Shown here: positions 1-64,000 of the stretch, piece by piece
Numbering within the stretch: the stretch's first letter is position 1
How the letters are laid out: every line of letters starts with the position of its first letter
From: a virus
Virus record (IMG/VR): IMGVR_UViG_3300009419_000011
Span: 1 to 64,000 of that record
Reading direction: 5' to 3' (one strand)
Length of the DNA: 64,000 bases
Position numbers and translations under genes: made by a program
The notes under the pieces: model-generated
What the model saw: the letters and a program-made list of their open reading frames with translations, nothing else
What the model was told of the DNA's origin: nothing
Database searches by the model: none

Positions 1-1722
<1,722 letters not shown>

Positions 1723-1739
1723 AATAATAATGGATAAGT

Positions 1740-2396
1740 ATGAACATGCAAGAAGAAAATAAACAACAAGAACAAAGGCCAGTGCAAGAAAAACGCCCCG
1801 ACGAAGTTGGCGGAATTAGTCTTCAAGGTCATATTAAGATCTTTGATCCTGCCACTAAAGAAGTCTTTGTTAATAAACGCAATGCTATCCATTACGAAAA
1901 TTTTAGTCTAGCACTGGTTAACAGTGTTGGAAATCAAGGTTACGGATGGGTCAGTAAAATGGCGTTCGGCAACGGAGGTAGTAGAGTCGACCCTACTGGT
2001 ATTATTACATACTTAACACCTAACTCTGTTGGTCAAAATGCAGCATTATACAATAAAACTTACGAAAAATCAGTTGACGCTGCTAGCTCATCTAATTTAG
2101 ATCCTACAAGAAATTATATGGAATCTAGGCATTTAGTTGGTGCAACATACAGTGATCTTCTTGTTAGTTGTTTATTAGATTTTGGAGAACCTAACGGTCA
2201 GTCAGCGTTTGATAACAGTGCAAATTTAGACGGACAATTTGTATTTGATGAATTGGGATTAGTAGGATACGATTCTACTGGAAATGAATTGTTGTTAACA
2301 CACGTTATTTTTCACCCTGTGCAAAAGAGTTTAAACAGAATGATACAAATTGACTACACTGTTAGGGTTCAAAGTATTAGTGGGGTAGGAGCATAA
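1740..2396 (+). CDS. Unknown protein in the fibre cluster, probably virion-associated
   Basis: 218 residues, not recognised. The first 22 residues are rich in Gln, Glu and Lys (MNMQEENKQQEQ), and the rest looks like a compact beta-rich domain. No signal peptide or membrane segment is seen. It sits 17 bases after the cupredoxin-ending fibre gene and is followed after one base by the first of four fibre paralogues, so an operon of tail-fibre or baseplate genes is likely. A TATAAAAT stretch just upstream (about 1719) resembles but does not match the late promoter consensus. A structural role is inferred from position only. Confidence 0.55.
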   Translation: MNMQEENKQQEQRPVQEKRPDEVGGISLQGHIKIFDPATKEVFVNKRNAIHYENFSLALVNSVGNQGYGWVSKMAFGNGGSRVDPTGIITYLTPNSVGQNAALYNKTYEKSVDAASSSNLDPTRNYMESRHLVGATYSDLLVSCLLDFGEPNGQSAFDNSANLDGQFVFDELGLVGYDSTGNELLLTHVIFHPVQKSLNRMIQIDYTVRVQSISGVGA

Positions 2397-2397
2397 C

Positions 2398-4641
2398 ATG
2401 GCCTATACAGTTTATTTTTCTGACCCTACAAAGTATAGCAGTGCTATTTTAGTCGATGACGGTCTGCCCGGTAATCCTGGAAATAATTATTCTACTAGTC
2501 TAACACTAGTTGGAAAAAATGCTTCAGGATACGCATACGATTTTGCCACTAACTTTCTTCACCTGTTAGAAAATCATTCTAACGCTACTCCGCCAAACAA
2601 CCCTATTGAAGGGCAACTTTGGTACGACAATGCTAATCATAAATTAAAAATCAATGATGGCACAGCTAATGGTGCAAATTGGAAATCGATTAACGGAGTG
2701 TACCAAGAAGCTTCGGAGCCCCCCGAAGCAGTTACTGGTGATGTTTGGGTAGATACGACAACATTTCAATTAAAAGTTAAGAATGAAAACAGTGAATGGA
2801 TCTTGGTAGGTCCAGCTGTTGACGGTAGCAGTAAGTCTGGTCCAATTGCAGAAACAGTTTTAGATACTGTAGGTGTTGGGCATAAAATTATTGCAAACTA
2901 TGTTGACGGAAACATTGTAGAAATTATTAGTCCTGAACAATTTACTCCACAGATTAAAATTGACGGATTTGAAACAATCAAAGCTGGTCTTAATTTAACA
3001 GCAGTCAATTCCGCAATTTTGAATTCTACTGCATATGCAGCACAGAATCTTATTGTAACTACACCTACTCGGGGCGTTATCAGCGGTAATTATTTTGTTC
3101 GTAACGACATTGATACATCTATTAATGGAGTATTGAACGCTAAGAACGGCTTTACACTGGGCGTCGATCCTACTTTCTTAATTCAAAAGGAAGGCACATT
3201 TAAAAATAAATTTGTCAACAGCAAACTTAATGGAACATTTGCATTCCAAGTAGTTGACGAAAGTGAAATTTATAACGAAATTTTAACTGTCCAGGGAGAA
3301 AATAAGAGAATAGGAATAAACACTCCTAATCCTCAATTTACTTTGGATGTTACTGGCAATGCTAGATTTTCTGGAACTGTTACAATCACAACCAATGCTG
3401 ATGATGCACTAACTATTTCGGGTGCAGTTGCATTTGGTAAGAACACTTCGTTCAGTAGCACAGCAACATTTAACTCAACGTCTACATTTTTTAATGGGAT
3501 TAAGATAGGTAATACAGTTACTGATGCTTCTTTATTCTCTAAAGAAATTATTCAACCAGCAGTTCATAATGTTTACACCTTAGGATCTGTTACTAAGTCA
3601 TTTAAAGAAGTTCATAGTGCAGTATTTAGAGGCACGCTTGACGGAACATCTACAGTAGCAACTAGATTAGCATCTTCTGCAACATTCACAATGGCAGGCG
3701 ATGTATCTAGTGCAGGTATTACTTACGGCGGAACGAGCGAAACTAGAACATTTACAACTCAATTGCAGGCTAATGCAATTACATCAAGAAACACAGTTAC
3801 TAGTGTTGCATCAACTGATGAATTATTAGTAGCTGTTAAGAGTGTTAGTTTTGTTTCAATACCTGCTAACGGCGGATCTGGTAGCGGTATTGCGTTTGAT
3901 ATTACTCGTCAAGCTGCTGGAACATATGTCATTGACAGAGTTGCAAATAGCGGAACCAACTATCTTGCTAACGATGTGTTAACGGTTCCTGGAACATTGC
4001 TAGGTGGCGAAAATAATATCAACGATATGTCAATTACTATTCCAAGTGTTAACATACTTGGTAGTGCCCCAACAAACACCGCATTATTTACAGCAGTCTC
4101 TGGTACAGGGGTTACTGGATTAGCTAAGGCCAGTCGAGATGCTTTATTGTCCAGTGTGTTAGATTTCTTAATTCCTCCCGGTACAATTATGCCGTATGCT
4201 GGAATTGAAAAACCAAACCCTGCAACACCGTTGAGCAAAGGATGGTTATTCTGTGACGGGTCAGTGGTTGGACGTACAGACTATCCTGCATTGTTTGCTG
4301 CAATTGGTTACACTTATGGTAAGACATTGGTTAACGGTCAATTTAGATTGCCCGATCTTCGAGGTAGAATGATCATTGGTTATGATAATATGACCAACGG
4401 TCTTACTAGTAGCGGCGGAACTGCAAATAGGGTAGTAGGAGCAAATACACCTAACTCTTTTTCTGCATCTCAAGGAACAGCTCCGCCAGTAGTTGGCGGT
4501 CGCACTACGGCTACTATGACAGCAACATCATTCTCTCAGCAGTTTCCGTATCCAACTCCGGGCTTTGGCGGAACCGCAACAGGTATGGTAACTACCGTAA
4601 TGAATCCGTTCCATGCTATGAATTATATTATCAAGGCCTAA
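2398..4641 (+). CDS. Tail fibre paralogue 1 with phage tail collar domain
   Basis: 747 residues. Residues about 1-140 form the N-terminal domain shared with the next three genes (TLVGKNxxxY, then NFxxLLEN and GQLWYD), probably the part that attaches to the virion. The centre is repetitive beta structure typical of fibre shafts. From about residue 590 there is a phage tail collar type region (PPGTIMPYAG, GWLFCDGS, FRLPDLRGR), a family found in short tail fibres and receptor-binding tips. The gene ends GIGNYIIKA-like in style, with NYIIKA as the last residues, as in many collar proteins. It lies 6 bases upstream of the next paralogue. It probably acts outside the cell in host recognition; the target is unknown. 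Confidence 0.8.
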   Translation: MAYTVYFSDPTKYSSAILVDDGLPGNPGNNYSTSLTLVGKNASGYAYDFATNFLHLLENHSNATPPNNPIEGQLWYDNANHKLKINDGTANGANWKSINGVYQEASEPPEAVTGDVWVDTTTFQLKVKNENSEWILVGPAVDGSSKSGPIAETVLDTVGVGHKIIANYVDGNIVEIISPEQFTPQIKIDGFETIKAGLNLTAVNSAILNSTAYAAQNLIVTTPTRGVISGNYFVRNDIDTSINGVLNAKNGFTLGVDPTFLIQKEGTFKNKFVNSKLNGTFAFQVVDESEIYNEILTVQGENKRIGINTPNPQFTLDVTGNARFSGTVTITTNADDALTISGAVAFGKNTSFSSTATFNSTSTFFNGIKIGNTVTDASLFSKEIIQPAVHNVYTLGSVTKSFKEVHSAVFRGTLDGTSTVATRLASSATFTMAGDVSSAGITYGGTSETRTFTTQLQANAITSRNTVTSVASTDELLVAVKSVSFVSIPANGGSGSGIAFDITRQAAGTYVIDRVANSGTNYLANDVLTVPGTLLGGENNINDMSITIPSVNILGSAPTNTALFTAVSGTGVTGLAKASRDALLSSVLDFLIPPGTIMPYAGIEKPNPATPLSKGWLFCDGSVVGRTDYPALFAAIGYTYGKTLVNGQFRLPDLRGRMIIGYDNMTNGLTSSGGTANRVVGANTPNSFSASQGTAPPVVGGRTTATMTATSFSQQFPYPTPGFGGTATGMVTTVMNPFHAMNYIIKA

Positions 4642-4647
4642 TAAGTT

Positions 4648-6870
4648 ATGTCATATACGATTAAATTTACAAACGGAAAAACATTAGCAGTAGTAGCTGA
4701 TCAATCAATTGACGAAGTGTCAACTAGCATAACTTTAGTGGGCAAGAATGTTAATAATTACGGACAGTATGTTAATGCTAACTTTGTGTCATTGCTTGAA
4801 AACTTTTCAAACTTAATTGAACCATCTAGCCCTGTTGTAGGTCAAACATGGTTTGATACAAGTGAAGGACGATTAAAAGTTTATTCAACTGGTACATTTA
4901 AACCAGTTGGTGCTCCTATTATTAGCACCATTGAACCAGCCGGTGCAGTCCGCGGTGACTTATGGGTAGATACTACTGACAATTTATTAAAATGGTATGA
5001 CGGAACAGTTTGGCAACTGGCTGCTAAACAATATTCTGACAGTGTAGGTAAAGAAGGATGGTTCGTAGATACAATAACTGACAGCTCAGGTTTTGATCAC
5101 GAGCTGTCTATTTTCTATAGTCAAGGTGTTCGTTGGGCAGTTATGTCTACTTCGACTATCACACTTCAACCAGAAACGTTAACTGCAATTGCTTTAGGCA
5201 CTAGCACTATTAGATCTGGTTTGATGATTAACAGTGCAATTGGTGCTAAATTTTATGGTGTAGCAACTAGTGCAGAAAGTATTCAAGGAGTTAGTCTCGA
5301 CAGCGTACTAAGATCTAATTCTTCAACAGAAATTACTGGTAAATTTGATTTTGTTAACGATAACGGTATTTCAGTTGGAACAAATTCAAATGTTGAAATA
5401 TTAGTTGACAATACTGGAGTAGTTACTAGTGTGATCCGAGGAACAATCCAAGGCGAACCTCTAGAAATTAGATACAATAGTGTCACAACTGGCACTGATG
5501 CAGTAGCAATCCATGTTGATTCTGACAATGATCGAATTGGTATTTTTAAACGAAATCCTACAGTTGATGTAGATATTGCAGGCGATGTGCAGATTTCTGG
5601 AAACCTTACAGTGCTAGGAACTCAGGTAAGTGTAGAATCTACATTTATGAGAATTGAAGATAAAAACATCGAACTTGCAACTGGCCAAACTACTGCAACC
5701 GATGCGTTTGTCGACGGCGGCGGCATTACATTGCACGGTTCTACTGATAAACTTTGGGTGTTTAGTGACTCGTCTGATTCTTGGCAATCTAATATTGGCA
5801 TTGATACCTTAACTACATCTGGATCTTATAAAATTGCAGGGGTTCCTGTATTAGAATGGGCAGGTGCTGCTGACTACAAATTAAGTTCTTCAGTTAAGTT
5901 TGCACCGGGATTAATTAATTTACCAGTGCTTCAGGGACTAACTGTTTCCAGTGTTGTTATCTACGATAAAAATATCTCAACAGTTTCAACACCGCTAACT
6001 GATTTATACTTAACTCCGTCGAGCGGATATGTTAATTTAGACAACTCTAACAAGATTGTTGGACTAGCAGCTACAGTTGACGTTGATACTGATGATACTG
6101 CGGTGTCTAAAGGCTACTTTGAAGGTCGTCTTGCTGGTGCATTAGGTGGATATAGTGCTAGAAAGCCTTATACATTGGCCATTGATATCACTGACTTTGA
6201 CACAGTTAACGAAGATATTATTGCTACGTTAGATGTTACACTACCAGTTGACGGATTTGGTGATCCGTACTATGTTCAGCCTGACGGTGCTAGATGTACG
6301 GTTTTATGTACCAAGTATGAGGCCACTACTGCAACATATTTGTTGAATAATTTAAACACTTCTACTGTTAGAAAATTATTCAATATTGTTACCGGTATTA
6401 ATTATACAGCAACATCAACTACTACTTCGTTTATCAACACTATAACAAGTACATCTACTTTATTAGTCACTGATTTTGAATTAGCAGGTAATGTAACTAT
6501 TGCTACTCCCATGCCTCGTATTGTTAGAACTGTAAAATTGTTTGCAGTTATTGCAGGATATTGGACATTTATTGAAGATGTTGATACTACCTATCTAACA
6601 TCTGACAGTGCGTTTACTCTAACTACAGGCGTAAAAACTTTCACAGTTAACAAAAGTAGTTCTACAGTTTATAGCTTCCCAACATCATGGGGCAGCATAT
6701 TCAGTACCGGTACTAGCATAACAATTAGAGAAACTGATACACAGGTTAACTACCTACAAGGAACAATTTCTGAATATTCAGGAACTAACTTAACAGTTAA
6801 TGTAACTGCTGCATACAATACTGCAACAACATCAACGTTCACATCGTGGATTATTAGAAGAGACCTATAA
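4648..6870 (+). CDS. Tail fibre paralogue 2
   Basis: 740 residues. The N-terminal domain (about 1-140; ITLVGKNVNNYG, NFVSLLENFSN, GQTWFD) matches the flanking paralogues. A middle section (about residues 300-350: IAGDVQISGNLTVLGTQ, IEDKNIELATG) resembles triple-beta-helix shaft segments common in phage fibres. The C-terminus has a beta module (TGVKTFTVNKSS to TFTSWIIRRDL) related in pattern to the modules in the collagen-like fibre genes. No collar domain or chaperone domain is seen. It is co-directional with tight spacing in the four-gene fibre array. Receptor-related function is inferred. Confidence 0.75.
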   Translation: MSYTIKFTNGKTLAVVADQSIDEVSTSITLVGKNVNNYGQYVNANFVSLLENFSNLIEPSSPVVGQTWFDTSEGRLKVYSTGTFKPVGAPIISTIEPAGAVRGDLWVDTTDNLLKWYDGTVWQLAAKQYSDSVGKEGWFVDTITDSSGFDHELSIFYSQGVRWAVMSTSTITLQPETLTAIALGTSTIRSGLMINSAIGAKFYGVATSAESIQGVSLDSVLRSNSSTEITGKFDFVNDNGISVGTNSNVEILVDNTGVVTSVIRGTIQGEPLEIRYNSVTTGTDAVAIHVDSDNDRIGIFKRNPTVDVDIAGDVQISGNLTVLGTQVSVESTFMRIEDKNIELATGQTTATDAFVDGGGITLHGSTDKLWVFSDSSDSWQSNIGIDTLTTSGSYKIAGVPVLEWAGAADYKLSSSVKFAPGLINLPVLQGLTVSSVVIYDKNISTVSTPLTDLYLTPSSGYVNLDNSNKIVGLAATVDVDTDDTAVSKGYFEGRLAGALGGYSARKPYTLAIDITDFDTVNEDIIATLDVTLPVDGFGDPYYVQPDGARCTVLCTKYEATTATYLLNNLNTSTVRKLFNIVTGINYTATSTTTSFINTITSTSTLLVTDFELAGNVTIATPMPRIVRTVKLFAVIAGYWTFIEDVDTTYLTSDSAFTLTTGVKTFTVNKSSSTVYSFPTSWGSIFSTGTSITIRETDTQVNYLQGTISEYSGTNLTVNVTAAYNTATTSTFTSWIIRRDL

Positions 6871-6884
6871 CGGAGAGCAACTAG

Positions 6885-8507
6885 ATGCCTTATAATTTGA
6901 ATTATTTTGACGGGAGAGCTTTTATAACGCTTGCTGATGGTGTAGTCGATCAGCAGGCTTCTTCTAGTCTCTATTTAATTGGTAAAGATGTTACTAGTTA
7001 TGGTACTATTCAAAACGATAACTTCCTTTGGTTAACTGAAAATTTTGCAGGAACAGTGGAACCTGTTAATAAAGTACAAGGACAGCTTTGGTTTGACAAA
7101 TCCGATAGTGTATTAAAACCGAAAATATACGACGGTGGCGAATGGAGAACTATTGGAATTGTTACAGCAGGAGTAACTTCGGCAACAAATGCAACACTTG
7201 GCGATTTTTGGTATGAAACTTCTGCAGGACAGTTGTTTATTAAGAATACGCTGTCTAATTATTCACTAATTGGACCAGAAGCAGTTCCCGGCTTTGGTAC
7301 TACTAAATTTGTATCGACTAAAGTTATTGATTCTGCTAATGGAATACATGCTTGTATTGTAATGTATGCTGATGGCATAATTTTAGGTGCAGTGTCTAAC
7401 GACGATTTTGATGTTAAATCGACTGAAGCAGTGTACCTTGCAGGTATTCCTCATGTTGGTCGAGGATTTAATTTTGCATCTGGTGCAAGTATTAGTTCCG
7501 ACGATGTGTATTTAAAAGCAGATGTTGCTGAAGTAATTACAGCACGGTGGTCTTTTACTAATAGCAGTGGAATCGGAATTGGTACATCTACTATCTATTC
7601 AAGCGAAGCTGGTAATTTAACATTACAATCTACAAATAGAAGTGTTGTGGTCAATGCATCTGAATTTAGACCAGGAAGCAGTTTAACAACATTAGGAAAT
7701 TCTTCAAATAAATTTGCTAAAGTTTATACAAGTGAAATTAATGCAGGTAGCAGTATAACTTCTGCAAATTTAGTTGGTAAGTTTATTTTAAGTTCTAGTA
7801 GCAAAATTGAACCAGGCACTGATGCTTCAATTAATTTTGGTGCAGCTAATGCTCGCTTTGCTACGTTGTTCTCAAAAGGATTGAATGCAGGCGGAACGGC
7901 TGAGTCTGGAGTTATTACTGGCCAATGGTCTATGGGTGCAGGAAGTTCATTATCTTTACAAAATGCTACATTAATTGTTGACACTCTTGCTGCTCCGACT
8001 GTTTCAGCTACAACAGCAGTTTCTACTCCTAAATTATCGGCTGGAAGTCCTAGTACTAACGGCACATTTGAAGGCCAGTGGTCATTTGGATCAGGGTCAT
8101 CGTTATCATTGCCAATTGGCACAACATCTTATTATGCTGACATTGCAGAAAGATATGCAAGCGATGAGCAGTATGAATCTGGAACAGTTGTAATGTTTGG
8201 TGGGACATCGGAAGTGACTATTGCAAATGTTCATAGTACACCCGCAGTTGCTGGAATAGTAACAACAGAACCTGCACAAATTTTAAATTCTGAATTGGCA
8301 GATTCTGTTGCAATTGCCCTAGTTGGTCGAGTACCTTGCAAAGTAACAGGTAATATCACTCGTGGTAATTTATTAGTAGTGAGTCATATTCCGGGAGTCC
8401 TTACAACTTCTCTATTCCCAAGTCCGGGAACAATTGTAGCGAAAGCAATGGAAAATTATAACTCTCCAGATGTGGGAGTAATTGAAGTAATGGTAACAAG
8501 AGGCTAA
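6885..8507 (+). CDS. Tail fibre paralogue 3 with shared C-terminal domain
   Basis: 540 residues. The N-terminal domain (LYLIGKDVTSYG, NFLWLTENFAG, GQLWFD) is shared with the other three paralogues. The C-terminal 125 residues (from DIAERYASDEQYESGTV through IALVGRVPCKV to GVIEVMVTRG) match the C-termini of the genes at 8511 and 58715. Such a conserved end behind variable shafts resembles a trimerisation or intramolecular-chaperone domain, possibly of the peptidase-G2 type, but no catalytic residues were assigned. A Shine-Dalgarno-like CGGAGAG lies about 10 bases before the ATG. Confidence 0.75.
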   Translation: MPYNLNYFDGRAFITLADGVVDQQASSSLYLIGKDVTSYGTIQNDNFLWLTENFAGTVEPVNKVQGQLWFDKSDSVLKPKIYDGGEWRTIGIVTAGVTSATNATLGDFWYETSAGQLFIKNTLSNYSLIGPEAVPGFGTTKFVSTKVIDSANGIHACIVMYADGIILGAVSNDDFDVKSTEAVYLAGIPHVGRGFNFASGASISSDDVYLKADVAEVITARWSFTNSSGIGIGTSTIYSSEAGNLTLQSTNRSVVVNASEFRPGSSLTTLGNSSNKFAKVYTSEINAGSSITSANLVGKFILSSSSKIEPGTDASINFGAANARFATLFSKGLNAGGTAESGVITGQWSMGAGSSLSLQNATLIVDTLAAPTVSATTAVSTPKLSAGSPSTNGTFEGQWSFGSGSSLSLPIGTTSYYADIAERYASDEQYESGTVVMFGGTSEVTIANVHSTPAVAGIVTTEPAQILNSELADSVAIALVGRVPCKVTGNITRGNLLVVSHIPGVLTTSLFPSPGTIVAKAMENYNSPDVGVIEVMVTRG

Positions 8508-8510
8508 TGA

Positions 8511-9890
8511 ATGTCATATATTATTAACAAATCAAACGGTACAAAATTAGTTACTATTGAGGATGGCTCTATTAACGTTTCTGTTTGTGATCTATCTTTA
8601 GTTGGTAAAAATTATGCTGGCTATGGCGAATCTATCGCAACTAATTTTGTTAAACTTTTAGAAAATTTCTCAAACAGTAAACAACCACCTAAACCAATTA
8701 CTGGTCAAATTTGGTACGATAGCACTAACAGAAAAATTAAATTCTATAATGGTGCAGAGTTTAAACCAGTTCCTTCGTTGCAATCATCAACAGACTATCC
8801 AACTGATCAATATAAAGGTGACCTGCACTACAACGAAACTGAAGGCAAACTTTATTATTATGATGGTACTGGATACGTTTTAATTGGACCACAACTAACA
8901 GGCAAGTCTGCAATCAACACAGTGACACCTGTTCTTCTACAAGAATCTAACGGCCAGGTACATTATGTATTGAAGCATCAAATTCAAGATCAGTTTGTTG
9001 AAACAGACCTTAAAGATATTGTAATTGCTTCAAGGGCACAATTTGTTCCAACATCCGGAGACTATTCAGATTATCCTATTATCAAAAGAGGATTAACATT
9101 ACCCGGAACAAACAGTTTTGGAGTATCTTATAGTTCTGAAAATCTTGAAGGTTACTTACTATGGGGCACGGCTTCTGACAGTATTCGATTAAACGGTAAA
9201 GAGTCCAGTGATTTTGTCACATATGAATCTCCTATTTTTACAGCACAAGTGCAGGTTAATAATGTCAGCGGAGTTAACATTGCACAGAACCAACTAAGAT
9301 TGTTCTCCAATGTAAACGGAGCTCAAATTACTTCAAGTTTATATAGACTTAGTTTAAATGTTACTGACACTAACCAAGAAATTATAAATGTTGTTAACGT
9401 TGATGCTAGTGATAATCCGGCATTGCTTGCAAGTAGAACACTAGGAACCTTAGTTAATATTGGCAGTGCTTCGAATCCTTTCAACATTATATACGGTAGA
9501 GAGTTTAATACAGTAGGTGCCGACTTGGCAGAAAACTATCTTGCAGATGCAGAATATGAGCCGGGCACTGTGTTACGTTTAGGCGGAACAGCAGAAGTTA
9601 CTATCTGTGCAAGTTACGAACACGAAGGCATTGCAGGTATTGTGTCAACTCAACCTGGATATCTATTGAATAGAGATTTGGCTAACGGAGTTGCTATTGC
9701 ACTTAAAGGTCGCGTACCTTGCAAGGTAAAAGGACCAGTTAAGAAAGGTGATGTATTAGTTTCGTCTAATATCCCTGGACATGCCGAAGTTCGTAAGTAC
9801 GGACATAGAACAAATCCAATGGCAGTGCTAGGAAAGGCACTCCAAGACTTCACTGGTGAAACTGGCGTTATTGAAGTAATGGTATATTAA
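8511..9890 (+). CDS. Tail fibre paralogue 4 with shared C-terminal domain
   Basis: 459 residues, the shortest of the four. The N-terminal domain (LSLVGKNYAGYG, NFVKLLENFSN, GQIWYD) is shared across the array. The C-terminal domain (DLAENYLADAEYEPGTV, IALKGRVPCKV, GVIEVMVY) matches that of the preceding gene and of the collagen-like gene at 58715. It starts 3 bases after the previous stop, so translation is probably coupled. It is the last gene of the + block and is followed at once by a strong terminator whose stem overlaps its stop codon. Confidence 0.75.
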   Translation: MSYIINKSNGTKLVTIEDGSINVSVCDLSLVGKNYAGYGESIATNFVKLLENFSNSKQPPKPITGQIWYDSTNRKIKFYNGAEFKPVPSLQSSTDYPTDQYKGDLHYNETEGKLYYYDGTGYVLIGPQLTGKSAINTVTPVLLQESNGQVHYVLKHQIQDQFVETDLKDIVIASRAQFVPTSGDYSDYPIIKRGLTLPGTNSFGVSYSSENLEGYLLWGTASDSIRLNGKESSDFVTYESPIFTAQVQVNNVSGVNIAQNQLRLFSNVNGAQITSSLYRLSLNVTDTNQEIINVVNVDASDNPALLASRTLGTLVNIGSASNPFNIIYGREFNTVGADLAENYLADAEYEPGTVLRLGGTAEVTICASYEHEGIAGIVSTQPGYLLNRDLANGVAIALKGRVPCKVKGPVKKGDVLVSSNIPGHAEVRKYGHRTNPMAVLGKALQDFTGETGVIEVMVY

Positions 9891-9914
9891 AAAAGCCCCT
9901 TCCGGGGCTTTTTT
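9889..9914. terminator. Bidirectional intrinsic terminator between convergent gene blocks
   Basis: A-run plus GCCCC (9889-9899), a 4-base loop TTCC (9900-9903), then GGGGC plus a T-run (9904-9914). The stem is a perfect inverted repeat with A/T tracts on both sides, so it can end transcription of the + fibre genes and of the - genes. It overlaps the stop codons of both flanking genes. Confidence 0.92.
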
Positions 9915-10539
9915 ATGCTTCAGTAGTTTCTACTTTTGAAGTTTTCTTCTTTGGCGGATCAATTGTGTCTGCTTCTTTTCGCAATCTTGCAGCCTCTTTA
10001 TAAAGAGCATCTGCTCGACTACGCATTTCTGCAGGAGACAACTCTACGGGTGTAGTGTCGACAACAATTTCGTTGTCTTTCATTTTGTCTTCCCTAGCTT
10101 TGTCCCATTTAGTTTTTACAGATTCCTTTGCACTAGGGCTTGCAGGCTTCTGCTCAGTTGATTCTGTAATTGCTAATTGATCAATAGTAATACCTTTTTG
10201 GTCAGCAACTAGTTGATTTAACTCACTTAGAGTAATTTGATTCTTATTATCAAATACCATAGTGACCATATTAGTTGCAACTTTAGTCAATAGCCCATTA
10301 CGGTGTAAAAATTCCAACATGTTGGAACCATCTGGGAACCTACGTACAGCTAATACATCTGCAAGTTCATTTGCTTGCTGACCAGAATCGCTTTCAATTA
10401 GACTCATAAGAGAATCGTGAAATGCATCGGGTAATGCATTAGTACCGCATACTAGAGCACTGGTAGCTTCGCCAGGCAGTGTTCTAAACACAACGGCTAA
10501 CTTTGCTCCGTTGTTCTTCATTTTTCCAACATGTTTCAT
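9913..10539 (-). CDS. Unknown phage protein, 208 residues
   Basis: Not recognised. The N-terminal two thirds look globular (LAVVFRTLPGEATSALV, then SLIESDSGQQANELADVL). The last 80 residues are highly charged with Lys/Glu-rich helices, probably a coiled or disordered tail. AAGGA precedes the ATG. It is the last of three co-directional genes behind an exact late-type promoter at 11059, which hints at late expression and a virion or assembly role; that is inference. Confidence 0.65.
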   Translation of the reverse strand: MKHVGKMKNNGAKLAVVFRTLPGEATSALVCGTNALPDAFHDSLMSLIESDSGQQANELADVLAVRRFPDGSNMLEFLHRNGLLTKVATNMVTMVFDNKNQITLSELNQLVADQKGITIDQLAITESTEQKPASPSAKESVKTKWDKAREDKMKDNEIVVDTTPVELSPAEMRSRADALYKEAARLRKEADTIDPPKKKTSKVETTEA

Positions 10540-10548
10540 ATTTTATCC

Positions 10549-10764
10549 TTATTCTGGTTGAGCAGTTTGCTCAGCAGCCTCTGGTGCTTTCTGTGCAGGT
10601 ACAACAGCAGCCAAGAAGGTATCTAATTTATTAAATACACCTCCAACTGCGGCCATCTCGGCTGCTTTGAATGCACCGCGAGTTGCGGCAATATCAATAA
10701 TAGATCTGACATTTTGTAGATCTGTAATTGTTAGCTCAGGGGCTTGTTTTTCTTGTTCTGACAT
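10549..10764 (-). CDS. Unknown small phage protein, 71 residues
   Basis: Not recognised. A helical core (LTITDLQNVRSIIDIAATRG, then a Phe/Ala-rich helix) is followed by an Ala/Gln/Glu/Pro tail. AAGGA lies 7 bases before the ATG. It sits 2 bases after the upstream gene and 9 bases before the next, in the small late-type operon 9913-11045. Confidence 0.6.
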   Translation of the reverse strand: MSEQEKQAPELTITDLQNVRSIIDIAATRGAFKAAEMAAVGGVFNKLDTFLAAVVPAQKAPEAAEQTAQPE

Positions 10765-10766
10765 TT

Positions 10767-11045
10767 TTAATCCTTATGCAAAAGTGGACAGGCTAACGAT
10801 AGCATAGATAGTTCTTTTGCATCTTCAACACCTATCTCGATAGCAGTAGTTAGCTTATTATCATCCACGATGGTGCATTTTCTGACGCAATAGCGACTAT
10901 CCAAATTAAGATAAATCCATTTATCTAGCTCTCTAATATCGAGCATTTTTTTAATTTGGAGCTTGCTAAAATTAGGAGGAATCCGATCTAGTCTTCTCAT
11001 TGAGAGTACGTTTAACGGATTCACTCTTCCTTTACTGATAGCCAT
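10767..11045 (-). CDS. Unknown phage protein, 92 residues
   Basis: Not recognised. Basic N-terminus (MAISKGRVNPLNVLSMRRLD), three Cys scattered in the second half, no obvious zinc site. First gene of a three-gene operon; its ATG lies 13 bases after the TATAAATA late promoter at 11059-11066. No strong Shine-Dalgarno is seen. Confidence 0.55.
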   Translation of the reverse strand: MAISKGRVNPLNVLSMRRLDRIPPNFSKLQIKKMLDIRELDKWIYLNLDSRYCVRKCTIVDDNKLTTAIEIGVEDAKELSMLSLACPLLHKD

Positions 11046-11057
11046 AATATACCTACT

Positions 11058-12314
11058 TTATTTATAATAGGCAGTCTGACCGAATGGAGAAACAATGGAT
11101 TCAGTGCCGTGTATTACAAACAGAGTTTCGCAGTAGTTTTCATCGCCCCAGCTACCGCAAGGGTATCCGTCCGTAAACATAATGAAACGCTTAGGTTCAA
11201 TACCTTCTTCTTTCATAAAGTCCCAGTTAGCATCAAAGTCAGTACCACCACCGCCTTTAACATCGTAGCTCATAATTTCATCAGCGTTATCGCCAGTGAA
11301 TTTTGCATAATTGTAGACGCTGGTATCAAAGCACCACAGATCTAATTTAAAGTCTTGGTACTCATCCATAATACCTTTAACTTCACTCAGGAAGTCTTTA
11401 GCCATTGAGTCGGAGATAGAACCTGACATGTCAATTGCAACACTGACATCGATTGTTTCTTCGTTCATCATACCGGGCAAGATTGCACCGCAGTGCTGTG
11501 ACTTACGGTTGGGACGTTGGAAGCTAAAATTGCTCTTAATGATACTTTGGATATTCATACGGAGCAGTTGACGCCAATCCATTTTAGGTTCAGTAAAGTC
11601 TTTAATTAGACGTTGAACACCTGCAGGAATACGACCGGCACCTGCTGCCTGAGCAGCCGCCACCATTGCTTCTTTAATCTCGTCACGGATCTGTTTCTTT
11701 TCTTCAGCAGTTAAGGTTGGACGTTTACCCTTGCCTTCTTGGTCGCCGTCCTCACCTTCACCCTCGCCTTCGCCCTCACCGTCAAGGTGCTCGTCTAACA
11801 TCTCGCCAAGTTGGCTCAGATCAATCTTCTCGGCCTTTTCGTACAGCTCGTCATAGATCTGTTCATAACTCCAACCACGGTATTTGTTGTCTTGGAAAAT
11901 TTTAATGAAACTAGGCACTTCACCAATTTTCTCATCTTTAAGGATTTGATTGGCTGCAAAGTCTGCGGCAATGTTTGACAGCTTAGGATCTCGACCATCG
12001 CGACGACCCATGTGATCAAATACGTTGTGGAGAACTTCGTGTGCAAAACCAAACTCTGCTTCTTTAGGCTTGAGCTTATTAACGAAGTCCAAATTGTAAT
12101 AGAAATTGCGGCCGTCTGTTGCTAGAGTTGAGCACCAGTCTGACGCATCAATTAGCTTCATGCGGGTAGCAAGGTTACCAAAGAAAGGATGGCGTAGCAA
12201 CAGACCAACTCGTGCGGTGATCAGTTTATCTACAATTTTTGCCTTTTCAGCAGAAGTGTATTCTTTTGCAGGTGCAGTCTTTTTGACTTTTTCTGCTTTC
12301 ATAACTGTTGACAT
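11058..12314 (-). CDS. VWA-domain protein with metallopeptidase-like N-terminal domain
   Basis: 418 residues. The N-terminal part carries an HExxH-type zinc motif (HEVLH, residues 92-96), the pattern of the putative metallopeptidase domain often fused to VWA. An acidic Gly/Glu linker (about 177-192) follows. The C-terminal VWA-like domain has an intact metal-ion-dependent adhesion motif (DMSGS, 295-299). VWA proteins of this kind usually work with MoxR-type AAA+ ATPases, and one lies just upstream. Together they probably remodel or insert metal into a target complex; the phage target is unknown. It has its own sigma-70 promoter at 12342-12370 and a Shine-Dalgarno AAAGGA 7 bases before the ATG. 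Confidence 0.8.
   Translation of the reverse strand: MSTVMKAEKVKKTAPAKEYTSAEKAKIVDKLITARVGLLLRHPFFGNLATRMKLIDASDWCSTLATDGRNFYYNLDFVNKLKPKEAEFGFAHEVLHNVFDHMGRRDGRDPKLSNIAADFAANQILKDEKIGEVPSFIKIFQDNKYRGWSYEQIYDELYEKAEKIDLSQLGEMLDEHLDGEGEGEGEGEDGDQEGKGKRPTLTAEEKKQIRDEIKEAMVAAAQAAGAGRIPAGVQRLIKDFTEPKMDWRQLLRMNIQSIIKSNFSFQRPNRKSQHCGAILPGMMNEETIDVSVAIDMSGSISDSMAKDFLSEVKGIMDEYQDFKLDLWCFDTSVYNYAKFTGDNADEIMSYDVKGGGGTDFDANWDFMKEEGIEPKRFIMFTDGYPCGSWGDENYCETLFVIHGTESIVSPFGQTAYYK
11059..11066 (-). promoter_or_regulatory. T4-type late promoter TATAAATA
   Basis: An exact match to the T4 late promoter -10 element on the - strand, overlapping the last codons of the VWA gene and 13 bases upstream of the ATG at 11045. 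It would drive the three genes down to 9913. The leader would be very short. Confidence 0.6.
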
Positions 12315-12341
12315 ATTGTGTCCTTTTGTTGTCTATGTATT

Positions 12342-12370
12342 ATTATATACCCAAACTCGTAAGAAGTCAA
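12342..12370 (-). promoter_or_regulatory. Sigma-70 promoter for the VWA gene
   Basis: TTGACT (12365-12370), a 17-bp spacer and TATAAT (12342-12347) on the - strand, placed directly after the terminator of the MoxR gene and about 28 bases upstream of the ATG at 12314. Confidence 0.85.
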
Positions 12371-12371
12371 G

Positions 12372-12393
12372 CAAAAAGGGCCCCAAAGGGCCC
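12372..12393 (-). terminator. Intrinsic terminator after the MoxR-like gene
   Basis: GGGCCC (12378-12383), loop CAAA, GGGCCC (12388-12393), then a T-run on the - strand (plus-strand A-run 12373-12377). It sits 5 bases past the MoxR stop and 2 bases before the -35 of the VWA promoter. Confidence 0.85.
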
Positions 12394-12397
12394 GATT

Positions 12398-13480
12398 TTA
12401 ACCTTCCATTGCTTGGATAATGTACTTGCCGTATTTGTCGTGGAACTTGTCAAAGTTCTTCAATTTGCTGGCATCAAACGGCAGTTGATAGTTAGTCAAC
12501 GCTACCTTTGCACCCATAACAACCAATTCGGTTGGGAAATTATCCATCATAAAGCCAAAGAAGTTGTCTGCCATACTGTCCCACTCTTTAACTTTCTTGC
12601 GATCTGCTTCTTGAAGCTCGTAGCACATAGAAGTAGTCAAAGAATACATAGCGGAGATTTCTTTGATGTTAATCTTAGTAACCTTACCCGACAGGATGTC
12701 TTCTGGCTGTGGCATCTGTTTAGCAACCTTGCGGTGTGCCATAAACTTAACAGCAAGACCTTCGCCAATAGCACCTGACACCAAATCAGTCAGTGTGCCT
12801 TCATCCAAGTCGTCGTCAATCAACAAATCGGATACAAAGCTCCAAGAACGTGGAGTAGCAAACGCACGTGAGCTAGACTTTGGGTCAAAGTCATACAGGT
12901 CCTGCTTGGCAAAAGAACAGTAACCAACAACCTGTTCATGCACACGATTCTTAGTAGCCCACATCAACCAGTCTTCAAAGTCAGTACGGAGTTCCAAGTG
13001 CAGGAAACGATTAGCCAACGGAGCAGGCATACGATAAGTAACACCCTTGTCAGTTTCACGGTTACCTGCGGCAACAATTGAAACACCATCGGGCAATTTG
13101 TATGTACCAACACGGCGATTCAGCACCAACTGATAAGCAGCCGCTTGAGTAGCAGGAGCCGCAGAGTTCAATTCATCCAAGAACAAGATCGCAGTAGATT
13201 CTGGATCAGTGGGCAATTCTGCAGGAGGTGCCCAAGTCATTGTATTGGAAGTGGAGTTGTAATAAGGAATACCTTTGATATCGGTAGGTTCCCAAAGTGA
13301 CAAACGAACGTCAATCACTTCGCGATTTTGTTCATCGCCAATTTGTTTAACAATATCGGACTTGCCGATGCCTGGAGCACCCCACATGAATACCGGACGC
13401 TTAATCTTTACGCACTTGCGAATAGACTTTTTTGCTTCGTTAGGAGTGACTGCACGATTACCGCTGAGAGCTTCTGCCAT
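12398..13480 (-). CDS. MoxR-like AAA+ ATPase
   Basis: 360 residues. Walker A GAPGIGKS (about 34-41), Walker B AILFLDELN (about 97-105), then a sensor 1 region (IVAAGNRETD) and an arginine-containing segment (PLANRFLHL). This matches the MoxR branch of AAA+ ATPases, which act as chaperone partners of VWA proteins. It is followed by its own terminator and then the VWA gene with a separate promoter, so the pair is adjacent but separately transcribed. A perfect consensus sigma-70 promoter lies about 60 bases upstream, suggesting strong early expression. Target unknown. Confidence 0.85.
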   Translation of the reverse strand: MAEALSGNRAVTPNEAKKSIRKCVKIKRPVFMWGAPGIGKSDIVKQIGDEQNREVIDVRLSLWEPTDIKGIPYYNSTSNTMTWAPPAELPTDPESTAILFLDELNSAAPATQAAAYQLVLNRRVGTYKLPDGVSIVAAGNRETDKGVTYRMPAPLANRFLHLELRTDFEDWLMWATKNRVHEQVVGYCSFAKQDLYDFDPKSSSRAFATPRSWSFVSDLLIDDDLDEGTLTDLVSGAIGEGLAVKFMAHRKVAKQMPQPEDILSGKVTKINIKEISAMYSLTTSMCYELQEADRKKVKEWDSMADNFFGFMMDNFPTELVVMGAKVALTNYQLPFDASKLKNFDKFHDKYGKYIIQAMEG

Positions 13481-13539
13481 TTTAAAACCTTAAAAAATGT
13501 GTTGAAAATTTGTACGCTGTATCGTTAGCGTATGTATTG

Positions 13540-13568
13540 ATTATACAGGGTTTTCAGTCAGTTGTCAA
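13540..13568 (-). promoter_or_regulatory. Perfect consensus sigma-70 promoter for the MoxR-like gene
   Basis: TTGACA (13563-13568), a 17-bp spacer and TATAAT (13540-13545) on the - strand. The -35 box overlaps the end of the upstream gene (13554-13961). Confidence 0.9.
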
Positions 13569-13961
13569 TGGTTTTTGCTGTTGTGTTTTTGCAACACTCA
13601 TTGCCCTAGAAAGGCCGTATTTTTGGATATTTCCAGAAAACAATACTAATTGCACTGCCATCTTTTCTCTATATACAAAGATAGCTTTTTTGGTTAGATA
13701 AAATGGGCAGTCAATAAATTGATCCATTTGGATAATTAACCGATTTGTCCATTCAACTTCTTTTGGCAGATCAATTTGATAGCATTTGATATCAGCCTGT
13801 TGCATCCATTCTTGTCCAGAATCAGTTAGCCGTAATCCGCCTGTTGCTTTTTGTCTAGGATTCATCCAAAATGCAGGAAGCGTTTTTTTAACATACTCGT
13901 CGTGGTGAGGCTTACCTAGTGTTTCTAAAACGTATTTGACTATTTCAGTCCGTTGATTCAT
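13554..13961 (-). CDS. Unknown phage protein, 135 residues
   Basis: Not recognised. The segment LGKPHHDEYVKKTLPAFWMNPRQ-like start, then LRLTDSGQEWM, looks like a small winged-helix-type fold, but this is a weak impression. It overlaps the upstream gene by 17 bases, indicating translational coupling. It may set a DNA-binding role, unproven. Confidence 0.6.
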   Translation of the reverse strand: MNQRTEIVKYVLETLGKPHHDEYVKKTLPAFWMNPRQKATGGLRLTDSGQEWMQQADIKCYQIDLPKEVEWTNRLIIQMDQFIDCPFYLTKKAIFVYREKMAVQLVLFSGNIQKYGLSRAMSVAKTQQQKPLTTD

Positions 13962-14244
13962 TGCCTAGTTTTTCACCAGTTGTGAGTTTATAAACGGAGA
14001 AGTCCTGACAATTGAACATTTTGTTCAGTCGTTCTGCTAGATTGTGTGCGTGGCCGCTATTGGAAAAACTAACTTTTTTATACTTTGGACCTAAGTCTTG
14101 TGCCACTATGCTGGTAGTTTTTAAGTTGACTGGTTTGTCTTTATAAAAAACTGCCCAAATTGCATCGGCTTCTAATACCTGTTCAGTCTTGTAATTTTTT
14201 TTATTTGTTAGTTCTAATAATACTGTAGGTTTAGGTCTGCTCAT
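13945..14244 (-). CDS. Unknown phage protein, 99 residues
   Basis: Not recognised. Mixed alpha/beta composition, basic overall, with a segment SGHAHNLAERLN in the middle. No membrane segment. Its end overlaps the next gene by 17 bases. Confidence 0.55.
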   Translation of the reverse strand: MSRPKPTVLLELTNKKNYKTEQVLEADAIWAVFYKDKPVNLKTTSIVAQDLGPKYKKVSFSNSGHAHNLAERLNKMFNCQDFSVYKLTTGEKLGNESTD

Positions 14245-14288
14245 AATGCGTACAATCTCCGTTATATACGCATTTATTTAGTTGGGAT

Positions 14289-14516
14289 TTATCGAAATCC
14301 ACCACCGTCCATAGATACCTGTATCACTTCTTCTTGACTAGGTTGTTGTACAAAGTCTTCTAATTTTCCCACTAGTCTGGTCATAACTACCGCAAGACTA
14401 TCTGCTAATGCAGTAGCTTCATTTATGTCTAAAACTACAGTCTTTTGACCTGATTTCTTTGCAATACGAGCCTTTTCGAGATAGTTTTCGATGGCTAATG
14501 TGTTAATTTGTTTCAT
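14289..14516 (-). CDS. Unknown small phage protein, 75 residues
   Basis: Not recognised. Predominantly helical (IENYLEKARIAKKSGQ, then LADSLAVVMTRLVGKLEDF), ending in a Gly-rich tail. It overlaps the 3' end of the frameshifted gene upstream (stop at 14503). Confidence 0.55.
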   Translation of the reverse strand: MKQINTLAIENYLEKARIAKKSGQKTVVLDINEATALADSLAVVMTRLVGKLEDFVQQPSQEEVIQVSMDGGGFR

Positions 14517-14987
14517 TTTCTTTTTTACTTAGAGTAGTGAGCATCTGTTTCATTTCGACTTCGGTCTTAAAAGGTCCATGAAATGGATATCGATCTAATG
14601 TAATTAGCTTAGGACAAAAACTTTTAACCCAACCTTTGCGGAATTTAATTACATAGTAACCTGCACAATATGACTTTTGCTTTTTGTACTCTTAGCATAG
14701 ATAGGCAATCTTTTCCTAATGTCGTACACTGATCCAAACGGTTTTGATCCGCATGGAAAATCATAAACTGCATATTCTTTAGTTTCGGATTTTACAGATT
14801 TAACAACATCAAAAAATACAACGCCTAGTTTTTCTTTAACATCTTTTACGGTACCTATGGCAATTTTATTGCCGTTCTTTAAAATAGAGTACGAGCTACG
14901 TTCTTTATTCAAAGTACCTACTTTTTTACCGTCTCTTTCTAATAGCCAACTTTTGTTAGGTATCAAAGGTTTTGCAATAGTTGTCAT
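14503..14987 (-). pseudogene. Unknown phage gene split by an apparent single-base frameshift
   Basis: The first part reads MTTIAKPLIPNKSW onward from an ATG at 14985-14987, with GGAAAG upstream, and stops at 14649. In the -1 frame, directly past KSTKSKS (near 14670), the protein continues as SYCAGYYVIKF, then KGWVKSFCPKL and RYPFHGPFKTE, to a stop at 14503. The continuation has no start codon of its own and looks like genuine coding sequence, so one base (a T on the - strand) seems to be missing. The intact product would have about 161 residues. This may be an assembly error, a real mutation or, less likely, recoding. Function unknown. Confidence 0.6.
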
Positions 14988-15024
14988 TTTATCTTTCCAA
15001 TTGTTATTATGCTGATACTTTGTA

Positions 15025-16005
15025 TCACGCATTAAAGGGCTCTGCGTAACTCTGTGCTTGATCTGTGATTTTTTGCAGATCGTAAGTTGCACAAAATTTC
15101 ATAAGTCTGATGCCAACTTGCGGCACATTTTTTTCTGCGGTAATTGCTGTGTTGATAGTTTCGGTAATAAGATTACGAATTTCTTGAGGTTGCTCAGTTA
15201 AGTCACACAGTAGACGATTTCGATTATAGTCATCTAGCACTTTATGCTCAACGCCTTCGTGATCAACCCACTTCTGGAGCATGAGATTGTTCCAAGAATA
15301 TCCTTTAGAATTTCGATCAGCAAATGCTTCACGAAGTCCTACTTTGTTCTTTGTGCCTTTTTCACGCACACCTGGATATGCACTAAAGATATTATCGCTA
15401 GTATCGCCACGCATACATTTCTCGAACAATAGCCATTCTGGATCAGGTTCGGGTTTTACAAGTCCAGTTTTCTTGTCTTTAACTCGTTTGCCCTTCTCGT
15501 CAAAATACCCCTCATGTGTAGTAGTAACTTGACTGACACCGTTATATTGTTTGACATTGGGTGCAACCAATTGTGCGAAATCTCCATCTGTCGAAATGAT
15601 AATATGTTGGTCCTCGGGATGTGCCTGAATAAATCCTGCAATAAGATCATCTGCTTCTAGACGAGGATGTTGCAAAACAGTACAGTTAGTCTTCTCTGTA
15701 ATAAAGTCTTTAAACTGATCAAATGTTTCCCAAAATACACGGTCTTCTTCAGCTTCTCGTGGACTCTGTGCCGCACGAGCTTCTGTACGTTGACGCTTGT
15801 AAGGTGCATAAAAATCCTTACGCCAGCTACGCCCCTCGAGGTGAAAGATAACATGGTCACCTTTAAAATCACGCCACGCTTTGCGTACACTGCTAAGAAT
15901 TGTATGAAGACTCATACCTACTTTATCTTCAAGTCCACCACGCACTACGTGACGAGCTCGGAAGAATGTATTAGCAGTATCGACGTGAATAAATGTTTGT
16001 GCCAT
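15025..16005 (-). CDS. rnh: 5'-3' exonuclease / RNase H of the FEN family (T4 Rnh-like)
   Basis: 326 residues, close to T4 RNase H (about 305). The FEN/PIN-type acidic residues are all present: HVDTANTFF near the N-terminus, LEADDLI and STDGDFAQL in the middle, then CMRGDTSDNIFS followed by the helix-hairpin-helix start YPGV. The family removes RNA primers and flaps from lagging-strand fragments. It belongs to the replication block with clamp, clamp loader and polymerase. It follows the 16005 gene with its ATG overlapping that gene's stop region. Confidence 0.88.
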   Translation of the reverse strand: MAQTFIHVDTANTFFRARHVVRGGLEDKVGMSLHTILSSVRKAWRDFKGDHVIFHLEGRSWRKDFYAPYKRQRTEARAAQSPREAEEDRVFWETFDQFKDFITEKTNCTVLQHPRLEADDLIAGFIQAHPEDQHIIISTDGDFAQLVAPNVKQYNGVSQVTTTHEGYFDEKGKRVKDKKTGLVKPEPDPEWLLFEKCMRGDTSDNIFSAYPGVREKGTKNKVGLREAFADRNSKGYSWNNLMLQKWVDHEGVEHKVLDDYNRNRLLCDLTEQPQEIRNLITETINTAITAEKNVPQVGIRLMKFCATYDLQKITDQAQSYAEPFNA

Positions 16006-16463
16006 TAACTGACCTCTACTTTCCCATTACCTAAATTGTTTACGTTTACAAAGCCACTGCCTCTACGTTCCATATCTACACCTTCCTCGGCACCAACGCC
16101 TCTGCAAAGCTCTTGGAACCATTTATCCACAATGGCCTCATCTGACTCGCCAGTATAACCAGCGGATCTTAATTGTAACACAAAATACTCATTCCAGTCA
16201 AGTTCAAAGAATCCGTTACGCACATTTTCTTTATTAACATGAGTATCTAGTACAGCTACCCAGGGCTCTTTCTTTTCATTTGCTATTTCTTTTGGGCTAA
16301 GTTTTGATAACCGTTCTAATTCTCTAGCACGTTCTGCCTGTGCCGCCGCCTCTTTGGCAATTTGCGTAGAGCGTTCTGCATCCTCTACAGCACGTCTAGT
16401 TTCGGCTTCAATTTTGTCAATGCCAAATATTTTTTTAATAAAACTGTTCATTAAGTTCCCCAC
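16005..16463 (-). CDS. Unknown phage protein with N-terminal coiled coil, 152 residues
   Basis: Not recognised. Residues about 15-60 form a charged Ala/Glu/Arg helix, probably a coiled coil (EAETRRAVEDAERS). The rest is globular with YFVLQLRSAGY and an acidic section. It lies between queE and rnh, overlapping queE by 13 bases. Confidence 0.6.
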   Translation of the reverse strand: MGNLMNSFIKKIFGIDKIEAETRRAVEDAERSTQIAKEAAAQAERARELERLSKLSPKEIANEKKEPWVAVLDTHVNKENVRNGFFELDWNEYFVLQLRSAGYTGESDEAIVDKWFQELCRGVGAEEGVDMERRGSGFVNVNNLGNGKVEVS

Positions 16464-17293
16464 TCATTTTTAAATAACGGCACTTGCAATCTGTCACTGT
16501 AGCGTAGACCTGCGTTCATTGCCATAATAGCTACTGCTCGATTGTTTAGTGCGTAAACACTTTCAACACCACCTACTGGCATTAGATAAACATGTCCTTT
16601 AAATCCTGCGGCACGATATTCTTCAGTAGCACGTTTAGCATCAGCAAAGTCTTGTTCTGTTGCAATAACAAACTTCAAATAAACTGTACCGTAGTTTTCA
16701 TAGTCACAAACTACTTCTGGCTTAATAGCATCTGCCCACGGCTCACCGCTACATGGAAGTTTAGCACTTACGCTGAAAGTAATTTCTCTCTCGTCGCTAC
16801 CGAACGCCCAGTCTTTTAAATATTCTTTAAATGCTGTAGTAAGACGCATAGTACCGTTGGTCTCAAAAGTAATTTCTTTTAGACCTGCCATCTTAGAATG
16901 TGATAACAAATCTGGATATTGTTTCTGCCATCCTAGCAATGGCTCACCGCCTGTAATTACAAGATGTTCGTCCCGCCATTCTTTGTGCGGTAACGAATCA
17001 ACAATAGCATCGGCAATTGAATCAGTAGAAAGAAGGGGAGATAGATGCTTAAAGCGAGGATCCCAACTAGCGTAACTGTCACAACCTGTACTAACCAAAG
17101 GTAGCGATTTGTACTCGGTGTAAAGAGTTGGGTCAATATTTTCTGCTTCATTGCTAAGTTCTCCTCGTGGCATGCCAAAGCCTTGACATTTAAAGTTACA
17201 TCCAAATGTACGCAAGAAAACGGAAGGTACTCCCATGTACCGTCCTTCACCTTGGATACTGTAAAAAAGTTCTGCGATTTTAATCTTACTCAT
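16451..17293 (-). CDS. queE: 7-carboxy-7-deazaguanine synthase (radical SAM), QueE
   Basis: 280 residues, longer than typical QueE (about 210-250). N-terminal YSIQGEGRYMGVPSVFLR is the QueE signature. The cluster cysteines are C32 and C36 (GCNFKC) and C71 (GCDSYASW), so about 34 residues are inserted where most radical SAM enzymes have two. The SAM-binding motif TGGEPLL follows. QueE converts carboxytetrahydropterin to 7-carboxy-7-deazaguanine. With folE, a QueD-like gene and dpdA in the same block, it probably supplies deazaguanine for DNA modification. It overlaps the MazG-like gene upstream. Confidence 0.9.
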   Translation of the reverse strand: MSKIKIAELFYSIQGEGRYMGVPSVFLRTFGCNFKCQGFGMPRGELSNEAENIDPTLYTEYKSLPLVSTGCDSYASWDPRFKHLSPLLSTDSIADAIVDSLPHKEWRDEHLVITGGEPLLGWQKQYPDLLSHSKMAGLKEITFETNGTMRLTTAFKEYLKDWAFGSDEREITFSVSAKLPCSGEPWADAIKPEVVCDYENYGTVYLKFVIATEQDFADAKRATEEYRAAGFKGHVYLMPVGGVESVYALNNRAVAIMAMNAGLRYSDRLQVPLFKNEWGT

Positions 17294-17558
17294 AAATTCC
17301 TGACCATTGTTTTAATTTTTCAATCTTAGCCTGCTTGGCAGTATTAAGACCTTCTTCTGTTATAATATCATAAGATTTTAACAGATCTATCATAGCAAGT
17401 ACATCCCCAATCTCACCTTCTAGGTGCTGTGCATTAGTTAACGGCTTACCGGGTTTAAAATTGTTTAAACCAAATCGATGACATTTACTAACTGCCTGAA
17501 TTACTTCTGCACATTCTTCACTGAGAATGTTCATTACTTCGTGTAACTTATTATCCAT
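17286..17558 (-). CDS. MazG-like nucleotide pyrophosphohydrolase
   Basis: 90 residues, a single MazG-fold helical domain. The metal-binding acidic pairs are visible: EECAEVIQ (about 14-21) and EIGDVLAMID (about 49-58). The family hydrolyses (d)NTPs to monophosphates. A role in cleaning the nucleotide pool or in altering host nucleotide signalling is plausible; the substrate is unknown. It overlaps its neighbours on both sides by 8 bases. Confidence 0.8.
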   Translation of the reverse strand: MDNKLHEVMNILSEECAEVIQAVSKCHRFGLNNFKPGKPLTNAQHLEGEIGDVLAMIDLLKSYDIITEEGLNTAKQAKIEKLKQWSGIYE

Positions 17559-18012
17559 TATTTGCTCTTTCTGTTAGGTAAACATCATTGTGTACCCATT
17601 TATTGTTTACTAGGAAACCCCATTCTCTACGCTGTGGACCAGGCATGAACATTGTCCAGCAGTCCGTTCCTGCTTTAAGCTCAACACGGTGATAGCTATT
17701 AGCAGGGCAAATACGGAAGTGCCCAGGACCACGCCAATGCCGTGTTTCACTGATCTTGGCACCTTGTGAATCAAAGTTAGGAGTCCATTCATAATAACCA
17801 CCTTTAAGTATTAGAGTAGCGTAAGGCCATGGATGATCATGCACATCATCGGGATCTGATTTAAGGAACTTATGAAGAAAGATATTAAAGGGGAAGTGCT
17901 TTCTATCTTTAAGAAATAAGTAATAGCGTTCGAGATACGGTTCATTTTCTTGCCTATCCATTACGATACGTTTACGACCAACTTGTTCTAAAAAGTTTAG
18001 GAACCATTTCAT
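17551..18012 (-). CDS. Cupin-fold protein
   Basis: About 153 residues from the ATG at 18012, chosen because GGAGAA lies just upstream; an earlier in-frame start at 18030 would add six residues. The core has the cupin metal-binding pattern HDHPWPYATLILKGGYYEW and a later His (SYHRVEL). Cupins cover dioxygenases, isomerases and binding proteins, so the reaction cannot be assigned. It overlaps the MazG-like gene by 8 bases within the queE-folE operon. Confidence 0.7.
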   Translation of the reverse strand: MKWFLNFLEQVGRKRIVMDRQENEPYLERYYLFLKDRKHFPFNIFLHKFLKSDPDDVHDHPWPYATLILKGGYYEWTPNFDSQGAKISETRHWRGPGHFRICPANSYHRVELKAGTDCWTMFMPGPQRREWGFLVNNKWVHNDVYLTERANNG

Positions 18013-18224
18013 TTGCAATTCTCCAGCCAACTGTCAAATCGTTGTACGGCTTCTTCGAAGTCGATAGCCCAGACTTTTGCATAGATGATATTTTCTTTAA
18101 TCTCCATATCAAATGGAATAGTACCATTGAAACGAAAATCTTCTGGAACATCTGTAGTAACTACAAATTCGTTAAGATGCTTTGCACGATTAATCAAGTT
18201 ATGCATCATATCAACTGAGTTCAT
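18009..18224 (-). CDS. Unknown small phage protein, 71 residues
   Basis: Not recognised. Compact alpha/beta composition (FVVTTDVPEDFRF, then VWAIDFEEAVQRFDSWL). Start and stop overlap both neighbours by 4 bases, so translation is coupled. Confidence 0.55.
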   Translation of the reverse strand: MNSVDMMHNLINRAKHLNEFVVTTDVPEDFRFNGTIPFDMEIKENIIYAKVWAIDFEEAVQRFDSWLENCK

Positions 18225-18724
18225 GTTGCCTCCGGGTCTGGAAATGATTCACTAAAGGGCCAAGACGTCTTTGGATTCGGCCTTGGCTTTAGTTTAATAT
18301 TTTCTTCAATTACTGTACCATCATCTTCACACAAGTCTATTTGATAAGGTGCAATAACATGTACAGCAGTATCTTCTTCTTGCCAATCATGTTCACCGTC
18401 AAACAACCAGCCTGCTCCACCTTCGTAGTAGAGTTCTTTAAGTTCTTGCTGTTCTAATTCTGTAATGTCATCACTGAATTCCCATTCGATACTACAGCTA
18501 TCGTCAAACTCGCAACCCCAACCGCAGTCAGCTCTGGCATAAGCAACATTGTCACCTTCCCACGGAAGATTACAATCTAGGTCGCCTTCAACAAAACCTT
18601 GTCCCCAGCGATATGTTTCGTCAATATTAAACCAGCTGATACTACCGTCAGCATTTTCTCGAAACATTTCTACATGCCATACAATGCTTTTCTTTTCAAG
18701 AGGTTTAATTAAGTATACTGACAT
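18221..18724 (-). CDS. Unknown acidic phage protein, 167 residues
   Basis: Not recognised. Very acidic and Trp-rich, with four Cys in the first two thirds (LDCNLPWEG, DCGWGCEFDDSC). The C-terminus is Pro-rich. No membrane segment. It lies in an operon of small genes with overlapping ends; an internal sigma-70 promoter at 18965 could drive it. Confidence 0.6.
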   Translation of the reverse strand: MSVYLIKPLEKKSIVWHVEMFRENADGSISWFNIDETYRWGQGFVEGDLDCNLPWEGDNVAYARADCGWGCEFDDSCSIEWEFSDDITELEQQELKELYYEGGAGWLFDGEHDWQEEDTAVHVIAPYQIDLCEDDGTVIEENIKLKPRPNPKTSWPFSESFPDPEAT

Positions 18725-18725
18725 A

Positions 18726-18917
18726 TTAGTTGTCTAATTCCATAGAGTTGTATTCTTTAACTACATCGAGAACTTCTTCTTCTGTGTTACATACAATCTT
18801 ACTGTTCTTCCATTCGTTGTCGCTATCACGACCGCCGACTTCTACCATCCAACCGTTATCATAACGATTGATAGTAATTGACTCATTTACTTTTGCGAGT
18901 TTTTTTAATTTTGACAT
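18726..18917 (-). CDS. Unknown small phage protein, 63 residues
   Basis: Not recognised. Short mixed alpha/beta protein (ITINRYDNGWMVEVGGRD, then a helix EEEVLDVVKEYNS). Its start overlaps the end of the upstream gene by 35 bases. Confidence 0.55.
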   Translation of the reverse strand: MSKLKKLAKVNESITINRYDNGWMVEVGGRDSDNEWKNSKIVCNTEEEVLDVVKEYNSMELDN

Positions 18918-19152
18918 CTGGATCTCCTTGTGTTGTTTCTACTGGAATAGTACTTTCCGCTTTTAGTATAGCAGCTCTGACGTCTCTTGTCAATGCTTCG
19001 TCGTCCCATTCTAATTCAGTGCGACCATCCGGGTAAGTAGTCACTGTTAAATGACTGCCTTTTTCTACTTTTGGCAGAACAATTTTAGCAGAACCTATTG
19101 TTCCGGGCATTTCCAAAACTGTACTATCTGATTTCTTTTTACGTGTTGCCAT
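18883..19152 (-). CDS. Unknown small basic phage protein, 89 residues
   Basis: Start set at the ATG at 19152 (MATRKKKSD), because GGAGAA is 8 bases upstream; a TTG at 19167 would add five residues but lies on the ribosome-binding site. Basic ends flank a beta-rich centre (LTVTTYPDGRTELEWDDEAL). A consensus sigma-70 promoter lies inside the gene. Not recognised. Confidence 0.55.
   Translation of the reverse strand: MATRKKKSDSTVLEMPGTIGSAKIVLPKVEKGSHLTVTTYPDGRTELEWDDEALTRDVRAAILKAESTIPVETTQGDPDVKIKKTRKSK
18965..18993 (-). promoter_or_regulatory. Intragenic sigma-70 promoter
   Basis: TTGACA (18988-18993), a 17-bp spacer and TATACT (18965-18970) on the - strand, inside the 18883-19152 gene. It would give an extra transcript for the genes below it (18917 down to queE and rnh). 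Being inside coding sequence, it could be chance, but the match is nearly perfect. Confidence 0.6.
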
Positions 19153-19156
19153 AGTA

Positions 19157-19360
19157 TTATTCTCCAAAATAACTGTTCATTATTTCTAGCTTGTCTTGAT
19201 ACTCTGCCATTAGTGCAACTTCCTTTTCAATAGCATCCATTAGATCTGTGTGATCATGGATAGCAGTAGGATTACTAAGCATAATATCCACATTCATTTT
19301 ATGCTTTAGAATGTGTGCTTCAAAGTGTTGTTTTAATACGCTGATAATTTCTTGTCTCAT
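19157..19360 (-). CDS. Unknown small helical phage protein, 67 residues
   Basis: Not recognised. Almost entirely helical, with His-rich N-terminal half (LKQHFEAHILKHK) and a charged C-terminal helix. It overlaps folE by 4 bases, so it is translated with it. Confidence 0.55.
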   Translation of the reverse strand: MRQEIISVLKQHFEAHILKHKMNVDIMLSNPTAIHDHTDLMDAIEKEVALMAEYQDKLEIMNSYFGE

Positions 19361-20055
19361 CTTGGGGCAAAGTCCTGTTGTAATTTAATGTTATCAAAGA
19401 ATTCCTTCTTTGTGCTTTGATCGTCTTTAAACGCACCTTTTAGTACTGTGGTTTGTGTAAGACTTGAATGTGCCATGATGCCGCGATTCTCACAGCAACC
19501 ATGTACTGCCTGAATATAAACGCCTACATCCTTGGCGTCTGTAGCCTTCATGATTTCTTTGGCAATATCATTAGCAAGCTCCTCCTGGAGAGTACCACGT
19601 CGGGCACACCATTGAGCGATGCGTGTATATTTTGAGAGGCCAATGAGTTTCTCGGCAGCAATAATACCAATATAGGCAACGCCACTAACAGGTTGGTGAT
19701 GATGACTGCACATACTGCGAAGCTCACTGCGAACAACCAACATACCTTCGTAGCGGTCCTCCGAATCATTTGGAAATGCTGTTGCGTCTGGTGCTGGGTC
19801 ATATCTACCTGCCATTATTTCGTGGAAGTACATTTTGGCAAGTCTTCTTGCGGTACCTTTTGAGTTGGGATCATTTTCGCGATCAATTAGCAATGTGTCT
19901 AGCACTTGTTCAAATGCTTGTGTTGCTTCGTCGATTAGTTCGGGCAAAACATTAGTATCAACATACTCGCTGATGTTGTCTCCTGCCCAGAAACGTTTGT
20001 TGTCGCTTCGCATTCTATTACGAATTACTTGCGACAGATTTTTACTTGTATCCAT
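19357..20055 (-). CDS. folE: GTP cyclohydrolase I (FolE)
   Basis: 232 residues, close to the bacterial enzyme (about 222). Zinc and active-site residues are visible: CSHHHQP, then the GLSKYTRIAQW segment, and AVHGCCENRG with the second zinc Cys, ending in TTVLKGAFK. The enzyme opens GTP to dihydroneopterin triphosphate, the first step of both folate and 7-deazaguanine synthesis. With queE, a QueD-like gene and dpdA nearby, the deazaguanine route is the likely purpose. It has its own sigma-70 promoter at 20096-20125, inside the end of the upstream dehydrogenase gene. Confidence 0.93.
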   Translation of the reverse strand: MDTSKNLSQVIRNRMRSDNKRFWAGDNISEYVDTNVLPELIDEATQAFEQVLDTLLIDRENDPNSKGTARRLAKMYFHEIMAGRYDPAPDATAFPNDSEDRYEGMLVVRSELRSMCSHHHQPVSGVAYIGIIAAEKLIGLSKYTRIAQWCARRGTLQEELANDIAKEIMKATDAKDVGVYIQAVHGCCENRGIMAHSSLTQTTVLKGAFKDDQSTKKEFFDNIKLQQDFAPR

Positions 20056-20095
20056 TGTGATTTCTCCGAGTTATTGTCGTGGATGACTTCTATAC

Positions 20096-20125
20096 ATTGT
20101 AACTTTATTTAGGCAGGTCAGTCAA
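20096..20125 (-). promoter_or_regulatory. Sigma-70 promoter for folE
   Basis: TTGACT (20120-20125), an 18-bp spacer and TACAAT (20096-20101) on the - strand, about 40 bases upstream of the folE ATG. The -35 lies within the end of the dehydrogenase gene. Confidence 0.7.
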
Positions 20126-20920
20126 CCGTAGTAGCAAATTTTTCTGCACAGCTGATGATAGCACATTTAGATTAACATTATATTCTTTGGCATAGTTTAT
20201 TAAAGCTTCTGTATCTTTTGGAAAGCAGTACCCGCCAAATCCTAAAGAGCCATCTATACCTGGAACACGCATATGACTTTCACCGATGCGTTCGTCTTGC
20301 TTAATTAGATTAACAACTACATCGTAATTTAATTCAGCCATTCTTGCTAATTGATAAAGCTCATTCATGAACACTACCTTAGTAGCCAGGAAGCTATTAA
20401 TAGCATATTTGGCCAAGGCAGCATCACCTATACTACAGAATTTAACTGTCTCTAAACAAGGCTGTGTCATTTTAATAATGCGTTCAGCTTCGTTTCGATA
20501 TGCCCGAACATCGCCGCCGATAATGCACCACTTTGCATTGGCATAATCTCTACTAGCATTTGCTGCTGTTAAAAATTCTGGACTGTGTACTAGATTAGGG
20601 TAGATTTTATTGAGACTCTGATATACATTTGGTGGTGCAGTTACTTTAGAAATAATAACGCCTCGAAAGTCTTTTAGTTTTTCTAGTACGCTTTCTAGTA
20701 TACTAGTGTCACAACTCCCGTCGTCTTTCATTGGACTTGGAACACATATAAAGATGCCTTCGCATGCCATTAGATCTGTGTAAGTTCCGACATGTCCTTT
20801 ACGAACATCGGAATCTACACATACAACATTATCGGATGTAAATTCAGTAGAAGCACGAATAGCCTCTCCAACAAACCCTAAACCAACAATTCCTACCCTG
20901 GGATAAAAAGAATCATTCAT
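20105..20920 (-). CDS. UDP-glucose/GDP-mannose dehydrogenase family protein (short)
   Basis: 271 residues. N-terminal NAD-binding motif VGIVGLGFVG (9-18), a middle domain with HSPEFL and NSFLATKVVF, and the catalytic Cys in GFGGYCFPKDT near residue 235. The usual C-terminal UDP-binding domain (full enzymes run about 390-450 residues) is missing. Full-length relatives oxidise a nucleotide sugar to a uronic acid. The gene overlaps the glycosyltransferase upstream by 4 bases, so the two probably act on one sugar pathway, perhaps surface glycan or DNA decoration. Activity without the last domain is uncertain. Confidence 0.8.
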   Translation of the reverse strand: MNDSFYPRVGIVGLGFVGEAIRASTEFTSDNVVCVDSDVRKGHVGTYTDLMACEGIFICVPSPMKDDGSCDTSILESVLEKLKDFRGVIISKVTAPPNVYQSLNKIYPNLVHSPEFLTAANASRDYANAKWCIIGGDVRAYRNEAERIIKMTQPCLETVKFCSIGDAALAKYAINSFLATKVVFMNELYQLARMAELNYDVVVNLIKQDERIGESHMRVPGIDGSLGFGGYCFPKDTEALINYAKEYNVNLNVLSSAVQKNLLLRLTDLPK

Positions 20921-21990
20921 TTAATATTTTCCAACAAGGTACTAGCACTAAAGAAATGTTCAGTTAAATCAGTTGCTTGTTTACGCACTTGAAATTTAAA
21001 CTGTTCGTAGTTGTTAATATACTGAATAATTTTGTAGCATAGTGCATGTCGATTTGCCTCGTATGCCTTGTAACTGTCAGTCCATTCGCTAGGATATTTA
21101 AACATGTCGTAATACATTTCAGTATATGACAATCTATCCGGAACCATTGGAATAGCATCTACAATAGCACCTTCGTAACAGCTAATGCCTAGTGTTTCTT
21201 GTAGATTGGCACTAAACACTAACTTTGCCTCGCCTAACAAATTATGATATTCATTCTTTGTCAGTTGTTGATCTTGACACACAACAAATTCATATTGCGG
21301 CAAGTGTTTAGCTAAGTCACGGAAAATTTCAACCTGCTTTTCAGGAGCAATACGGTGTGGAAACAAAATAAGATCACGCTTGGGCATGTTCTTATACATT
21401 GTTAGTGTTGAGTCCATATATTCCATAGGCCAACCTGAACGTACAATTTTGTTAGACCGTACAGCACGGAAATGTTCTGTTGGACCGTCAGTGCCAAACA
21501 AATTCTTAACGAACATGTCAATATGAAATTGTGTAGCAAAGTAGTTGTGATCAAATGCGTGATAGAAACTCTTCTCAGCGTGTCTAACCCAAGGCTTATC
21601 ACCTACAAGACGTCCTAGAAAGTCTTGAGGGTCATAACTGCCAGCATGCCATAAGCCGTGTGTAGTTACTGGAATACCCAGCAACTCGCTCATGTACTTG
21701 AGATTGATGATACCAGGGTGCCAAGCATCAGTAAATACAAAATGATCACCTGGGCGAACGGCTCCGTTGCAAAATAGCCGGCCCATCTGCTCAACTTGAC
21801 TAGCCTTGTATATATTGGTGCCGCCAAAGTTGAGAAACGCTCCAGGAGTGGTAGCACTAGGAATATCCGTAGGACCTGATATAATGTTGACATTGTGTCC
21901 TGCCTTTCGTAAGAGGGCAGGTACATGGGACTTCCATTGTCCCGTGTACCTTGTCTCTACTGATTCTAAATCAACGAGAAAAACTGTCAT
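20917..21990 (-). CDS. Glycosyltransferase, GT-B fold (GT4-like)
   Basis: About 357 residues from the ATG at 21990 (MTVFLVDLESVET). A longer reading to 22176 runs through the upstream gene in another frame and is rejected. The C-terminal half has the GT-B donor-binding pattern: FPHRIAPEKQVEIF, then LVFSANLQETLGISCYEGAI with the conserved acidic pair. The N-terminal half has an RYTGQWKSHVPAL segment typical of an acceptor domain. Donor and acceptor are unknown. It is coupled to the short UDP-sugar dehydrogenase downstream and lies among deazaguanine genes, so glycosylation of phage DNA or of a host surface are both possible. Confidence 0.75.
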   Translation of the reverse strand: MTVFLVDLESVETRYTGQWKSHVPALLRKAGHNVNIISGPTDIPSATTPGAFLNFGGTNIYKASQVEQMGRLFCNGAVRPGDHFVFTDAWHPGIINLKYMSELLGIPVTTHGLWHAGSYDPQDFLGRLVGDKPWVRHAEKSFYHAFDHNYFATQFHIDMFVKNLFGTDGPTEHFRAVRSNKIVRSGWPMEYMDSTLTMYKNMPKRDLILFPHRIAPEKQVEIFRDLAKHLPQYEFVVCQDQQLTKNEYHNLLGEAKLVFSANLQETLGISCYEGAIVDAIPMVPDRLSYTEMYYDMFKYPSEWTDSYKAYEANRHALCYKIIQYINNYEQFKFQVRKQATDLTEHFFSASTLLENIK

Positions 21991-22225
21991 TTCTGTTGTA
22001 TTGTGGACGAGGGTTTTTGCCCTTGTACTCAGTACGAGGTCGACGTTCGCCACCGCTGTTCCAACGTTGATAATTCTTGTATTCTGGAGAACGATACAAG
22101 TCTGCTGGATTAAAATCCAATAAGTTGAAACGGCAATAATCGAGCCACTTATCGAGATCATCAAAGATCTTCTCAACTTCAGGTTTCATGAACAGGGTTT
22201 TTTGAATGTAGTTTGGCTGTGCCAT
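21971..22225 (-). CDS. Unknown small basic phage protein, 84 residues
   Basis: Not recognised. N-terminal helical part (VEKIFDDLDKWLDYCRFNL), then a strongly basic, Arg/Asn/Gly-rich tail (RRPRTEYKGKNPRPQ), which suggests nucleic-acid binding. It overlaps the glycosyltransferase start by 20 bases. Confidence 0.6.
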   Translation of the reverse strand: MAQPNYIQKTLFMKPEVEKIFDDLDKWLDYCRFNLLDFNPADLYRSPEYKNYQRWNSGGERRPRTEYKGKNPRPQYNRNDSFSR

Positions 22226-22240
22226 TTTTGTAATACCTAA

Positions 22241-22624
22241 TTAAAGGGTTGAAGGAAATTTAATGAAGCAGCCGTTCTCGCCGTCTTCACTTACATCAAT
22301 CCAAATCTCGCGACCTGGATATCTTGCAGAAATGGTTCCGTGGAGATCACGGCTTATCATTTCGCAGGATTTGTGGTTGAGTTCGAGTGTGCCATCTGTG
22401 TAGCAGTGCTCTAACCAACGCTTAAACTGAATAAACTCAATATCACGATCATCGTGAAAAACTTGAATATAGATTTTAAAATGGAAAATATGACGGTGCG
22501 GAGTACCAAGGAAACTGACATCATACATGTCTCCTGTTTTAAGTTTAGGGTCTGTAGCCGCCGCTGGATACATATGAACACCTTCCTTGCGAAAGGTTAC
22601 CCAAATCATGTTAAGATCAGTCAT
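22241..22624 (-). CDS. Possible QueD-like (6-pyruvoyl-tetrahydropterin synthase fold) protein
   Basis: 127 residues, about the size of QueD (120). The pattern HRHIFHFKIYI (43-53) resembles the zinc-binding HxH strand of QueD, and KSCEMISRDL (85-94) followed by EDGENGCFI (113-121) resembles its helix with conserved Glu and the final strand. The upstream zinc His is not obvious. QueD makes carboxytetrahydropterin, the missing step between FolE and QueE, and both genes are in this block. The call is by eye and moderate. It overlaps the small gene upstream by 8 bases. Confidence 0.45.
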   Translation of the reverse strand: MTDLNMIWVTFRKEGVHMYPAAATDPKLKTGDMYDVSFLGTPHRHIFHFKIYIQVFHDDRDIEFIQFKRWLEHCYTDGTLELNHKSCEMISRDLHGTISARYPGREIWIDVSEDGENGCFIKFPSTL

Positions 22625-22823
22625 TAACTAGATCCTTTGCAAGAGATTTAATCTCTGAATCAGTTAGGAAAAATTGATAGTTTGAAGTAAAGTCAACTTC
22701 TCCGTCTTTGTTAAAACATTCCTGAATAAACTGTACATGATTCAAGTCAGTTGGAGTAAGGCATTTCTTTGACGTAACACGGAGCCTAAACGCTTTATTT
22801 TCTTTTACTGTAAATTCTTTCAT
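22617..22823 (-). CDS. Unknown small phage protein, 68 residues
   Basis: Not recognised. Beta-rich N-terminus (FTVKENKAFRLRVTSKKC), helical centre, and a C-terminal helix. Overlaps the QueD-like gene by 8 bases. Confidence 0.55.
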   Translation of the reverse strand: MKEFTVKENKAFRLRVTSKKCLTPTDLNHVQFIQECFNKDGEVDFTSNYQFFLTDSEIKSLAKDLVND

Positions 22824-22841
22824 TTTGCTATCTCGTCCTCT

Positions 22842-23339
22842 TTATATTTGATCCCAATCGGTAAACTTATTACTATCCAACAAATCGTGCAATCTATGTG
22901 TCCAAACACCTGCATTAGTTGCTTCGAAATCTTTGTCGTCTAGCTTTATTGTAGCATTATAATTGAACTGTGTCAAGTAGGGTAACTTAACAGAAATCAT
23001 CGAAATGAATTTTCTTTGCTCATTTAATCCTGTTTCCAAAATATCTTCTGCGTACTTGCAATCAAAATCCAAAGTACACCAAAAATCTTGTTTTAGAAGA
23101 GCCATAATCATTAGCTTCCAATTTTCGAGATCTTCTGTGCTTCTTGGTTTGAAACTTTGATTTGCACCAAAGTAAACATGCTTGACTTTTTCTTGTTTAG
23201 CAAGTAGTAAAACTTCGGCTGGATTTTGAACACCTGTTACAAACAGAGTGTCCATTCCGTATGCCGCAGTATGCTCAATTTCTTTACCAGTAAAGAAAAT
23301 TACTTGATCACTAGTACCTGTTGCATAATCACGATTCAT
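22842..23339 (-). CDS. Unknown phage protein, 165 residues, next to dpdA
   Basis: Not recognised. N-terminal half looks Rossmann-like (VIFFTGKEIEHTAAYG, TLFVTGVQNPAEVL, VKHVYFGANQSF). No QueC motif (SGGxDS) or other catalytic signature was found. Its start overlaps dpdA by 11 bases, so it may belong to the same pathway; that is inferred from position only. Confidence 0.6.
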   Translation of the reverse strand: MNRDYATGTSDQVIFFTGKEIEHTAAYGMDTLFVTGVQNPAEVLLLAKQEKVKHVYFGANQSFKPRSTEDLENWKLMIMALLKQDFWCTLDFDCKYAEDILETGLNEQRKFISMISVKLPYLTQFNYNATIKLDDKDFEATNAGVWTHRLHDLLDSNKFTDWDQI

Positions 23340-24963
23340 CTTGCAGTCCTTCTTCTAGAGCACGTAAATCATCATCATCTGGATTAACTAAATCAACTTC
23401 TTCTGCTTTAGTAACTTCTTCAATTTCGAAGAATGAGTTAAAAGTATTCTGCTTAGGACCGCCTTGTAGACGAGCACCTTCTAAGCTACGAAGGAAAGGA
23501 CCAGCTTGCTCAATTAACGCAAACGCTTCATCTTTAGTAGCAGTATTAAACAGCTCTTCGACAAATGTGCTAAAGTACAAAATGTTACGAGGAACCCAAT
23601 CTGAATACTCGTCACTCATGTCGCTTGATTTAACTTTCTTCCAATGTTTCCAATTAATTCTATCTTTAGTTTTTGCAATCTCAATATCCATTAATTGTTG
23701 AGCACGTTGAACAGCAACAATATGACATTCAACATTATGTCCCATCATTAGGGCATATGCAAAGCTATCCCAAGATGTTTTGTTAGGAATCTTACCTAGT
23801 TTGTTAAGCCTAGGCACAATATGATAGTGTTCTGGATTCAAGTGATCAAACTTAACATCACCTAACTCTGTATCAGACTTTCTTTCGCCTAGATCATAAT
23901 AGGCGATGTCTTTCATTGTTAGACGTTTTCCGATTGTTGACTCGAATGGGAACGGGATGTCTGATCCTGAAAGTGCTTTGTTATCTGGGGCTTTGTCCAT
24001 AATAACACTCCACCTTTTTGGCGTGTGGACTGCGTTTGTGTAGACGAGGCCGTGTGCTGTTGCGATGAACGGTGAGGCACAGTCAAAAGATATGGTAAGC
24101 TCTTCATTAATATGTTTCCTAATTTGTCGTTGAATTAACGTTAAGTAACAACTCCAGTCAAGTTGTGCTGTACCCAAGAAGTGGATCCAGTTTTTGCCCT
24201 TCAGCAAACCATCTTCACGCAAGGTCATAAGACGCTTGAGTGTAATATCCATCTTGCACATGTTAGCACCACCAAAGGCCCAACCTTCTGCTTCACGCCC
24301 TGCATACTTGCCTGCCGGGTCGCTAAATTCTTTTACACCATTATACCACTTCTCAGCAGTTTCCCAATCTGAACCTTGTAAGACATTAAGCCATTTAGTA
24401 TTGCCTAATCTGTTCATTAGGAAGTAATCGTTATTGTAACGAGTCTTATCTAAGCAGTCATCGAATGTTTTTAATCCGGTCTTTGGACTGTGAATATGAT
24501 CACAGGCCCAGGTTGGAACGTCTAACATCATAGACCAATCGGCTGTTAGCTCAAGCCATTCTAAAATACTTTGACGTGTCTTAGTTGCAGCAGGACCTTC
24601 AAAGTTTAACCAGTCAAACTTAAGAACACCTTTACCAATTTGGTATCCGCCGGAGTCTCCCAGAATCATTGTATTCCCGCGATCACGTTGTTGGATCATT
24701 GACTCCTGCGTTATACTCTTATTCAAGTCTAACTGTGCGTGACCCGCAGAGTATAGACCGTACTTGTATGTGAAATATCCTTGTTCAGGATTTAAAAAGT
24801 TCATACCTTCAATGCCGCGATCAAAGCCGGCGGGAATACGATCTTTGGGAACGAACTCTTCTAGGCGTTGCTTGGCAACATAGGTACTATAGAAACTACT
24901 AATTGCAGGTAGGTATACTGCGTAGTCCTTTTGTAGTGGGGTTAAATTAACTTGTTGTTTCAT
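23329..24963 (-). CDS. dpdA: DpdA-like deazaguanine DNA transglycosylase (TGT superfamily)
   Basis: 544 residues. The tRNA-guanine transglycosylase fold is seen through DSGGYQ (103-108, base-binding Asp), LNVLQG (192-197), AFGGAN (229-234) and FDCASP (293-298, nucleophile Asp in the place of TGT FDCVLP). The zinc-binding Cys cluster of bacterial tRNA enzymes is absent, as in DpdA proteins, which swap guanine for 7-deazaguanine in DNA rather than tRNA. The Asp/Glu-rich C-terminus is unassigned. It lies one gene away from the sliding clamp, in line with DNA as the substrate. A tRNA substrate cannot be excluded from sequence alone. Confidence 0.8.
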   Translation of the reverse strand: MKQQVNLTPLQKDYAVYLPAISSFYSTYVAKQRLEEFVPKDRIPAGFDRGIEGMNFLNPEQGYFTYKYGLYSAGHAQLDLNKSITQESMIQQRDRGNTMILGDSGGYQIGKGVLKFDWLNFEGPAATKTRQSILEWLELTADWSMMLDVPTWACDHIHSPKTGLKTFDDCLDKTRYNNDYFLMNRLGNTKWLNVLQGSDWETAEKWYNGVKEFSDPAGKYAGREAEGWAFGGANMCKMDITLKRLMTLREDGLLKGKNWIHFLGTAQLDWSCYLTLIQRQIRKHINEELTISFDCASPFIATAHGLVYTNAVHTPKRWSVIMDKAPDNKALSGSDIPFPFESTIGKRLTMKDIAYYDLGERKSDTELGDVKFDHLNPEHYHIVPRLNKLGKIPNKTSWDSFAYALMMGHNVECHIVAVQRAQQLMDIEIAKTKDRINWKHWKKVKSSDMSDEYSDWVPRNILYFSTFVEELFNTATKDEAFALIEQAGPFLRSLEGARLQGGPKQNTFNSFFEIEEVTKAEEVDLVNPDDDDLRALEEGLQDES

Positions 24964-25315
24964 GTTCTTTACTTAATATTATTGTAGCATCTAATTGTAT
25001 CTTTGCCTTCTTTAAATTATCCAAGGCAATATTAATAGCAGGATGTTCTTTAGCTAACGCTTCGATTTGAAACTCTTCGTCTCGCTTCCTTCGAGCCCAA
25101 TCGAGTAATGCTTCTGCCTCAGTAGTCATTGATACACTAGCATAGGTTGTTGATAACTCTTTCCATGATGAACCGTCGTATACTTCCATGTTACAACTAG
25201 AGGTATTGTATCGCAACATTCCTGCTGATTGACTTCCAGGAGGAACGTATGTGCTTATAGGACTACCTCCAGTTACCTGAAGGTATCTTCCGGAATGAGT
25301 TATCCCTTTTATCAT
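24947..25315 (-). CDS. Unknown phage protein with virion-like N-terminus, 122 residues
   Basis: Not recognised. Residues 1-60 (SGRYLQVTGGSP, GMLRYN, MEVYDGSSWKEL) read like the short repeats of phage fibre or baseplate proteins, while residues 65-122 are a charged helix. It overlaps the clamp by 4 bases (ATGA) and dpdA by 17 bases. A structural-looking module inside the replication operon is unusual. Confidence 0.6.
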   Translation of the reverse strand: MIKGITHSGRYLQVTGGSPISTYVPPGSQSAGMLRYNTSSCNMEVYDGSSWKELSTTYASVSMTTEAEALLDWARRKRDEEFQIEALAKEHPAINIALDNLKKAKIQLDATIILSKEHETTS

Positions 25316-26046
25316 GCCTGTGCTGGAATAATATATTTGTAAGTAGCAAGGCCGCTATCTAATGTAATCTGCATAGCACCTTCGTTACTGAAACTTACTT
25401 TAGCATTATTAGCGTCTGCAATTTTAAGAATGCTCAACACACTTTGTACAGGCCATGTCCAACCTTTATTTAGGTTGCCAACAACACCTGTTGCAAAAAT
25501 AAATTCACCACCGTGTGTGCTTTGATCTCCAAAGGTAAACTTTAAATTACCATTTTCGGTCTTTGCCAAGAAAGTAGTGTGTTCGTTGTTAGCAGCCGCT
25601 TGGAACTGAAAACGTTGTACACTTTGAACGCTAGGCTCAATCTCAACATCCCACTTGACACCGCGAAACTTCACAGTCTTCAACTTTTCGTTAATAATGT
25701 CAGTATTCATAAAACGATAATCGTTTTTGAAGTCCTTTGTTTTATTCTCAAAGTGCAAACCAGTTGGAATAGTATCTCCGTTGCGGTCTGCGGTAGTAAC
25801 TTCAATCTTAGCATCTTCTTTGTACTCTGGGCAATCTAACAGATACTTTAGCTTGTTCATTTGCGGCATACCGAACACACCTACCATGTCTGGATATGGA
25901 TTTGCTGTTTCAGCATACATGATAACCGAACGGTCATCTGCCATACTGTCAACGCTAGTCTTCTTTGCGTCTCCAGTAATTTTCACAATATTTAGGAAGC
26001 CAAGGTTATGTGTGTGACCTACGATGTCTTGAAGAATGTCTTTCAT
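25312..26046 (-). CDS. 45: DNA polymerase sliding clamp (T4 gp45-like)
   Basis: 244 residues, near T4 gp45 (228). The N-terminal LGFLNIVKITGD, internal FGMPQMNKLKYLL and C-terminal IPAQA segments fit T4-type clamps, which form trimeric rings that tether gp43 and, in T4, activate late transcription. Presence of exact late promoters elsewhere in the window fits that second role. It has a strong sigma-70 promoter at 26064-26092 and lies just downstream of the polymerase gene. No catalytic residues are expected. Confidence 0.85.
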   Translation of the reverse strand: MKDILQDIVGHTHNLGFLNIVKITGDAKKTSVDSMADDRSVIMYAETANPYPDMVGVFGMPQMNKLKYLLDCPEYKEDAKIEVTTADRNGDTIPTGLHFENKTKDFKNDYRFMNTDIINEKLKTVKFRGVKWDVEIEPSVQSVQRFQFQAAANNEHTTFLAKTENGNLKFTFGDQSTHGGEFIFATGVVGNLNKGWTWPVQSVLSILKIADANNAKVSFSNEGAMQITLDSGLATYKYIIPAQA

Positions 26047-26063
26047 TTTAAATCCTTTTGTTT

Positions 26064-26092
26064 AGTATATTTAGAAATTTGTATAATGTCAA
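26064..26092 (-). promoter_or_regulatory. Sigma-70 promoter for the sliding clamp operon
   Basis: TTGACA (26087-26092), a 17-bp spacer and TATACT (26064-26069) on the - strand, about 18 bases upstream of the clamp ATG. It lies in the gap between polymerase and clamp. Confidence 0.88.
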
Positions 26093-26099
26093 ATAAATT

Positions 26100-28769
26100 T
26101 TATTCAAAGCTGAATAAACTGCCGAATGTGTTGTTCTGGGTAGTAGATTCTAAGTCCCACTCTAGAACTCCAATTAAGTTGTCTAACTTGTTGTTGATAA
26201 TAGTAGCTTCCATTTCGCTATGATCGAACGGAAGTTCTTGGAACCATTTTGGTAAACGCATTTCGTCAACTGGATATGCAATTGAAGTATACCCTAATGG
26301 GTTGTCTTTCATCTTGCACACAATAACTTTCATACCGTCTACGATGCCCATTGAGTACTTGTCACCGTTCATACGTTTCAAAGTATTCCAGTTAATACTA
26401 GCACGAACATGTCCTGGCATGTTAGTCCTGCCTGCTTTGACTTCTTTGGCTTGATATTCTGCAATGTTATTTGCACGTTTAGGACTGCCTTTTTCCCAAC
26501 CGGGCCTTTGTTTAAATTCACTTCGGAACTCACCGATGCGTTCTAGAATCTCTTCTTCCTGGGCATTATTAAGCACCTTGGTTAGAATTTCTTCTAAGAA
26601 CTTTTGCATAAATTCAGGAGTATCACTGCGTTTCAAATCTAAGCCCATAGCTTTGATCTTACCTGGCTTACCATCTACATCGCTACGCTTGCCTTCTTTG
26701 TCATAATACAAAACAGCATAACGCTTCTTAGTAATGAACAGGCCTTTGATAGCAACAATTTCACGACCAGCTTTGATAACATCTCCTCGAGTTTTCGGGC
26801 AGTGGAAGTCGTCTAACATAAATTGTGGAAATGTGCCATTTACTTCTTCGGAGATAGTGTCGTATAGTTGAACAACGACTTCTTTGTTCCAGGGTATTTG
26901 CCCCTTATTAATCTCGTTTTTTAAGGTTGTGTAAGCTGAAAAGTATACAGAATCTGTATCACCGTATATGATACTTTTGCCAGTATAGTTGTACTCACCA
27001 GTAACTACTTCATTTACTTTCGCAGCCATATGCCTGGTGATCCGTCGACCAGTAAGAGTTGTGGATTGCCCAATACGATTATCAAAGAACCTACAACCAG
27101 CGTTAAGAATAGCACCGTATAGGCTATTGAGGTTAATCTTTTTAACCAGCTGTCTTTTATCCCAATATTCTTCTTCAACTTTATTCCCCGATGCAATACA
27201 TTCTTTTAATTTTGCCTGCATTTCTTTACGTTCGGCATACCAACGTTTTAACAATCCGGGAATGATCCCTTCTTTCTCATAGGTAAAGATAGTACCGTTT
27301 GCTGAGATTACCCAAGGCTGATTGCTTTCAAAAATCAGTTCATAGATTTGAGCACCGCTCAGTATATCAACTCTGCCATCTTCCCAGTCGACAGTGATAT
27401 CAGTTGCACGATCCTTTGACATAACAAGTTCGTATTCATTACTGCCAAACTTACCTTCCCATGAAGCTGCAAAGCTAGAACCTTTATTCATCTTACCTTC
27501 GATTTCGGTCTTAGTATAAGATTGGCGTAACTGTCCAACAATAGTTTCTGGACCCATGTTCAACGCACGAATAGCAGACGGATACAATGAGTTAATGTCC
27601 ATTGATCCGATCCAGTCATGCAATCCTTTTTTAGGATATGCAACATACGCCCCTGCGGCTTGTGTTTCTAAATCTTCATCACGTTTAGGACGACCCGGAA
27701 CAATCAATCCGCGGTGATGAGCTTCGTTTACAATTGCCTGTTCAGTAACAGCTACCGCACCCATTGTGGTCTGTAATAGTACAGTACACTCGTGTGCTAG
27801 TGTGTTAGCTAAGTCAATGAACTTTAATTTATTGTCTAGCTTATTCAACAATGCTGTATCTTGTCTATTGTATTCGATGAACTTGCGAAAGTCATTGTTA
27901 TACAATTGATCCAAGGTACCTTCGTATTGCGTCTTACTCTCACCTACTTCCATCTCTCCGATGGCATCCAATCTATAGGTGTGTCGCTCTTCATAGGTGT
28001 ACTTGCGGTACAACTCGAGACTGTCCAGATGAACGCGACCAACCAAGTCATAAGTAATAGCTTTTTTTCCATACTTCTCGTACTCTCTTTTCTTAGGGAA
28101 CTGATCCCATAGACACAACCTACGAGTATCTTCTTTACTAAGAACTTTAATGATGCGGTTAACAGTGTAAGGCATATCATATCCTTCACTATTCCATCCG
28201 CTCAAAATATCCGCATCTTGAATCAGGCCTAGGAATGTTTCTAACATTTCATATTCTGTTTCAAACAGCATGGTGTTAGGAAAGTCTTTTACTTGCTCCT
28301 TTGCCTGCTCCATTGTCAGCGTCTTGGGCGGAACTGCAAGACATACTAATGTATCTAACCATTGCAAGTGGACAGAAATTGCAGTAATTGGCATAAACGC
28401 ATCTTCAGGAGTGCTGTAACCGCGTTCTGGATCAAAGTCTACCTCAATATCCCAAAATGCTACATTGAGCTTAGGAGCATCTTTGCCTAAATAGTTTTCT
28501 TCTAGGCATCGGAATACAGGATTAATATCATTTTCAAAGAGTTTTTTTCCTGAGTGAATTCGTGTTACTTTTTGGAACTCTTTGTAATTTTTGACAGAAA
28601 CTTTACTTAGTGGATCACCGTAAATTGAACGGTATTTTCCTTTAGCGTCTGGGTAGTATAATACATATTTGGCAGGATAATCTTGAAAGATTCTGCCTTT
28701 CTTTGGATCACGCTCAACGACGCGAATAACGTCCTTGTCGCGATCCCACATTGAATCGACGTAGCTCAT
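26100..28769 (-). CDS. 43: DNA polymerase, family B (T4 gp43-like)
   Basis: 889 residues, very near T4 gp43 (898). The 3'-5' exonuclease motifs are present: WDIEVDF (about 106-112), the DADILSGWNSEGYDMP region (185-200) and YNRQD (300-304). Polymerase motif A is DINSLYPS (391-398), motif B has KKINLNSLYG (543-552), and motif C is YGDTDS (602-607). All catalytic Asp residues are intact. The extreme C-terminus, TFGSLFSFE, resembles a clamp-binding peptide. The ATG has an AAAGGAG Shine-Dalgarno partly built into a hairpin (28779-28800), which may give translational self-control. It is the replicative polymerase of the phage. Confidence 0.95.
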   Translation of the reverse strand: MSYVDSMWDRDKDVIRVVERDPKKGRIFQDYPAKYVLYYPDAKGKYRSIYGDPLSKVSVKNYKEFQKVTRIHSGKKLFENDINPVFRCLEENYLGKDAPKLNVAFWDIEVDFDPERGYSTPEDAFMPITAISVHLQWLDTLVCLAVPPKTLTMEQAKEQVKDFPNTMLFETEYEMLETFLGLIQDADILSGWNSEGYDMPYTVNRIIKVLSKEDTRRLCLWDQFPKKREYEKYGKKAITYDLVGRVHLDSLELYRKYTYEERHTYRLDAIGEMEVGESKTQYEGTLDQLYNNDFRKFIEYNRQDTALLNKLDNKLKFIDLANTLAHECTVLLQTTMGAVAVTEQAIVNEAHHRGLIVPGRPKRDEDLETQAAGAYVAYPKKGLHDWIGSMDINSLYPSAIRALNMGPETIVGQLRQSYTKTEIEGKMNKGSSFAASWEGKFGSNEYELVMSKDRATDITVDWEDGRVDILSGAQIYELIFESNQPWVISANGTIFTYEKEGIIPGLLKRWYAERKEMQAKLKECIASGNKVEEEYWDKRQLVKKINLNSLYGAILNAGCRFFDNRIGQSTTLTGRRITRHMAAKVNEVVTGEYNYTGKSIIYGDTDSVYFSAYTTLKNEINKGQIPWNKEVVVQLYDTISEEVNGTFPQFMLDDFHCPKTRGDVIKAGREIVAIKGLFITKKRYAVLYYDKEGKRSDVDGKPGKIKAMGLDLKRSDTPEFMQKFLEEILTKVLNNAQEEEILERIGEFRSEFKQRPGWEKGSPKRANNIAEYQAKEVKAGRTNMPGHVRASINWNTLKRMNGDKYSMGIVDGMKVIVCKMKDNPLGYTSIAYPVDEMRLPKWFQELPFDHSEMEATIINNKLDNLIGVLEWDLESTTQNNTFGSLFSFE

Positions 28770-28778
28770 TTTTTCTCC

Positions 28779-28800
28779 TTTGTAGTTTGTGGCCTACAAA
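28779..28800 (-). promoter_or_regulatory. Hairpin at the polymerase ribosome-binding site (candidate gp43 translational operator)
   Basis: On the - strand TTTGTAG, loop GCCACAAA, CTACAAA: a perfect 7-bp stem with an 8-nt loop. Its 3' arm runs straight into GGAG, so the AAA of the AAAGGAG Shine-Dalgarno is paired in the stem. The ATG follows 6 bases after GGAG. T4 and RB69 gp43 repress their own mRNA through a hairpin with an 8-nt loop in this same position; that this one does so is inference. Confidence 0.6.
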
Positions 28801-28838
28801 TACCAACCGGATCATTTATGGCTGATCAAACCTTTCTC

Positions 28839-29126
28839 TTATATATTTAATAGTCTAACGTAACCGATAATATCTATAGTGACTAACAATAGATAATTTG
28901 CTACCATGCCAGTACTCTTGCGAGTCCAAGCAGCCCATCCAAATATTGCACATTGTAAAATGAATATAGGATACAGATAGAAAAATAAGGGATCAGTTGC
29001 TCCTGCTGCCAATGTCAGCGAGCAACCAAGACTCATTAACCAGGCAGCAATTTCTAATGAAAACCGTGTCGGCCATTCTCGATAATCAGTCCTTGCCCAA
29101 TTATATATTCTTTGGATAAACTCCAT
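28839..29126 (-). CDS. Small membrane protein, 95 residues, unknown
   Basis: Three hydrophobic stretches are visible: about 24-40 (LEIAAWLMSLGCSL), 48-67 (FFYLYPIFILQCAIFGW) and 76-93 (VANYLLLVTIDIIGY). The first 20 residues are amphipathic and basic. No family is recognised. It lies between the polymerase and the DsbA-like gene and shares one base with the latter. Confidence 0.6.
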   Translation of the reverse strand: MEFIQRIYNWARTDYREWPTRFSLEIAAWLMSLGCSLTLAAGATDPLFFYLYPIFILQCAIFGWAAWTRKSTGMVANYLLLVTIDIIGYVRLLNI

Positions 29127-29395
29127 TAGTCTTCCTTACGGAAGCTGTGGCCGCTAATATCAACAATAGTTTCCAAATCATCAAACTCACGGAATACTTG
29201 ATCCCATGTATCTTTTTGTGCAATCTTGATAGCCTTCTTGATAACGCTTGGCTTGACTTCAAGTTCCTCTGCAACAGCTTTGATTGTTTCATTCAAACCT
29301 TCTGTTAGGTCTTGAATTTCCTGCATAACTGTCATACCTTCTGCGACAATCTGCTTAATCTTTGCTTGCTCTGGGGCACCGAATGCTTTTGACAT
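29126..29395 (-). CDS. Small helical protein, possibly T4 DsbA-like dsDNA-binding protein
   Basis: 89 residues, the same length as T4 DsbA, a small double-stranded DNA-binding protein linked to late transcription. All-helical pattern: EIQDLTEGLNETIKAVAEEL, then VKPSVIKKAIKIA and an acidic C-terminal helix. The match in size and layout is suggestive, but sequence identity was not measured. It has its own strong promoter at 29419-29447. Confidence 0.45.
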   Translation of the reverse strand: MSKAFGAPEQAKIKQIVAEGMTVMQEIQDLTEGLNETIKAVAEELEVKPSVIKKAIKIAQKDTWDQVFREFDDLETIVDISGHSFRKED

Positions 29396-29418
29396 AAATT
29401 AATCTCCTGTGAACATTA

Positions 29419-29447
29419 AGTATATACTAATGCGAATACAGTGTCAA
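29419..29447 (-). promoter_or_regulatory. Sigma-70 promoter for the DsbA-like gene
   Basis: TTGACA (29442-29447), a 17-bp spacer and TATACT (29419-29424) on the - strand, about 24 bases upstream of the ATG, with AGGAGA between. Confidence 0.88.
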
Positions 29448-29451
29448 ACTT

Positions 29452-30087
29452 TTATTCGTAAGTTACTGTATCAGAGTCGCCCAATCGCCATTTGGGGTTT
29501 GTTTCCACAACCCATTTTTTAGTAGCAACTTTGAAATCTGGAAAAAGCATTTCTTTGGGGTTACTGGCGGCATCAAAAAATCTACAACGGTTATTGGGCT
29601 GTGCTGCATATTGTCCGTTGGCTAACTGTATAAAGTTAAAGCTCTTGTGATCCTCCGGCCATTCACTGTAGCCGGTATCTATTGTGTTAAGATCTGGACT
29701 AGCATTGTCCACTGTAAACATATAGTCGCCCTTGTGTAGTTGACGATCTTTGGCATAAAACTCGCAGGATAGATTGCGTAGAAATGCCTTTTGTATCACA
29801 GCAATGTCATAACTGAAACAGTCCCAGATCTGTAGTGTGTCAAGTGGTAAAAACTTATCTGGCTCTAGGTCAGTGTTTCTGCTCACGTAGGCGTGTAGGG
29901 GTAGTTTATCATACAGAGCACCGTATCTGGGCAAATAACTTTCAATACGAAATGCTTGACTACGTAAGCTCTTTATTGATACCCATATACAAGGTTCGTA
30001 TTCGCCGTGTCCAGATTTAAAATCATATAAAAATTCTCGACGTACGAAACAATGTACCGGCGGCAAGTTAGCAACTAAGAAACTCAT
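29452..30087 (-). CDS. Unknown phage protein, 211 residues
   Basis: Not recognised. Globular, Trp/Tyr/Phe-rich, with segments VHCFVRREFLYDF, ISIKSLRSQAFRIESYLP-like and HKGDYMFTVDNASPD. No membrane helix or zinc motif. It is coupled to the metallopeptidase gene upstream by 1-2 bases. Confidence 0.6.
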   Translation of the reverse strand: MSFLVANLPPVHCFVRREFLYDFKSGHGEYEPCIWVSIKSLRSQAFRIESYLPRYGALYDKLPLHAYVSRNTDLEPDKFLPLDTLQIWDCFSYDIAVIQKAFLRNLSCEFYAKDRQLHKGDYMFTVDNASPDLNTIDTGYSEWPEDHKSFNFIQLANGQYAAQPNNRCRFFDAASNPKEMLFPDFKVATKKWVVETNPKWRLGDSDTVTYE

Positions 30088-30088
30088 G

Positions 30089-30505
30089 TTATTCTTCTAG
30101 ATTAACAGCGTCGGTATTAAAAAATTCTGGATTTGCTTTGTTAAACTTACGCATCACAATACCGGCTAACTCGTGTGCTTGATTTTCCTCAGGACTACCT
30201 GTAGCACCTGCACCAGGCTGTAGACCAGTTTCTTCGTTTTGTTTGTAATGCACCATTTCGTGTGCCAGTGTTCTTAGAATGTCTAATGGATGCCTATCTT
30301 CGATTGCAATATTGATTATTTTAGTTTCGCTATTGAAACTTCCAAAACTAGGCTGATCGTCTACACTGCCAATGCGTAAATGCATTTTGATCTTTGGAAC
30401 AGTTTTTAATTTAAGTTCGTTGACTGCAAAGGGAAGGAACTCCTGAAGTATTTTCATAAAATCAGGTTTTGAATTTACATTCTCTAATAAGTCTATGATT
30501 TTCAT
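30089..30505 (-). CDS. Zinc metallopeptidase-like protein with possible capsid-targeting leader
   Basis: 138 residues. Zinc site HEMVH (about 85-89) with a downstream Glu in EENQAHELAG as probable third ligand, as in SprT- or IrrE-like small peptidases. The N-terminus MKIIDLLEN resembles the short leader of T4 internal head proteins, with an L-x-E type cleavage site (LLE then N). If so it would be packaged in the head and enter the host with the DNA. It shares one base with the gene upstream, in a group whose members all start this way. Confidence 0.65.
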   Translation of the reverse strand: MKIIDLLENVNSKPDFMKILQEFLPFAVNELKLKTVPKIKMHLRIGSVDDQPSFGSFNSETKIINIAIEDRHPLDILRTLAHEMVHYKQNEETGLQPGAGATGSPEENQAHELAGIVMRKFNKANPEFFNTDAVNLEE

Positions 30506-31407
30506 TACTTGATAATTCTACGATCCAGTGCTGCCCATAGACGAGATTCGTAAGCAGGCTCTTTGTTTTTATGCTTAGTGTCGCCTTGCTTTTGGGCTTT
30601 CTTTTTATCTTTGTGAGCACCAGCACCGCTTTGCACAGCATTCTTGGCCACAAAGTTTCGAGGTTTAACTGTGTGTTTCACAGCACGTACACCTTTCTTA
30701 TTTTCTTCAACTGGCTTTTCTTTTAATTTACTGCGAGCCTGCATCTTAGACATTTTGTAAGTTGATTGGAATTCTTCGTCACTCATTGTGCGTAGATCCA
30801 TTAGGATCTCTTTAACTCCGCCCTCTTTGATACTTTCTTTTTTGTGGCTCTTATAACCCTTGTTTTTCATGGACCATGCTAGTGCATATGGATTATCAAT
30901 ATCATCATGCTTCTTCATAGCCTTAACAGTCTTTTCCCATCCTGGCGGTGCAACTTCTGCTACTGCACTTTCTTTTGGCACACAGTTAGGAACTTGTTTT
31001 CCGCCCTTTTTCTTCATGCCAATTTGCTTATAGTCTTTCCAACATGTTTCGTCTAATTCGCCCTCCGCTACACCTTGCCCTAACACTTGACGAACTAATA
31101 GTTCAGGAGCAAAATCCATGTCACCGGCTAGTTCTCTTGCTGCCGACAGCACTGCTTGTCTAGTTGGCTGTAATCTTTTTTCTTCTACATCTCTACGAAG
31201 TTTCATTATGAGAGATTGTGCATCATATCCCAAATCTCTAACGCCTTCCGCAGTGTTAGTTTCTTGGAACAGCTTTCCGCTATCAAGAGCATTGTCTGTA
31301 GGCTTTTGTCGTCTAATCATCTTGCCAGCCTTGCTAGGTGCAGTTGCTACAGAGCTTGTGCTCATTCCGCCTACGCTTGCAGATTCTAAAATTTGTATGA
31401 TTCTCAT
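30505..31407 (-). CDS. Unknown modular basic protein with possible capsid-targeting leader, 300 residues
   Basis: Leader MRIIQILES carries an I-x-E cleavage-like site. Around residue 120-145 there is a Cys module (CWKDYKQIGMKKKGGKQ, then VPNCVP) also present in the 1270-residue protein downstream in the map. A second module (PPGWEKTVKAMKKH, then NPYALAWSMKNKGYK) follows, and the C-terminal third is strongly basic. No enzyme motif is seen. Basic, modular proteins with such leaders fit a packaged internal protein; that is inference. Confidence 0.6.
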   Translation of the reverse strand: MRIIQILESASVGGMSTSSVATAPSKAGKMIRRQKPTDNALDSGKLFQETNTAEGVRDLGYDAQSLIMKLRRDVEEKRLQPTRQAVLSAARELAGDMDFAPELLVRQVLGQGVAEGELDETCWKDYKQIGMKKKGGKQVPNCVPKESAVAEVAPPGWEKTVKAMKKHDDIDNPYALAWSMKNKGYKSHKKESIKEGGVKEILMDLRTMSDEEFQSTYKMSKMQARSKLKEKPVEENKKGVRAVKHTVKPRNFVAKNAVQSGAGAHKDKKKAQKQGDTKHKNKEPAYESRLWAALDRRIIK

Positions 31408-31775
31408 TTTGTTAATTTATTCCTATCAGGAACGGGCCCGTATATGTTTGTAGAGTCTAACTCGTCACTATTCATGTCACCGTGATTCATATCTTCATAA
31501 CTCGCACCGGCAGCTTTGTAGGCTGCTTTTAGCATGTCTGCTTCTACTTGTGTGTAAGGATGTGCAGTCTTCTTTTTACCTGCCCAACTTTTTGAATCAA
31601 TGTCTAACTTATTCTTTCCATCGCTCATTGCCGCTGCCATACCAACTCTAAAACTGACGTATCCGCTATCTGCTTTTTCAGAATCAGAATAACGATGCAG
31701 TCCCCGTGTGGATTGCTGCTGACGCTTAGTCAGCTTGCCGTTAGTTCTTTCAGCGATGAATTCTTTTGCTCTCAT
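31404..31775 (-). CDS. Unknown protein with T4 internal-protein-like leader, 123 residues
   Basis: Starts MRAKEFIAERTNGK, very like the T4 IPII/IPIII leader MKTYQEFIAE, with the I-A-E prohead protease site intact. The rest is hydrophilic (SRGLHRYSDSE-like, then KSWAGKKKTAHPYTQVE and an acidic end). It overlaps the next gene by 4 bases. Function after delivery is unknown. Confidence 0.6.
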   Translation of the reverse strand: MRAKEFIAERTNGKLTKRQQQSTRGLHRYSDSEKADSGYVSFRVGMAAAMSDGKNKLDIDSKSWAGKKKTAHPYTQVEADMLKAAYKAAGASYEDMNHGDMNSDELDSTNIYGPVPDRNKLTK

Positions 31776-31783
31776 AGTGTTAT

Positions 31784-32050
31784 TTATTTTTTACCAAACC
31801 AAAGTTCGAACCAAGCCGGCGTACCCGGTTTAATTCCCTGTTCACGCATTATGCGAGCATTTTCGTTACCATGTTGACTATGTAGCGGTATATCTCTTTT
31901 TGTCAAGTATTCACGCATACGCTGTTCTGCACCTAACTCTCCTAGCCAGTTACTAGATTGTAGTGCATGTACAGGATCATCTGGGCTTAGAGCACAGTCT
32001 GGATCAGTTGAAGCATCTACAGGGAATCCTGCTATTCGATATTGTTTCAT
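31784..32050 (-). CDS. Unknown phage protein, 88 residues
   Basis: Not recognised. Starts MKQYRIAGFPVDA without a leader-like motif; the core has DDPVHALQSSNWLGEL and a charged helix, ending PAWFELWFGKK. It overlaps the 1270-residue gene by 4 bases and ends 8 bases before the next ATG. Confidence 0.55.
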   Translation of the reverse strand: MKQYRIAGFPVDASTDPDCALSPDDPVHALQSSNWLGELGAEQRMREYLTKRDIPLHSQHGNENARIMREQGIKPGTPAWFELWFGKK

Positions 32051-35000
32051 TTATTGCTTTCGAACAGTTTTAAAATTGCCAGCGTCATTTCGAGTTCGTA
32101 TGCTTCGCCAATTGGCACACACTTATCTTTACCATTCTTAGTACCTGCGTACTTATAACCTTTCCAACAGGCTTTTCCGTCTGCACCTTTTTTCTTATCA
32201 GTCTCGCCTACTAATTTATGTGTAGGTTGTTCTTTAGGTGCTGTACCTTTTAACTGGCCTTGTGATCCTAGTTTGTTTTTATTACTACCTGCAAATTTGT
32301 TTGCAGACATCATTGCTTCATTCTTCTTAGCTATGTTTCTGCCTTTTAAATGTTCTTCACGACGTTTGTCACCAGCAGCACGTAGTTTGGCCGTAGCACC
32401 ATCTTTAGGATTAGTTAATCTACTGGCAACCTGTGCCATTGCGGAACTATTATCTTCCCCTACCTTCTTTTCATCATTAGCAAACTGTTTCTTAGTTGCC
32501 TTAACAATGCCGCTAAAACGTTTGTTGCCTTTGGCATAGTCGCCTGCTTTATCGGCAGCACTGGCTTGGGCACCTGCGGCTGTTTTATATTGTGCTAATT
32601 TTTCGTTGGATAGCTCTGACACAATCTGCCTTAAGTTGTTAACAGCAACGCTTTCGCTAATCTTTGGATCCCTGCCCATTTCTTTTTGGCTCAACAAATA
32701 ATCCCAAACACTAACTAGCATCATTTCTGCTTTGGCAATCTTTTCTTGTCCCCATTCTGGTAGGTTGTCATTACTCTTAATAGTTTTTAATAAGCCGTCG
32801 ACTGCACGAGCCATTGTGCGTAGATTACTCTGTGCCATTCCTGCTTCGTCGTCGTACTCGCCGTCGAAGTTTTCGTTCTTAGCCTTTGCTTTGCCTGCTT
32901 TCATATTTGCCATCCAATGTGCTAATTGTCCTTTACGTCCGCCTTGTTTAGCTACTTTACGTAGATTACTGACTGACGATTTTGTGGGAACTCCGTGACG
33001 CTTACTGTCGCCCTTGTCTTGTGGGTTGCGACCGTCTGCAAAGTTTTCATTTAACATCAGTGCGTTAAACAATCTCATTTCACCTAGTGCAGGTTGTTCA
33101 ACTGGCTGTGGTGCAGGTTGAACAGCAGGCTTCTTAACTGCTGGTTTTAATTGAGGCGTACTCATACCAGTCTTTGACACATCCATTAGATGTTTGATCC
33201 ATTGTGAAGGTAGTGGCTTTGCACCATCTTGCCCGCCATTAAATGCATCATTCCACATTTGAAATGCCTGTTGTTCATCTCCAGTTTTTAACACATTGCG
33301 TAGCTTAGTAAAGCTCATGCCAGTGCCTCTAGGAGTAACTTCTAACTGAACTTTAACATGCTCATATCCGGGAAACTTATTAACTGCTTTCATCAAAGCC
33401 TGTGCAATAGGCATCTTGGCCTGATCTTCACCTACCATAATAACAACATTATCGTAACGTGGAGGTTTACCCGGCAACGGATTAATCAGCTCGTGCTTGA
33501 TCTTCTGCATCAAAGATCCGCCTTCTTGAGTTACAGCACCAATGTTGGCTGCATACTCTGGATACAGTTGTTTCCAAGTTTTAATTTTATCTGCAACAGG
33601 AATAGGATCATCTACACCTACAGCATTACCCATAAACAAGTATGGATCTCCACTGACTTCTTTCGCCTTATTAATTGTAAGACCGAATAATTGTTGATGA
33701 CCTTTGTGTCCTACAAAACTGCCAATGGCTACTACCGCAGTTTTATTTCCTGTACGTGGTTGTTCTGTACGTGCTGCTGCTTTAGCTGCCTGCTTGTCTG
33801 CAATAATTTTCTTTTGCTGTGAGCTAGTAACTTTGATAGGTCCTAGACGACTATTGATAACAATGCCTTCGTAGTCTTGTCCTAACAAGTCCTTGCCTAA
33901 TATATTAGGATCTTCTTGAATTGCTTTTTCTAATGCTAATGCCACAGGTGCTAATATTTCTTTAGCTTCTCGCTTTTGTGCAAGTTTACCGCTGGCTAAC
34001 ATTGCTTTAATTTGTTCAATGTTTTCAACTGGGGGAACTATTGCAGTAACGTCTAGTCCTTCTTTTTGTGTTAATGAATTATCAATAAACATAACACTGC
34101 CTTGCTTGCCTAATCCTGTTAGTTGTTTAACAACAGATTGTGCATCGCCTAAGTCTTCTCCAGATGTTGCATCAACAACACGGAAGGGAACTAGTGCCAA
34201 TTGAATTCCTTGTGGTAACTTGTCGTAATGTATACCTACAAATTTTAATTTGCCTTCTGGAGTTTCTGTTGCAAATGGTAAGAACAGCACTTCGCAAGTG
34301 ACCTGCTTATTGACTAGAAATTCTGGACCTAATTTGCTATCAACTAATTTGATAGCGTTCATCATTTCCATGAACAGCTTGTCAAAGTTTTGAGCCCGAC
34401 CTAGAATCTCAGGATCAGTTGTTCCCTTTTCTTGATGGTACTTAACAAAGCTAGGTGCATACCTTGGGGGAGTATTACTAGTAGCCATAAATGGCTTGCC
34501 GTCTGCATCCTTACCAAAGCGTCCACCGAAACCATCTACTTTAACGTTTAATGGAATGTTTTGTAGTTTAAAATTGCCATTACCGTCATGAATTTCGTCA
34601 ATTAGATCTAATAAGTCAACTGGCTTTAGATCACGCAGGTGCGGCATATTCTTACGGAACTGTGCCTTAACTTCTTCTGCTTCCTGCAAACTTTCGGCAG
34701 TTACTTTATAAGCTGCTTTATATTGTTGCTTCATTTGTTCAAGGTCGCCTGGTGCTTGAACACCTAATTTATTAATCATAAGATCTAACGCAGCAGATTT
34801 TTCTGCACTATCACGTTCTGGATCTCCTTTGTAAAGGCCCTGAGCACCTTTGCCAAATATTTTATCAACAAATGCTGACAACACTGACTGCTTTTCTTCT
34901 GGAGTAACTAGAGTGTTCATTGCATCTAGTAAACCGGTAAAGCTCCAATACTTACTTTCTAACTGTGCTGCCTGTTTAGGATTCAATCTAGAACCAAAGA

Positions 35001-35859
35001 TAGATCCAAAAATCTTTCCAATATCCTGTTCGTAGCCTGTTGCAGGTAATGCCTGCATAACCGGCATGCCGTTGCTGACTATAGGCTGACCATCTGCTCC
35101 TAATACTGGTTCGTATTTGGCACGTAGACCACCACCTTCTTTGCTAGATACTGCAAAGCTGACCATGTTATCAGTTGTAGGCACATCTTGTATTTCTTTT
35201 GCTTTGCCCCGGCCTACTGATTTGCGTAGTAAGAAATCTTTTCTACTTAATGATGCTAGACTTTGAATTAAGAACTTGTGGAATACACCCTTAACTCCTG
35301 CGTTCAGATCATCCCAGCTACTGCTGTGACTAAATTTACTCCACGGAGTTGGCTCGTCCTTTTCAAATGCTACAAACTCTAAGTCAATTTGTACTTTAAT
35401 AGGAGGATCTTGTAGTTCCCATAGACTAGAGAACTGCTCGTTACCACGTTGGAAACCTAAGAACTTAGCATTGCCTACCATCTTACCTTGACTGGTAGAT
35501 AACCATTGTTCTAGTTCTTGTTCGTTTTCTTTATTGACTTGTGTGTCAATGTCGCCAACTTTAGGCTTCTTCTCCACAAATTGTTGATCGGTAATACCCT
35601 TGGTATTGAAGAAGTGTAGACTACTTCCGCTTAGAAATTGTTTACTTTGTAGTAGTTGCGGATTCCACAAAGGCTTTTTGTATTTTTTTGCAAAAGAATT
35701 GTTGATATTAAGCAACAAGGTATCTAAAATTGGTACAATATAGGAACGATTATGTACTTTAAGATCAATTTGTTGTGCTTCGTGTCCGCCAGGTAGCGAT
35801 AAATTGCCGCCTTCTGAAACAACTTTCTTTCTATTACTAAACAGCTCATTTAAATTCAT
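32047..35859 (-). CDS. Giant multidomain protein with three nucleotidyltransferase-type signatures
   Basis: 1270 residues. N-terminus MNLNELFSN resembles the T4 Alt leader MELITELF. Domain 1 has a polymerase-beta-type pattern: GSS (78-80), GDID (102-105), QIDLE (157-161). Domain 2 has covalent nucleotidyltransferase (ligase) motifs: KVDGFGGR (440-447), CEVLF (522-526), YEGIVI (663-668) and IKV (675-677). Domain 3 is HIGH-superfamily: GSFVGHKGH (713-721), VGEDQ (809-813) and MSFTKLR (848-854). The last 350 residues are basic low-complexity modules, including CWKGYKYAG. RNA repair, ligation or nucleotide transfer to a host target are possible. Each assignment is by eye; the combination is unusual. 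Confidence 0.65.
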   Translation of the reverse strand: MNLNELFSNRKKVVSEGGNLSLPGGHEAQQIDLKVHNRSYIVPILDTLLLNINNSFAKKYKKPLWNPQLLQSKQFLSGSSLHFFNTKGITDQQFVEKKPKVGDIDTQVNKENEQELEQWLSTSQGKMVGNAKFLGFQRGNEQFSSLWELQDPPIKVQIDLEFVAFEKDEPTPWSKFSHSSSWDDLNAGVKGVFHKFLIQSLASLSRKDFLLRKSVGRGKAKEIQDVPTTDNMVSFAVSSKEGGGLRAKYEPVLGADGQPIVSNGMPVMQALPATGYEQDIGKIFGSIFGSRLNPKQAAQLESKYWSFTGLLDAMNTLVTPEEKQSVLSAFVDKIFGKGAQGLYKGDPERDSAEKSAALDLMINKLGVQAPGDLEQMKQQYKAAYKVTAESLQEAEEVKAQFRKNMPHLRDLKPVDLLDLIDEIHDGNGNFKLQNIPLNVKVDGFGGRFGKDADGKPFMATSNTPPRYAPSFVKYHQEKGTTDPEILGRAQNFDKLFMEMMNAIKLVDSKLGPEFLVNKQVTCEVLFLPFATETPEGKLKFVGIHYDKLPQGIQLALVPFRVVDATSGEDLGDAQSVVKQLTGLGKQGSVMFIDNSLTQKEGLDVTAIVPPVENIEQIKAMLASGKLAQKREAKEILAPVALALEKAIQEDPNILGKDLLGQDYEGIVINSRLGPIKVTSSQQKKIIADKQAAKAAARTEQPRTGNKTAVVAIGSFVGHKGHQQLFGLTINKAKEVSGDPYLFMGNAVGVDDPIPVADKIKTWKQLYPEYAANIGAVTQEGGSLMQKIKHELINPLPGKPPRYDNVVIMVGEDQAKMPIAQALMKAVNKFPGYEHVKVQLEVTPRGTGMSFTKLRNVLKTGDEQQAFQMWNDAFNGGQDGAKPLPSQWIKHLMDVSKTGMSTPQLKPAVKKPAVQPAPQPVEQPALGEMRLFNALMLNENFADGRNPQDKGDSKRHGVPTKSSVSNLRKVAKQGGRKGQLAHWMANMKAGKAKAKNENFDGEYDDEAGMAQSNLRTMARAVDGLLKTIKSNDNLPEWGQEKIAKAEMMLVSVWDYLLSQKEMGRDPKISESVAVNNLRQIVSELSNEKLAQYKTAAGAQASAADKAGDYAKGNKRFSGIVKATKKQFANDEKKVGEDNSSAMAQVASRLTNPKDGATAKLRAAGDKRREEHLKGRNIAKKNEAMMSANKFAGSNKNKLGSQGQLKGTAPKEQPTHKLVGETDKKKGADGKACWKGYKYAGTKNGKDKCVPIGEAYELEMTLAILKLFESNK

Positions 35860-35860
35860 T

Positions 35861-36235
35861 TTATTTTCCTAACCGATACATGCCTTTGAGGATGTCGCCG
35901 TTGTAGTGTTCTGATAATCGAGTGCATAAAGATTCTCTAAACTCTTTGGAAAATAATTTTTTAGGATCTTCTTTAAGATCAAATCTATGATAAAATTTCA
36001 TGCAGCCTTTATTGGCCAACGGCATCCAAACTTCCGGAGTATGCTCGGCAGTGGGTTTGTTTCCGATTTCTTCCGCAATCGGGAAGAAGACCTTTTTATG
36101 CAAATTGTCGTCATTTATGATATATTCTAATATATCTTCTAACATCTGTGTTTCTTGAAGCTTGTCGTTTTCTTCATTTTTTGACAGCTTGTCGTTTTTG
36201 ATGTTTAATCGTCCAAAGAATTCATTTAATAGCAT
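35861..36235 (-). CDS. Unknown protein with possible capsid-targeting leader, 124 residues
   Basis: Starts MLLNEFFGRLNIKND, a leader like that of the 1270-residue protein next to it (L-N-E before FF). The rest is helical with VFFPIAEEIGNK and MKFYHRFDLKEDPKKLF. It ends 1 base before the giant gene starts, so the two are co-transcribed. No family recognised. Confidence 0.6.
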   Translation of the reverse strand: MLLNEFFGRLNIKNDKLSKNEENDKLQETQMLEDILEYIINDDNLHKKVFFPIAEEIGNKPTAEHTPEVWMPLANKGCMKFYHRFDLKEDPKKLFSKEFRESLCTRLSEHYNGDILKGMYRLGK

Positions 36236-36306
36236 AAGTTTATAGGCCCTAATATAACCAATAGAGAGGCTAACGCTCTAGTAGAGTATTTAGCTGAAAT
36301 GTTTGC

Positions 36307-36756
36307 TTAGTAATTGTAGCTGACTGCGGTCACAGCACCGGAATTTACAGCAAGTATTGCACGTAACCATGCAAATTGCCCTGTAAAATTAAGGTGTTCT
36401 GTGCGAATAGGGCCTTCAATAGCACCTACTCTAGCTGGAGGGATATACCCTGGGCTGTCTGTAGTATAGACAAACTCTGCATTGTCTATATCGAACCAAT
36501 CTGCTTCTGCTGGGCTTACTGCTAGTGTGGCTTGAATAGTAGCGGTTCCTACAAACGTAGGAGTTGTATTCACTATAAGCGTGTGTAAACCTGAAGTAGT
36601 TCCGTAGTACCCGGCTCCGTGTTCTGGGATACTGGTAAAAACTTGAGTACCAGTAGTTCCGATAGGATAAAGGGGATATGCAACTGCCACACTGGTGCCA
36701 GTTGATCCTATTCCTGTATATACGGTGAATTTAAAACTCTTACTTAGTGATGGCAT
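36307..36756 (-). CDS. Probable small virion protein, 149 residues
   Basis: Beta-rich, Thr/Gly-rich sequence (YTGIGSTGTSVAVAYPLYPIG, TATIQATLAVSP, GQFAWLRAILAVNSG) typical of head decoration or tail surface proteins. No catalytic motif. A near-match to the late promoter (GCTAAATA) lies about 20 bases upstream. Structural role inferred. Confidence 0.6.
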   Translation of the reverse strand: MPSLSKSFKFTVYTGIGSTGTSVAVAYPLYPIGTTGTQVFTSIPEHGAGYYGTTSGLHTLIVNTTPTFVGTATIQATLAVSPAEADWFDIDNAEFVYTTDSPGYIPPARVGAIEGPIRTEHLNFTGQFAWLRAILAVNSGAVTAVSYNY

Positions 36757-36777
36757 ATTACGGCTCTAAAGCTATAT

Positions 36778-37461
36778 TTAGCCCTTAACTAATGTATCTC
36801 GAGGTATGTATTCGTACACTTTGCGGATGTTGTTGCCTAAGAACAAATGAGTCATGGTCAACATCTTACTGTCCTTAACGTAAAAGAACGGATCTTGTTT
36901 ATACGAGTATCGTCCAGTCATCCATTCTTCAGTAGTTGGGCTAATTTTAATATCGTCACCGTATTTTTTAGCCCATTCGTGGAATTGTAATTTTACATTA
37001 GATGCAACATTCCGCATGACAACTTTATAAACATACTTTTCATGAGGTATGACATCACACAATACTCGTTTGTTTTCGTTATCTAACAAAAATGTTAATT
37101 GGTCTGGAGTTTCTGGCTCGTATACTGTCCATAACCACGGAGATAGATCTTTCAAAATACTGTTATAAACTGTAGGATCTTTACAGAAAAGGCAGAACTT
37201 GCTGCCTTCTGCTCTAATCTGAACTTCTTCCTTACGGTCTAAGTAAGACATAACCGCGTTGGTAAATGCACGAAGTTTATCTTTGTCAACTGCAATTTTT
37301 GAATATCCTAAACTAACAGCTTTACCGTCGCAATAATCTAATACAGGGCCAATGCCGTATCGAACTATTCTACTAGAAGCCGTTACAAGGCATTCAACCT
37401 TGTAAGGCCACTTGTTATAGAATAGCTTATTGACCTTCTGTCGCTTTATCGATTTCAACAT
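36778..37461 (-). CDS. Unknown phage protein, 227 residues
   Basis: Not recognised. Basic N-terminus (MLKSIKRQKVNKLFYNKW), Cys residues in SKFCLFCKDP but no full zinc site, and a C-terminal section with MTHLFLGNNIRKVYEY. Its start overlaps the end of the Clp gene by 35 bases, indicating coupling to it. Confidence 0.6.
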   Translation of the reverse strand: MLKSIKRQKVNKLFYNKWPYKVECLVTASSRIVRYGIGPVLDYCDGKAVSLGYSKIAVDKDKLRAFTNAVMSYLDRKEEVQIRAEGSKFCLFCKDPTVYNSILKDLSPWLWTVYEPETPDQLTFLLDNENKRVLCDVIPHEKYVYKVVMRNVASNVKLQFHEWAKKYGDDIKISPTTEEWMTGRYSYKQDPFFYVKDSKMLTMTHLFLGNNIRKVYEYIPRDTLVKG

Positions 37462-38356
37462 TTTCTACTACAGGTAAAATTTCAGGATATGTCAAAGTAA
37501 GATCGTTACCTTTAACACCTACTTCAACTACTCCTCCGTTTACTAATCGACCGAATAAGATTTCCTTACTTAGCGGCTTTTTAATCATATCATCAATTGT
37601 ACGTTGTAGTGGACGAGCACCCATCTTACGATTGAATCCTTTCTTAATTAACAATTCGGCAGCATCAGCAGTCAGCTTAACAGCAACATTCTTATCTTTC
37701 AACAATCCATTCAGTTCGTCAACAAACTTCTTGACAATCTTTGCCATAGTGTTGTGATCTAGTTTACCGAACTTGATAATGCCGTCTAATCGATTGCGGA
37801 ATTCTGGCTTGAAGAAACTGTTAATAGCACCGTCAGTTTCGTCTCCACGCTCTAAGCTACCAAAGCCCACTGCATTGCGATCATTGTCAGCAGCACCTAA
37901 GTTACTGGTAAGGATAAGGATAGCATTGCGGCCGTCCGCCTTCTTGCCGTTAGATCCAGTAACATAACCGTTATCCATCATTTGTAGCAGTACATTGGCA
38001 ACATCCGGATGTGCTTTTTCAATCTCATCAAACAACAAGATAGCATTTGGGTGCTCTTGCAGTTTAGTAATCAACATACCTGCATTGTCTTCAAAACCAA
38101 CATATCCAGGAGGGGCACCGATAAACTTAGCAACTGAGTGTTTCTCTTGGAATTCACTCATATCAAAGCGAACTAGTTCTACTCCCATACTTGCAGCCAA
38201 TACTTTAGCAGTCTCAGTCTTACCTACACCTGTTGGACCTGTAAATAGGAAACTACCTACTGGCTTGTTCAAGCTCTTCAAGCCTGCTTGTGCAATAAAG
38301 ATTTTATCTAACAAGATTTCGATAGCAGTTTCTTGACCAAACACTTTGTTACGCAT
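37427..38356 (-). CDS. clpA: ClpA/ClpB-like C-terminal half (second AAA+ domain), separated by a frameshift
   Basis: 309 residues. Begins MRNKVFGQETAIEILLDKI; Walker A GPTGVGKT, Walker B ILLFDEIEKA, then sensor and arginine regions (PEFRNRLDGII) and the D2 small domain (MGARPLQRTIDD). In normal Clp proteins this follows directly after the first domain. The frame stays open upstream of this ATG as FALDQIAQKENKN, joining in register to the end of the 38407 gene with one base missing. The two parts sum to about 755 residues, the length of ClpA. Whether this ATG is used on its own is unknown. No ClpP is seen in the window. Confidence 0.8.
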   Translation of the reverse strand: MRNKVFGQETAIEILLDKIFIAQAGLKSLNKPVGSFLFTGPTGVGKTETAKVLAASMGVELVRFDMSEFQEKHSVAKFIGAPPGYVGFEDNAGMLITKLQEHPNAILLFDEIEKAHPDVANVLLQMMDNGYVTGSNGKKADGRNAILILTSNLGAADNDRNAVGFGSLERGDETDGAINSFFKPEFRNRLDGIIKFGKLDHNTMAKIVKKFVDELNGLLKDKNVAVKLTADAAELLIKKGFNRKMGARPLQRTIDDMIKKPLSKEILFGRLVNGGVVEVGVKGNDLTLTYPEILPVVENVEIDKATEGQ

Positions 38357-38406
38357 GTTCTTGTCGAGATCTTTAAGATTCTTGTTTTCTTTTTGTGCAA
38401 TTTGAT

Positions 38407-39696
38407 CTAGCGCAAACCAGTCAGTTTACTGACTTCAAACAAAATTTCATCGTGATCGACAATACCTTGTTCTTCGTCTCGTACTTTAAATCTAGCACAC
38501 GCACAATCAATTAGGTCAATTGCTTTATCTGGTAATTTCTTATCAGTCATGTACTTGATAGAATACTTTACGCTATCAATTACTGCTTGATTAGTGATCT
38601 TAACACCGTGATGTTGTTCATAATACTTTTTAAGACCTTTGATAATCTTAATAGCGGTAGCTTCATCTGGCTCGTTTACTACAACACGTTGGAATCGACG
38701 CATTAGGGCACGATCCTTTTCAAAGTGTTTGCGGAACTCTTCCCATGTAGTTGATGCTACGACTTTGATAGTACCTTTGCCTAACGCTGGCTTGAGCATA
38801 TTAGCCATGTCATTAGATCCACCGCTTGCTGATCCAGCACCGTTCATCATGTGTGCTTCGTCAATGAACAAGATACAGTTCTTTTTCTTTTCAAGTGCAG
38901 TAATTAGCATCTTTAGGCGTTCTTCAAAGTCGCCTCGATATTTGCTACCTGCTAGCAAAGCACTGATATCTAAACTGTAAACTGTGTGCCCTTGAATAAA
39001 CTTAGGAACCTTGCCTTCTTCAATCTTACGTGCTAGACCTTCTGCAATAGCAGTCTTACCTACACCCGGATCACCGATCAGCATGACATTTGATTTTTGA
39101 CGGCGTGCTAGTGCAAGTTGAATTTCTTCAATTTCTTTCTCACGTCCAATAACTGGATCAATCTTTTTCTGTTTAACTCTATTGGTTAAGTTTGCACAGT
39201 ACTGAACAATCATCTTTTCTAGTTGATTGCCACCTACTTCACTAGCTTCACCGTCTTCGTTCAATGCACTGTTATTCAGGAATTCGATAAACTTGTCTTT
39301 ATCGATTTTAGCCTTACGTAGGAAGAAGTTAGCAAAGCTCTTCTTTTCGCTAAAAATACTAATGAAGCAGTCAACTGGTTCAATTACTGTACGCCCGCCA
39401 AACAATACTTGTGTAAAAGCACGATTCAACATACGTTCTACAGTGTTTGTTTTCTTTGGGCGATAATTTTCTTTGTCGGTTTTAATGTCGTTAAGATCAT
39501 CTCGAATAAATTTTTCGAGGCTCTTCTTTAGCAGTTCGACTTCGGCACCAAACTCTTTCAGCATCCCTTTGAACTTTTCATCAGTTACCATACTGTACAA
39601 AAAGTGTTCCAGCGTGATATACTCATGTTTATGTTTGGCAGCAACCTCAATTGCACGTTCAAACATTCCTTCGAGATCGTTATTTGGTTCCAGCAT
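38407..39696 (-). CDS. clpA: ClpA/ClpB-like N-terminal half (N-domain and first AAA+ domain)
   Basis: 429 residues. N-terminal Clp repeat domain (ALSA-type helices with HEYITLEHFLYSM, about 24-36), then AAA+ domain 1 with Walker A GDPGVGKTAIAEG and Walker B CILFIDEAH, and LMRRFQRVVV as the arginine-finger region. It ends VSKLTGLR at a TAG (38407-38409), exactly where Clp proteins continue into domain 2. Clp ATPases unfold proteins for degradation or reactivation. It shares one base with the deformylase gene upstream. Confidence 0.88.
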   Translation of the reverse strand: MLEPNNDLEGMFERAIEVAAKHKHEYITLEHFLYSMVTDEKFKGMLKEFGAEVELLKKSLEKFIRDDLNDIKTDKENYRPKKTNTVERMLNRAFTQVLFGGRTVIEPVDCFISIFSEKKSFANFFLRKAKIDKDKFIEFLNNSALNEDGEASEVGGNQLEKMIVQYCANLTNRVKQKKIDPVIGREKEIEEIQLALARRQKSNVMLIGDPGVGKTAIAEGLARKIEEGKVPKFIQGHTVYSLDISALLAGSKYRGDFEERLKMLITALEKKKNCILFIDEAHMMNGAGSASGGSNDMANMLKPALGKGTIKVVASTTWEEFRKHFEKDRALMRRFQRVVVNEPDEATAIKIIKGLKKYYEQHHGVKITNQAVIDSVKYSIKYMTDKKLPDKAIDLIDCACARFKVRDEEQGIVDHDEILFEVSKLTGLR

Positions 39697-40196
39697 TACT
39701 TGTATTTCCTTTTGATTGATTTCTTAACCGCCAATGCCCACTTAAGAGCACTTGTTCTATTTTGAAATGTGATTCCTTCTAGATGATCAAATTCATGTAG
39801 AAAGCATCGGCATTCGTAACCAAAAAATTCAGCTTCTTGGGTTTCACCTTTTGAGTTTTGAAACCTAACAAGAATTCCTCTTGGTCTTTTTATTTTAGCA
39901 TAAATGTTAGGAAAACTCAAGCATCCTTCCTCTTCTTCGAGCAAGTCGTCTGTTACTCCTGCGATAATTGGATTGAAAAATGCCTGTGCATGATCTCGAT
40001 ATTTCTGATGTCCCATGACAAACATGCGAGTTCTAACACCTATTTGATTAGCAGATAATCCAATGCCGCCATTGGCAAGCATAGTTTCGATCATGTCTTT
40101 CTCGAGTTGAACAGGATCAGTTAGTGGGTTTTCAAAATCAAATTCTGGCATTCTTTCAGCCAATATTGGGTCTGGATTTTTTATAATTGTTAACAT
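39696..40196 (-). CDS. def: Peptide deformylase
   Basis: 166 residues, near the bacterial enzyme (about 169). Motif 1 GIGLSANQIG (class I usually GxGLAAxQ), motif 2 EGCLSFP with the metal Cys, motif 3 HEFDHLEG with both metal His and the catalytic Glu. It removes the formyl group from new proteins. Phage deformylases are known from other T4-like phages. It lies between clp and dnaJ with 8 bases to the latter. Confidence 0.95.
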   Translation of the reverse strand: MLTIIKNPDPILAERMPEFDFENPLTDPVQLEKDMIETMLANGGIGLSANQIGVRTRMFVMGHQKYRDHAQAFFNPIIAGVTDDLLEEEEGCLSFPNIYAKIKRPRGILVRFQNSKGETQEAEFFGYECRCFLHEFDHLEGITFQNRTSALKWALAVKKSIKRKYK

Positions 40197-40204
40197 AATA
40201 ATAT

Positions 40205-41038
40205 TTAAGATGCAATTGACCTTAGCGTATTTTTTTGATACTCTGTAAGATTGTTTGGAACAGATACCTTAATAAGTATCATATGATTTCCTTTAATGCC
40301 GGGATTGTTCATTACAGGCATTCCGTAACCTTGTATGCGTAAGAAAGAGTCTGGTTGAGTTCCTTCTTTTATTTGAACAGTTAGTTTATCACCACTGATT
40401 GTACTTACTTCAAGATCTTTACCTAGCATTGCATCCCAAGCTGTGATATTAATCTGTTCGATAAGATCATTGCCGTTTCTTTGAAACCTTGAATGAGGGC
40501 GAATTCGTACTGACAACATTGCATCCCCAGGTGGAGCCCCTACAAATGAATTATCTCCTGCACCGGCAATTCTTAACACTACTCCGTCATTAATGCCAGC
40601 GGGGATTTTAACTTCAAATGTTCTTTCTTGATAATTGCCTAAACGATAGCTGGCAATGATTTCTTTACCAGCAAATGCTTCCTCTAGGCTAATAACAGTT
40701 TCAAGATTTATGTTTTTATTACGTGGTGACCGTCTGCCAAACATTGCACCTATGTCCGGGCCAAAATGGTGAAAGAATTGTTCGAATCCCGGAGGAACTC
40801 CGCCAGTGTTTGCCTGTTGCCACCCACCAAGTGGATCTTGTCCAAACGGACTAGGATTGTCATATGCTGCTCGCTTTTCTGGATCTCCTAGTGTGGCGTA
40901 TGCTTCTTGAATTTTTTGGAAAGAGGCAGTATCACCGCCCTTGTCGGGATGGTGTTTTGAAGCCAGACTACGAAACGCTTTTTTAACTTCGTCTTGTGTT
41001 GCTTCTTTTGAGATGCCTAAAGTATTGTAATAGTCCAT
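40205..41038 (-). CDS. dnaJ: DnaJ/CbpA-type co-chaperone
   Basis: 277 residues. J domain at 1-65 with the HPD motif in KHHPDKGG, a Gly/Pro-rich linker, then the two beta-barrel C-terminal substrate domains (LEEAFAGKEI, then VKIPAGINDG). No zinc-finger Cys repeats, so it is of the CbpA type. It would recruit host DnaK. A perfect sigma-70 promoter with a large palindrome over its -10 lies directly upstream. Confidence 0.93.
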   Translation of the reverse strand: MDYYNTLGISKEATQDEVKKAFRSLASKHHPDKGGDTASFQKIQEAYATLGDPEKRAAYDNPSPFGQDPLGGWQQANTGGVPPGFEQFFHHFGPDIGAMFGRRSPRNKNINLETVISLEEAFAGKEIIASYRLGNYQERTFEVKIPAGINDGVVLRIAGAGDNSFVGAPPGDAMLSVRIRPHSRFQRNGNDLIEQINITAWDAMLGKDLEVSTISGDKLTVQIKEGTQPDSFLRIQGYGMPVMNNPGIKGNHMILIKVSVPNNLTEYQKNTLRSIAS

Positions 41039-41042
41039 AAGA

Positions 41043-41071
41043 AAAGGTATAGTTTATTATACTATACCTTT
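41043..41071. promoter_or_regulatory. 11-bp palindrome over the dnaJ promoter -10 (candidate operator)
   Basis: Arms AAAGGTATAGT (41043-41053) and ACTATACCTTT (41061-41071) are perfect inverted repeats with a 7-bp centre. The centre and inner arm contain the -10 TATAAT (41056-41061). It could be a repressor-binding site or a hairpin in the leader. Confidence 0.6.
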
Positions 41072-41084
41072 CTCTAATTGTCAA
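41056..41084 (-). promoter_or_regulatory. Perfect consensus sigma-70 promoter for dnaJ
   Basis: TTGACA (41079-41084), a 17-bp spacer and TATAAT (41056-41061) on the - strand, about 18 bases upstream of the ATG at 41038. Confidence 0.9.
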
Positions 41085-41090
41085 CTAAGA

Positions 41091-41294
41091 TTATTTCTTA
41101 GGTGCTTTTTCTGGAACTTTTGTTCCTTCATGCTTTTCGTGTATTTTTACAGTCCTGCACTTTTCAACTTCTTTTTGGGTCTTTGCATCTGTAGTTTTAA
41201 CACAAACTTTTTTAGTTTCTGGTTTAGCTTCTTGAGCCTGGACTCCTGTAGCTAATACTAATGCTAGACCTGCGACAAAAATAATATTTTTCAT
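41091..41294 (-). CDS. Small secreted protein, 67 residues, unknown
   Basis: Signal peptide MKNIIFVAGLALVLATGVQAQ with a cleavage site after VQA (about residue 20). The mature part of about 47 residues is Lys-rich with two Cys (VCVKTT and EKCRTV), which could form a disulphide in the periplasm. AAAGGA precedes the ATG. It is the last gene of the lysis-region operon. Function unknown. Confidence 0.65.
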   Translation of the reverse strand: MKNIIFVAGLALVLATGVQAQEAKPETKKVCVKTTDAKTQKEVEKCRTVKIHEKHEGTKVPEKAPKK

Positions 41295-41305
41295 AGTTTT
41301 TCCTT

Positions 41306-41836
41306 TTATAGTTCTGGATCTGGGCCTTGCATAGGACCCGGTTTACCACTGCTTGACACAAATGTTGAGCTAGGAGTAAATGATGGCTGAGTTACTGGCG
41401 GCCTTGCTGCTGGTGCTCCGAAACTTGGGCCTGCTGCTGGTGCTCCGAAACTTGGCGTTGCTGCTGGTGAACCAAAGCTACTGGGTGTGCCGAAGCCTCC
41501 TGCTGACGGCGAGCCAAATGCTGGGCCGCCGGTTGTTGGTGCGGAGATGCCCCCGTTGTTTGCTCCATTTAATTTCTCCTGAGTTCGACCAAATGCTGCA
41601 ATACCTAACACAGCACCCATTGCGATGTGGAATAATCCAGCACCCTGTAGTGTTAACGGATTCCATTGTGTAATTTGTGTGCCTGTTGTAGTTTGTAATA
41701 AACTCCACAGTACTGGAAATATAACCATGTCCATAGTACAAACAACCATGTACATCCAACCCATCATTGGACGCCACTTGGAATTCATCCAATCTTCTTT
41801 TTTCTTTTCGCTTTCGCTTTTAACTTCTTCTGACAT
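41306..41836 (-). CDS. Possible holin (GTA-type three-TM) with long Gly/Pro/Ala tail
   Basis: 176 residues. Residues about 20-85 hold WRPMMGWMYMVVCTMDMVIF, QWNPLTL and GAGLFHIAMGAVLGI, the pattern of the 3-TM holin family named from gene-transfer agents. The last 80 residues are low-complexity repeats with FGAPAAGPSFG and similar. It would make inner-membrane holes for the endolysin. Three genes of the lysis region lie next to it. Confidence 0.55.
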   Translation of the reverse strand: MSEEVKSESEKKKEDWMNSKWRPMMGWMYMVVCTMDMVIFPVLWSLLQTTTGTQITQWNPLTLQGAGLFHIAMGAVLGIAAFGRTQEKLNGANNGGISAPTTGGPAFGSPSAGGFGTPSSFGSPAATPSFGAPAAGPSFGAPAARPPVTQPSFTPSSTFVSSSGKPGPMQGPDPEL

Positions 41837-41845
41837 GATCGCCCC

Positions 41846-42364
41846 TTATAGTGTAATTGGTAGCCACAGCCATAGTGCTTGGCTGACAAACAAACTGCCC
41901 ACAGAACCAACTACTAAGCTGATCCAAAACATTGGCATACTTACTGCTAATATGCTAGCAGTTAGTAATACAATAGCAATCTGTAGCACACTGCCGCCCC
42001 ATGTAAACCATGGTGATTTCTCGCGAGCAACTGCACGCTCTGCTTCTAGTGCTTTAGCTTTCTCTGCTATTTCTTTCTTGTCTGCTTCCATTCGATCTTT
42101 TTCAGCTTCGAACTTGGCCTTAACTTTAGGATCAGTTGCACTGGCAGCGGCGGTTTCATATAGAACGCCTCGCACATTTTTCGCCTGATACCAACTCCAC
42201 TGATTATTGGCAGCAATAGTGTTGTTCATAATCTTGCTGCTGTTCTGTCCGCCGATCATAGTGCTGATGGCTAAGATAGCAGCAAGGATAACAATTACGA
42301 ATCCTGCTTTATCTTTAATCTTTGCTTCACGCTCTGAACGTGATAGTGGTTTTACTTCTGACAT
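41846..42364 (-). CDS. DUF4337-type membrane protein
   Basis: 172 residues. N-terminal transmembrane helix (FVIVILAAILAISTMIGG, about 22-39), then a periplasmic coiled coil (NNQWSWYQAKNVRG, then a Lys/Glu/Ala helix to about 115), and two C-terminal transmembrane helices (QIAIVLLTASILAV and ISLVVGSVGSLFV). This matches the DUF4337 family, of unknown function. Position in the lysis region suggests a membrane role in lysis or in superinfection control. A late-type promoter may lie upstream. Confidence 0.65.
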   Translation of the reverse strand: MSEVKPLSRSEREAKIKDKAGFVIVILAAILAISTMIGGQNSSKIMNNTIAANNQWSWYQAKNVRGVLYETAAASATDPKVKAKFEAEKDRMEADKKEIAEKAKALEAERAVAREKSPWFTWGGSVLQIAIVLLTASILAVSMPMFWISLVVGSVGSLFVSQALWLWLPITL

Positions 42365-42391
42365 TGTCGCTCCTAATAAGTGTAGTGTTAA

Positions 42392-42661
42392 TTATTTATT
42401 TGAATTATCAAATATTCGTTTCTGCTCAGTGTACCATTCATTCCAACCTTCTACCTTTAAACTGCATTGATAATAAAGTCCGTAATTCTCTACTACAGTT
42501 TTTAGCAAATCTGTTATAGCAGGCTTTGATGGGTCTGCTTTTTGTAAAGCCTGACACTTTTCTAAAAGTTCTTTAGGTGCTTCAGGCCATTTTTGTTTTA
42601 CGGGTACCGCAGTGGAACACGCTGACAGAAAAAATACAAGTGCTAAAATACCGTATTTCAT
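42392..42661 (-). CDS. Small lipoprotein, candidate outer-membrane spanin
   Basis: 89 residues. Signal peptide with lipobox LSAC at about 12-15. The mature part has one further Cys pair (EKCQALQ and YQCSLKV). It lies directly after a gene with a transmembrane segment and a periplasmic coiled coil, the usual inner/outer spanin order. Two-component spanins disrupt the outer membrane after holin and endolysin action. The call rests on architecture. Confidence 0.55.
   Translation of the reverse strand: MKYGILALVFFLSACSTAVPVKQKWPEAPKELLEKCQALQKADPSKPAITDLLKTVVENYGLYYQCSLKVEGWNEWYTEQKRIFDNSNK
42393..42400 (-). promoter_or_regulatory. Possible late promoter AATAAATA
   Basis: Matches NATAAATA on the - strand, overlapping the stop of the lipoprotein gene and 28 bases before the ATG at 42364. 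The TAA is part of the stop codon, so chance is possible. Confidence 0.35.
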
Positions 42662-43137
42662 TTCTTAGCTCCTTCTGCGGCTTTATTCATTTCAGTAGCA
42701 GCATTGTGTAACTCGATAATTTCTTTTGGAACTGGACAAGTTTCGATATATTTGACAATTTCTTCTTTCTTGATAATTTCTTTATCAATGTATTTTGTAA
42801 TATATTCAGTCTTGCCTTTGACAAACTCTTTCTGTTTTACAATCTTTTCTTGTATAATAGTATTTGTCTGTTTACTTTCTTGTTCGGCTATTACTAACTT
42901 AGCTTCTAATTCTTTTACTCGTGCTTCCCACTTTGCTTCATTGGCAATTACTCCTTGGAAGTAAACGCCCACTAACAAAGCTAAAATACCGCCAACCTGT
43001 AAAGGCAAGCGGTATGTAGAAACAAACGGAATAAACTTGAGAACAAATGATGCCAACACTGCTAGCACGCCTGCTATTAATACTAATGCCCAAAACCAAT
43101 CAGGTAACAGGCCCAGCATCCAAGTTAATTGCCACAT
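42658..43137 (-). CDS. Membrane-anchored coiled-coil protein, candidate inner-membrane spanin
   Basis: 159 residues. Two hydrophobic segments (about 13-36 and 46-64, LQVGGILALLVGVYF), then a long charged coiled coil (about 68-135, with KEIIKKEEIVKYI) in the periplasm. It overlaps the lipoprotein by 4 bases and follows the endolysin by 1 base. Two transmembrane helices are one more than a typical Rz, so the assignment is tentative. Confidence 0.5.
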   Translation of the reverse strand: MWQLTWMLGLLPDWFWALVLIAGVLAVLASFVLKFIPFVSTYRLPLQVGGILALLVGVYFQGVIANEAKWEARVKELEAKLVIAEQESKQTNTIIQEKIVKQKEFVKGKTEYITKYIDKEIIKKEEIVKYIETCPVPKEIIELHNAATEMNKAAEGAKK

Positions 43138-43138
43138 A

Positions 43139-43765
43139 TTAAGCTCCTAGTACATGTAGGGCGTGATTGTAATGTTTAATGCGATCTTCGAGACCAATAA
43201 AACCGCCGTTGATTTTTTTGGTCATTGTTTTGATATCGCCAGCATCCGCTTCTTTATTCAATCCAGTGCTTTCCCAGAACCAACATGCCGATTGTACAGC
43301 ACCTTCAAATGTTGCTAGGTATTCAGGGACTTCTTCAACTGACATTTCTAAACTGGCTGCAAACCAAGAATAGTTTTCTTTACCAGTTAACTGAATCAAC
43401 CCACGACCGCAGTAACGGAATCCGTCACCGCTTGCTTCGTCGCCGTTACCCATACGATTAGCATACACTCTATTAGCAATTGCTTCTTGCTTGTTTGCAT
43501 ACCGTGCAGCTAATTCATCTGAAGGAAAATATTTAGGAAATACTTTTCTTAGAGTCACTGCACGATAGTTTAAGTTTTCTTTTAATGCTCTGAAGCCGCC
43601 GCTTTCATGAGCACATTGAGCAACAAACGCTGCTACACGCTCCGGTGTGTTGATCTGATACTCTGGCAAAATTGCACACAATGCATCATACCATTGATCC
43701 ACATACGGATTACCGTGAATCATTTCTGCTAGATGTTCTTTTTTAAAATCAAATGTAAAGCTCAT
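43139..43765 (-). CDS. GH19-like endolysin
   Basis: 208 residues, a single chitinase-19/lysozyme-like domain. Catalytic Glu in AHESGGFRA (E54), then GRGLIQLTGKENY and TKKINGG, all typical of GH19 phage lysins that cut peptidoglycan. No signal peptide, so it needs a holin, and a holin-like gene lies downstream. It starts the lysis operon (endolysin, spanin pair, DUF4337, holin). Confidence 0.88.
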   Translation of the reverse strand: MSFTFDFKKEHLAEMIHGNPYVDQWYDALCAILPEYQINTPERVAAFVAQCAHESGGFRALKENLNYRAVTLRKVFPKYFPSDELAARYANKQEAIANRVYANRMGNGDEASGDGFRYCGRGLIQLTGKENYSWFAASLEMSVEEVPEYLATFEGAVQSACWFWESTGLNKEADAGDIKTMTKKINGGFIGLEDRIKHYNHALHVLGA

Positions 43766-43767
43766 TA

Positions 43768-43815
43768 TTACCTCTTATGTTTTCCGCCGCATTTTGGGCA
43801 TTCTTCTTGATCCAT
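43768..43815 (-). CDS. Candidate 15-residue zinc-ribbon mini-gene
   Basis: MDQEECPKCGGKHKR, with CxxC. Its ATG overlaps the stop of the 43815 gene (TAATG), so coupled translation is likely, and its stop lies just before the endolysin start. Very short, so it might be chance. Confidence 0.35.
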   Translation of the reverse strand: MDQEECPKCGGKHKR

Positions 43816-44561
43816 TACCATCGTTCCTTTTTAAAAACTAATGCAGTGTCTCCATTACGAACTAAAAATTTATCATTAATTTTATGTATTTCGTAAGGAC
43901 CTAAATATTTTTCTAAGAAATTAACCTGGCTTTGACTAGCTTCGTCTAACTGAATAGCACCTTGTAAGCTATCTTGTATTTCTTGATACGGACCCATTGC
44001 TAATAGTTCTAAATTAACAGATCCTGAAAACGGCTTAGAAATAGTAACGCTGTGATTCTCGTCAATTTTTACAGAATCAAACGGAGTTTTATCAAAGAAT
44101 TCTTTAATAGCGTCTCCTTTAATTTCTAGCATTTTATTTCTGTAATCTTCTTCAGACAACGGAATGTCTTCTTGGATTGCCTGTTCGCTAAATGCTCTGC
44201 TTTTTCCGCCTTTATGATATCGGTATCTCCAATCAACACTGTCGACTAGTTGTCCAACACCACTTAACAAATCTCTAATTTGTCCAGGCAAATGTTTAGT
44301 TCTTTGTATTTCTACAAACACTTGATATTTGCCATCCTTTTCTTCTCCGCTGCTCATGTCAGCATCCAGTACAAAAGGATAACCCTTTTCAATAAATTCC
44401 ATTAAATCGATAGCAGGATGCTTATCGTTAACTTTGAATCCTAAAACTAACACATCGGAGTCTTGTCCCATTTTGCTAGTATATTGATCAATAGTAAAAG
44501 TTGTATCTACAAATCCTTGCAGATCACCTCTTCTAAGACCTTCAAACAACCGGTGCTTCAT
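43815..44561 (-). CDS. Unknown phage protein, 248 residues
   Basis: Start at the ATG at 44561 (MKHRLFEGLRRGDL) because GGAGGAG lies 7 bases upstream; a longer reading to 44612 lies inside the neighbouring gene. Not recognised. Alpha/beta sequence with VLVLGFKVNDKHPAIDLM and FVLDADMSSGEEKDG in the first half and a compact C-terminal domain from about 165. It follows the late promoter at 45120, next to the lysis operon, so late expression and a virion role are plausible. Confidence 0.65.
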   Translation of the reverse strand: MKHRLFEGLRRGDLQGFVDTTFTIDQYTSKMGQDSDVLVLGFKVNDKHPAIDLMEFIEKGYPFVLDADMSSGEEKDGKYQVFVEIQRTKHLPGQIRDLLSGVGQLVDSVDWRYRYHKGGKSRAFSEQAIQEDIPLSEEDYRNKMLEIKGDAIKEFFDKTPFDSVKIDENHSVTISKPFSGSVNLELLAMGPYQEIQDSLQGAIQLDEASQSQVNFLEKYLGPYEIHKINDKFLVRNGDTALVFKKERW

Positions 44562-45102
44562 TAGGTGCTCCTCCTGCAACTTCGCCGCCTGCCGCGGCTT
44601 CTTCCCCACCACCAGCTACAGCCGCTTGATTCGCTTGCTGCAACTGTTCGTATTTTAGAGAATCTGCTAACGCACTATTCTCTTTATCTTCATGTCCTTG
44701 GAAGATATCCTGCATTAATTTTTTAGGAATAGTAATAGTCACAATCCAAACAGGATGTGCATCTAGTTTTCCTTTTTTAGTATTAGGTCTAAAATCATCT
44801 GGACTGTATACTTTTCTAGGAACAAGCAGATTGTCTTTCTGATAGGTGATTTTACAACCGTAGTCTAACAATCTTTCTCCGCCACTAGGATCGGGCATCT
44901 CTTCACGAGGCCACATAAACTTGCAGGTAACCGAATACCTGTTTACAGTAGGACCTTCGATTAGTTCACCGTCTTCCCAGTTTTTAAACACATAGATATC
45001 TAACTCGTCGATTACACGTTCAAAGTCTTTTAGGATTTGAAACGCAGTGTCGTTAGAGCTTAGAGTCTGTACGTTTTTAATAATATCTACAATATCGTGC
45101 AT
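44542..45102 (-). CDS. Unknown phage protein with Ala/Gly tail, 186 residues
   Basis: Not recognised. Residues 1-150 are globular (VTCKFMWPREEMPDP, then WIVTITIPKKLMQDIF), and the last 35 are a low-complexity Ala/Gly/Glu tail. First gene after a T4-type late promoter. It overlaps the next gene's start by 20 bases. Confidence 0.65.
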   Translation of the reverse strand: MHDIVDIIKNVQTLSSNDTAFQILKDFERVIDELDIYVFKNWEDGELIEGPTVNRYSVTCKFMWPREEMPDPSGGERLLDYGCKITYQKDNLLVPRKVYSPDDFRPNTKKGKLDAHPVWIVTITIPKKLMQDIFQGHEDKENSALADSLKYEQLQQANQAAVAGGGEEAAAGGEVAGGAPNEAPVV

Positions 45103-45119
45103 AGGGGTTCTCTTTGTAA

Positions 45120-45127
45120 TATTTATA
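45120..45127 (-). promoter_or_regulatory. T4-type late promoter TATAAATA
   Basis: Exact match on the - strand, 17 bases before the ATG at 45102, in the intergenic gap with divergent phoH. It would drive the virion-like genes and perhaps the lysis genes below. An imperfect inverted repeat (GGGTTCT and AGAACCC) flanks it. Confidence 0.75.
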
Positions 45128-45210
45128 CGATTCGAAAGAACCCTATTTGATTAGCTTTTTTATACTCTTGAGTAAATATCTGTGCAGGTCGCTCACAAAG
45201 GAGGCATAAT

Positions 45211-45951
45211 TTGTCTAGAGCAAAACGTAAGGAAAGAGTAATGGCTCGTCCTGAACAAGGTCAAAATCTGATTCAAATGAATCAATATCTGCGTAAGAAA
45301 ACACAGGTCAATATAGTTCCGCGAAATTTATCGCAGGAAACATACTTAGAACTGCTGAAAAATCCTCGAAAATACATCATTTTTGCTATCGGTCCAGCCG
45401 GCACGGGTAAAACTATGCTAGCCGTTCAAATGGCTATTAAGTTGTTTAAAGAAGGTGCAATCAGTAAAATCATTGTAACCAGACCTGCGGTTAGCGTGGA
45501 TGAGGAACACGGTTTCTTACCGGGTGATTTGAATGCTAAGATGGCACCTTGGACAAGGCCCATTTTCGATGTATTTGAGGAGTATTACCATCCAAAAGAA
45601 ATAGCAGAAATGCTAGAGGATGGAGCGATTGAAATATCGCCGTTAGCTTATATGCGAGGCAGAACCTTTAAGAACGCCTTTGTCATTGCTGACGAAATGC
45701 AAAACGCCACACCGTCACAGATGAAAATGTTATTAACTAGATTAGGCGACAACAGTCGCATGGTAGTCACAGGAGATTTGAATCAAGCGGACCGTCCTAG
45801 AGAGAACGGCTTGCTAGAATTTTGCAGTTTATACGCCCAAGGAGGTGAGTATCGTATGATTGCGATGGCAAGGTTTGAGACAAAAGACGTTGAGCGTCAC
45901 CCTGTAGTTCGAGAAGTATTAAAGATCTATAAGGAATCAGATAACGAATAA
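45211..45951 (+). CDS. phoH: PhoH-family ATPase
   Basis: 246 residues. Walker A GPAGTGKT, the PhoH VTRPAVSVDEEHGFLPG segment, Walker B VIADEMQNA and MVVTGDLNQAD, all standard for PhoH-like proteins. Such genes are common in marine and freshwater phages and may act on RNA, though their role is unsettled. The TTG at 45211 is taken as start because AAAGGAGG is 6 bases upstream; the ATG at 45241 is the alternative. It is the only + gene between 9.9 and 64 kb. A strong terminator follows. Confidence 0.92.
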   Translation: MSRAKRKERVMARPEQGQNLIQMNQYLRKKTQVNIVPRNLSQETYLELLKNPRKYIIFAIGPAGTGKTMLAVQMAIKLFKEGAISKIIVTRPAVSVDEEHGFLPGDLNAKMAPWTRPIFDVFEEYYHPKEIAEMLEDGAIEISPLAYMRGRTFKNAFVIADEMQNATPSQMKMLLTRLGDNSRMVVTGDLNQADRPRENGLLEFCSLYAQGGEYRMIAMARFETKDVERHPVVREVLKIYKESDNE

Positions 45952-45981
45952 ACACCACATTCGCTAAACATAAATCGTACG

Positions 45982-46030
45982 ATCAGGTAGTGTAACCGTT
46001 TATCCGGCCTGCACACTACCTGATTTCTTT
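45982..46030. terminator. Terminator hairpin between phoH and the gp44-like gene
   Basis: Arms ATCAGGTAGTGT (45982-45993) and ACACTACCTGAT (46013-46024), a perfect 12-bp stem with a 19-base loop, followed by TTCTTT on the + strand. It mainly ends phoH; the - side lacks a clean T-run. Confidence 0.75.
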
Positions 46031-46952
46031 ATTGTATTCTAGCTAATTTAATTATAGTTGCTGCCAGATTAATCTCTGGATCTGCAATAATAGTGTGGTC
46101 GACTAGTCCTTGTTTAATAATAAGGATGGCAGCATCTTTAGTATCTTCGTCAGTGCTAAACAAATCTAAGTTATCGTAAAGCCATCTAAAGATCTCATCA
46201 ATCTCTTCAGGCCTTGCTTTACTACATACTAGTGTCCTTGCTTCTTTGAACTTTTTCTTTTTAAAGAGATCAACCATATCAATCTTCCAATCCGATGTAG
46301 TGGAAGTTTCTGATGTTGGCTTAACCAATTGTCCGCCTTGCACATGCTGTTGTACAGTATTAATACATTTACGCAAGTCTGGATAAGTGGCTTTGACAAA
46401 AGTATCAAGATCGTCTAACTCAAATTCGATATTCTCTTCTACCAGGATGACCGCAACTCGTCCGGTGAACTCAGTTTGATCAACTCTGTCGATGTGGAAT
46501 CCTTGACATCTACTGTGGATAGCAGGGATAATACGAGCAGGATAATTGCAAGTAAGTATGAAACGAGCGGTCGAAGCAAACTGCTCCATGACTCCACGGA
46601 GGGCAGCTTGTGCATTAGGTGTAAGATAATCTGCTTCATCAAGTAATACAACTTTAAAAGGTCCAAAAGGAATCATCGAAACAAAGTTTGTAATTTTGTC
46701 TCGAACATCTTCAACTGAGTTAGTACGACTAGCGTTGATCTCTAACACATCAAATTCTTCAATGCCTAACTCATTGATTAATAGTTTAGCCATTGTGGTC
46801 TTGCCAATGCCAGCAGTACCACTGAGTAATAGATGAGGGATACTTTTGTCTTTAATCCAAGTATTGACCTGCCGGCGTTGTTGTGCATCTTTGAATACAT
46901 AACCGTCAACAGTTTTCGGCCTATATTTTTCTACCCAGAGTTCTTTGCTCAT
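46029..46952 (-). CDS. 44: Clamp-loader large subunit (T4 gp44-like, RFC AAA+)
   Basis: 307 residues, near T4 gp44 (319). N-terminal WVEKYRPKTVDGYVF is the RFC box, Walker A GTAGIGKTT, Walker B VVLLDEADYL, and SRCQGF is the SRC arginine-finger motif. With gp62 it loads the gp45 clamp on DNA; no gp62 gene is identified in this window. It overlaps the upstream gene by 4 bases (ATGA). Confidence 0.93.
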   Translation of the reverse strand: MSKELWVEKYRPKTVDGYVFKDAQQRRQVNTWIKDKSIPHLLLSGTAGIGKTTMAKLLINELGIEEFDVLEINASRTNSVEDVRDKITNFVSMIPFGPFKVVLLDEADYLTPNAQAALRGVMEQFASTARFILTCNYPARIIPAIHSRCQGFHIDRVDQTEFTGRVAVILVEENIEFELDDLDTFVKATYPDLRKCINTVQQHVQGGQLVKPTSETSTTSDWKIDMVDLFKKKKFKEARTLVCSKARPEEIDEIFRWLYDNLDLFSTDEDTKDAAILIIKQGLVDHTIIADPEINLAATIIKLARIQ

Positions 46953-47359
46953 GATTTCAATGTTTCCATAGTGATAATTTTGTCAATTTCTTTGCCGAAG
47001 TCTGCATCGTTATTAATAACATAGAGACCGTTTGAACTGCGATCTGTCTTTTTATCATAGCGGCGTGTCTCTATAACTCTACCACCGTTGGCATTATAAA
47101 CAGTAAACTGAATTGCACGTTCTGGCTGATCAATACTTGGAGGACCTACACTTATTAAGGAACCGGATAGTCGATTTATTTTATTTGCCGATTCACGTTC
47201 TTGATTCTGACGTTTCTCATCTTCCCATACTTCGCGACTTATTTTTGCAAACCAGCGTTTAATAAACCCTGGTCGCTTAACTTTCTTTTTTTGTATTGCA
47301 GATTCAATTCTGTAGTCTACAGTTGACTCTTCTGCCGCGTATACTTGACCGTAACTCAT
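46949..47359 (-). CDS. Unknown phage protein, 136 residues
   Basis: Not recognised. Basic helix near residues 25-45 (VKRPGFIKRWFAKISREVW), then a beta domain (IQFTVYNANGGRVIETRRYD). It overlaps both neighbours by 4 bases. Possibly a partner of the clamp loader by position only. Confidence 0.6.
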   Translation of the reverse strand: MSYGQVYAAEESTVDYRIESAIQKKKVKRPGFIKRWFAKISREVWEDEKRQNQERESANKINRLSGSLISVGPPSIDQPERAIQFTVYNANGGRVIETRRYDKKTDRSSNGLYVINNDADFGKEIDKIITMETLKS

Positions 47360-47796
47360 TTGTATTCCTTATCTAAATTTACACTGGTTAGTCCAGCAAT
47401 GATTTGGAAGTTATCCCACGCTTTCTTAGCGACTGGATTTGACTCCAGTTCACTACTTGGCAGAACTGCTTCTAGCCAAATTTCAGGACGGCGTGTAGGA
47501 TGAGCTCCAAACTTACGGGGCTGATGGAACTTGCCGGATTCCCACAGCTCAATGGACACACTGCGAAACTGATCTTCATCAGTGTAGCCTGCCCATTCTG
47601 GGGCACTGCGACTGAATCCGCTAAATGAACTCATGTTCGGACCGCCACCGCCGTAACCATTCCAAATGCCTTGCCACTGGGCGTCATCATGCGGATCAAA
47701 ATCAGTACGAGCAATAATGATTAAGACATCGTCAATGTCCACAACACCATCTACAATATCGCGAACGCATCGGCTATAACTCAGACCAATTTTCAT
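47356..47796 (-). CDS. Unknown phage protein, 146 residues
   Basis: Not recognised. MKIGLSYSRCVRDIVDG at the start, a Gly/Ser/Trp-rich middle (GIWNGYGGGGPNMSSFS), then RPEIWLEAVLPSSE. No clear enzyme motif. Overlaps the small genes on both sides by 3-4 bases. Confidence 0.6.
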   Translation of the reverse strand: MKIGLSYSRCVRDIVDGVVDIDDVLIIIARTDFDPHDDAQWQGIWNGYGGGGPNMSSFSGFSRSAPEWAGYTDEDQFRSVSIELWESGKFHQPRKFGAHPTRRPEIWLEAVLPSSELESNPVAKKAWDNFQIIAGLTSVNLDKEYK

Positions 47797-47945
47797 TTCT
47801 TTTCTCTCAGTAGTTCTTGTTTCATTCTATCACGCCAGCGAATTGCGTCTTCTTCGTAATCGAAGTGCGGACTTAATTCGTGATCCTCGTCCAGGTCGTC
47901 GACCCACACATAAACTTCTTTATAGTCGTCACAGAGTAATTTCAT
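47793..47945 (-). CDS. Small acidic protein, 50 residues, unknown
   Basis: MKLLCDDYKEVYVWVDDLDE and on to MKQELLREKK. The start overlaps the 47942 gene (ATGA) and the stop overlaps the 47356 gene (ATGA), so it fits a coupled chain exactly. It fills a gap that would otherwise be empty. Function unknown. Confidence 0.65.
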   Translation of the reverse strand: MKLLCDDYKEVYVWVDDLDEDHELSPHFDYEEDAIRWRDRMKQELLREKK

Positions 47946-48403
47946 TCTTCAAACCTTGCTTTACGTTTGGCTTCGTGTTCTTCAAAATGTTTATCACATA
48001 CATTTTTAATCCAACCGGATGTTTGTTTAGTAGCAGGTGAACCGCAATCTTCACAAGCTCTTTCTGCCCAGCTCTCTGCCATCCTTACCATTCCGCTGAT
48101 TTCATCGTCTCCACCATCGTAGTAGAAACGTAGTCCGCCAAATTTTTCTTTAATTTGACGAACTACAACTTGTGCTACTTCGTCTGGAATAGTGTGATTA
48201 TACGGATTGTCTTCTAGCAATTGAGCACGAGTCTTATTCTTCCAATCGATATGACCCTGAATATTAACACACAATGCTTCAAGAATGGGCCACCAGCCTT
48301 CACCACAGCAAAAACCTCCGTAGCCCTCTTCGAACATTTTTGGAAAGCGAGTTTCCATTTGTTCAGCAAACACCTCATACGGTTCTAGTTCATCATCACC
48401 CAT
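47942..48403 (-). CDS. Unknown protein with C-terminal Cys-rich site, 153 residues
   Basis: Start at the ATG at 48403 (MGDDELEPYEVF), after the stop of the phosphoesterase gene; an earlier start at 48433 would add ten residues read through that gene. The segment FGGLRFYYDGGDDE is followed by CEDCGSPA and later VCDKHFEEHE, a likely zinc ribbon. The N-terminal half has GYGGFCCGEGWWPIL. Function unknown. Confidence 0.65.
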   Translation of the reverse strand: MGDDELEPYEVFAEQMETRFPKMFEEGYGGFCCGEGWWPILEALCVNIQGHIDWKNKTRAQLLEDNPYNHTIPDEVAQVVVRQIKEKFGGLRFYYDGGDDEISGMVRMAESWAERACEDCGSPATKQTSGWIKNVCDKHFEEHEAKRKARFEE

Positions 48404-48404
48404 T

Positions 48405-49253
48405 TTACACCTCAAAAATAAAGTTATCGTCAAATTCTACTTCACCTGGATAACCTCTAGGGTTGCAGACAACTCTAGTATCCCCTACCATATAGTCAAA
48501 CTGTTGATGCATGTGACCATGAGTCCAAGCCTTAATCCTAGGATGATCTAGAATAAACTCACTCAGATTGCTGGCATATCCACCGTTCATCAATGTGTCA
48601 TCTTTGTACCGATCTCCTATGCTGAGAAACGTAGGAGCATGGTGAGTACATACAACTACTTTAGCATCTTGAGGCAGGCCTTGTACAACAGTTTGAATGT
48701 ACTGCTTGGTCTTAATATGCTCAACCACAGCTCGCTTGGGTAAGAACTTTCTAAAGTTCTCATTAGCAATACGAATGACTTTAAAGTCGTTCATCATATG
48801 CTCAATATGATACAGAGTAAGAGCATCGTGATTGTTCATGTCAGTCCAAAGTGTACCGCCTATGAAATAAACACCGTCAATTTCTTTAGTGTTATTATCC
48901 AACAGATGCACATTGGTCAGACCCATTTTCGTAAATTCATCTCTCAAATATTTTGCACTTCGATCGAATTTACCGTGATAGTGTTCGTGATTACCCATCA
49001 CATAGATAACATGCGGGAATTGAAAACTAACACGCTTAAAGAAATCTCGGAATCTTTGTGCTTTGCCTGCTTGACGCTTAAGATCTTCTAATGCACCGGG
49101 ACTCCAGGGATCAAACTGAGCCGCAGGATGGTCATGAAGATCTTGTGCTGTACAAATGTCGCCAGACAGCACCAAAACGTCCGCACCATTTTGGTTCTGG
49201 AGGTTCAGATCATGAAACTCTAAGTGGAGATCTGATGCTAATTGGATTTTCAT
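48405..49253 (-). CDS. Calcineurin-like metallophosphoesterase
   Basis: 282 residues. The metallophosphoesterase motifs are in order: SDLHLEFHD (D8, H10), LSGDICT, VMGNHEHYHG, CTHHAPT and WTHGHMHQQ. Two metal ions are expected. Substrates of this family include nucleotides, cyclic nucleotides, DNA and phosphoproteins, so the phage substrate is unknown. It overlaps the nucleotidyltransferase upstream by 4 bases. Confidence 0.9.
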   Translation of the reverse strand: MKIQLASDLHLEFHDLNLQNQNGADVLVLSGDICTAQDLHDHPAAQFDPWSPGALEDLKRQAGKAQRFRDFFKRVSFQFPHVIYVMGNHEHYHGKFDRSAKYLRDEFTKMGLTNVHLLDNNTKEIDGVYFIGGTLWTDMNNHDALTLYHIEHMMNDFKVIRIANENFRKFLPKRAVVEHIKTKQYIQTVVQGLPQDAKVVVCTHHAPTFLSIGDRYKDDTLMNGGYASNLSEFILDHPRIKAWTHGHMHQQFDYMVGDTRVVCNPRGYPGEVEFDDNFIFEV

Positions 49254-49708
49254 TTTTTGCTTTCTGCTTCTGCCACACGCTTGCGTAGACTGCTGGAACT
49301 AAAACTGTGGTCTCTACCGTTAAAAACTAAGTTAATGCCTCTTTGTAAGCAAATAGCTTTACCAGTAAATTCTTTCTCTTTGTACTCTATACCTAATATT
49401 CTAACATCAATTGGTAAAATGAGCAAGAGATCTTCTAGGTCTTTTTCAGTATTATACACCACAATTTCGTCAACATAGCGAGTTGCAGCCAACTGAATTT
49501 GCCGTTCTACAATGCTTTGTATTGGCTCATTCTTTTCTGGACGATCCCACTTGGCATTGTTTTGTAACCCTGCAATAAGGTAATCGCAGTGATTGCGAGC
49601 TTCACTTAGCATAGCAATATGGCCTGCATGTAGCATATCAAATTGGCTAAAGGTAATGCCAATCTTCATTCCTTGCTTTTTAAGCTCTTGTATTTTGTTG
49701 AAGATCAT
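49250..49708 (-). CDS. Cytidylyltransferase-like nucleotidyltransferase (TagD type)
   Basis: 152 residues. Nucleotide-binding motif FSQFDMLHAGHIAML (about 20-34), a middle RQIQLAATRYVDEIVVY, and a final SSSSLRKRV in place of ISTTxI. This fits glycerol-3-phosphate or sugar-phosphate cytidylyltransferases. It could feed nucleotide-sugar work of the glycosyltransferase pair, but they are far apart. Its ATG overlaps the stop of the small membrane gene upstream (ATGA). Confidence 0.85.
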   Translation of the reverse strand: MIFNKIQELKKQGMKIGITFSQFDMLHAGHIAMLSEARNHCDYLIAGLQNNAKWDRPEKNEPIQSIVERQIQLAATRYVDEIVVYNTEKDLEDLLLILPIDVRILGIEYKEKEFTGKAICLQRGINLVFNGRDHSFSSSSLRKRVAEAESKK

Positions 49709-49878
49709 ACTAGTTCCTCAACAATGCCTAACACTTCTGCCATTATAAAACAAACACCTGCCATTAGCAAATTACCTGTAATCAAACAGCCACCTGCTAC
49801 AATGCGGGTAAAACTTTTTACAAGGCTAACATAAAAATGTCCCTTGCTAGTATCTTTAGGTTGAACTTCAATTTCCAC
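49705..49878 (-). CDS. Small membrane protein, 57 residues (GTG start), unknown
   Basis: Starts with GTG at 49876-49878 (MEIEVQPKDTSKGHFYVSLV). A hydrophobic segment covers about residues 25-47 (IVAGGCLITGNLLMAGV), probably one or two transmembrane helices. The stop overlaps the next ATG (ATGA). AAAGGA lies upstream. Confidence 0.6.
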   Translation of the reverse strand: MEIEVQPKDTSKGHFYVSLVKSFTRIVAGGCLITGNLLMAGVCFIMAEVLGIVEELV

Positions 49879-50020
49879 GTTTAAATAATCCTTTGATTGA
49901 TTGTATTAGATTGTAAAATCTAAAATGATAGTTTGTTAACATAGCGGGACGATGCGGGCACCGTCCTTGATTATAGTCGCAAGTTAATTCAATTTCTTTT
50001 CGACAGATATTACACTGCAT
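49868..50020 (-). CDS. Small Cys-rich protein, 50 residues, unknown
   Basis: MQCNICRKEIELTCDY, then GRCPHRPAM; four Cys and a His fit a zinc ribbon. GGAGGT, a strong Shine-Dalgarno, lies 5 bases before the ATG, within the end of the 50010 gene. It overlaps both neighbours. Function unknown. Confidence 0.6.
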   Translation of the reverse strand: MQCNICRKEIELTCDYNQGRCPHRPAMLTNYHFRFYNLIQSIKGLFKRGN

Positions 50021-50261
50021 TTCCACCTCCAAATTTTAAAGCGAACATAGTAGAATGTTTCTCTCCGTTATTCATAAAATTAAAAACAATTTTCTCTTCG
50101 GCTTGCAAAACAGCCCATTCAAAGTCTAGTCCCATTATAAGTCCTTGATCCTTGCACCATTCTGCAAGTTGTATTGCATGATTACTAGCGTGATAAAGTT
50201 TCATAAAATCAAGTTTTCTATATTGTACTATAGTATCAAATGGTATTTGAATATTAATCAT
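50010..50261 (-). CDS. Unknown phage protein, 83 residues
   Basis: Not recognised. Alpha/beta sequence with AIQLAEWCKDQGLI and FEWAVLQAEEKIVF, ending in FGGGNAV. It overlaps the Cys-rich small gene by 11 bases. Confidence 0.55.
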   Translation of the reverse strand: MINIQIPFDTIVQYRKLDFMKLYHASNHAIQLAEWCKDQGLIMGLDFEWAVLQAEEKIVFNFMNNGEKHSTMFALKFGGGNAV

Positions 50262-50568
50262 CTGGTAACATTAGATCTACAATATCTTCGAAGCCATTCA
50301 GAGATGTCACGTGGTAGTCTTTATCGCCGATCATATAACAACTTGTCCAACTAATCTGATTATTTGAGACCTCGTAAGGTTCCATCATTGCTAATAATAA
50401 CAGTGTTTGTTCTCGTTCTTTGCCTTCCAACGTTCTTTTAGGAGGACCCGTAACTTTACGCAAGAATTCTTTCAACTTCACTGGGTCGTTTATAAGTCCA
50501 GCCATAAATTCTTCATAGTCAATTGGTTGTTTTGAGGATTTCAATGATCCGTTTTTGCTCTTGCTCAT
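50254..50568 (-). CDS. Unknown phage protein, 104 residues
   Basis: Not recognised. Basic N-terminus (MSKSKNGSLKSSK), a helix NDPVKLKEFLRKV, and a C-terminal YHVTSLNGFEDIVDLM. It overlaps the next upstream gene by 50 bases in another frame, more than usual here. Confidence 0.5.
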   Translation of the reverse strand: MSKSKNGSLKSSKQPIDYEEFMAGLINDPVKLKEFLRKVTGPPKRTLEGKEREQTLLLLAMMEPYEVSNNQISWTSCYMIGDKDYHVTSLNGFEDIVDLMLPDD

Positions 50569-50761
50569 GTAACCATTCCTCTTCTGGGCTAAACGTTGGA
50601 CATTCTTTTAATAGCTTATCTAATTGCCATTTAAGTTGATATAAATCTTGTTTAACACCCCACGCAACAAATCCGTCGTTGCGTGGATTGCTGCATTCTC
50701 GTGCTGCTGCACGAATTTGAGTAATAGCTTCGATAATATCGTAAGAATGTTTATAGCCCAT
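50519..50761 (-). CDS. Unknown small helical protein, 80 residues
   Basis: Not recognised. Helical (YDIIEAITQIRAAAREC, then DLYQLKWQLDKLLKEC) with an acidic end. It has its own promoter just upstream, which is overlaid on the terminator of the MazG-like gene. Confidence 0.55.
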   Translation of the reverse strand: MGYKHSYDIIEAITQIRAAARECSNPRNDGFVAWGVKQDLYQLKWQLDKLLKECPTFSPEEEWLHEQEQKRIIEILKTTN

Positions 50762-50767
50762 GTAGAT

Positions 50768-50796
50768 ATTTTATAGATTAAAAAAGGGTCTGTCAA
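50768..50796 (-). promoter_or_regulatory. Sigma-70 promoter embedded in a terminator
   Basis: TTGACA (50791-50796), a 17-bp spacer and TAAAAT (50768-50773) on the - strand. The -35 sits in the loop of the upstream terminator. The -10 is only 7 bases before the ATG at 50761, so the leader would be extremely short or absent. Confidence 0.5.
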
Positions 50797-50804
50797 GACC
50801 CTTT
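50779..50804 (-). terminator. Intrinsic terminator after the MazG-like gene
   Basis: AAAGGGTCT (50783-50791), loop GTCA, AGACCCTTT (50796-50804), followed on the - strand by a T-run. A 9-bp perfect stem directly after the stop at 50809. Confidence 0.9.
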
Positions 50805-50808
50805 GGTG

Positions 50809-51174
50809 TTATTGCACGAACGGTTTAAGATCTGGTGGAGTCCAACCAATAGGTTTTAAAACCTTACCATCTTCACGCTTACGTACTTTGCCTGTTTCGC
50901 TATCAATCTTAGCAAAGTTAGTACGCATAACTTCTTTCCAACCGCCTTCTCCGTCAAATCCTGCACTATGGATAGCACCGACTGTGACAACAATAAAGTC
51001 TAGTAGTGCATCTAATGTTTCTACATTGTCGTTATTGTCAATGGCAACACGAAGTTCTTTCCACTCTTCTTCCATAAGATTAAGATAGAGTTTAAATTGT
51101 TCTTGATTAAAGCCTTCGACGCTTTGATCGCAGGCCCGCATAAATTTCTCTTGGTCACGAAATGGATTTGTCAT
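50809..51174 (-). CDS. MazG/PRA-PH-like pyrophosphohydrolase
   Basis: 121 residues. Helical fold with EEEWKELRVAI (about 31-41) and ALLDFIVVTVGAIHSAG (about 56-72), the acidic metal-binding pattern of the MazG / phosphoribosyl-ATP pyrophosphohydrolase group. It resembles phage proteins that end in KVLKPIGWTPPDL. Substrate unknown, likely a nucleotide. It shares its first base with the end of the co-chaperonin gene. Confidence 0.75.
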   Translation of the reverse strand: MTNPFRDQEKFMRACDQSVEGFNQEQFKLYLNLMEEEWKELRVAIDNNDNVETLDALLDFIVVTVGAIHSAGFDGEGGWKEVMRTNFAKIDSETGKVRKREDGKVLKPIGWTPPDLKPFVQ

Positions 51175-51551
51175 TATTTTCCTACATTAGAAGTATTTTC
51201 AGCCGGTGCTCCCACTTGGAAGGCAAATAGAGCATCATTCGGCATATCATCACTTGACATTAGTATAGCATTATTATCTACCATACGCAACTCGATCATT
51301 TCGCCATCTTCAAGTTCGTACTCAATGCTTCTAGTCCAACGACCGTGCTCTATAAGAATCCATTCGCCAACTTTAACTTCTTTTTGTTCAGGCCCGATAG
51401 CAAACACCTTAGCCCAACGAGGATGAATTCCCTGCACCTTACCGTTATCACTAGGAATGATAATACCTGAAAAAGTTTTCTGACTATCAAAATTCATATC
51501 CGAAACAAGTACCTTGTCTCGAATAGGAACAATCTTACCTACAACTTTCAT
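51174..51551 (-). CDS. groES: GroES-like co-chaperonin (T4 gp31-type)
   Basis: 125 residues. GroES fold with IRDKVLVSDM, GIIIPSDNGK and KVGEWILIEHG, longer than GroES (97) and near T4 gp31 (111). In T4, gp31 replaces host GroES so that GroEL can fold the capsid protein. A mobile loop is expected around residues 22-34 (NFDSQKTFSGIII). It overlaps the small gene upstream by 4 bases. Confidence 0.85.
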   Translation of the reverse strand: MKVVGKIVPIRDKVLVSDMNFDSQKTFSGIIIPSDNGKVQGIHPRWAKVFAIGPEQKEVKVGEWILIEHGRWTRSIEYELEDGEMIELRMVDNNAILMSSDDMPNDALFAFQVGAPAENTSNVGK

Positions 51552-51766
51552 TTTTTACCTTTATTCATAGTGGCATTTGGATTACTTTCGTAATATGAAT
51601 TAATGGTGTCTTCACGCTTCTTGACAATTCTGCCACCTGGGCCCAGTTCGTCACCTCGGGCGTTCATTCGTACATTACCAACTGCTGGCATTAGTTGATT
51701 TTTTTCTAGAAGCTGATCCATGTCGACTTCTTTGCCCTTCATTGTTCTATATACTTTACGTGTCAT
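51548..51766 (-). CDS. Unknown small phage protein, 72 residues
   Basis: Not recognised. Basic and hydrophilic, with RTMKGKEVDMDQLLEKN, then MPAVGNVRMNARGDELGPGG. Gly/Arg-rich, maybe a flexible nucleic-acid or assembly protein. Coupled to the co-chaperonin gene. Confidence 0.6.
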   Translation of the reverse strand: MTRKVYRTMKGKEVDMDQLLEKNQLMPAVGNVRMNARGDELGPGGRIVKKREDTINSYYESNPNATMNKGKK

Positions 51767-51776
51767 TTTTGACTCC

Positions 51777-52304
51777 TTATTTTAAAAACTCATGTATATC
51801 GAGTTTGTATTTGATACTGTCTACTTTATGGATACCTATTAGGTACAGCACATAACTGGCCACACTACTGCCCCTGCCTACACCCCACACTATTTGATGT
51901 TCACGCATGGTGTCTACTAAGTATTTAAGATAAAATAACAAGTCGAACATGCCATGCTGGATAAACAGAGTTAATTCTTCGTCTACCCTAGCCTTTTCGG
52001 ATTCAGTCGCACACTGCTCGTATAACCAATCTACAATAGGAAAGTTAGAGTATTCGTTAGGCATAAACCAATCGCATTGATTAGCTTCGTCGAAAAGCTC
52101 TTTAGAATCAATATCAGTAGGTTCTTGGTAAATCTTTAAAAGAGGAGTATCCTCAAAGTTTTCCTTAACAGCGGTATTGAATTGTTTAATTTCAGCAGTA
52201 TTGTCAAATAAAATCTTATCGAGATTTTTGATTTTACCAGAATACAATGCCTTAAATGCATCGTCTGTGTTTAGTATTAACTGCCCGTAGTTGTCAGATC
52301 TCAT
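51777..52304 (-). CDS. DnaE-like (DNA polymerase III alpha) fragment protein
   Basis: 175 residues. The C-terminal part, VWGVGRGSSVASYVLYLIG, then KYKLDIHEFL, copies the DnaE palm motif (GRGSAAGSLVAYLLGI and the segment after it). The catalytic Asp motifs that follow in full DnaE are absent because the protein ends here. It is not a polymerase by itself; it may bind nucleotide or polymerase, or regulate one. It opens with MRSDNYGQLIL, like other phage copies of this family. Confidence 0.65.
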   Translation of the reverse strand: MRSDNYGQLILNTDDAFKALYSGKIKNLDKILFDNTAEIKQFNTAVKENFEDTPLLKIYQEPTDIDSKELFDEANQCDWFMPNEYSNFPIVDWLYEQCATESEKARVDEELTLFIQHGMFDLLFYLKYLVDTMREHQIVWGVGRGSSVASYVLYLIGIHKVDSIKYKLDIHEFLK

Positions 52305-52321
52305 TTAACAAGTTTAACATA

Positions 52322-52564
52322 TTAGTCTACGTTAATCAAGTCATCAAGATTGCCATTGTTCTTTTTAGTTGCACCCTGCAGGGCAGCTTGATTTCGTTTG
52401 GCCATTTCTTCTCTATAGGTATTGAGTACAACAATAATTTGTGGTAATACCTGATTCATTCCTGTTCTGGCCGCAATACCATACTTTCTAGTTAGATCCA
52501 AAATTCTTTCTTCTAATTCTGTATCTTTTAAATCTGCAGGATTGGCCAGTAACGGATTAAACAT
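52322..52564 (-). CDS. Unknown small phage protein, 80 residues
   Basis: Not recognised. Helical, LEERILDLTRKYG then VLPQIIVVLNTYREEM, and an Asn/Asp-rich end. It overlaps the virion-type gene upstream by 8 bases, so it may help its assembly. Confidence 0.55.
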   Translation of the reverse strand: MFNPLLANPADLKDTELEERILDLTRKYGIAARTGMNQVLPQIIVVLNTYREEMAKRNQAALQGATKKNNGNLDDLINVD

Positions 52565-53135
52565 TAGTATATGTGCCGATAAATTTTATGAATACAGTGT
52601 CTCCTGCATCGGCAGTTGATATTTCAAATACATGAGATACTTCTGTATTAGTTCCTAGAATGTGAGGTAATGTTAGACTTGCTTCTTTCTTCAACGTATT
52701 ACTACCTTGTGTAAAATTAATAGATCCTGTGGAAGTAGTTGCGTTTAAAATTTCAAACCTTACTGTTGAATATATGTTGCTGTCCGACGGCCAGTTAGTC
52801 ACTGTCAAAGTTGCAGCCCCGTCAACTGTGACTTTATGATAGCCGCCTAATTGATAGTTTATCTGCGTACTTGATGATATATCTTCAAGCAATGTTCCTG
52901 CAACTCCAGTAGCTTTGAGGACTCCGCGATATATACTGCCTTCGTAACCGTAGTCATTTACATCGTTTAGTTTTACAGAAGTTAATTCTAGTTGAGATAA
53001 TTCTTGAGCAGCAGATTGCAGTGCATTTTTAATGCTGGCAAAATTATCTCGAAAACCTTGGGTATCATTGTCTACTCCTGGTACAGGGTATAAAACGTTG
53101 ATATTGTTACTAAAATTGGTTACGGTGCTTGACAT
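52557..53135 (-). CDS. Probable virion protein, 192 residues
   Basis: A helical start (QGFRDNFASIKNALQSAAQEL) followed by a beta-rich, Thr/Ser-rich domain (YHKVTVDGAATLTVTNWP, FEILNATTSTGSINF) typical of tail or fibre proteins. It follows a late promoter and lies next to the protease and collagen-like fibre genes. Role in the tail is inferred. Confidence 0.65.
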   Translation of the reverse strand: MSSTVTNFSNNINVLYPVPGVDNDTQGFRDNFASIKNALQSAAQELSQLELTSVKLNDVNDYGYEGSIYRGVLKATGVAGTLLEDISSSTQINYQLGGYHKVTVDGAATLTVTNWPSDSNIYSTVRFEILNATTSTGSINFTQGSNTLKKEASLTLPHILGTNTEVSHVFEISTADAGDTVFIKFIGTYTNV

Positions 53136-53159
53136 ATGTTTCTCTCTAAGAACAGTAGA

Positions 53160-53167
53160 TATTTATC
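53160..53167 (-). promoter_or_regulatory. Late promoter GATAAATA
   Basis: Matches NATAAATA on the - strand, over the stop codon of the protease gene and 24 bases before the ATG at 53135. Confidence 0.5.
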
Positions 53168-54737
53168 CGAAGATTGTAAGGGGTGTTGCAGAATTAAAAA
53201 TCTGGTATAATGCTTTTGCTGGCCCGCCTTGTAAGCTGCCCCAGTTAGTGTATCCTGAACCACCGTAGTAACTTTCGTTAACTTTCCATGTGCTGGCCGT
53301 AGAAGTTGTCCAATTTAAACATTGTTGTTGATTCATCCAAGGCCTTGCCTGTAATACACAAGCCAGTGCACCTACAACTTGTGGAGCGGCTTGACTAGTG
53401 CCAGATATGGCATTTAGATAATAATTAGAATTTCTAGGATCTGCTACAGCAGGATATGCATATGCACTGTTTGCGTAAGCACCCATAATATAATCTCCTG
53501 GTGCCCAAATATCTACTCCAGGACCGGTACAACTGAATTCTCTTTTATGCTCGGGATTAACCGAAGCAGTTGCAAATGCTGCAATTGCACCGACACAGAT
53601 TACACCATTAGTACCTGCAGGTGTTGCTCCTCTGTGATAGTAATAAGTAAAACCTGTATATTCAGTCCAGTAGTTATTGTAATCAAGACCACCGCTAACA
53701 TCAATTTTATGACGATCGTTACCGGCAGCAGCCACTACAATAACTCCAGCATTTATACAACTTTCTATTTCTGCATTTAGTGCAGGATAGAAATATCCGT
53801 GTACACCTATGCCACCTTCGGGGATTCCGATAGTTCCGTATGCAGCAGTAGTAGTTGATACTGCATAGTTAGTGTTACGATATCTAATACCTGTTAATCT
53901 CGTGTAACTGGAAAAGAAACCAAAACTGCAATTAACAATAGTTGGACGCTTATAGCCAGTTGCAGGGTCTACAGCTTTGGCTATGTGGAATGCTCTAATA
54001 GTTTGCCAGACTTCAAAATCATCTAACAGTCCTAATACCCTATTGTCAGTAATATCACGTTCTGTAGTAGCACCTGAACCTACAGATCTTAAACTGTAGA
54101 TATTAGCACCCGGTGCCCAACCTTGTGTGTTACCCGCCGCAATACTCGCACAGTTTGAACCGTGCCCGTCACAGTCCCCTAAAAACCCGCCGGTGGGTGC
54201 CGAAGCAATAATACCATGTTGAGTCCAATCATAATCAATTACTCTACTACCGCCAGTGCCATCTGTGTTAACTGCAAATTCTGGATGGTTAGGTTCAACA
54301 CCTGTATCAATAATAATTATATCAACTCCACCGCCATTTAGATTAAAAGTAAATGGACCAGTACTAGAACTATATCCTGTTGGAAAATTAGTCACAGTGC
54401 TTAGTCCTCTAACTAGTCCCCAATTTTTTGAAGTCTGAAAAGGTTCGATTGATTTGTTAAAAATACCTGTTCTAATACCTGTTGTTCTTTTCTTAACGCC
54501 CATTTCAATAGGGTCTCTATGAACTTCTTTGATCCTAAGATCAGACATCAGTGCCGCTGCTTCTTCGTCAGTTAACATCACAGTAGAATTGTGCTCACTG
54601 TGTGTCATCGGGTTAATGATTTCTACAGCACGTTCTGGAATTGCCTCATCTGAATAATCCGTAGTTAAATCTGCATGAACGCTGGGCTTATCATTTGGAT
54701 TTTCAACTACGACATAATATTTTCGTAACATTGACAT
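53163..54737 (-). CDS. Subtilisin-like serine protease (S8), probably virion-linked
   Basis: 524 residues. The catalytic triad is intact: Asp in IIIDTGVEPNHPEF (D144), His in DGHGSNCASI (H192), Ser in SGTSQAAP (about S448). The first 110 residues may be a propeptide or an attachment domain. No signal peptide is seen, so it probably acts in virion assembly, fibre processing or at the host surface. It lies 3 bases from the collagen-like fibre gene upstream and is followed by a virion-type gene. Confidence 0.88.
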   Translation of the reverse strand: MSMLRKYYVVVENPNDKPSVHADLTTDYSDEAIPERAVEIINPMTHSEHNSTVMLTDEEAAALMSDLRIKEVHRDPIEMGVKKRTTGIRTGIFNKSIEPFQTSKNWGLVRGLSTVTNFPTGYSSSTGPFTFNLNGGGVDIIIIDTGVEPNHPEFAVNTDGTGGSRVIDYDWTQHGIIASAPTGGFLGDCDGHGSNCASIAAGNTQGWAPGANIYSLRSVGSGATTERDITDNRVLGLLDDFEVWQTIRAFHIAKAVDPATGYKRPTIVNCSFGFFSSYTRLTGIRYRNTNYAVSTTTAAYGTIGIPEGGIGVHGYFYPALNAEIESCINAGVIVVAAAGNDRHKIDVSGGLDYNNYWTEYTGFTYYYHRGATPAGTNGVICVGAIAAFATASVNPEHKREFSCTGPGVDIWAPGDYIMGAYANSAYAYPAVADPRNSNYYLNAISGTSQAAPQVVGALACVLQARPWMNQQQCLNWTTSTASTWKVNESYYGGSGYTNWGSLQGGPAKALYQIFNSATPLTIFG

Positions 54738-54740
54738 TCC

Positions 54741-55823
54741 TTACGATATCACTGTTCTATCAGTGAATAGTCTCCAATTGGCTCCGTCATAGAAACAAGG
54801 CTGGCCACCACCCGCTGCATCTACTACATAAAGTATTGCACCTTGCCTTGTAATTGCACCTAACGCAGATAATTGTGCAGTAGTCGCAGTAGTTAATACA
54901 AAAGGACTGTTGACAGTAATTTGTCCAGCAGCACGTAAATTAAGATCGTTACCTGATTGAATAGTTGCAGCAGTGCTTACTCCGGTAACCGTTAAAGTTG
55001 AGATATACAGAGTTTGAACAGTGTAAGTATTGCCTACTACAGTAACAGCACCGGTTGCACCTAAATTACCTGTCGCCCCAATTAGACCAGTTGATCCAGT
55101 TAGGCCTATTTGACCCGTTGCTCCAGTAATACCAGTGGCACCTGTTGCTCCTCTTAGACCAGTTGCACCATCTAATCCAGTAGCACCTATTCCGGTAGCA
55201 CCGGTAGCACCTTGTCTTCCAGAGATTGTAAACGTCCAGTCTGAGTATGTACCAGTTCCGGTGAATGCAGTGACATTAATTAATAATGTGTTTCCAGTTA
55301 AGGTGTTAATAAATCCGCCAAGACCAAATGAGCTATCTGCCCCAACTGGTGTTATCTTTACAGAACTACCTGCAACAAATGCAGTTTCGGTGTCAAGTTT
55401 ATTAAGAACAAATGTTTTAATACCTGTACTGATTGAGTGAGTTGAAGTAGAAGTTAATCCTTCGTATCCGGCACCACTTGCTCCAATTGCTCCTTGCGGT
55501 CCAGTTGCTCCTTGTGGGCCAGTAGCACCAGCAGATCCTGTGCTGCCTTGTGCAGCCGCAGTTCCAGGAATTCCCTGTACGCCAGTAGCACCAGCAGGCC
55601 CTGCTGATCCACTTTGTCCAGTAGCACCTGTAGAACCTGCAAACGCTACAGTTCCGTCTAAACCTCTAGGTCCTGTTGCACCCGGAATACCAGTAGCACC
55701 GGTTGCACCCCTAGGTAATGGACCTGCAACCCATGCCGTTGATGTACTGTTGTAAACCCATAGACTGCCGTTGTAAGTATAAACCTGACCGGCTGTTGGG
55801 CTTGATGGAAAATTTATTGCCAT
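54741..55823 (-). CDS. Collagen-like fibre protein, 360 residues
   Basis: N-terminal segment (INFPSSPTAGQVYTYNGSLW, 1-35) of the kind that often anchors phage fibres, then Gly-X-Y repeats (about 38-117), the shared beta module (118-212), a second Gly-X-Y stretch (212-262), and a C-terminal beta domain with LNLRAAGQITVNSPFV and FYDGANWRLFTD. Trimeric shafts are expected. Part of a run of three such genes with short gaps. Confidence 0.8.
   Translation of the reverse strand: MAINFPSSPTAGQVYTYNGSLWVYNSTSTAWVAGPLPRGATGATGIPGATGPRGLDGTVAFAGSTGATGQSGSAGPAGATGVQGIPGTAAAQGSTGSAGATGPQGATGPQGAIGASGAGYEGLTSTSTHSISTGIKTFVLNKLDTETAFVAGSSVKITPVGADSSFGLGGFINTLTGNTLLINVTAFTGTGTYSDWTFTISGRQGATGATGIGATGLDGATGLRGATGATGITGATGQIGLTGSTGLIGATGNLGATGAVTVVGNTYTVQTLYISTLTVTGVSTAATIQSGNDLNLRAAGQITVNSPFVLTTATTAQLSALGAITRQGAILYVVDAAGGGQPCFYDGANWRLFTDRTVIS
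55211..55470 (-). repeat. Fibre beta-module DNA repeat, copy 2
   Basis: Similar to 10-275 (inverted) and to 57707-57970 (direct). Encodes [12 protein letters not shown] to FTISGRQG within the 54741 gene. Confidence 0.7.
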
Positions 55824-55826
55824 GTT

Positions 55827-58718
55827 TTATCCTATGTAAGCTACAGACCAGTTATCGTTAGCATCAAACGACAATGTTCCTACCGTTACTACTACTTTCA
55901 TTGTGTCGCCTGCTGCTAACTTAGCAATGGTACTAACACCTGCATGGTTCATTGTTGTATTGGCTCCAAATTCTAACATACATAAAGCTGTAGAACTATT
56001 TTTATAAACGATAGCCTGACTGATAGTGCTTGACGAGTTACTGCTTGTTCGCATAACTAAATGAGTTGAATATAATCCAGCAACTGGTGCTGTGAATATA
56101 CCAGTCGATGTATTCAATGAGGTTCCTTGTTGATAATCTACAGTAAAGATAGTATTAGTTAATGTAGTTACAGAATTAATGGGTCCTCCAGTACCTTCAA
56201 CACGGAACGCTGGTCTTGTTGGCATAACAACATTGCCACCAACATGTAAGTTGCCGCCGATACCTGCACCGCCTACTACCTGCAATGCTCCGCTATTTGT
56301 TGAAGTTGCACTGGTTGTATTTGTAATAGTAAAGATACTGGTTAACGGATTTGCAATAGCACCAGTTGCACCAGCAGGACCGGTCGCACCTGTTAATCCA
56401 GTAAATCCTCTTGCACCAGTTAATGTAATAACCCAGTTTGAAAAAGTTCCTACTCCGGATACGCTATATGGCGTAATTGCTATATTTGTTCCAGTATACC
56501 AATTTATATATGCATCTGCACCAAATGCAAGGTTATCTAATGCAAGTAATCTAACTCTAGAATTAGGACCATATGCTGTTTGAGTATTTGCTAAATTTAC
56601 AGTGAATACCATTGTAGTTGAAGTAAATGCCACACTGCTCGTTGATACTAAGCTAGCAAACCCTAAACCAGTAGCACCAAATTGTCCAGTGGCACCTGTT
56701 GATCCCCACAATCCAGTAGCACCTGTTGATCCGTGTATTCCAGTTGCACCTGTTGACCCAAAAGATCCAGTTGCACCTGTTGCACCTGGGCCAGTTGCAC
56801 CTGTTGCTCCTTCCAATCCGGTTGCACCTGTTGATCCTCTAGAACCTACTGCACCAGTTGACCCTTGTAAGCCGGAAGCACCTGTTGATCCAGAAGACCC
56901 CTGGAATCCAGTTGCCCCTGTTCCGCCGCTACCAGTAGCACCAGTTCCACCTTGAATACCTGTAGCACCTGTAGCACCCGACGAGCCTTGAAATCCAATT
57001 GGTCCTGTAGCACCTGTAGCACCTGTAGTTCCAGTTAATCCTGTAGCACCTGTAGCACCAAACCCTGTTGCTCCGTTTGGTCCAATTTCTCCAGTAGCAC
57101 CTTGTGCTCCAGTAGCACCAGTAGCACCACTTCCAGTAGCACCTGCAGGACCGGTAGCACCAGTAGCACCAGTAGCACCAGTACCGCCTTGAGCACCTGT
57201 AGCACCAAACCCTGTTGCTCCAGTAGCACCTTGAGCACCAGTTGCACCGATATTTCCCTCAGTTCCCTGCGGTCCTGTTGATCCTGTGCTGCCTTGCAGA
57301 CCAGTAGCACCTGTTGATCCAATTTCACCTTGAGCACCTGTTGCTCCTTGGCCCGCAAATGTTCCAGGAATTCCTTGAACACCAGTAGCACCTTGGAGAC
57401 CGGTAGATCCAGTAGATCCTTGAGGTCCAGTCGAACCTGTACTGCCTTGTAATCCTGTAGCACCAGTTGCACCTGTAGAACCGGTAGAACCAATTTGTCC
57501 AGTAGCACCCGTAGCACCTGCACCAGTAGCCCCTTGCGGCCCTGTAGCACCAGTAGAACCAGTAGAACCAATTTGTCCAGTAGCACCCGTAGCACCTGCA
57601 CCAGTTGCTCCTTGAGCACCAGTAGCACCTGTTGATCCAATATCACCTTGAGCACCAGTAGCACCTGCACCAGTTGCTCCTTGAGGTCCAGTTGCACCTG
57701 TTGATCCCTGTCTTCCGGAAATTGTAAATGTCCAGTTTGAATATGTACCGGAGCCAGTGAACGCAGTTACATTAAGAGATAATGTGTTTCCGGTCAAGGT
57801 ATTGATAAAGCCACCGAGACCAAAAGTTCCATCAACTCCTACTGGTGTTATCTTTACAGAACTACCTACTGTAAATGCAGTTTCAGTTGAAAGTTTATTA
57901 AGAACAAATGTTTTAATGCCTGCACTAATTTCATGAGTTGAAGTAGAAGTTAATCCTTCGTATCCAGCTCCGGAATCTCCTGCAGGTCCAGTTGCACCTG
58001 TTGCACCGTCAACTCCTGGTAATCCGCTTGCCCCAGTAGACCCCATAAAGGCCGCAGTACCTGGAATACCCTGAGCACCTGTAGCACCTGTTAAACCAGT
58101 TGCACCTGGGCCGCCGGTAAATCCTGTAGCACCGGTTGCACCTTGATATCCAGTTGCACCCGAAGCACCAGCCGCACCAGTTGATCCTGTTTCTCCAACT
58201 GATCCTCCTGGGCTTGCTGACACCCAAACCGTTCCATTGTAAGTAAACAGTTGACCTGTTTCTTGAGTGTCAAGCCACATATCTCCAGCAGCAGCCACTA
58301 ACGGTCTTGATGTTGAAATTACCGCAGTTAACCTAGGTCCAGTTGCACCAGTTGATCCTCTAGTGCCAGTTGCACCACGAGCACCTGTTGCACCCATTGA
58401 AACTACATTGACTACACCTTCAACGATTTCTAAGCCGTTGCCTACTATAATTGTTCCTAGAGTAGAAGTAGTTGCAGTAGTAGCTACAGTTGTTACATTT
58501 AAAAATCCTTCTTGGTCAACATTTAAGCCATCGCCAATTTTAATCCCACCAATAGTGCTGGTAGTTGCAGTTGACACATTAAATGTGACTAGTTCATTAT
58601 TAATGAATTCGCCTAACTGTCCTACAGTCATTTGTTTTGTTAGGTTGCCATCAGCAACAGGCATACTAGTTGCCGTTGTTATTGAACCAATAACAGGTAG
58701 ATTACTAATGGTACTCAT
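55827..58718 (-). CDS. Large collagen-like fibre protein, 963 residues
   Basis: N-terminal domain ([20 protein letters not shown], about 1-115) shared in style with the 58715 gene, a window with [15 protein letters not shown], Gly-X-Y repeats, the shared beta module (about 250-345), then a long Gly-X-Y array of some 350 residues, a second beta module ([15 protein letters not shown]) and a C-terminal TNF/C1q-like beta domain ([27 protein letters not shown]). C1q-type ends commonly trimerise and bind ligands. Probably a receptor-binding or decorating fibre. Confidence 0.8.
56660..57710 (-). repeat. Collagen-type Gly-X-Y coding repeats
   Basis: Low-complexity tandem repeats of 9-18 bases encoding GATGATG, GPQGATG and variants. 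Length is likely to vary between isolates and to be hard to assemble. Confidence 0.85.
57707..57970 (-). repeat. Fibre beta-module DNA repeat, copy 3
   Basis: Direct repeat of 55211-55470 and inverted relative to 10-275; encodes the same module in the 55827 gene. Confidence 0.7.
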
Positions 58719-61255
58719 TTAACTAAACACTCCACAATGCCTGATCCGCTTTCTAACGCAAATGCAAATGGCTGTCGACCATTGCTTTCTGTGCTGCCTT
58801 TGCCATCCATGTACGGCCAAATAGGTTCTCCTTTTAACACGTATCCTTCTACCTTAACTGGTACACGCCCAGTTAAAGCAATGTATGTACCGCCTTCTAA
58901 TTCGCTGTTCATCATGTATGCAGGCTTGCCGGACACTACGCCAATAACATAACAGTCGCTAGTAGTTATTGCAGTAACTTCTGCAACACCGCCTATCATC
59001 ATAACTGTACCAACTGAGTATTCCTGGTCTGCTAGATACTTTTCTGCCAAGTCAGCATATACTGCAACAGTAGCAGTTCCTCTAAAGAATGATCCTCTAA
59101 TATCGCCCAAGTCATCTCTTGCAACAATTGTGGCAGTAATATTATCTTCATATCCTTTTGCAAAATAACTAAACCCGCCTACATACGGTACAATTTCTAA
59201 AGCTGCTGCCTGTGCATTACTCGCACCAGTAGCACCAGTTAAACCATCAGCACCAGTAGCACCTTGAGCCCCAGTAGCACCAGTTGATCCTTGAGCACCA
59301 GTTGCACCTGTAGCACCATCAAATCCAGCCGGTCCGGTAGAGCCCGACAACCCGGTAGCACCCGAACTACCAGTAAGTCCAATAGGTCCTTCTGGTCCTG
59401 TAGCCCCCATAGCTCCGGTTGCACCTGTAGAACCGATTGGACCAGTTGCACCATCTGGGCCAGTTGCACCGGTTGATCCCATTACACCTTCTGCTCCAGT
59501 AGCACCAGTTGAACCTGATGGGCCAGTAGCACCAGTTATAGGACCAACGCTGATTACAGAAGCATCGTTTAGTGTAAATTCAATTATGGTATTGCTAGAA
59601 GTTAGAGTAGCAGTAGTAATATATTTTCCAGCAGGACCAGTAGCACCAGTTGCTCCAGAAGCTCCTTGGTTGCCCTGTGTTCCAACTGCTCCGGTAGCTC
59701 CTGCAGGACCAGTTGCACCTGTAGCACCAGTAGTTCCTGGTATGCTAGGTCCTTCTGCTCCGGTAGCACCTGCAGGGCCTGTTGCACCTGTAGCACCAGT
59801 AGCACCTGTAGTACCTAATGGACCGGTAGCACCTGTGCTGCCCTGCAACCCTGTAGCACCTGTAGCACCAGTTGCTCCGATGGCACCTGTGGCACCTGTA
59901 GCACCTTGGCCAGTAGCACCTGTAGCACCTGGCTCGCCTTGGTTACCAGTTGCACCTGTTGATCCTGTAGCACCAATACCAGTTGCACCCGTTGCACCTA
60001 ACTCTCCCTGAATACCAGTTGCACCCGTTGCACCGTCTCCGCCAATTGGCCCAGTTGAGCCAGTAGCACCGTCTGGACCAGTTGCACCTTCAGCACCGGT
60101 AGCACCTGTAGCACCTAATCCAGTTGATCCTTGCGGCCCAGTTGCACCAGTTGCTCCTCGAAGGCCTGTTGCACCAGTTGCACCGAAGTTACCTGTAGCA
60201 CCTGTTGATCCTAACGGACCAGTAGCACCTGTTGTGCCTAAGTCACCAGTTGGTCCTTGAATACCTGTAGCACCAGTAGCACCAAAATTTCCAGTTGCAC
60301 CAGTACCACCGACTGATCCAGTTGCACCCGGACTGCCGATACCAGTTGAACCAGTTGATCCTTGTCCTGTAGCACCTGTGGCCCCAGCACCGCCAAATGG
60401 TGCACCTGCACTCCAGTTACCATCTCCGTTTTGTTTGATATATAACGTGCCAGTACCTAGTTCTAAGAATGCAAAACCGAACGGCCTATCATCATACTGA
60501 CTTCTTTCATCATACGGAGTTGGCCAATATCCTACAGCATCAATAACAAACGGTTGTCCAATCTCACCAGTAGCACCTGTAGATCCTTCACCAGTAGCAC
60601 CTATAGCACCAATAGGACCAGTTGAACCAGTGCCACCTTGTCCTGCAAATGTTCCAGCAATACCAGTTGCACCTTGTAGGCCAGTAGCACCGGTTGATCC
60701 TTGAGCACCAGTTGCACCAGTACCGCCTTGTCCGGGAATACCTTGCGGCCCAGTTGAACCAGTGCCACCTTGGAATGCTGCTACTCCGGGAATTCCTTGG
60801 AGTCCTGTTGCACCTTGCTCGCCAGTTGCACCTTGGGCACCTGTAGAACCAGTAGCACCGCTGCCTGTAGCACCTTGACTACCTGTAGCACCTGCACTGC
60901 CAGCAGGACCTTGAGATCCAGTAGCACCAGTAGCACCCATAAACGCAGCAGTGCCCGGAATACCTTGCGGCCCGGTTGCACCAGTTCCTCCTGGATATCC
61001 TATATCACCTTTTGGACCTGTAGACCCAGTTGAACCGTCTTGACCTGTTGCACCAGTTGATCCGCTGCCCGTAGCACCTCGTAATCCAATTGGTCCAGTA
61101 GCACCGCTTGCACCTACCGCGGTCTCTCTACTAAAAAATGTTCCTAATGTTTCTACAGTTGTATAGTATGTTTGTCTGGTAGAAGTATCTGCTACTGGTA
61201 TCAGAACAGCATTGGTTAGTGTGTTTAACGGTGGTAAATTACTTATTGTGCTCAT
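58715..61255 (-). CDS. Collagen-like fibre protein with the shared C-terminal domain, 846 residues
   Basis: N-terminal [20 protein letters not shown] domain (about 1-50), Gly-X-Y arrays (50-240 and 285-685) interrupted by a small domain ([20 protein letters not shown]), then the same C-terminal domain as paralogues 3 and 4 at 6885 and 8511 ([37 protein letters not shown]). This links the collagen-like fibres to the other fibre array. Its end overlaps the 55827 gene start by 4 bases. Confidence 0.8.
59220..61090 (-). repeat. Collagen-type Gly-X-Y coding repeats
   Basis: A second long array of short tandem coding repeats, broken near 60400-60560 by unique sequence. The complementary strand gives spurious Pro/Val/Ala reading frames. 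Confidence 0.85.
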
Positions 61256-61258
61256 CTT

Positions 61259-63988
61259 TTATTCAACTAGTAGTGCGTTTCCGTCAGAGTCAGTAATAAT
61301 GATACCGTCTGGACCAGCCAGCACATTTAATGGTTGTACATCATCAACATTCTTAATTGGGAACTTGAGATATTTATCGCCACTGTAATCTAGTGTTTGA
61401 TCAATAATTAATCTGTCAACTTCGAAATCAATTAATTTAAAGTCAAATCCATTGAGCTCAATCTTTCTTTTAATTTTATAACCTTCACCAGGCAACGCAT
61501 AACAAATTGGCATTGCTTTAATAAAGCCTAACGGTGCTCCAGTTGCCTGTTGAATAGTTCTCATAAATCTAGGACGTAAATATTCGTCTACTTTAATAGT
61601 TTTGCCGTATATTTGAACGCTTTCGAGACTATTTTGCCAGTTTTCGATGCTATTACTGTATAAATTGACCAGCCCCTGATTAATTAAGAAACTGATATTA
61701 TCGGGACTTTTTCCTAACATATTGCTTTGACTGTCAATAATATCAACATATACTAGATCGTAAACATAATTTCCCTGCTCATCTTCTGCAGGAATTGTTT
61801 TTACATCTCCAAAGTAAAATCTTTTGTTGTAAAAATAATTCTGTAGCCCTACTACATACTCAGCTAAGTTTAATCTTTCAATTCCGTATTCTAAAGTCAT
61901 TCGAATATCTTTTTGTAAACCAAATGCAGGGTCTGCTGGGCGATATAATACTTTAGGATCAAATACATCTCTGTTATTAATAAAATCTCTGTAGACTTTT
62001 CGGCGTTGGCGTGCCATAAATGGACGCATATACACACTGCTAAACGGAGTAGGATCATTATCACCGATAAGAATTGTAAACTCTTGATCAATTGTTGCTA
62101 GTCGATAAGCATTAGTAGCTTCTACGGTGAACGTATATGCACGATCAAAGGTAGTTCCGCCACCGTCAATGGTAAATTCTGTAGGTTGATAGTAATCAAC
62201 TTCAGTAGTTCCACCATAAGGAATTTTTCCTACAATACTTCCGTCATTCTTAAATTCTAAACCTGCAGGCAATTCACCTTCTACAAACCTATATTGAATT
62301 CCTAAGTCAGGTAAATTCTCATGTTGTGCTACTACTGATAGCTCGCTTTGATATCCTGCTGCAATTGTACCTACGGTGGATGTAGTAATCCATTGTAAAT
62401 CGGTGTTTACACTGCCTTGTAGTCTTAATTGAAATACTCTATCGCTTTTACTTTGATCTCCAGTTTTGGGATCAGTTTTAATCATCCTAATAGTAAATTT
62501 GTAATCTTCACTATATGCAGGTATGTATGGAATTTGTCCGTATAAGTCTCCGGACGTTTCATTTAAATTAAATCCAGGCGGCTTTTGACTCTCACTTCCA
62601 ATGAATAGAATAGTGTTGTCTGGAATGTCGTCTCTTAATGTAGTGTCGTATACTACAGTATCGCCTACAAGTACAGGACTGTGTTTAATACCAATCACAC
62701 ACGTTGAAGTAGTTCCTGTTACTGAACTAATTGTATAAGTGGTATCGTATATTGCATCAGGTACATATGTGTCTAATCTAAGTAATTGTCCAACTTGAGG
62801 TAAGCTAGACACACTCTTTAAATGTACTTCACTCATACCGGCACGATTATACTTAGGCAAAAAGTCTGCACTTTCCCAAGTTGTCCCGTTCCAGACATAG
62901 CTGACAGTTTCATCTAATACATTGTACAAATCACCGATAGTATTAACTAATGGCAATTCGGCAAATGTATCAACTACACCTCTTACAGTTACAGGAAGAC
63001 CACTAGGTCCGGTATTATACTGAGTATCAGCAATTGCTCGAACTTCTGGATTTACACTGATATTATCCCAAATCCAATTAACTGCACCTAGTTCGGGGTG
63101 CGGATCGTATGTTTGTATCCTAACAATTTGATAGTTAGCAGCACGACGAATACCTAAGTTTGCTGGACTTAACCAAGCTGGTGCATACAAGTAACTGTCT
63201 CCTGCTTGGAAACATCTTGCATCTGCTGAAATATACCCTGTGTCTGCACGTAAACTGTTTACGTCAACTACTTGCAATTTAAATAATTTACGACTACTAT
63301 TGAAACCGTCAGTTGCAGTTACATAGAATTGATAAATTTTCTTAATGTACTTTGGACGATTAGTTTTATTTTCAATAATGAAAGCACTATCATACGGATA
63401 ACGATCATATTTTTCAGTATCATATCCGTTACCTGAAACGCCGACTGGCTCTTCTTGCACAGTTATCTCGTCAATGATACCAGTTAGTCTACCGTCTTCG
63501 TTCAGTTTTATTCCTTTAGGTAGTTGTCCGTCACCGTCTGCAATATAATACCTTAGTTTCATATTTTCAAACAAGACATTGGCTACTGCGGACAATTGAT
63601 AATCTACAATATGTTCGTTGACTGCAAAGCACTCACCGCTAGTTCCTACTGCTAAAAATCCACTAGGAGTTACCCAGACTGGATCTTGATTACTAGTTAC
63701 ATCTACTGAAAAAGTACGGTCAGCTACACCCTGTGCATTTTTTGCACGAACTACAAATTGACTTCTAATTGTAGAAGGTACACTCATAGGGTTTCCAATA
63801 ATAAACCCAGTTGTAGTAGTTGATGTAGCGGTAGTTACTAATTGTAAAACCATTCCGTCTGGAAGCTTCCCGCTGATAACACTAAATGTAGATCCGGTGC
63901 CTTCGACTGAAAATGGTATATTAACAGCAGTTCGTTCTGTTAACGTGCCCAGGAACCCCGCATTGGTAATCCATACTGGTGCTGTCAT
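61259..63988 (-). CDS. Large virion protein with Ig-like repeats, probably baseplate or fibre-linked
   Basis: 909 residues. Repeated Ig-like (He_PIG-type) domains are seen: WITNAGFLGTLTERTAVNI with GKLPDGMVL (about 5-50), DPVWVTPSGFLAVG with GQLPKGIKLNEDGRLTG (about 110-170), KPPGFNLNETSGDLYG (near 470) and LQWITTSTVGTIAAGYQ with GELPAGLEFKNDGSIVG (about 535-590). The last 250 residues form a distinct domain (FMARQRRKVYRDFINN to DYSGDKYLKFPI). Such proteins sit in baseplates or long fibres of T4-like phages. The ATG is at 63988, 12 bases from the window edge, so its promoter is not visible. Confidence 0.75.
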   Translation of the reverse strand: MTAPVWITNAGFLGTLTERTAVNIPFSVEGTGSTFSVISGKLPDGMVLQLVTTATSTTTTGFIIGNPMSVPSTIRSQFVVRAKNAQGVADRTFSVDVTSNQDPVWVTPSGFLAVGTSGECFAVNEHIVDYQLSAVANVLFENMKLRYYIADGDGQLPKGIKLNEDGRLTGIIDEITVQEEPVGVSGNGYDTEKYDRYPYDSAFIIENKTNRPKYIKKIYQFYVTATDGFNSSRKLFKLQVVDVNSLRADTGYISADARCFQAGDSYLYAPAWLSPANLGIRRAANYQIVRIQTYDPHPELGAVNWIWDNISVNPEVRAIADTQYNTGPSGLPVTVRGVVDTFAELPLVNTIGDLYNVLDETVSYVWNGTTWESADFLPKYNRAGMSEVHLKSVSSLPQVGQLLRLDTYVPDAIYDTTYTISSVTGTTSTCVIGIKHSPVLVGDTVVYDTTLRDDIPDNTILFIGSESQKPPGFNLNETSGDLYGQIPYIPAYSEDYKFTIRMIKTDPKTGDQSKSDRVFQLRLQGSVNTDLQWITTSTVGTIAAGYQSELSVVAQHENLPDLGIQYRFVEGELPAGLEFKNDGSIVGKIPYGGTTEVDYYQPTEFTIDGGGTTFDRAYTFTVEATNAYRLATIDQEFTILIGDNDPTPFSSVYMRPFMARQRRKVYRDFINNRDVFDPKVLYRPADPAFGLQKDIRMTLEYGIERLNLAEYVVGLQNYFYNKRFYFGDVKTIPAEDEQGNYVYDLVYVDIIDSQSNMLGKSPDNISFLINQGLVNLYSNSIENWQNSLESVQIYGKTIKVDEYLRPRFMRTIQQATGAPLGFIKAMPICYALPGEGYKIKRKIELNGFDFKLIDFEVDRLIIDQTLDYSGDKYLKFPIKNVDDVQPLNVLAGPDGIIITDSDGNALLVE

Positions 63989-64000
63989 ATTATAACCTAA

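Follow-up and report, generated by a model that had tools for sequence, protein, structure and literature searches.

A predicted T4-like phage head-cargo polyprotein with three nucleotidyltransferase domains

We propose that one gene in the window, a stretch of 64,000 nucleotides (IMG/VR virus record IMGVR_UViG_3300009419_000011, positions 1 to 64,000), encodes what is probably, judging by its sequence features, a head-packaged effector polyprotein of a T4-like phage, processed by gp21. If it is delivered in this way, the chances that it serves nucleic-acid end repair are about even; delivery and end repair taken jointly fall somewhat short of that. The parts of the gene are as follows, a slash marking a predicted cut:

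32047..35859, minus strand: whole ORF, 1270 aa, predicted head-cargo polyprotein
35812..35859, minus strand: leader, residues 1-16, MNLNELFSNRKKVVSE before GGN, predicted capsid-targeting propeptide with a gp21-type site after E16
34681..35811, minus strand: domain 1, residues 17-393, pol-beta superfamily nucleotidyltransferase (GS 78-79, GDID 102-105, QIDLE 157-161)
34663..34704, minus strand: disordered linker, residues 386-399, site SLQE/AEE (E393)
33769..34680, minus strand: domain 2, residues 394-697, covalent nucleotidyltransferase (ligase-like) core (KVDG with K440, E523, EG 664-665, K676)
33145..33750, minus strand: domain 3, residues 704-905, HIGH-superfamily adenylyl/cytidylyltransferase (GHKGH, SFTKLR)
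32050..33144, minus strand: tail, residues 906-1270, (L/I/V)xE(A/G/S/N) sites after 938, 1069, 1252 and 1267

The frame starts with ATG and has no internal stops. A sequence-only reading had assigned it three unrelated nucleotidyltransferase signatures, and every motif it named was located in the intact 1270-residue product: GSS (78-80), GDID (102-105) and QIDLE (157-161) of pol-beta type, KVDG (440-443), YEGIVI (663-668) and IKV (675-677) of ligase type, GSFVGHKGH (713-721) and MSFTKLR (848-854) of HIGH type. These motifs are not chance occurrences, since their catalytic residues are invariant across an alignment of 43 rows, the others being 40-89% identical to the window protein and one (L069) cut short in the third domain. 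The invariant positions are G78, S79, G102, D103, D105, D159 and E161 in domain 1, K440, D442, G443, E523, E664, G665 and K676 in domain 2, and G713, H718 and H721 in domain 3, where T851 and R854 are kept in at least 90% of the rows. In addition, AlphaFold2 models and fold searches matched nucleotidyltransferases in all three regions; the fold mismatch that would have refuted the sequence-only reading did not occur. The models support three unrelated nucleotidyltransferases: pol-beta-like, RNA-ligase-like and HIGH-type.

Of 79 related loci, 67 have the three domains in the same order within a single ORF. Domain 1 is accompanied by the ligase in 74 loci, HIGH is present in 69, and domain 1 stands alone in five; ligase-HIGH was absent from both domain-1-only contigs searched (58.9 and 116 kb). 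The listings of our full-text searches of an open-access library contained no account of the pol-beta, ligase and HIGH combination.

By score, the fold match of domain 1 is the weakest of the three. It was modelled alone (pLDDT 93.3, pTM 0.89), since domain 3 had crowded out other matches in the fold search with the 914-residue model, leaving a few rows to domain 2. Its best match reaches Z 8.2, scores of Z 7-8 being in a range that the tool flags as common by chance, and the best Foldseek E value is 8e-3. The pol-beta assignment follows instead from the GS...GDxD...D motif, invariant in 54 rows and also in five distant phages, together with the match list, in which the 50 matches listed belong by title to the pol-beta superfamily. 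The RlaP family has a Pfam model; domain 1 matched no Pfam model, RlaP included, at E up to 1.

Domain 2 carries the KxDG nucleophile, a Glu that we take to be that of motif III in ligase-superfamily naming, the EG pair and the final Lys. Its fold matches the RNA ligase of Naegleria gruberi over 190 aa (Z 10.9, rmsd 3.4): nucleotidyltransferase-domain fold and motif set are those of this enzyme (5cou, 6vt1), of which residues 137-339 alone are matched, at 15-16% identity. Foldseek rows for DNA ligase 1 were discarded, their rmsd being near 20 over about 500 columns.

Domain 3 has both motifs of the HIGH superfamily, HxGH and SxTxxR, as well as its fold, with matches to PPAT, NadD and NadM structures up to Z 13.0 and to FAD synthetase at Z 10.9. 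Searches of Pfam, PDB sequences and NCBIfam with the single window protein gave at best a weak FAD-synthetase match to this domain (Pfam FAD_syn alone, E 0.032; no NCBIfam match), and the 43-row profile matched PDB sequences for domain 3 only. These matches bear on a small-molecule role, in which HIGH would produce NAD or a related dinucleotide, with the remaining domains working around it, against NAD-depleting defences. We judge such a role quite improbable. The NadD/NadM folds speak for it, as does Moby51, which like Va1_166 has its best NCBIfam matches among NMN adenylyltransferase models, with scores under the model cut-offs; however, the phosphopantetheine adenylyltransferase fold matches equally well or better, HIGH is the least constant part of the protein (69 of 79 loci), and we know of no ligase role in NAD synthesis.

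The leader, which the sequence-only reading had mentioned as an addition, is real and the most informative feature of the protein. All 57 distinct leadered starts have E at -1 and L, I or V at -3 (37, 13 and 7 cases, respectively) before G(G/S)N, and apart from these two positions the leaders are variable. Six leadered starts with 124-509 aa of other sequence upstream still keep (L/I/V)-x-E; the window leader ends in V-S-E, which is not strict L/I-x-E. In three cultured relatives without a leader the protein begins MGGN. T4 gp21 cuts after L/I-X-E, and the propeptides of T4 internal proteins are 10-19 aa long, according to the passages of PMC9026906 used here. We predict that the leader is a head-targeting propeptide of this type: it would direct the polyprotein to the prohead core, and cleavage after E16 by a gp21-type protease (S77) would expose the conserved Gly-Gly-Asn terminus.

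A second site lies in the linker, whose disorder is seen as low pLDDT at AlphaFold2 model residues 370-383. Glu is found there in 43 of 43 rows and the full (L/I/V)xE(A/G/S/D) in 35, against a mean of 5.8 and a maximum of 14 in 1000 shuffles. Over 49 ORFs, we counted 49 sites in the leader (6.4 in shuffled sequence), 36 in the linker (4.1), 3 in domain 1 (37.8), 16 in domain 2 (36.0) and 9 in domain 3 (17.5). Both boundaries are thus about 8-fold enriched in sites and domain 1 is 12-fold depleted of them, whereas the larger control proteins, DNA polymerase, ClpA and DnaJ of the same loci, have 1.5 to 2.0 times the expected number, with no depletion. Cleavage after E393 would free the pol-beta-type nucleotidyltransferase from a two-domain ligase-HIGH enzyme, and the tail would probably be trimmed by the gp21-type protease too. 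The mature product is therefore probably not a single protein as first described, in view of this predicted cut between domain 1 and domains 2 and 3 and of the separate genes in other phages.

The tail, described before as basic, has 66 K/R versus 43 D/E among 365 residues (906-1270); it also carries sites of the head-protease type. It differs between relatives and there holds insertions of lysozyme or further modules, the L004 precursor including a lysozyme module; tail stretches also occur in neighbouring ORFs of relatives. Two ORFs, one on each side of the window gene, have homologues fused ahead of domain 1 elsewhere:

35861..36235, minus strand: upstream 124-aa ORF, homologue fused in L022 (28% identity, E 1e-14; junction LME/GGN)
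30089..30505, minus strand: downstream ORF with a HEMVH metallopeptidase-like motif, homologue fused in L071 (42% identity, E 2e-31; junction IME/GGN)

The S77 protease is encoded by all four cultured relatives and by three of eight long relatives; gp23 and gp20 are intact in these same three. The protease was not found in the window's 80-kb record or in the other five long relatives, which a missing head block would explain. X1, Moby and Va1 encode the protease and have leadered-type proteins without the leader, so packaging is not universal.

The enzymes are also found as separate genes. In Campylobacter phage CP220, domain 1 and LIG-HIGH are some 65 kb apart, the portal gene and LIG-HIGH being separated by about 2 kb, and the Va1-type LIG-HIGH co-occurs with domain 1 in Campylobacter and Vibrio phages. 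Some split genes bear a leader of their own (L064 HIGH, LFE/A; L116 ligase, LQE/A), others do not (LIG-HIGH of CP220 and L035), and the ligases of L079, L080 and L082 read FFE/S. For Campylobacter phage IBB_35, PMC3322345 reports 38 structural proteins; gene numbers 1-56 and 1-57, taken as the IBB_35 homologue, do not appear in its main text.

An ordinary cytoplasmic multi-enzyme, its leader not meant for head targeting and its E-GGN retained for folding or start-site reasons, would account for the leaderless X1, Moby, Va1 and CP220 LIG-HIGH versions, and for window neighbours that are DNA polymerase, ClpA and DnaJ genes, with no capsid genes among them. We find it unlikely nonetheless: leader variation spares -3 and -1, a further predicted site falls in a disordered linker, domain 1 avoids the cut motif, and L004 has its lysozyme module.

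The analysis shows the folds, the conserved catalytic motifs, the pattern of cut sites, the co-occurrence of the parts and their versions as separate genes; we infer targeting, cutting, packaging and ejection, as well as all the substrates. The mature enzymes would leave the head with the DNA and could be active ahead of phage gene expression. The pol-beta domain would then extend nucleic-acid ends with nucleotides, more probably on RNA than on DNA; the ligase domain, with its K440, would seal the ends as ready-made repair, for example of tRNA cleaved by host nucleases; HIGH would be an accessory adenylyltransferase, perhaps a NAD-making one. The predicted pol-beta and RNA-ligase-like folds are consistent with RNA joining or repair. 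The initial comparison with T4 Alt holds up for delivery, as leader and linker sites fit the gp21 motif and several relatives encode the protease; for chemistry, protein modification, it is unsupported.

Delivery may be the same and the chemistry another: injected enzymes would nucleotidylate host proteins or tRNA for takeover or anti-defence, comparable to Alt with ADP-ribose. For the pol-beta nucleotidyltransferases of polyvalent proteins, excerpts of PMC5512222 suggest a protein-modifying role, and the second Foldseek match of domain 1 (E 0.02) is the nucleotidyltransferase toxin MenT4. That match is weak, however (probability 0.38), and the ligase-type enzyme, which constantly accompanies domain 1 (74 of 79 loci), would be needless for a protein-modifying enzyme; we therefore hold this chemistry to be doubtful.

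Several known systems come close to this one. As in T4 internal head proteins and Alt, a short N-terminal propeptide ends in a gp21-type L/I-x-E (here L/I/V). Alt is an injected enzyme cut at both ends, as the same passages of PMC9026906 describe it; it is an ADP-ribosyltransferase, whereas three nucleotidyltransferases are present here, and cleavage predicted to fall between them would give several enzymes per precursor. Polyvalent proteins likewise combine many effector domains in a single chain, and relatives add a lysozyme module (L004) or a metallopeptidase-like one (L071). Genes for polyvalent proteins lie beside those for packaging or DNA transfer; here the window neighbours are DNA polymerase, ClpA and DnaJ, and in CP220 the portal gene is close to LIG-HIGH. 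In the parts of Iyer et al. 2017 (PMC5512222) considered, pol-beta nucleotidyltransferases are listed for conjugative elements only, none is combined with both a ligase and HIGH, and processing by a built-in metallopeptidase is proposed, whereas the sites here fit the head protease. Finally, RlaP pol-beta enzymes accompany RNA ligases in jumbo phages, a similarly constant pairing with a ligase-type enzyme; in the sections of PMC7824862 that we draw on, RlaP is described neither as packaged in heads nor as belonging to a polyprotein.

We tentatively extend this to T4-like phages of many environments, which might load their virions with a nucleic-acid repair kit and inject it along with the genome, broken tRNA (or DNA) then being rebuilt ahead of phage gene expression; its possible products would be a Pol X-like nucleotidyltransferase and a ligase-adenylyltransferase, cut by the head protease during capsid maturation. 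This would be a polyprotein strategy for head loading and an instance of pre-packaged RNA repair. If the proposal is true, the head protease matures modular cargo polyproteins beyond propeptide trimming, and one targeting signal lets a phage load several enzymes. The (L/I)xE pattern could then reveal such cargo in uncultured phages, and a packaged pol-beta and ligase pair would mean repair of RNA damage inflicted by the host from time zero on, which bears on surviving tRNA-cutting defences. The idea is testable, since versions of the parts are present in cultured Vibrio, Campylobacter, Xanthomonas and Stenotrophomonas phages.

By eye, we suspected a PD-(D/E)XK nuclease in X1 WEM34318, Moby gp049 and the 438-aa ORF of L116, each lying between the domain 1 gene and the ligase gene, and in Va1_167. 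These candidates were rejected: Pfam gave nothing credible for X1 WEM34318, Moby gp049 and Va1_167, and the four are mutually unrelated by BLASTP (best E 2.2). Separately, ORF 30505-31407 of the window has a gp23-like junction (BLASTP E 0.012), which is suggestive only. To look for a cellular origin we used two strict peptide patterns, where looser ones might reveal more relatives; they had no match in plasmids; in 84,980 species genomes they gave 73 pattern matches, one of which encodes a relative, on a bacterial-bin contig that looks phage-like by its genes.

The gene lies in a viral contig 80,174 bases long (record IMGVR_UViG_3300009419_000011), and every motif that the sequence-only reading had named in proposing three unrelated nucleotidyltransferase signatures was recovered in its product, which is laid out as follows:

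32047-35859, minus strand: intact ORF, 1270-residue product, a predicted polyprotein
residues 1-16: leader, ahead of GGN
residues 17-393: domain 1, polymerase-beta-like
residues 386-399: disordered linker
residues 394-697: domain 2, RNA-ligase-like (K440)
residues 704-905: domain 3, HIGH-type
residues 906-1270: tail

Neighbouring genes include a DNA polymerase, a ClpA-like ATPase, a DnaJ-like protein (by eye) and tail-fibre proteins; together with T4-type head genes in long relatives, they point to a large T4-like myovirus. The ClpA-like ATP-dependent protease gene is in two pieces (37427-38356 and 38407-39696, both matching phrog_4871) where a near-identical relative, L001, has a single 756-residue ORF; the split is either a sequencing error or a real break.

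An AlphaFold2 model of residues 17-930, built on a 43-row alignment, reached a mean pLDDT of 86.6 with a pTM of 0.46, which says that the domains, as modelled, are loosely placed relative to each other. For the HIGH region the matched folds are phosphopantetheine, NMN and nicotinate adenylyltransferases (Z up to 13.0) and FAD synthetase (Z 10.9); for the ligase region, the RNA ligase of Naegleria (Z 10.9 over 190 residues, rmsd 3.4). Modelled by itself, domain 1 is well defined (pLDDT 93.3, pTM 0.89), and all 50 matches listed belong by title to the polymerase-beta superfamily: Pol mu, lambda and beta, viral Pol X, TUTs, GLD-2, the TRAMP polymerase core and CutA. Its best Z is 8.2, close to the level that the tool labels common, and Foldseek gave no match at E 0.001 or better; for this reason, assignment to the superfamily relies on the invariant GS...GDxD...QxDxE motif. 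At 49250-49708 the window encodes another HIGH-type nucleotidyltransferase, separate from domain 3 and closest to heptose-1-phosphate adenylyltransferase (E 1.8e-19, below the family cut-off).

Scanning IMG/VR with the domain 1 alignment, we retained the best 80 of 185 relatives, or 79 loci, and in 67 of these a single ORF holds all three domains. Among the other 12, domain 1 and ligase are separate ORFs in three, domain 1 stands apart from ligase-HIGH in one and HIGH stands apart in one; a further locus has domain 1-ligase but yielded no HIGH, another is truncated where its contig stops, and the last five show domain 1 alone. Across the same loci domain 1 and ligase co-occur in 74 of 79, against 69 of 79 for HIGH, making polymerase-beta plus ligase the core pair.

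Domain 1 was also found in 38 of 50,697 cultured-phage records (Stenotrophomonas 16, Campylobacter 15, Vibrio 6, Xanthomonas 1). The ligase-HIGH protein of Vibrio phage Va1 retrieves 21 records, which by phage name are those 15 Campylobacter and 6 Vibrio phages; for phage IBB_35 its match and that of domain 1 fall on different contig records. At E 0.01 the window's own ligase-HIGH region matches Xanthomonas phage X1 and 10 Stenotrophomonas records out of 16. In X1 and Stenotrophomonas phage Moby, the two examined, the parts form separate genes of a single cluster, in which one additional gene divides domain 1 from ligase; in Campylobacter phage CP220 the two genes lie ~65 kb apart. Such co-occurrence without adjacency argues for joint action. 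Three split versions have an unrelated-looking gene between domain 1 and ligase (L009 4948-5952, L012 4728-5672, L116 5039-6355), and we found no relationship among these three genes.

The leader is variable, with fixed positions at its end. From the ORFs carrying domain 1 we took the 87 whose N-terminus is intact, leaving aside those truncated on the left, and obtained 60 distinct starts; Va1 and Moby are leaderless, and X1 has an over-extended start, its gene being annotated from MGGN. Glutamate precedes G(G/S)N in all 57 leadered strings and position -3 is L (37), I (13) or V (7), although these strings are related sequences and not independent draws. Six of them carry 124-509 residues ahead and retain the motif. 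T4 gp21 cleaves after L/I-X-E, and propeptides of 10-19 residues target T4 internal proteins (PMC9026906). By sequence, the leader end looks like a head-protease site; in the window it reads V-S-E and departs slightly from the strict T4 form. The ~509 residues preceding domain 1 in L039 (2245-3780) have no Pfam match and may be an extended run of cargo.

In the window protein, (L/I/V)xE(A/G/S/N) occurs six times, following residues 16, 393, 938, 1069, 1252 and 1267, each time outside the folded domains. Glu393 is invariant across the 43 rows, and the linker carries (L/I/V)xE(A/G/S/D) in 35 of 43 (shuffles: mean 5.8, maximum 14 in 1000). As the loci include near-duplicates, sites were counted in a non-redundant set of 49 fused ORFs pooled from both IMG/VR scans.

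Counts of (L/I)xE(A/G/S/N), observed versus shuffled, in the 49 ORFs and in control proteins of the same loci
Leader: 49 vs 6.4 (at least one in 43 of 49 ORFs)
Domain 1: 3 vs 37.8
Domain 1/ligase linker: 36 vs 4.1 (present in 34 of 49 ORFs)
Domain 2: 16 vs 36.0
Ligase-HIGH linker: 0 vs 0.2
Domain 3: 9 vs 17.5
Tail: 53 vs 24.7
Control, DNA polymerase: 32 vs 16.5 (9 sequences)
Control, ClpA, two overlapping queries: 135 vs 87.9 (35 sequences), 135 vs 91.5 (39 sequences)
Control, DnaJ: 30 vs 15.0 (34 sequences)
Control, 227-residue ORF: 11 vs 8.9 (18 sequences)
Controls, three small sets: 0 vs 1.8 (5 sequences), 0 vs 1.2 (2), 2 vs 1.5 (1)

Against shuffles and controls, sites are strongly avoided in domain 1 and moderately so in domains 2 and 3. 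The ligase-HIGH boundary lacks a site, which fits the single ligase-HIGH ORF of Va1 and CP220.

Among split genes of leadered phages, the standalone HIGH gene of L064 starts MLLSELFE followed by A, and the standalone ligase gene of L116 starts MGFEKYLQE followed by A. In L079, L080 and L082 the ligase gene has FFE followed by S at the corresponding point. No gp21-type leader was found on the ligase-HIGH genes of L035 and CP220, and domain 1 of X1, Moby and Va1 is leaderless in phages that have the protease; packaging, if real, is thus not universal among members.

Neither an S77 (gp21-type) protease nor gp23 was found in the 80,174 bases of the window's record. Three of eight long relatives have the protease, the same three with intact gp23 and gp20; the other five have neither head gene intact, one showing no more than a short fragment resembling gp23. 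Among cultured relatives, all four that were tested encode the protease. We infer that the head block is missing from this record, rather than the protease from the phage.

Some precursors carry further modules: LysM and lysozyme domains in L004 (the ORFs of L005-L007 match its length of 1602 residues), a GP88 domain in the tail of L040 (8725-10707; PF17338, E 2.4e-34), a metallopeptidase-like module in L071 and, in L022, the window's upstream 124-residue ORF. Polyvalent proteins, presumed to be injected, typically include lysozyme and peptidase domains; in the portion of PMC5512222 consulted, polymerase-beta nucleotidyltransferases are given only for those of conjugative elements. The ORF at 30505-31407 begins MRIIQILE-SASVGGMSTSSVAT, resembling a YLAE-SATAGATSAGNVAT stretch in the gp23 of relatives (E 0.012), and its product may likewise be targeted to the head. 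A short motif rich in Cys, CWKGYK...GK.KCVP, recurs at the polyprotein C-terminus (about 32110-32172), within 30505-31407 and in several relatives' tails, and may be a tag common to this protein group.

We propose a scheme in which the leader would be followed by gp21-type cutting, packaging in the head and ejection into the host. This scheme would account for the variable leader with fixed -3 and -1 positions, the site in the linker, the avoidance of sites elsewhere, starts at MGGN and the presence of lysozyme modules, and by itself we hold it to be probable. For the chemistry we favour nucleic-acid end repair, with RNA a likelier substrate than DNA; the main rival is modification of proteins or tRNA. 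The RlaP polymerase-beta nucleotidyltransferases of jumbo phages track RNA ligases, their presumed role being to put back missing nucleotides (PMC7824862), and in L116 a metallophosphoesterase-like ORF (by eye) comes after the ligase. Delivery and end repair taken jointly are a tentative proposal, which we would place somewhat short of an even chance. Full-text searches of open-access literature turned up neither this set of domains nor any enzyme polyprotein cut by gp21, and we class the polyprotein as a variation on known head cargo and polyvalent proteins. Finally, a QueE-like radical SAM protein is encoded at 16451-17293 (E 1.5e-15, below family cut-offs), hinting at deazaguanine DNA modification.
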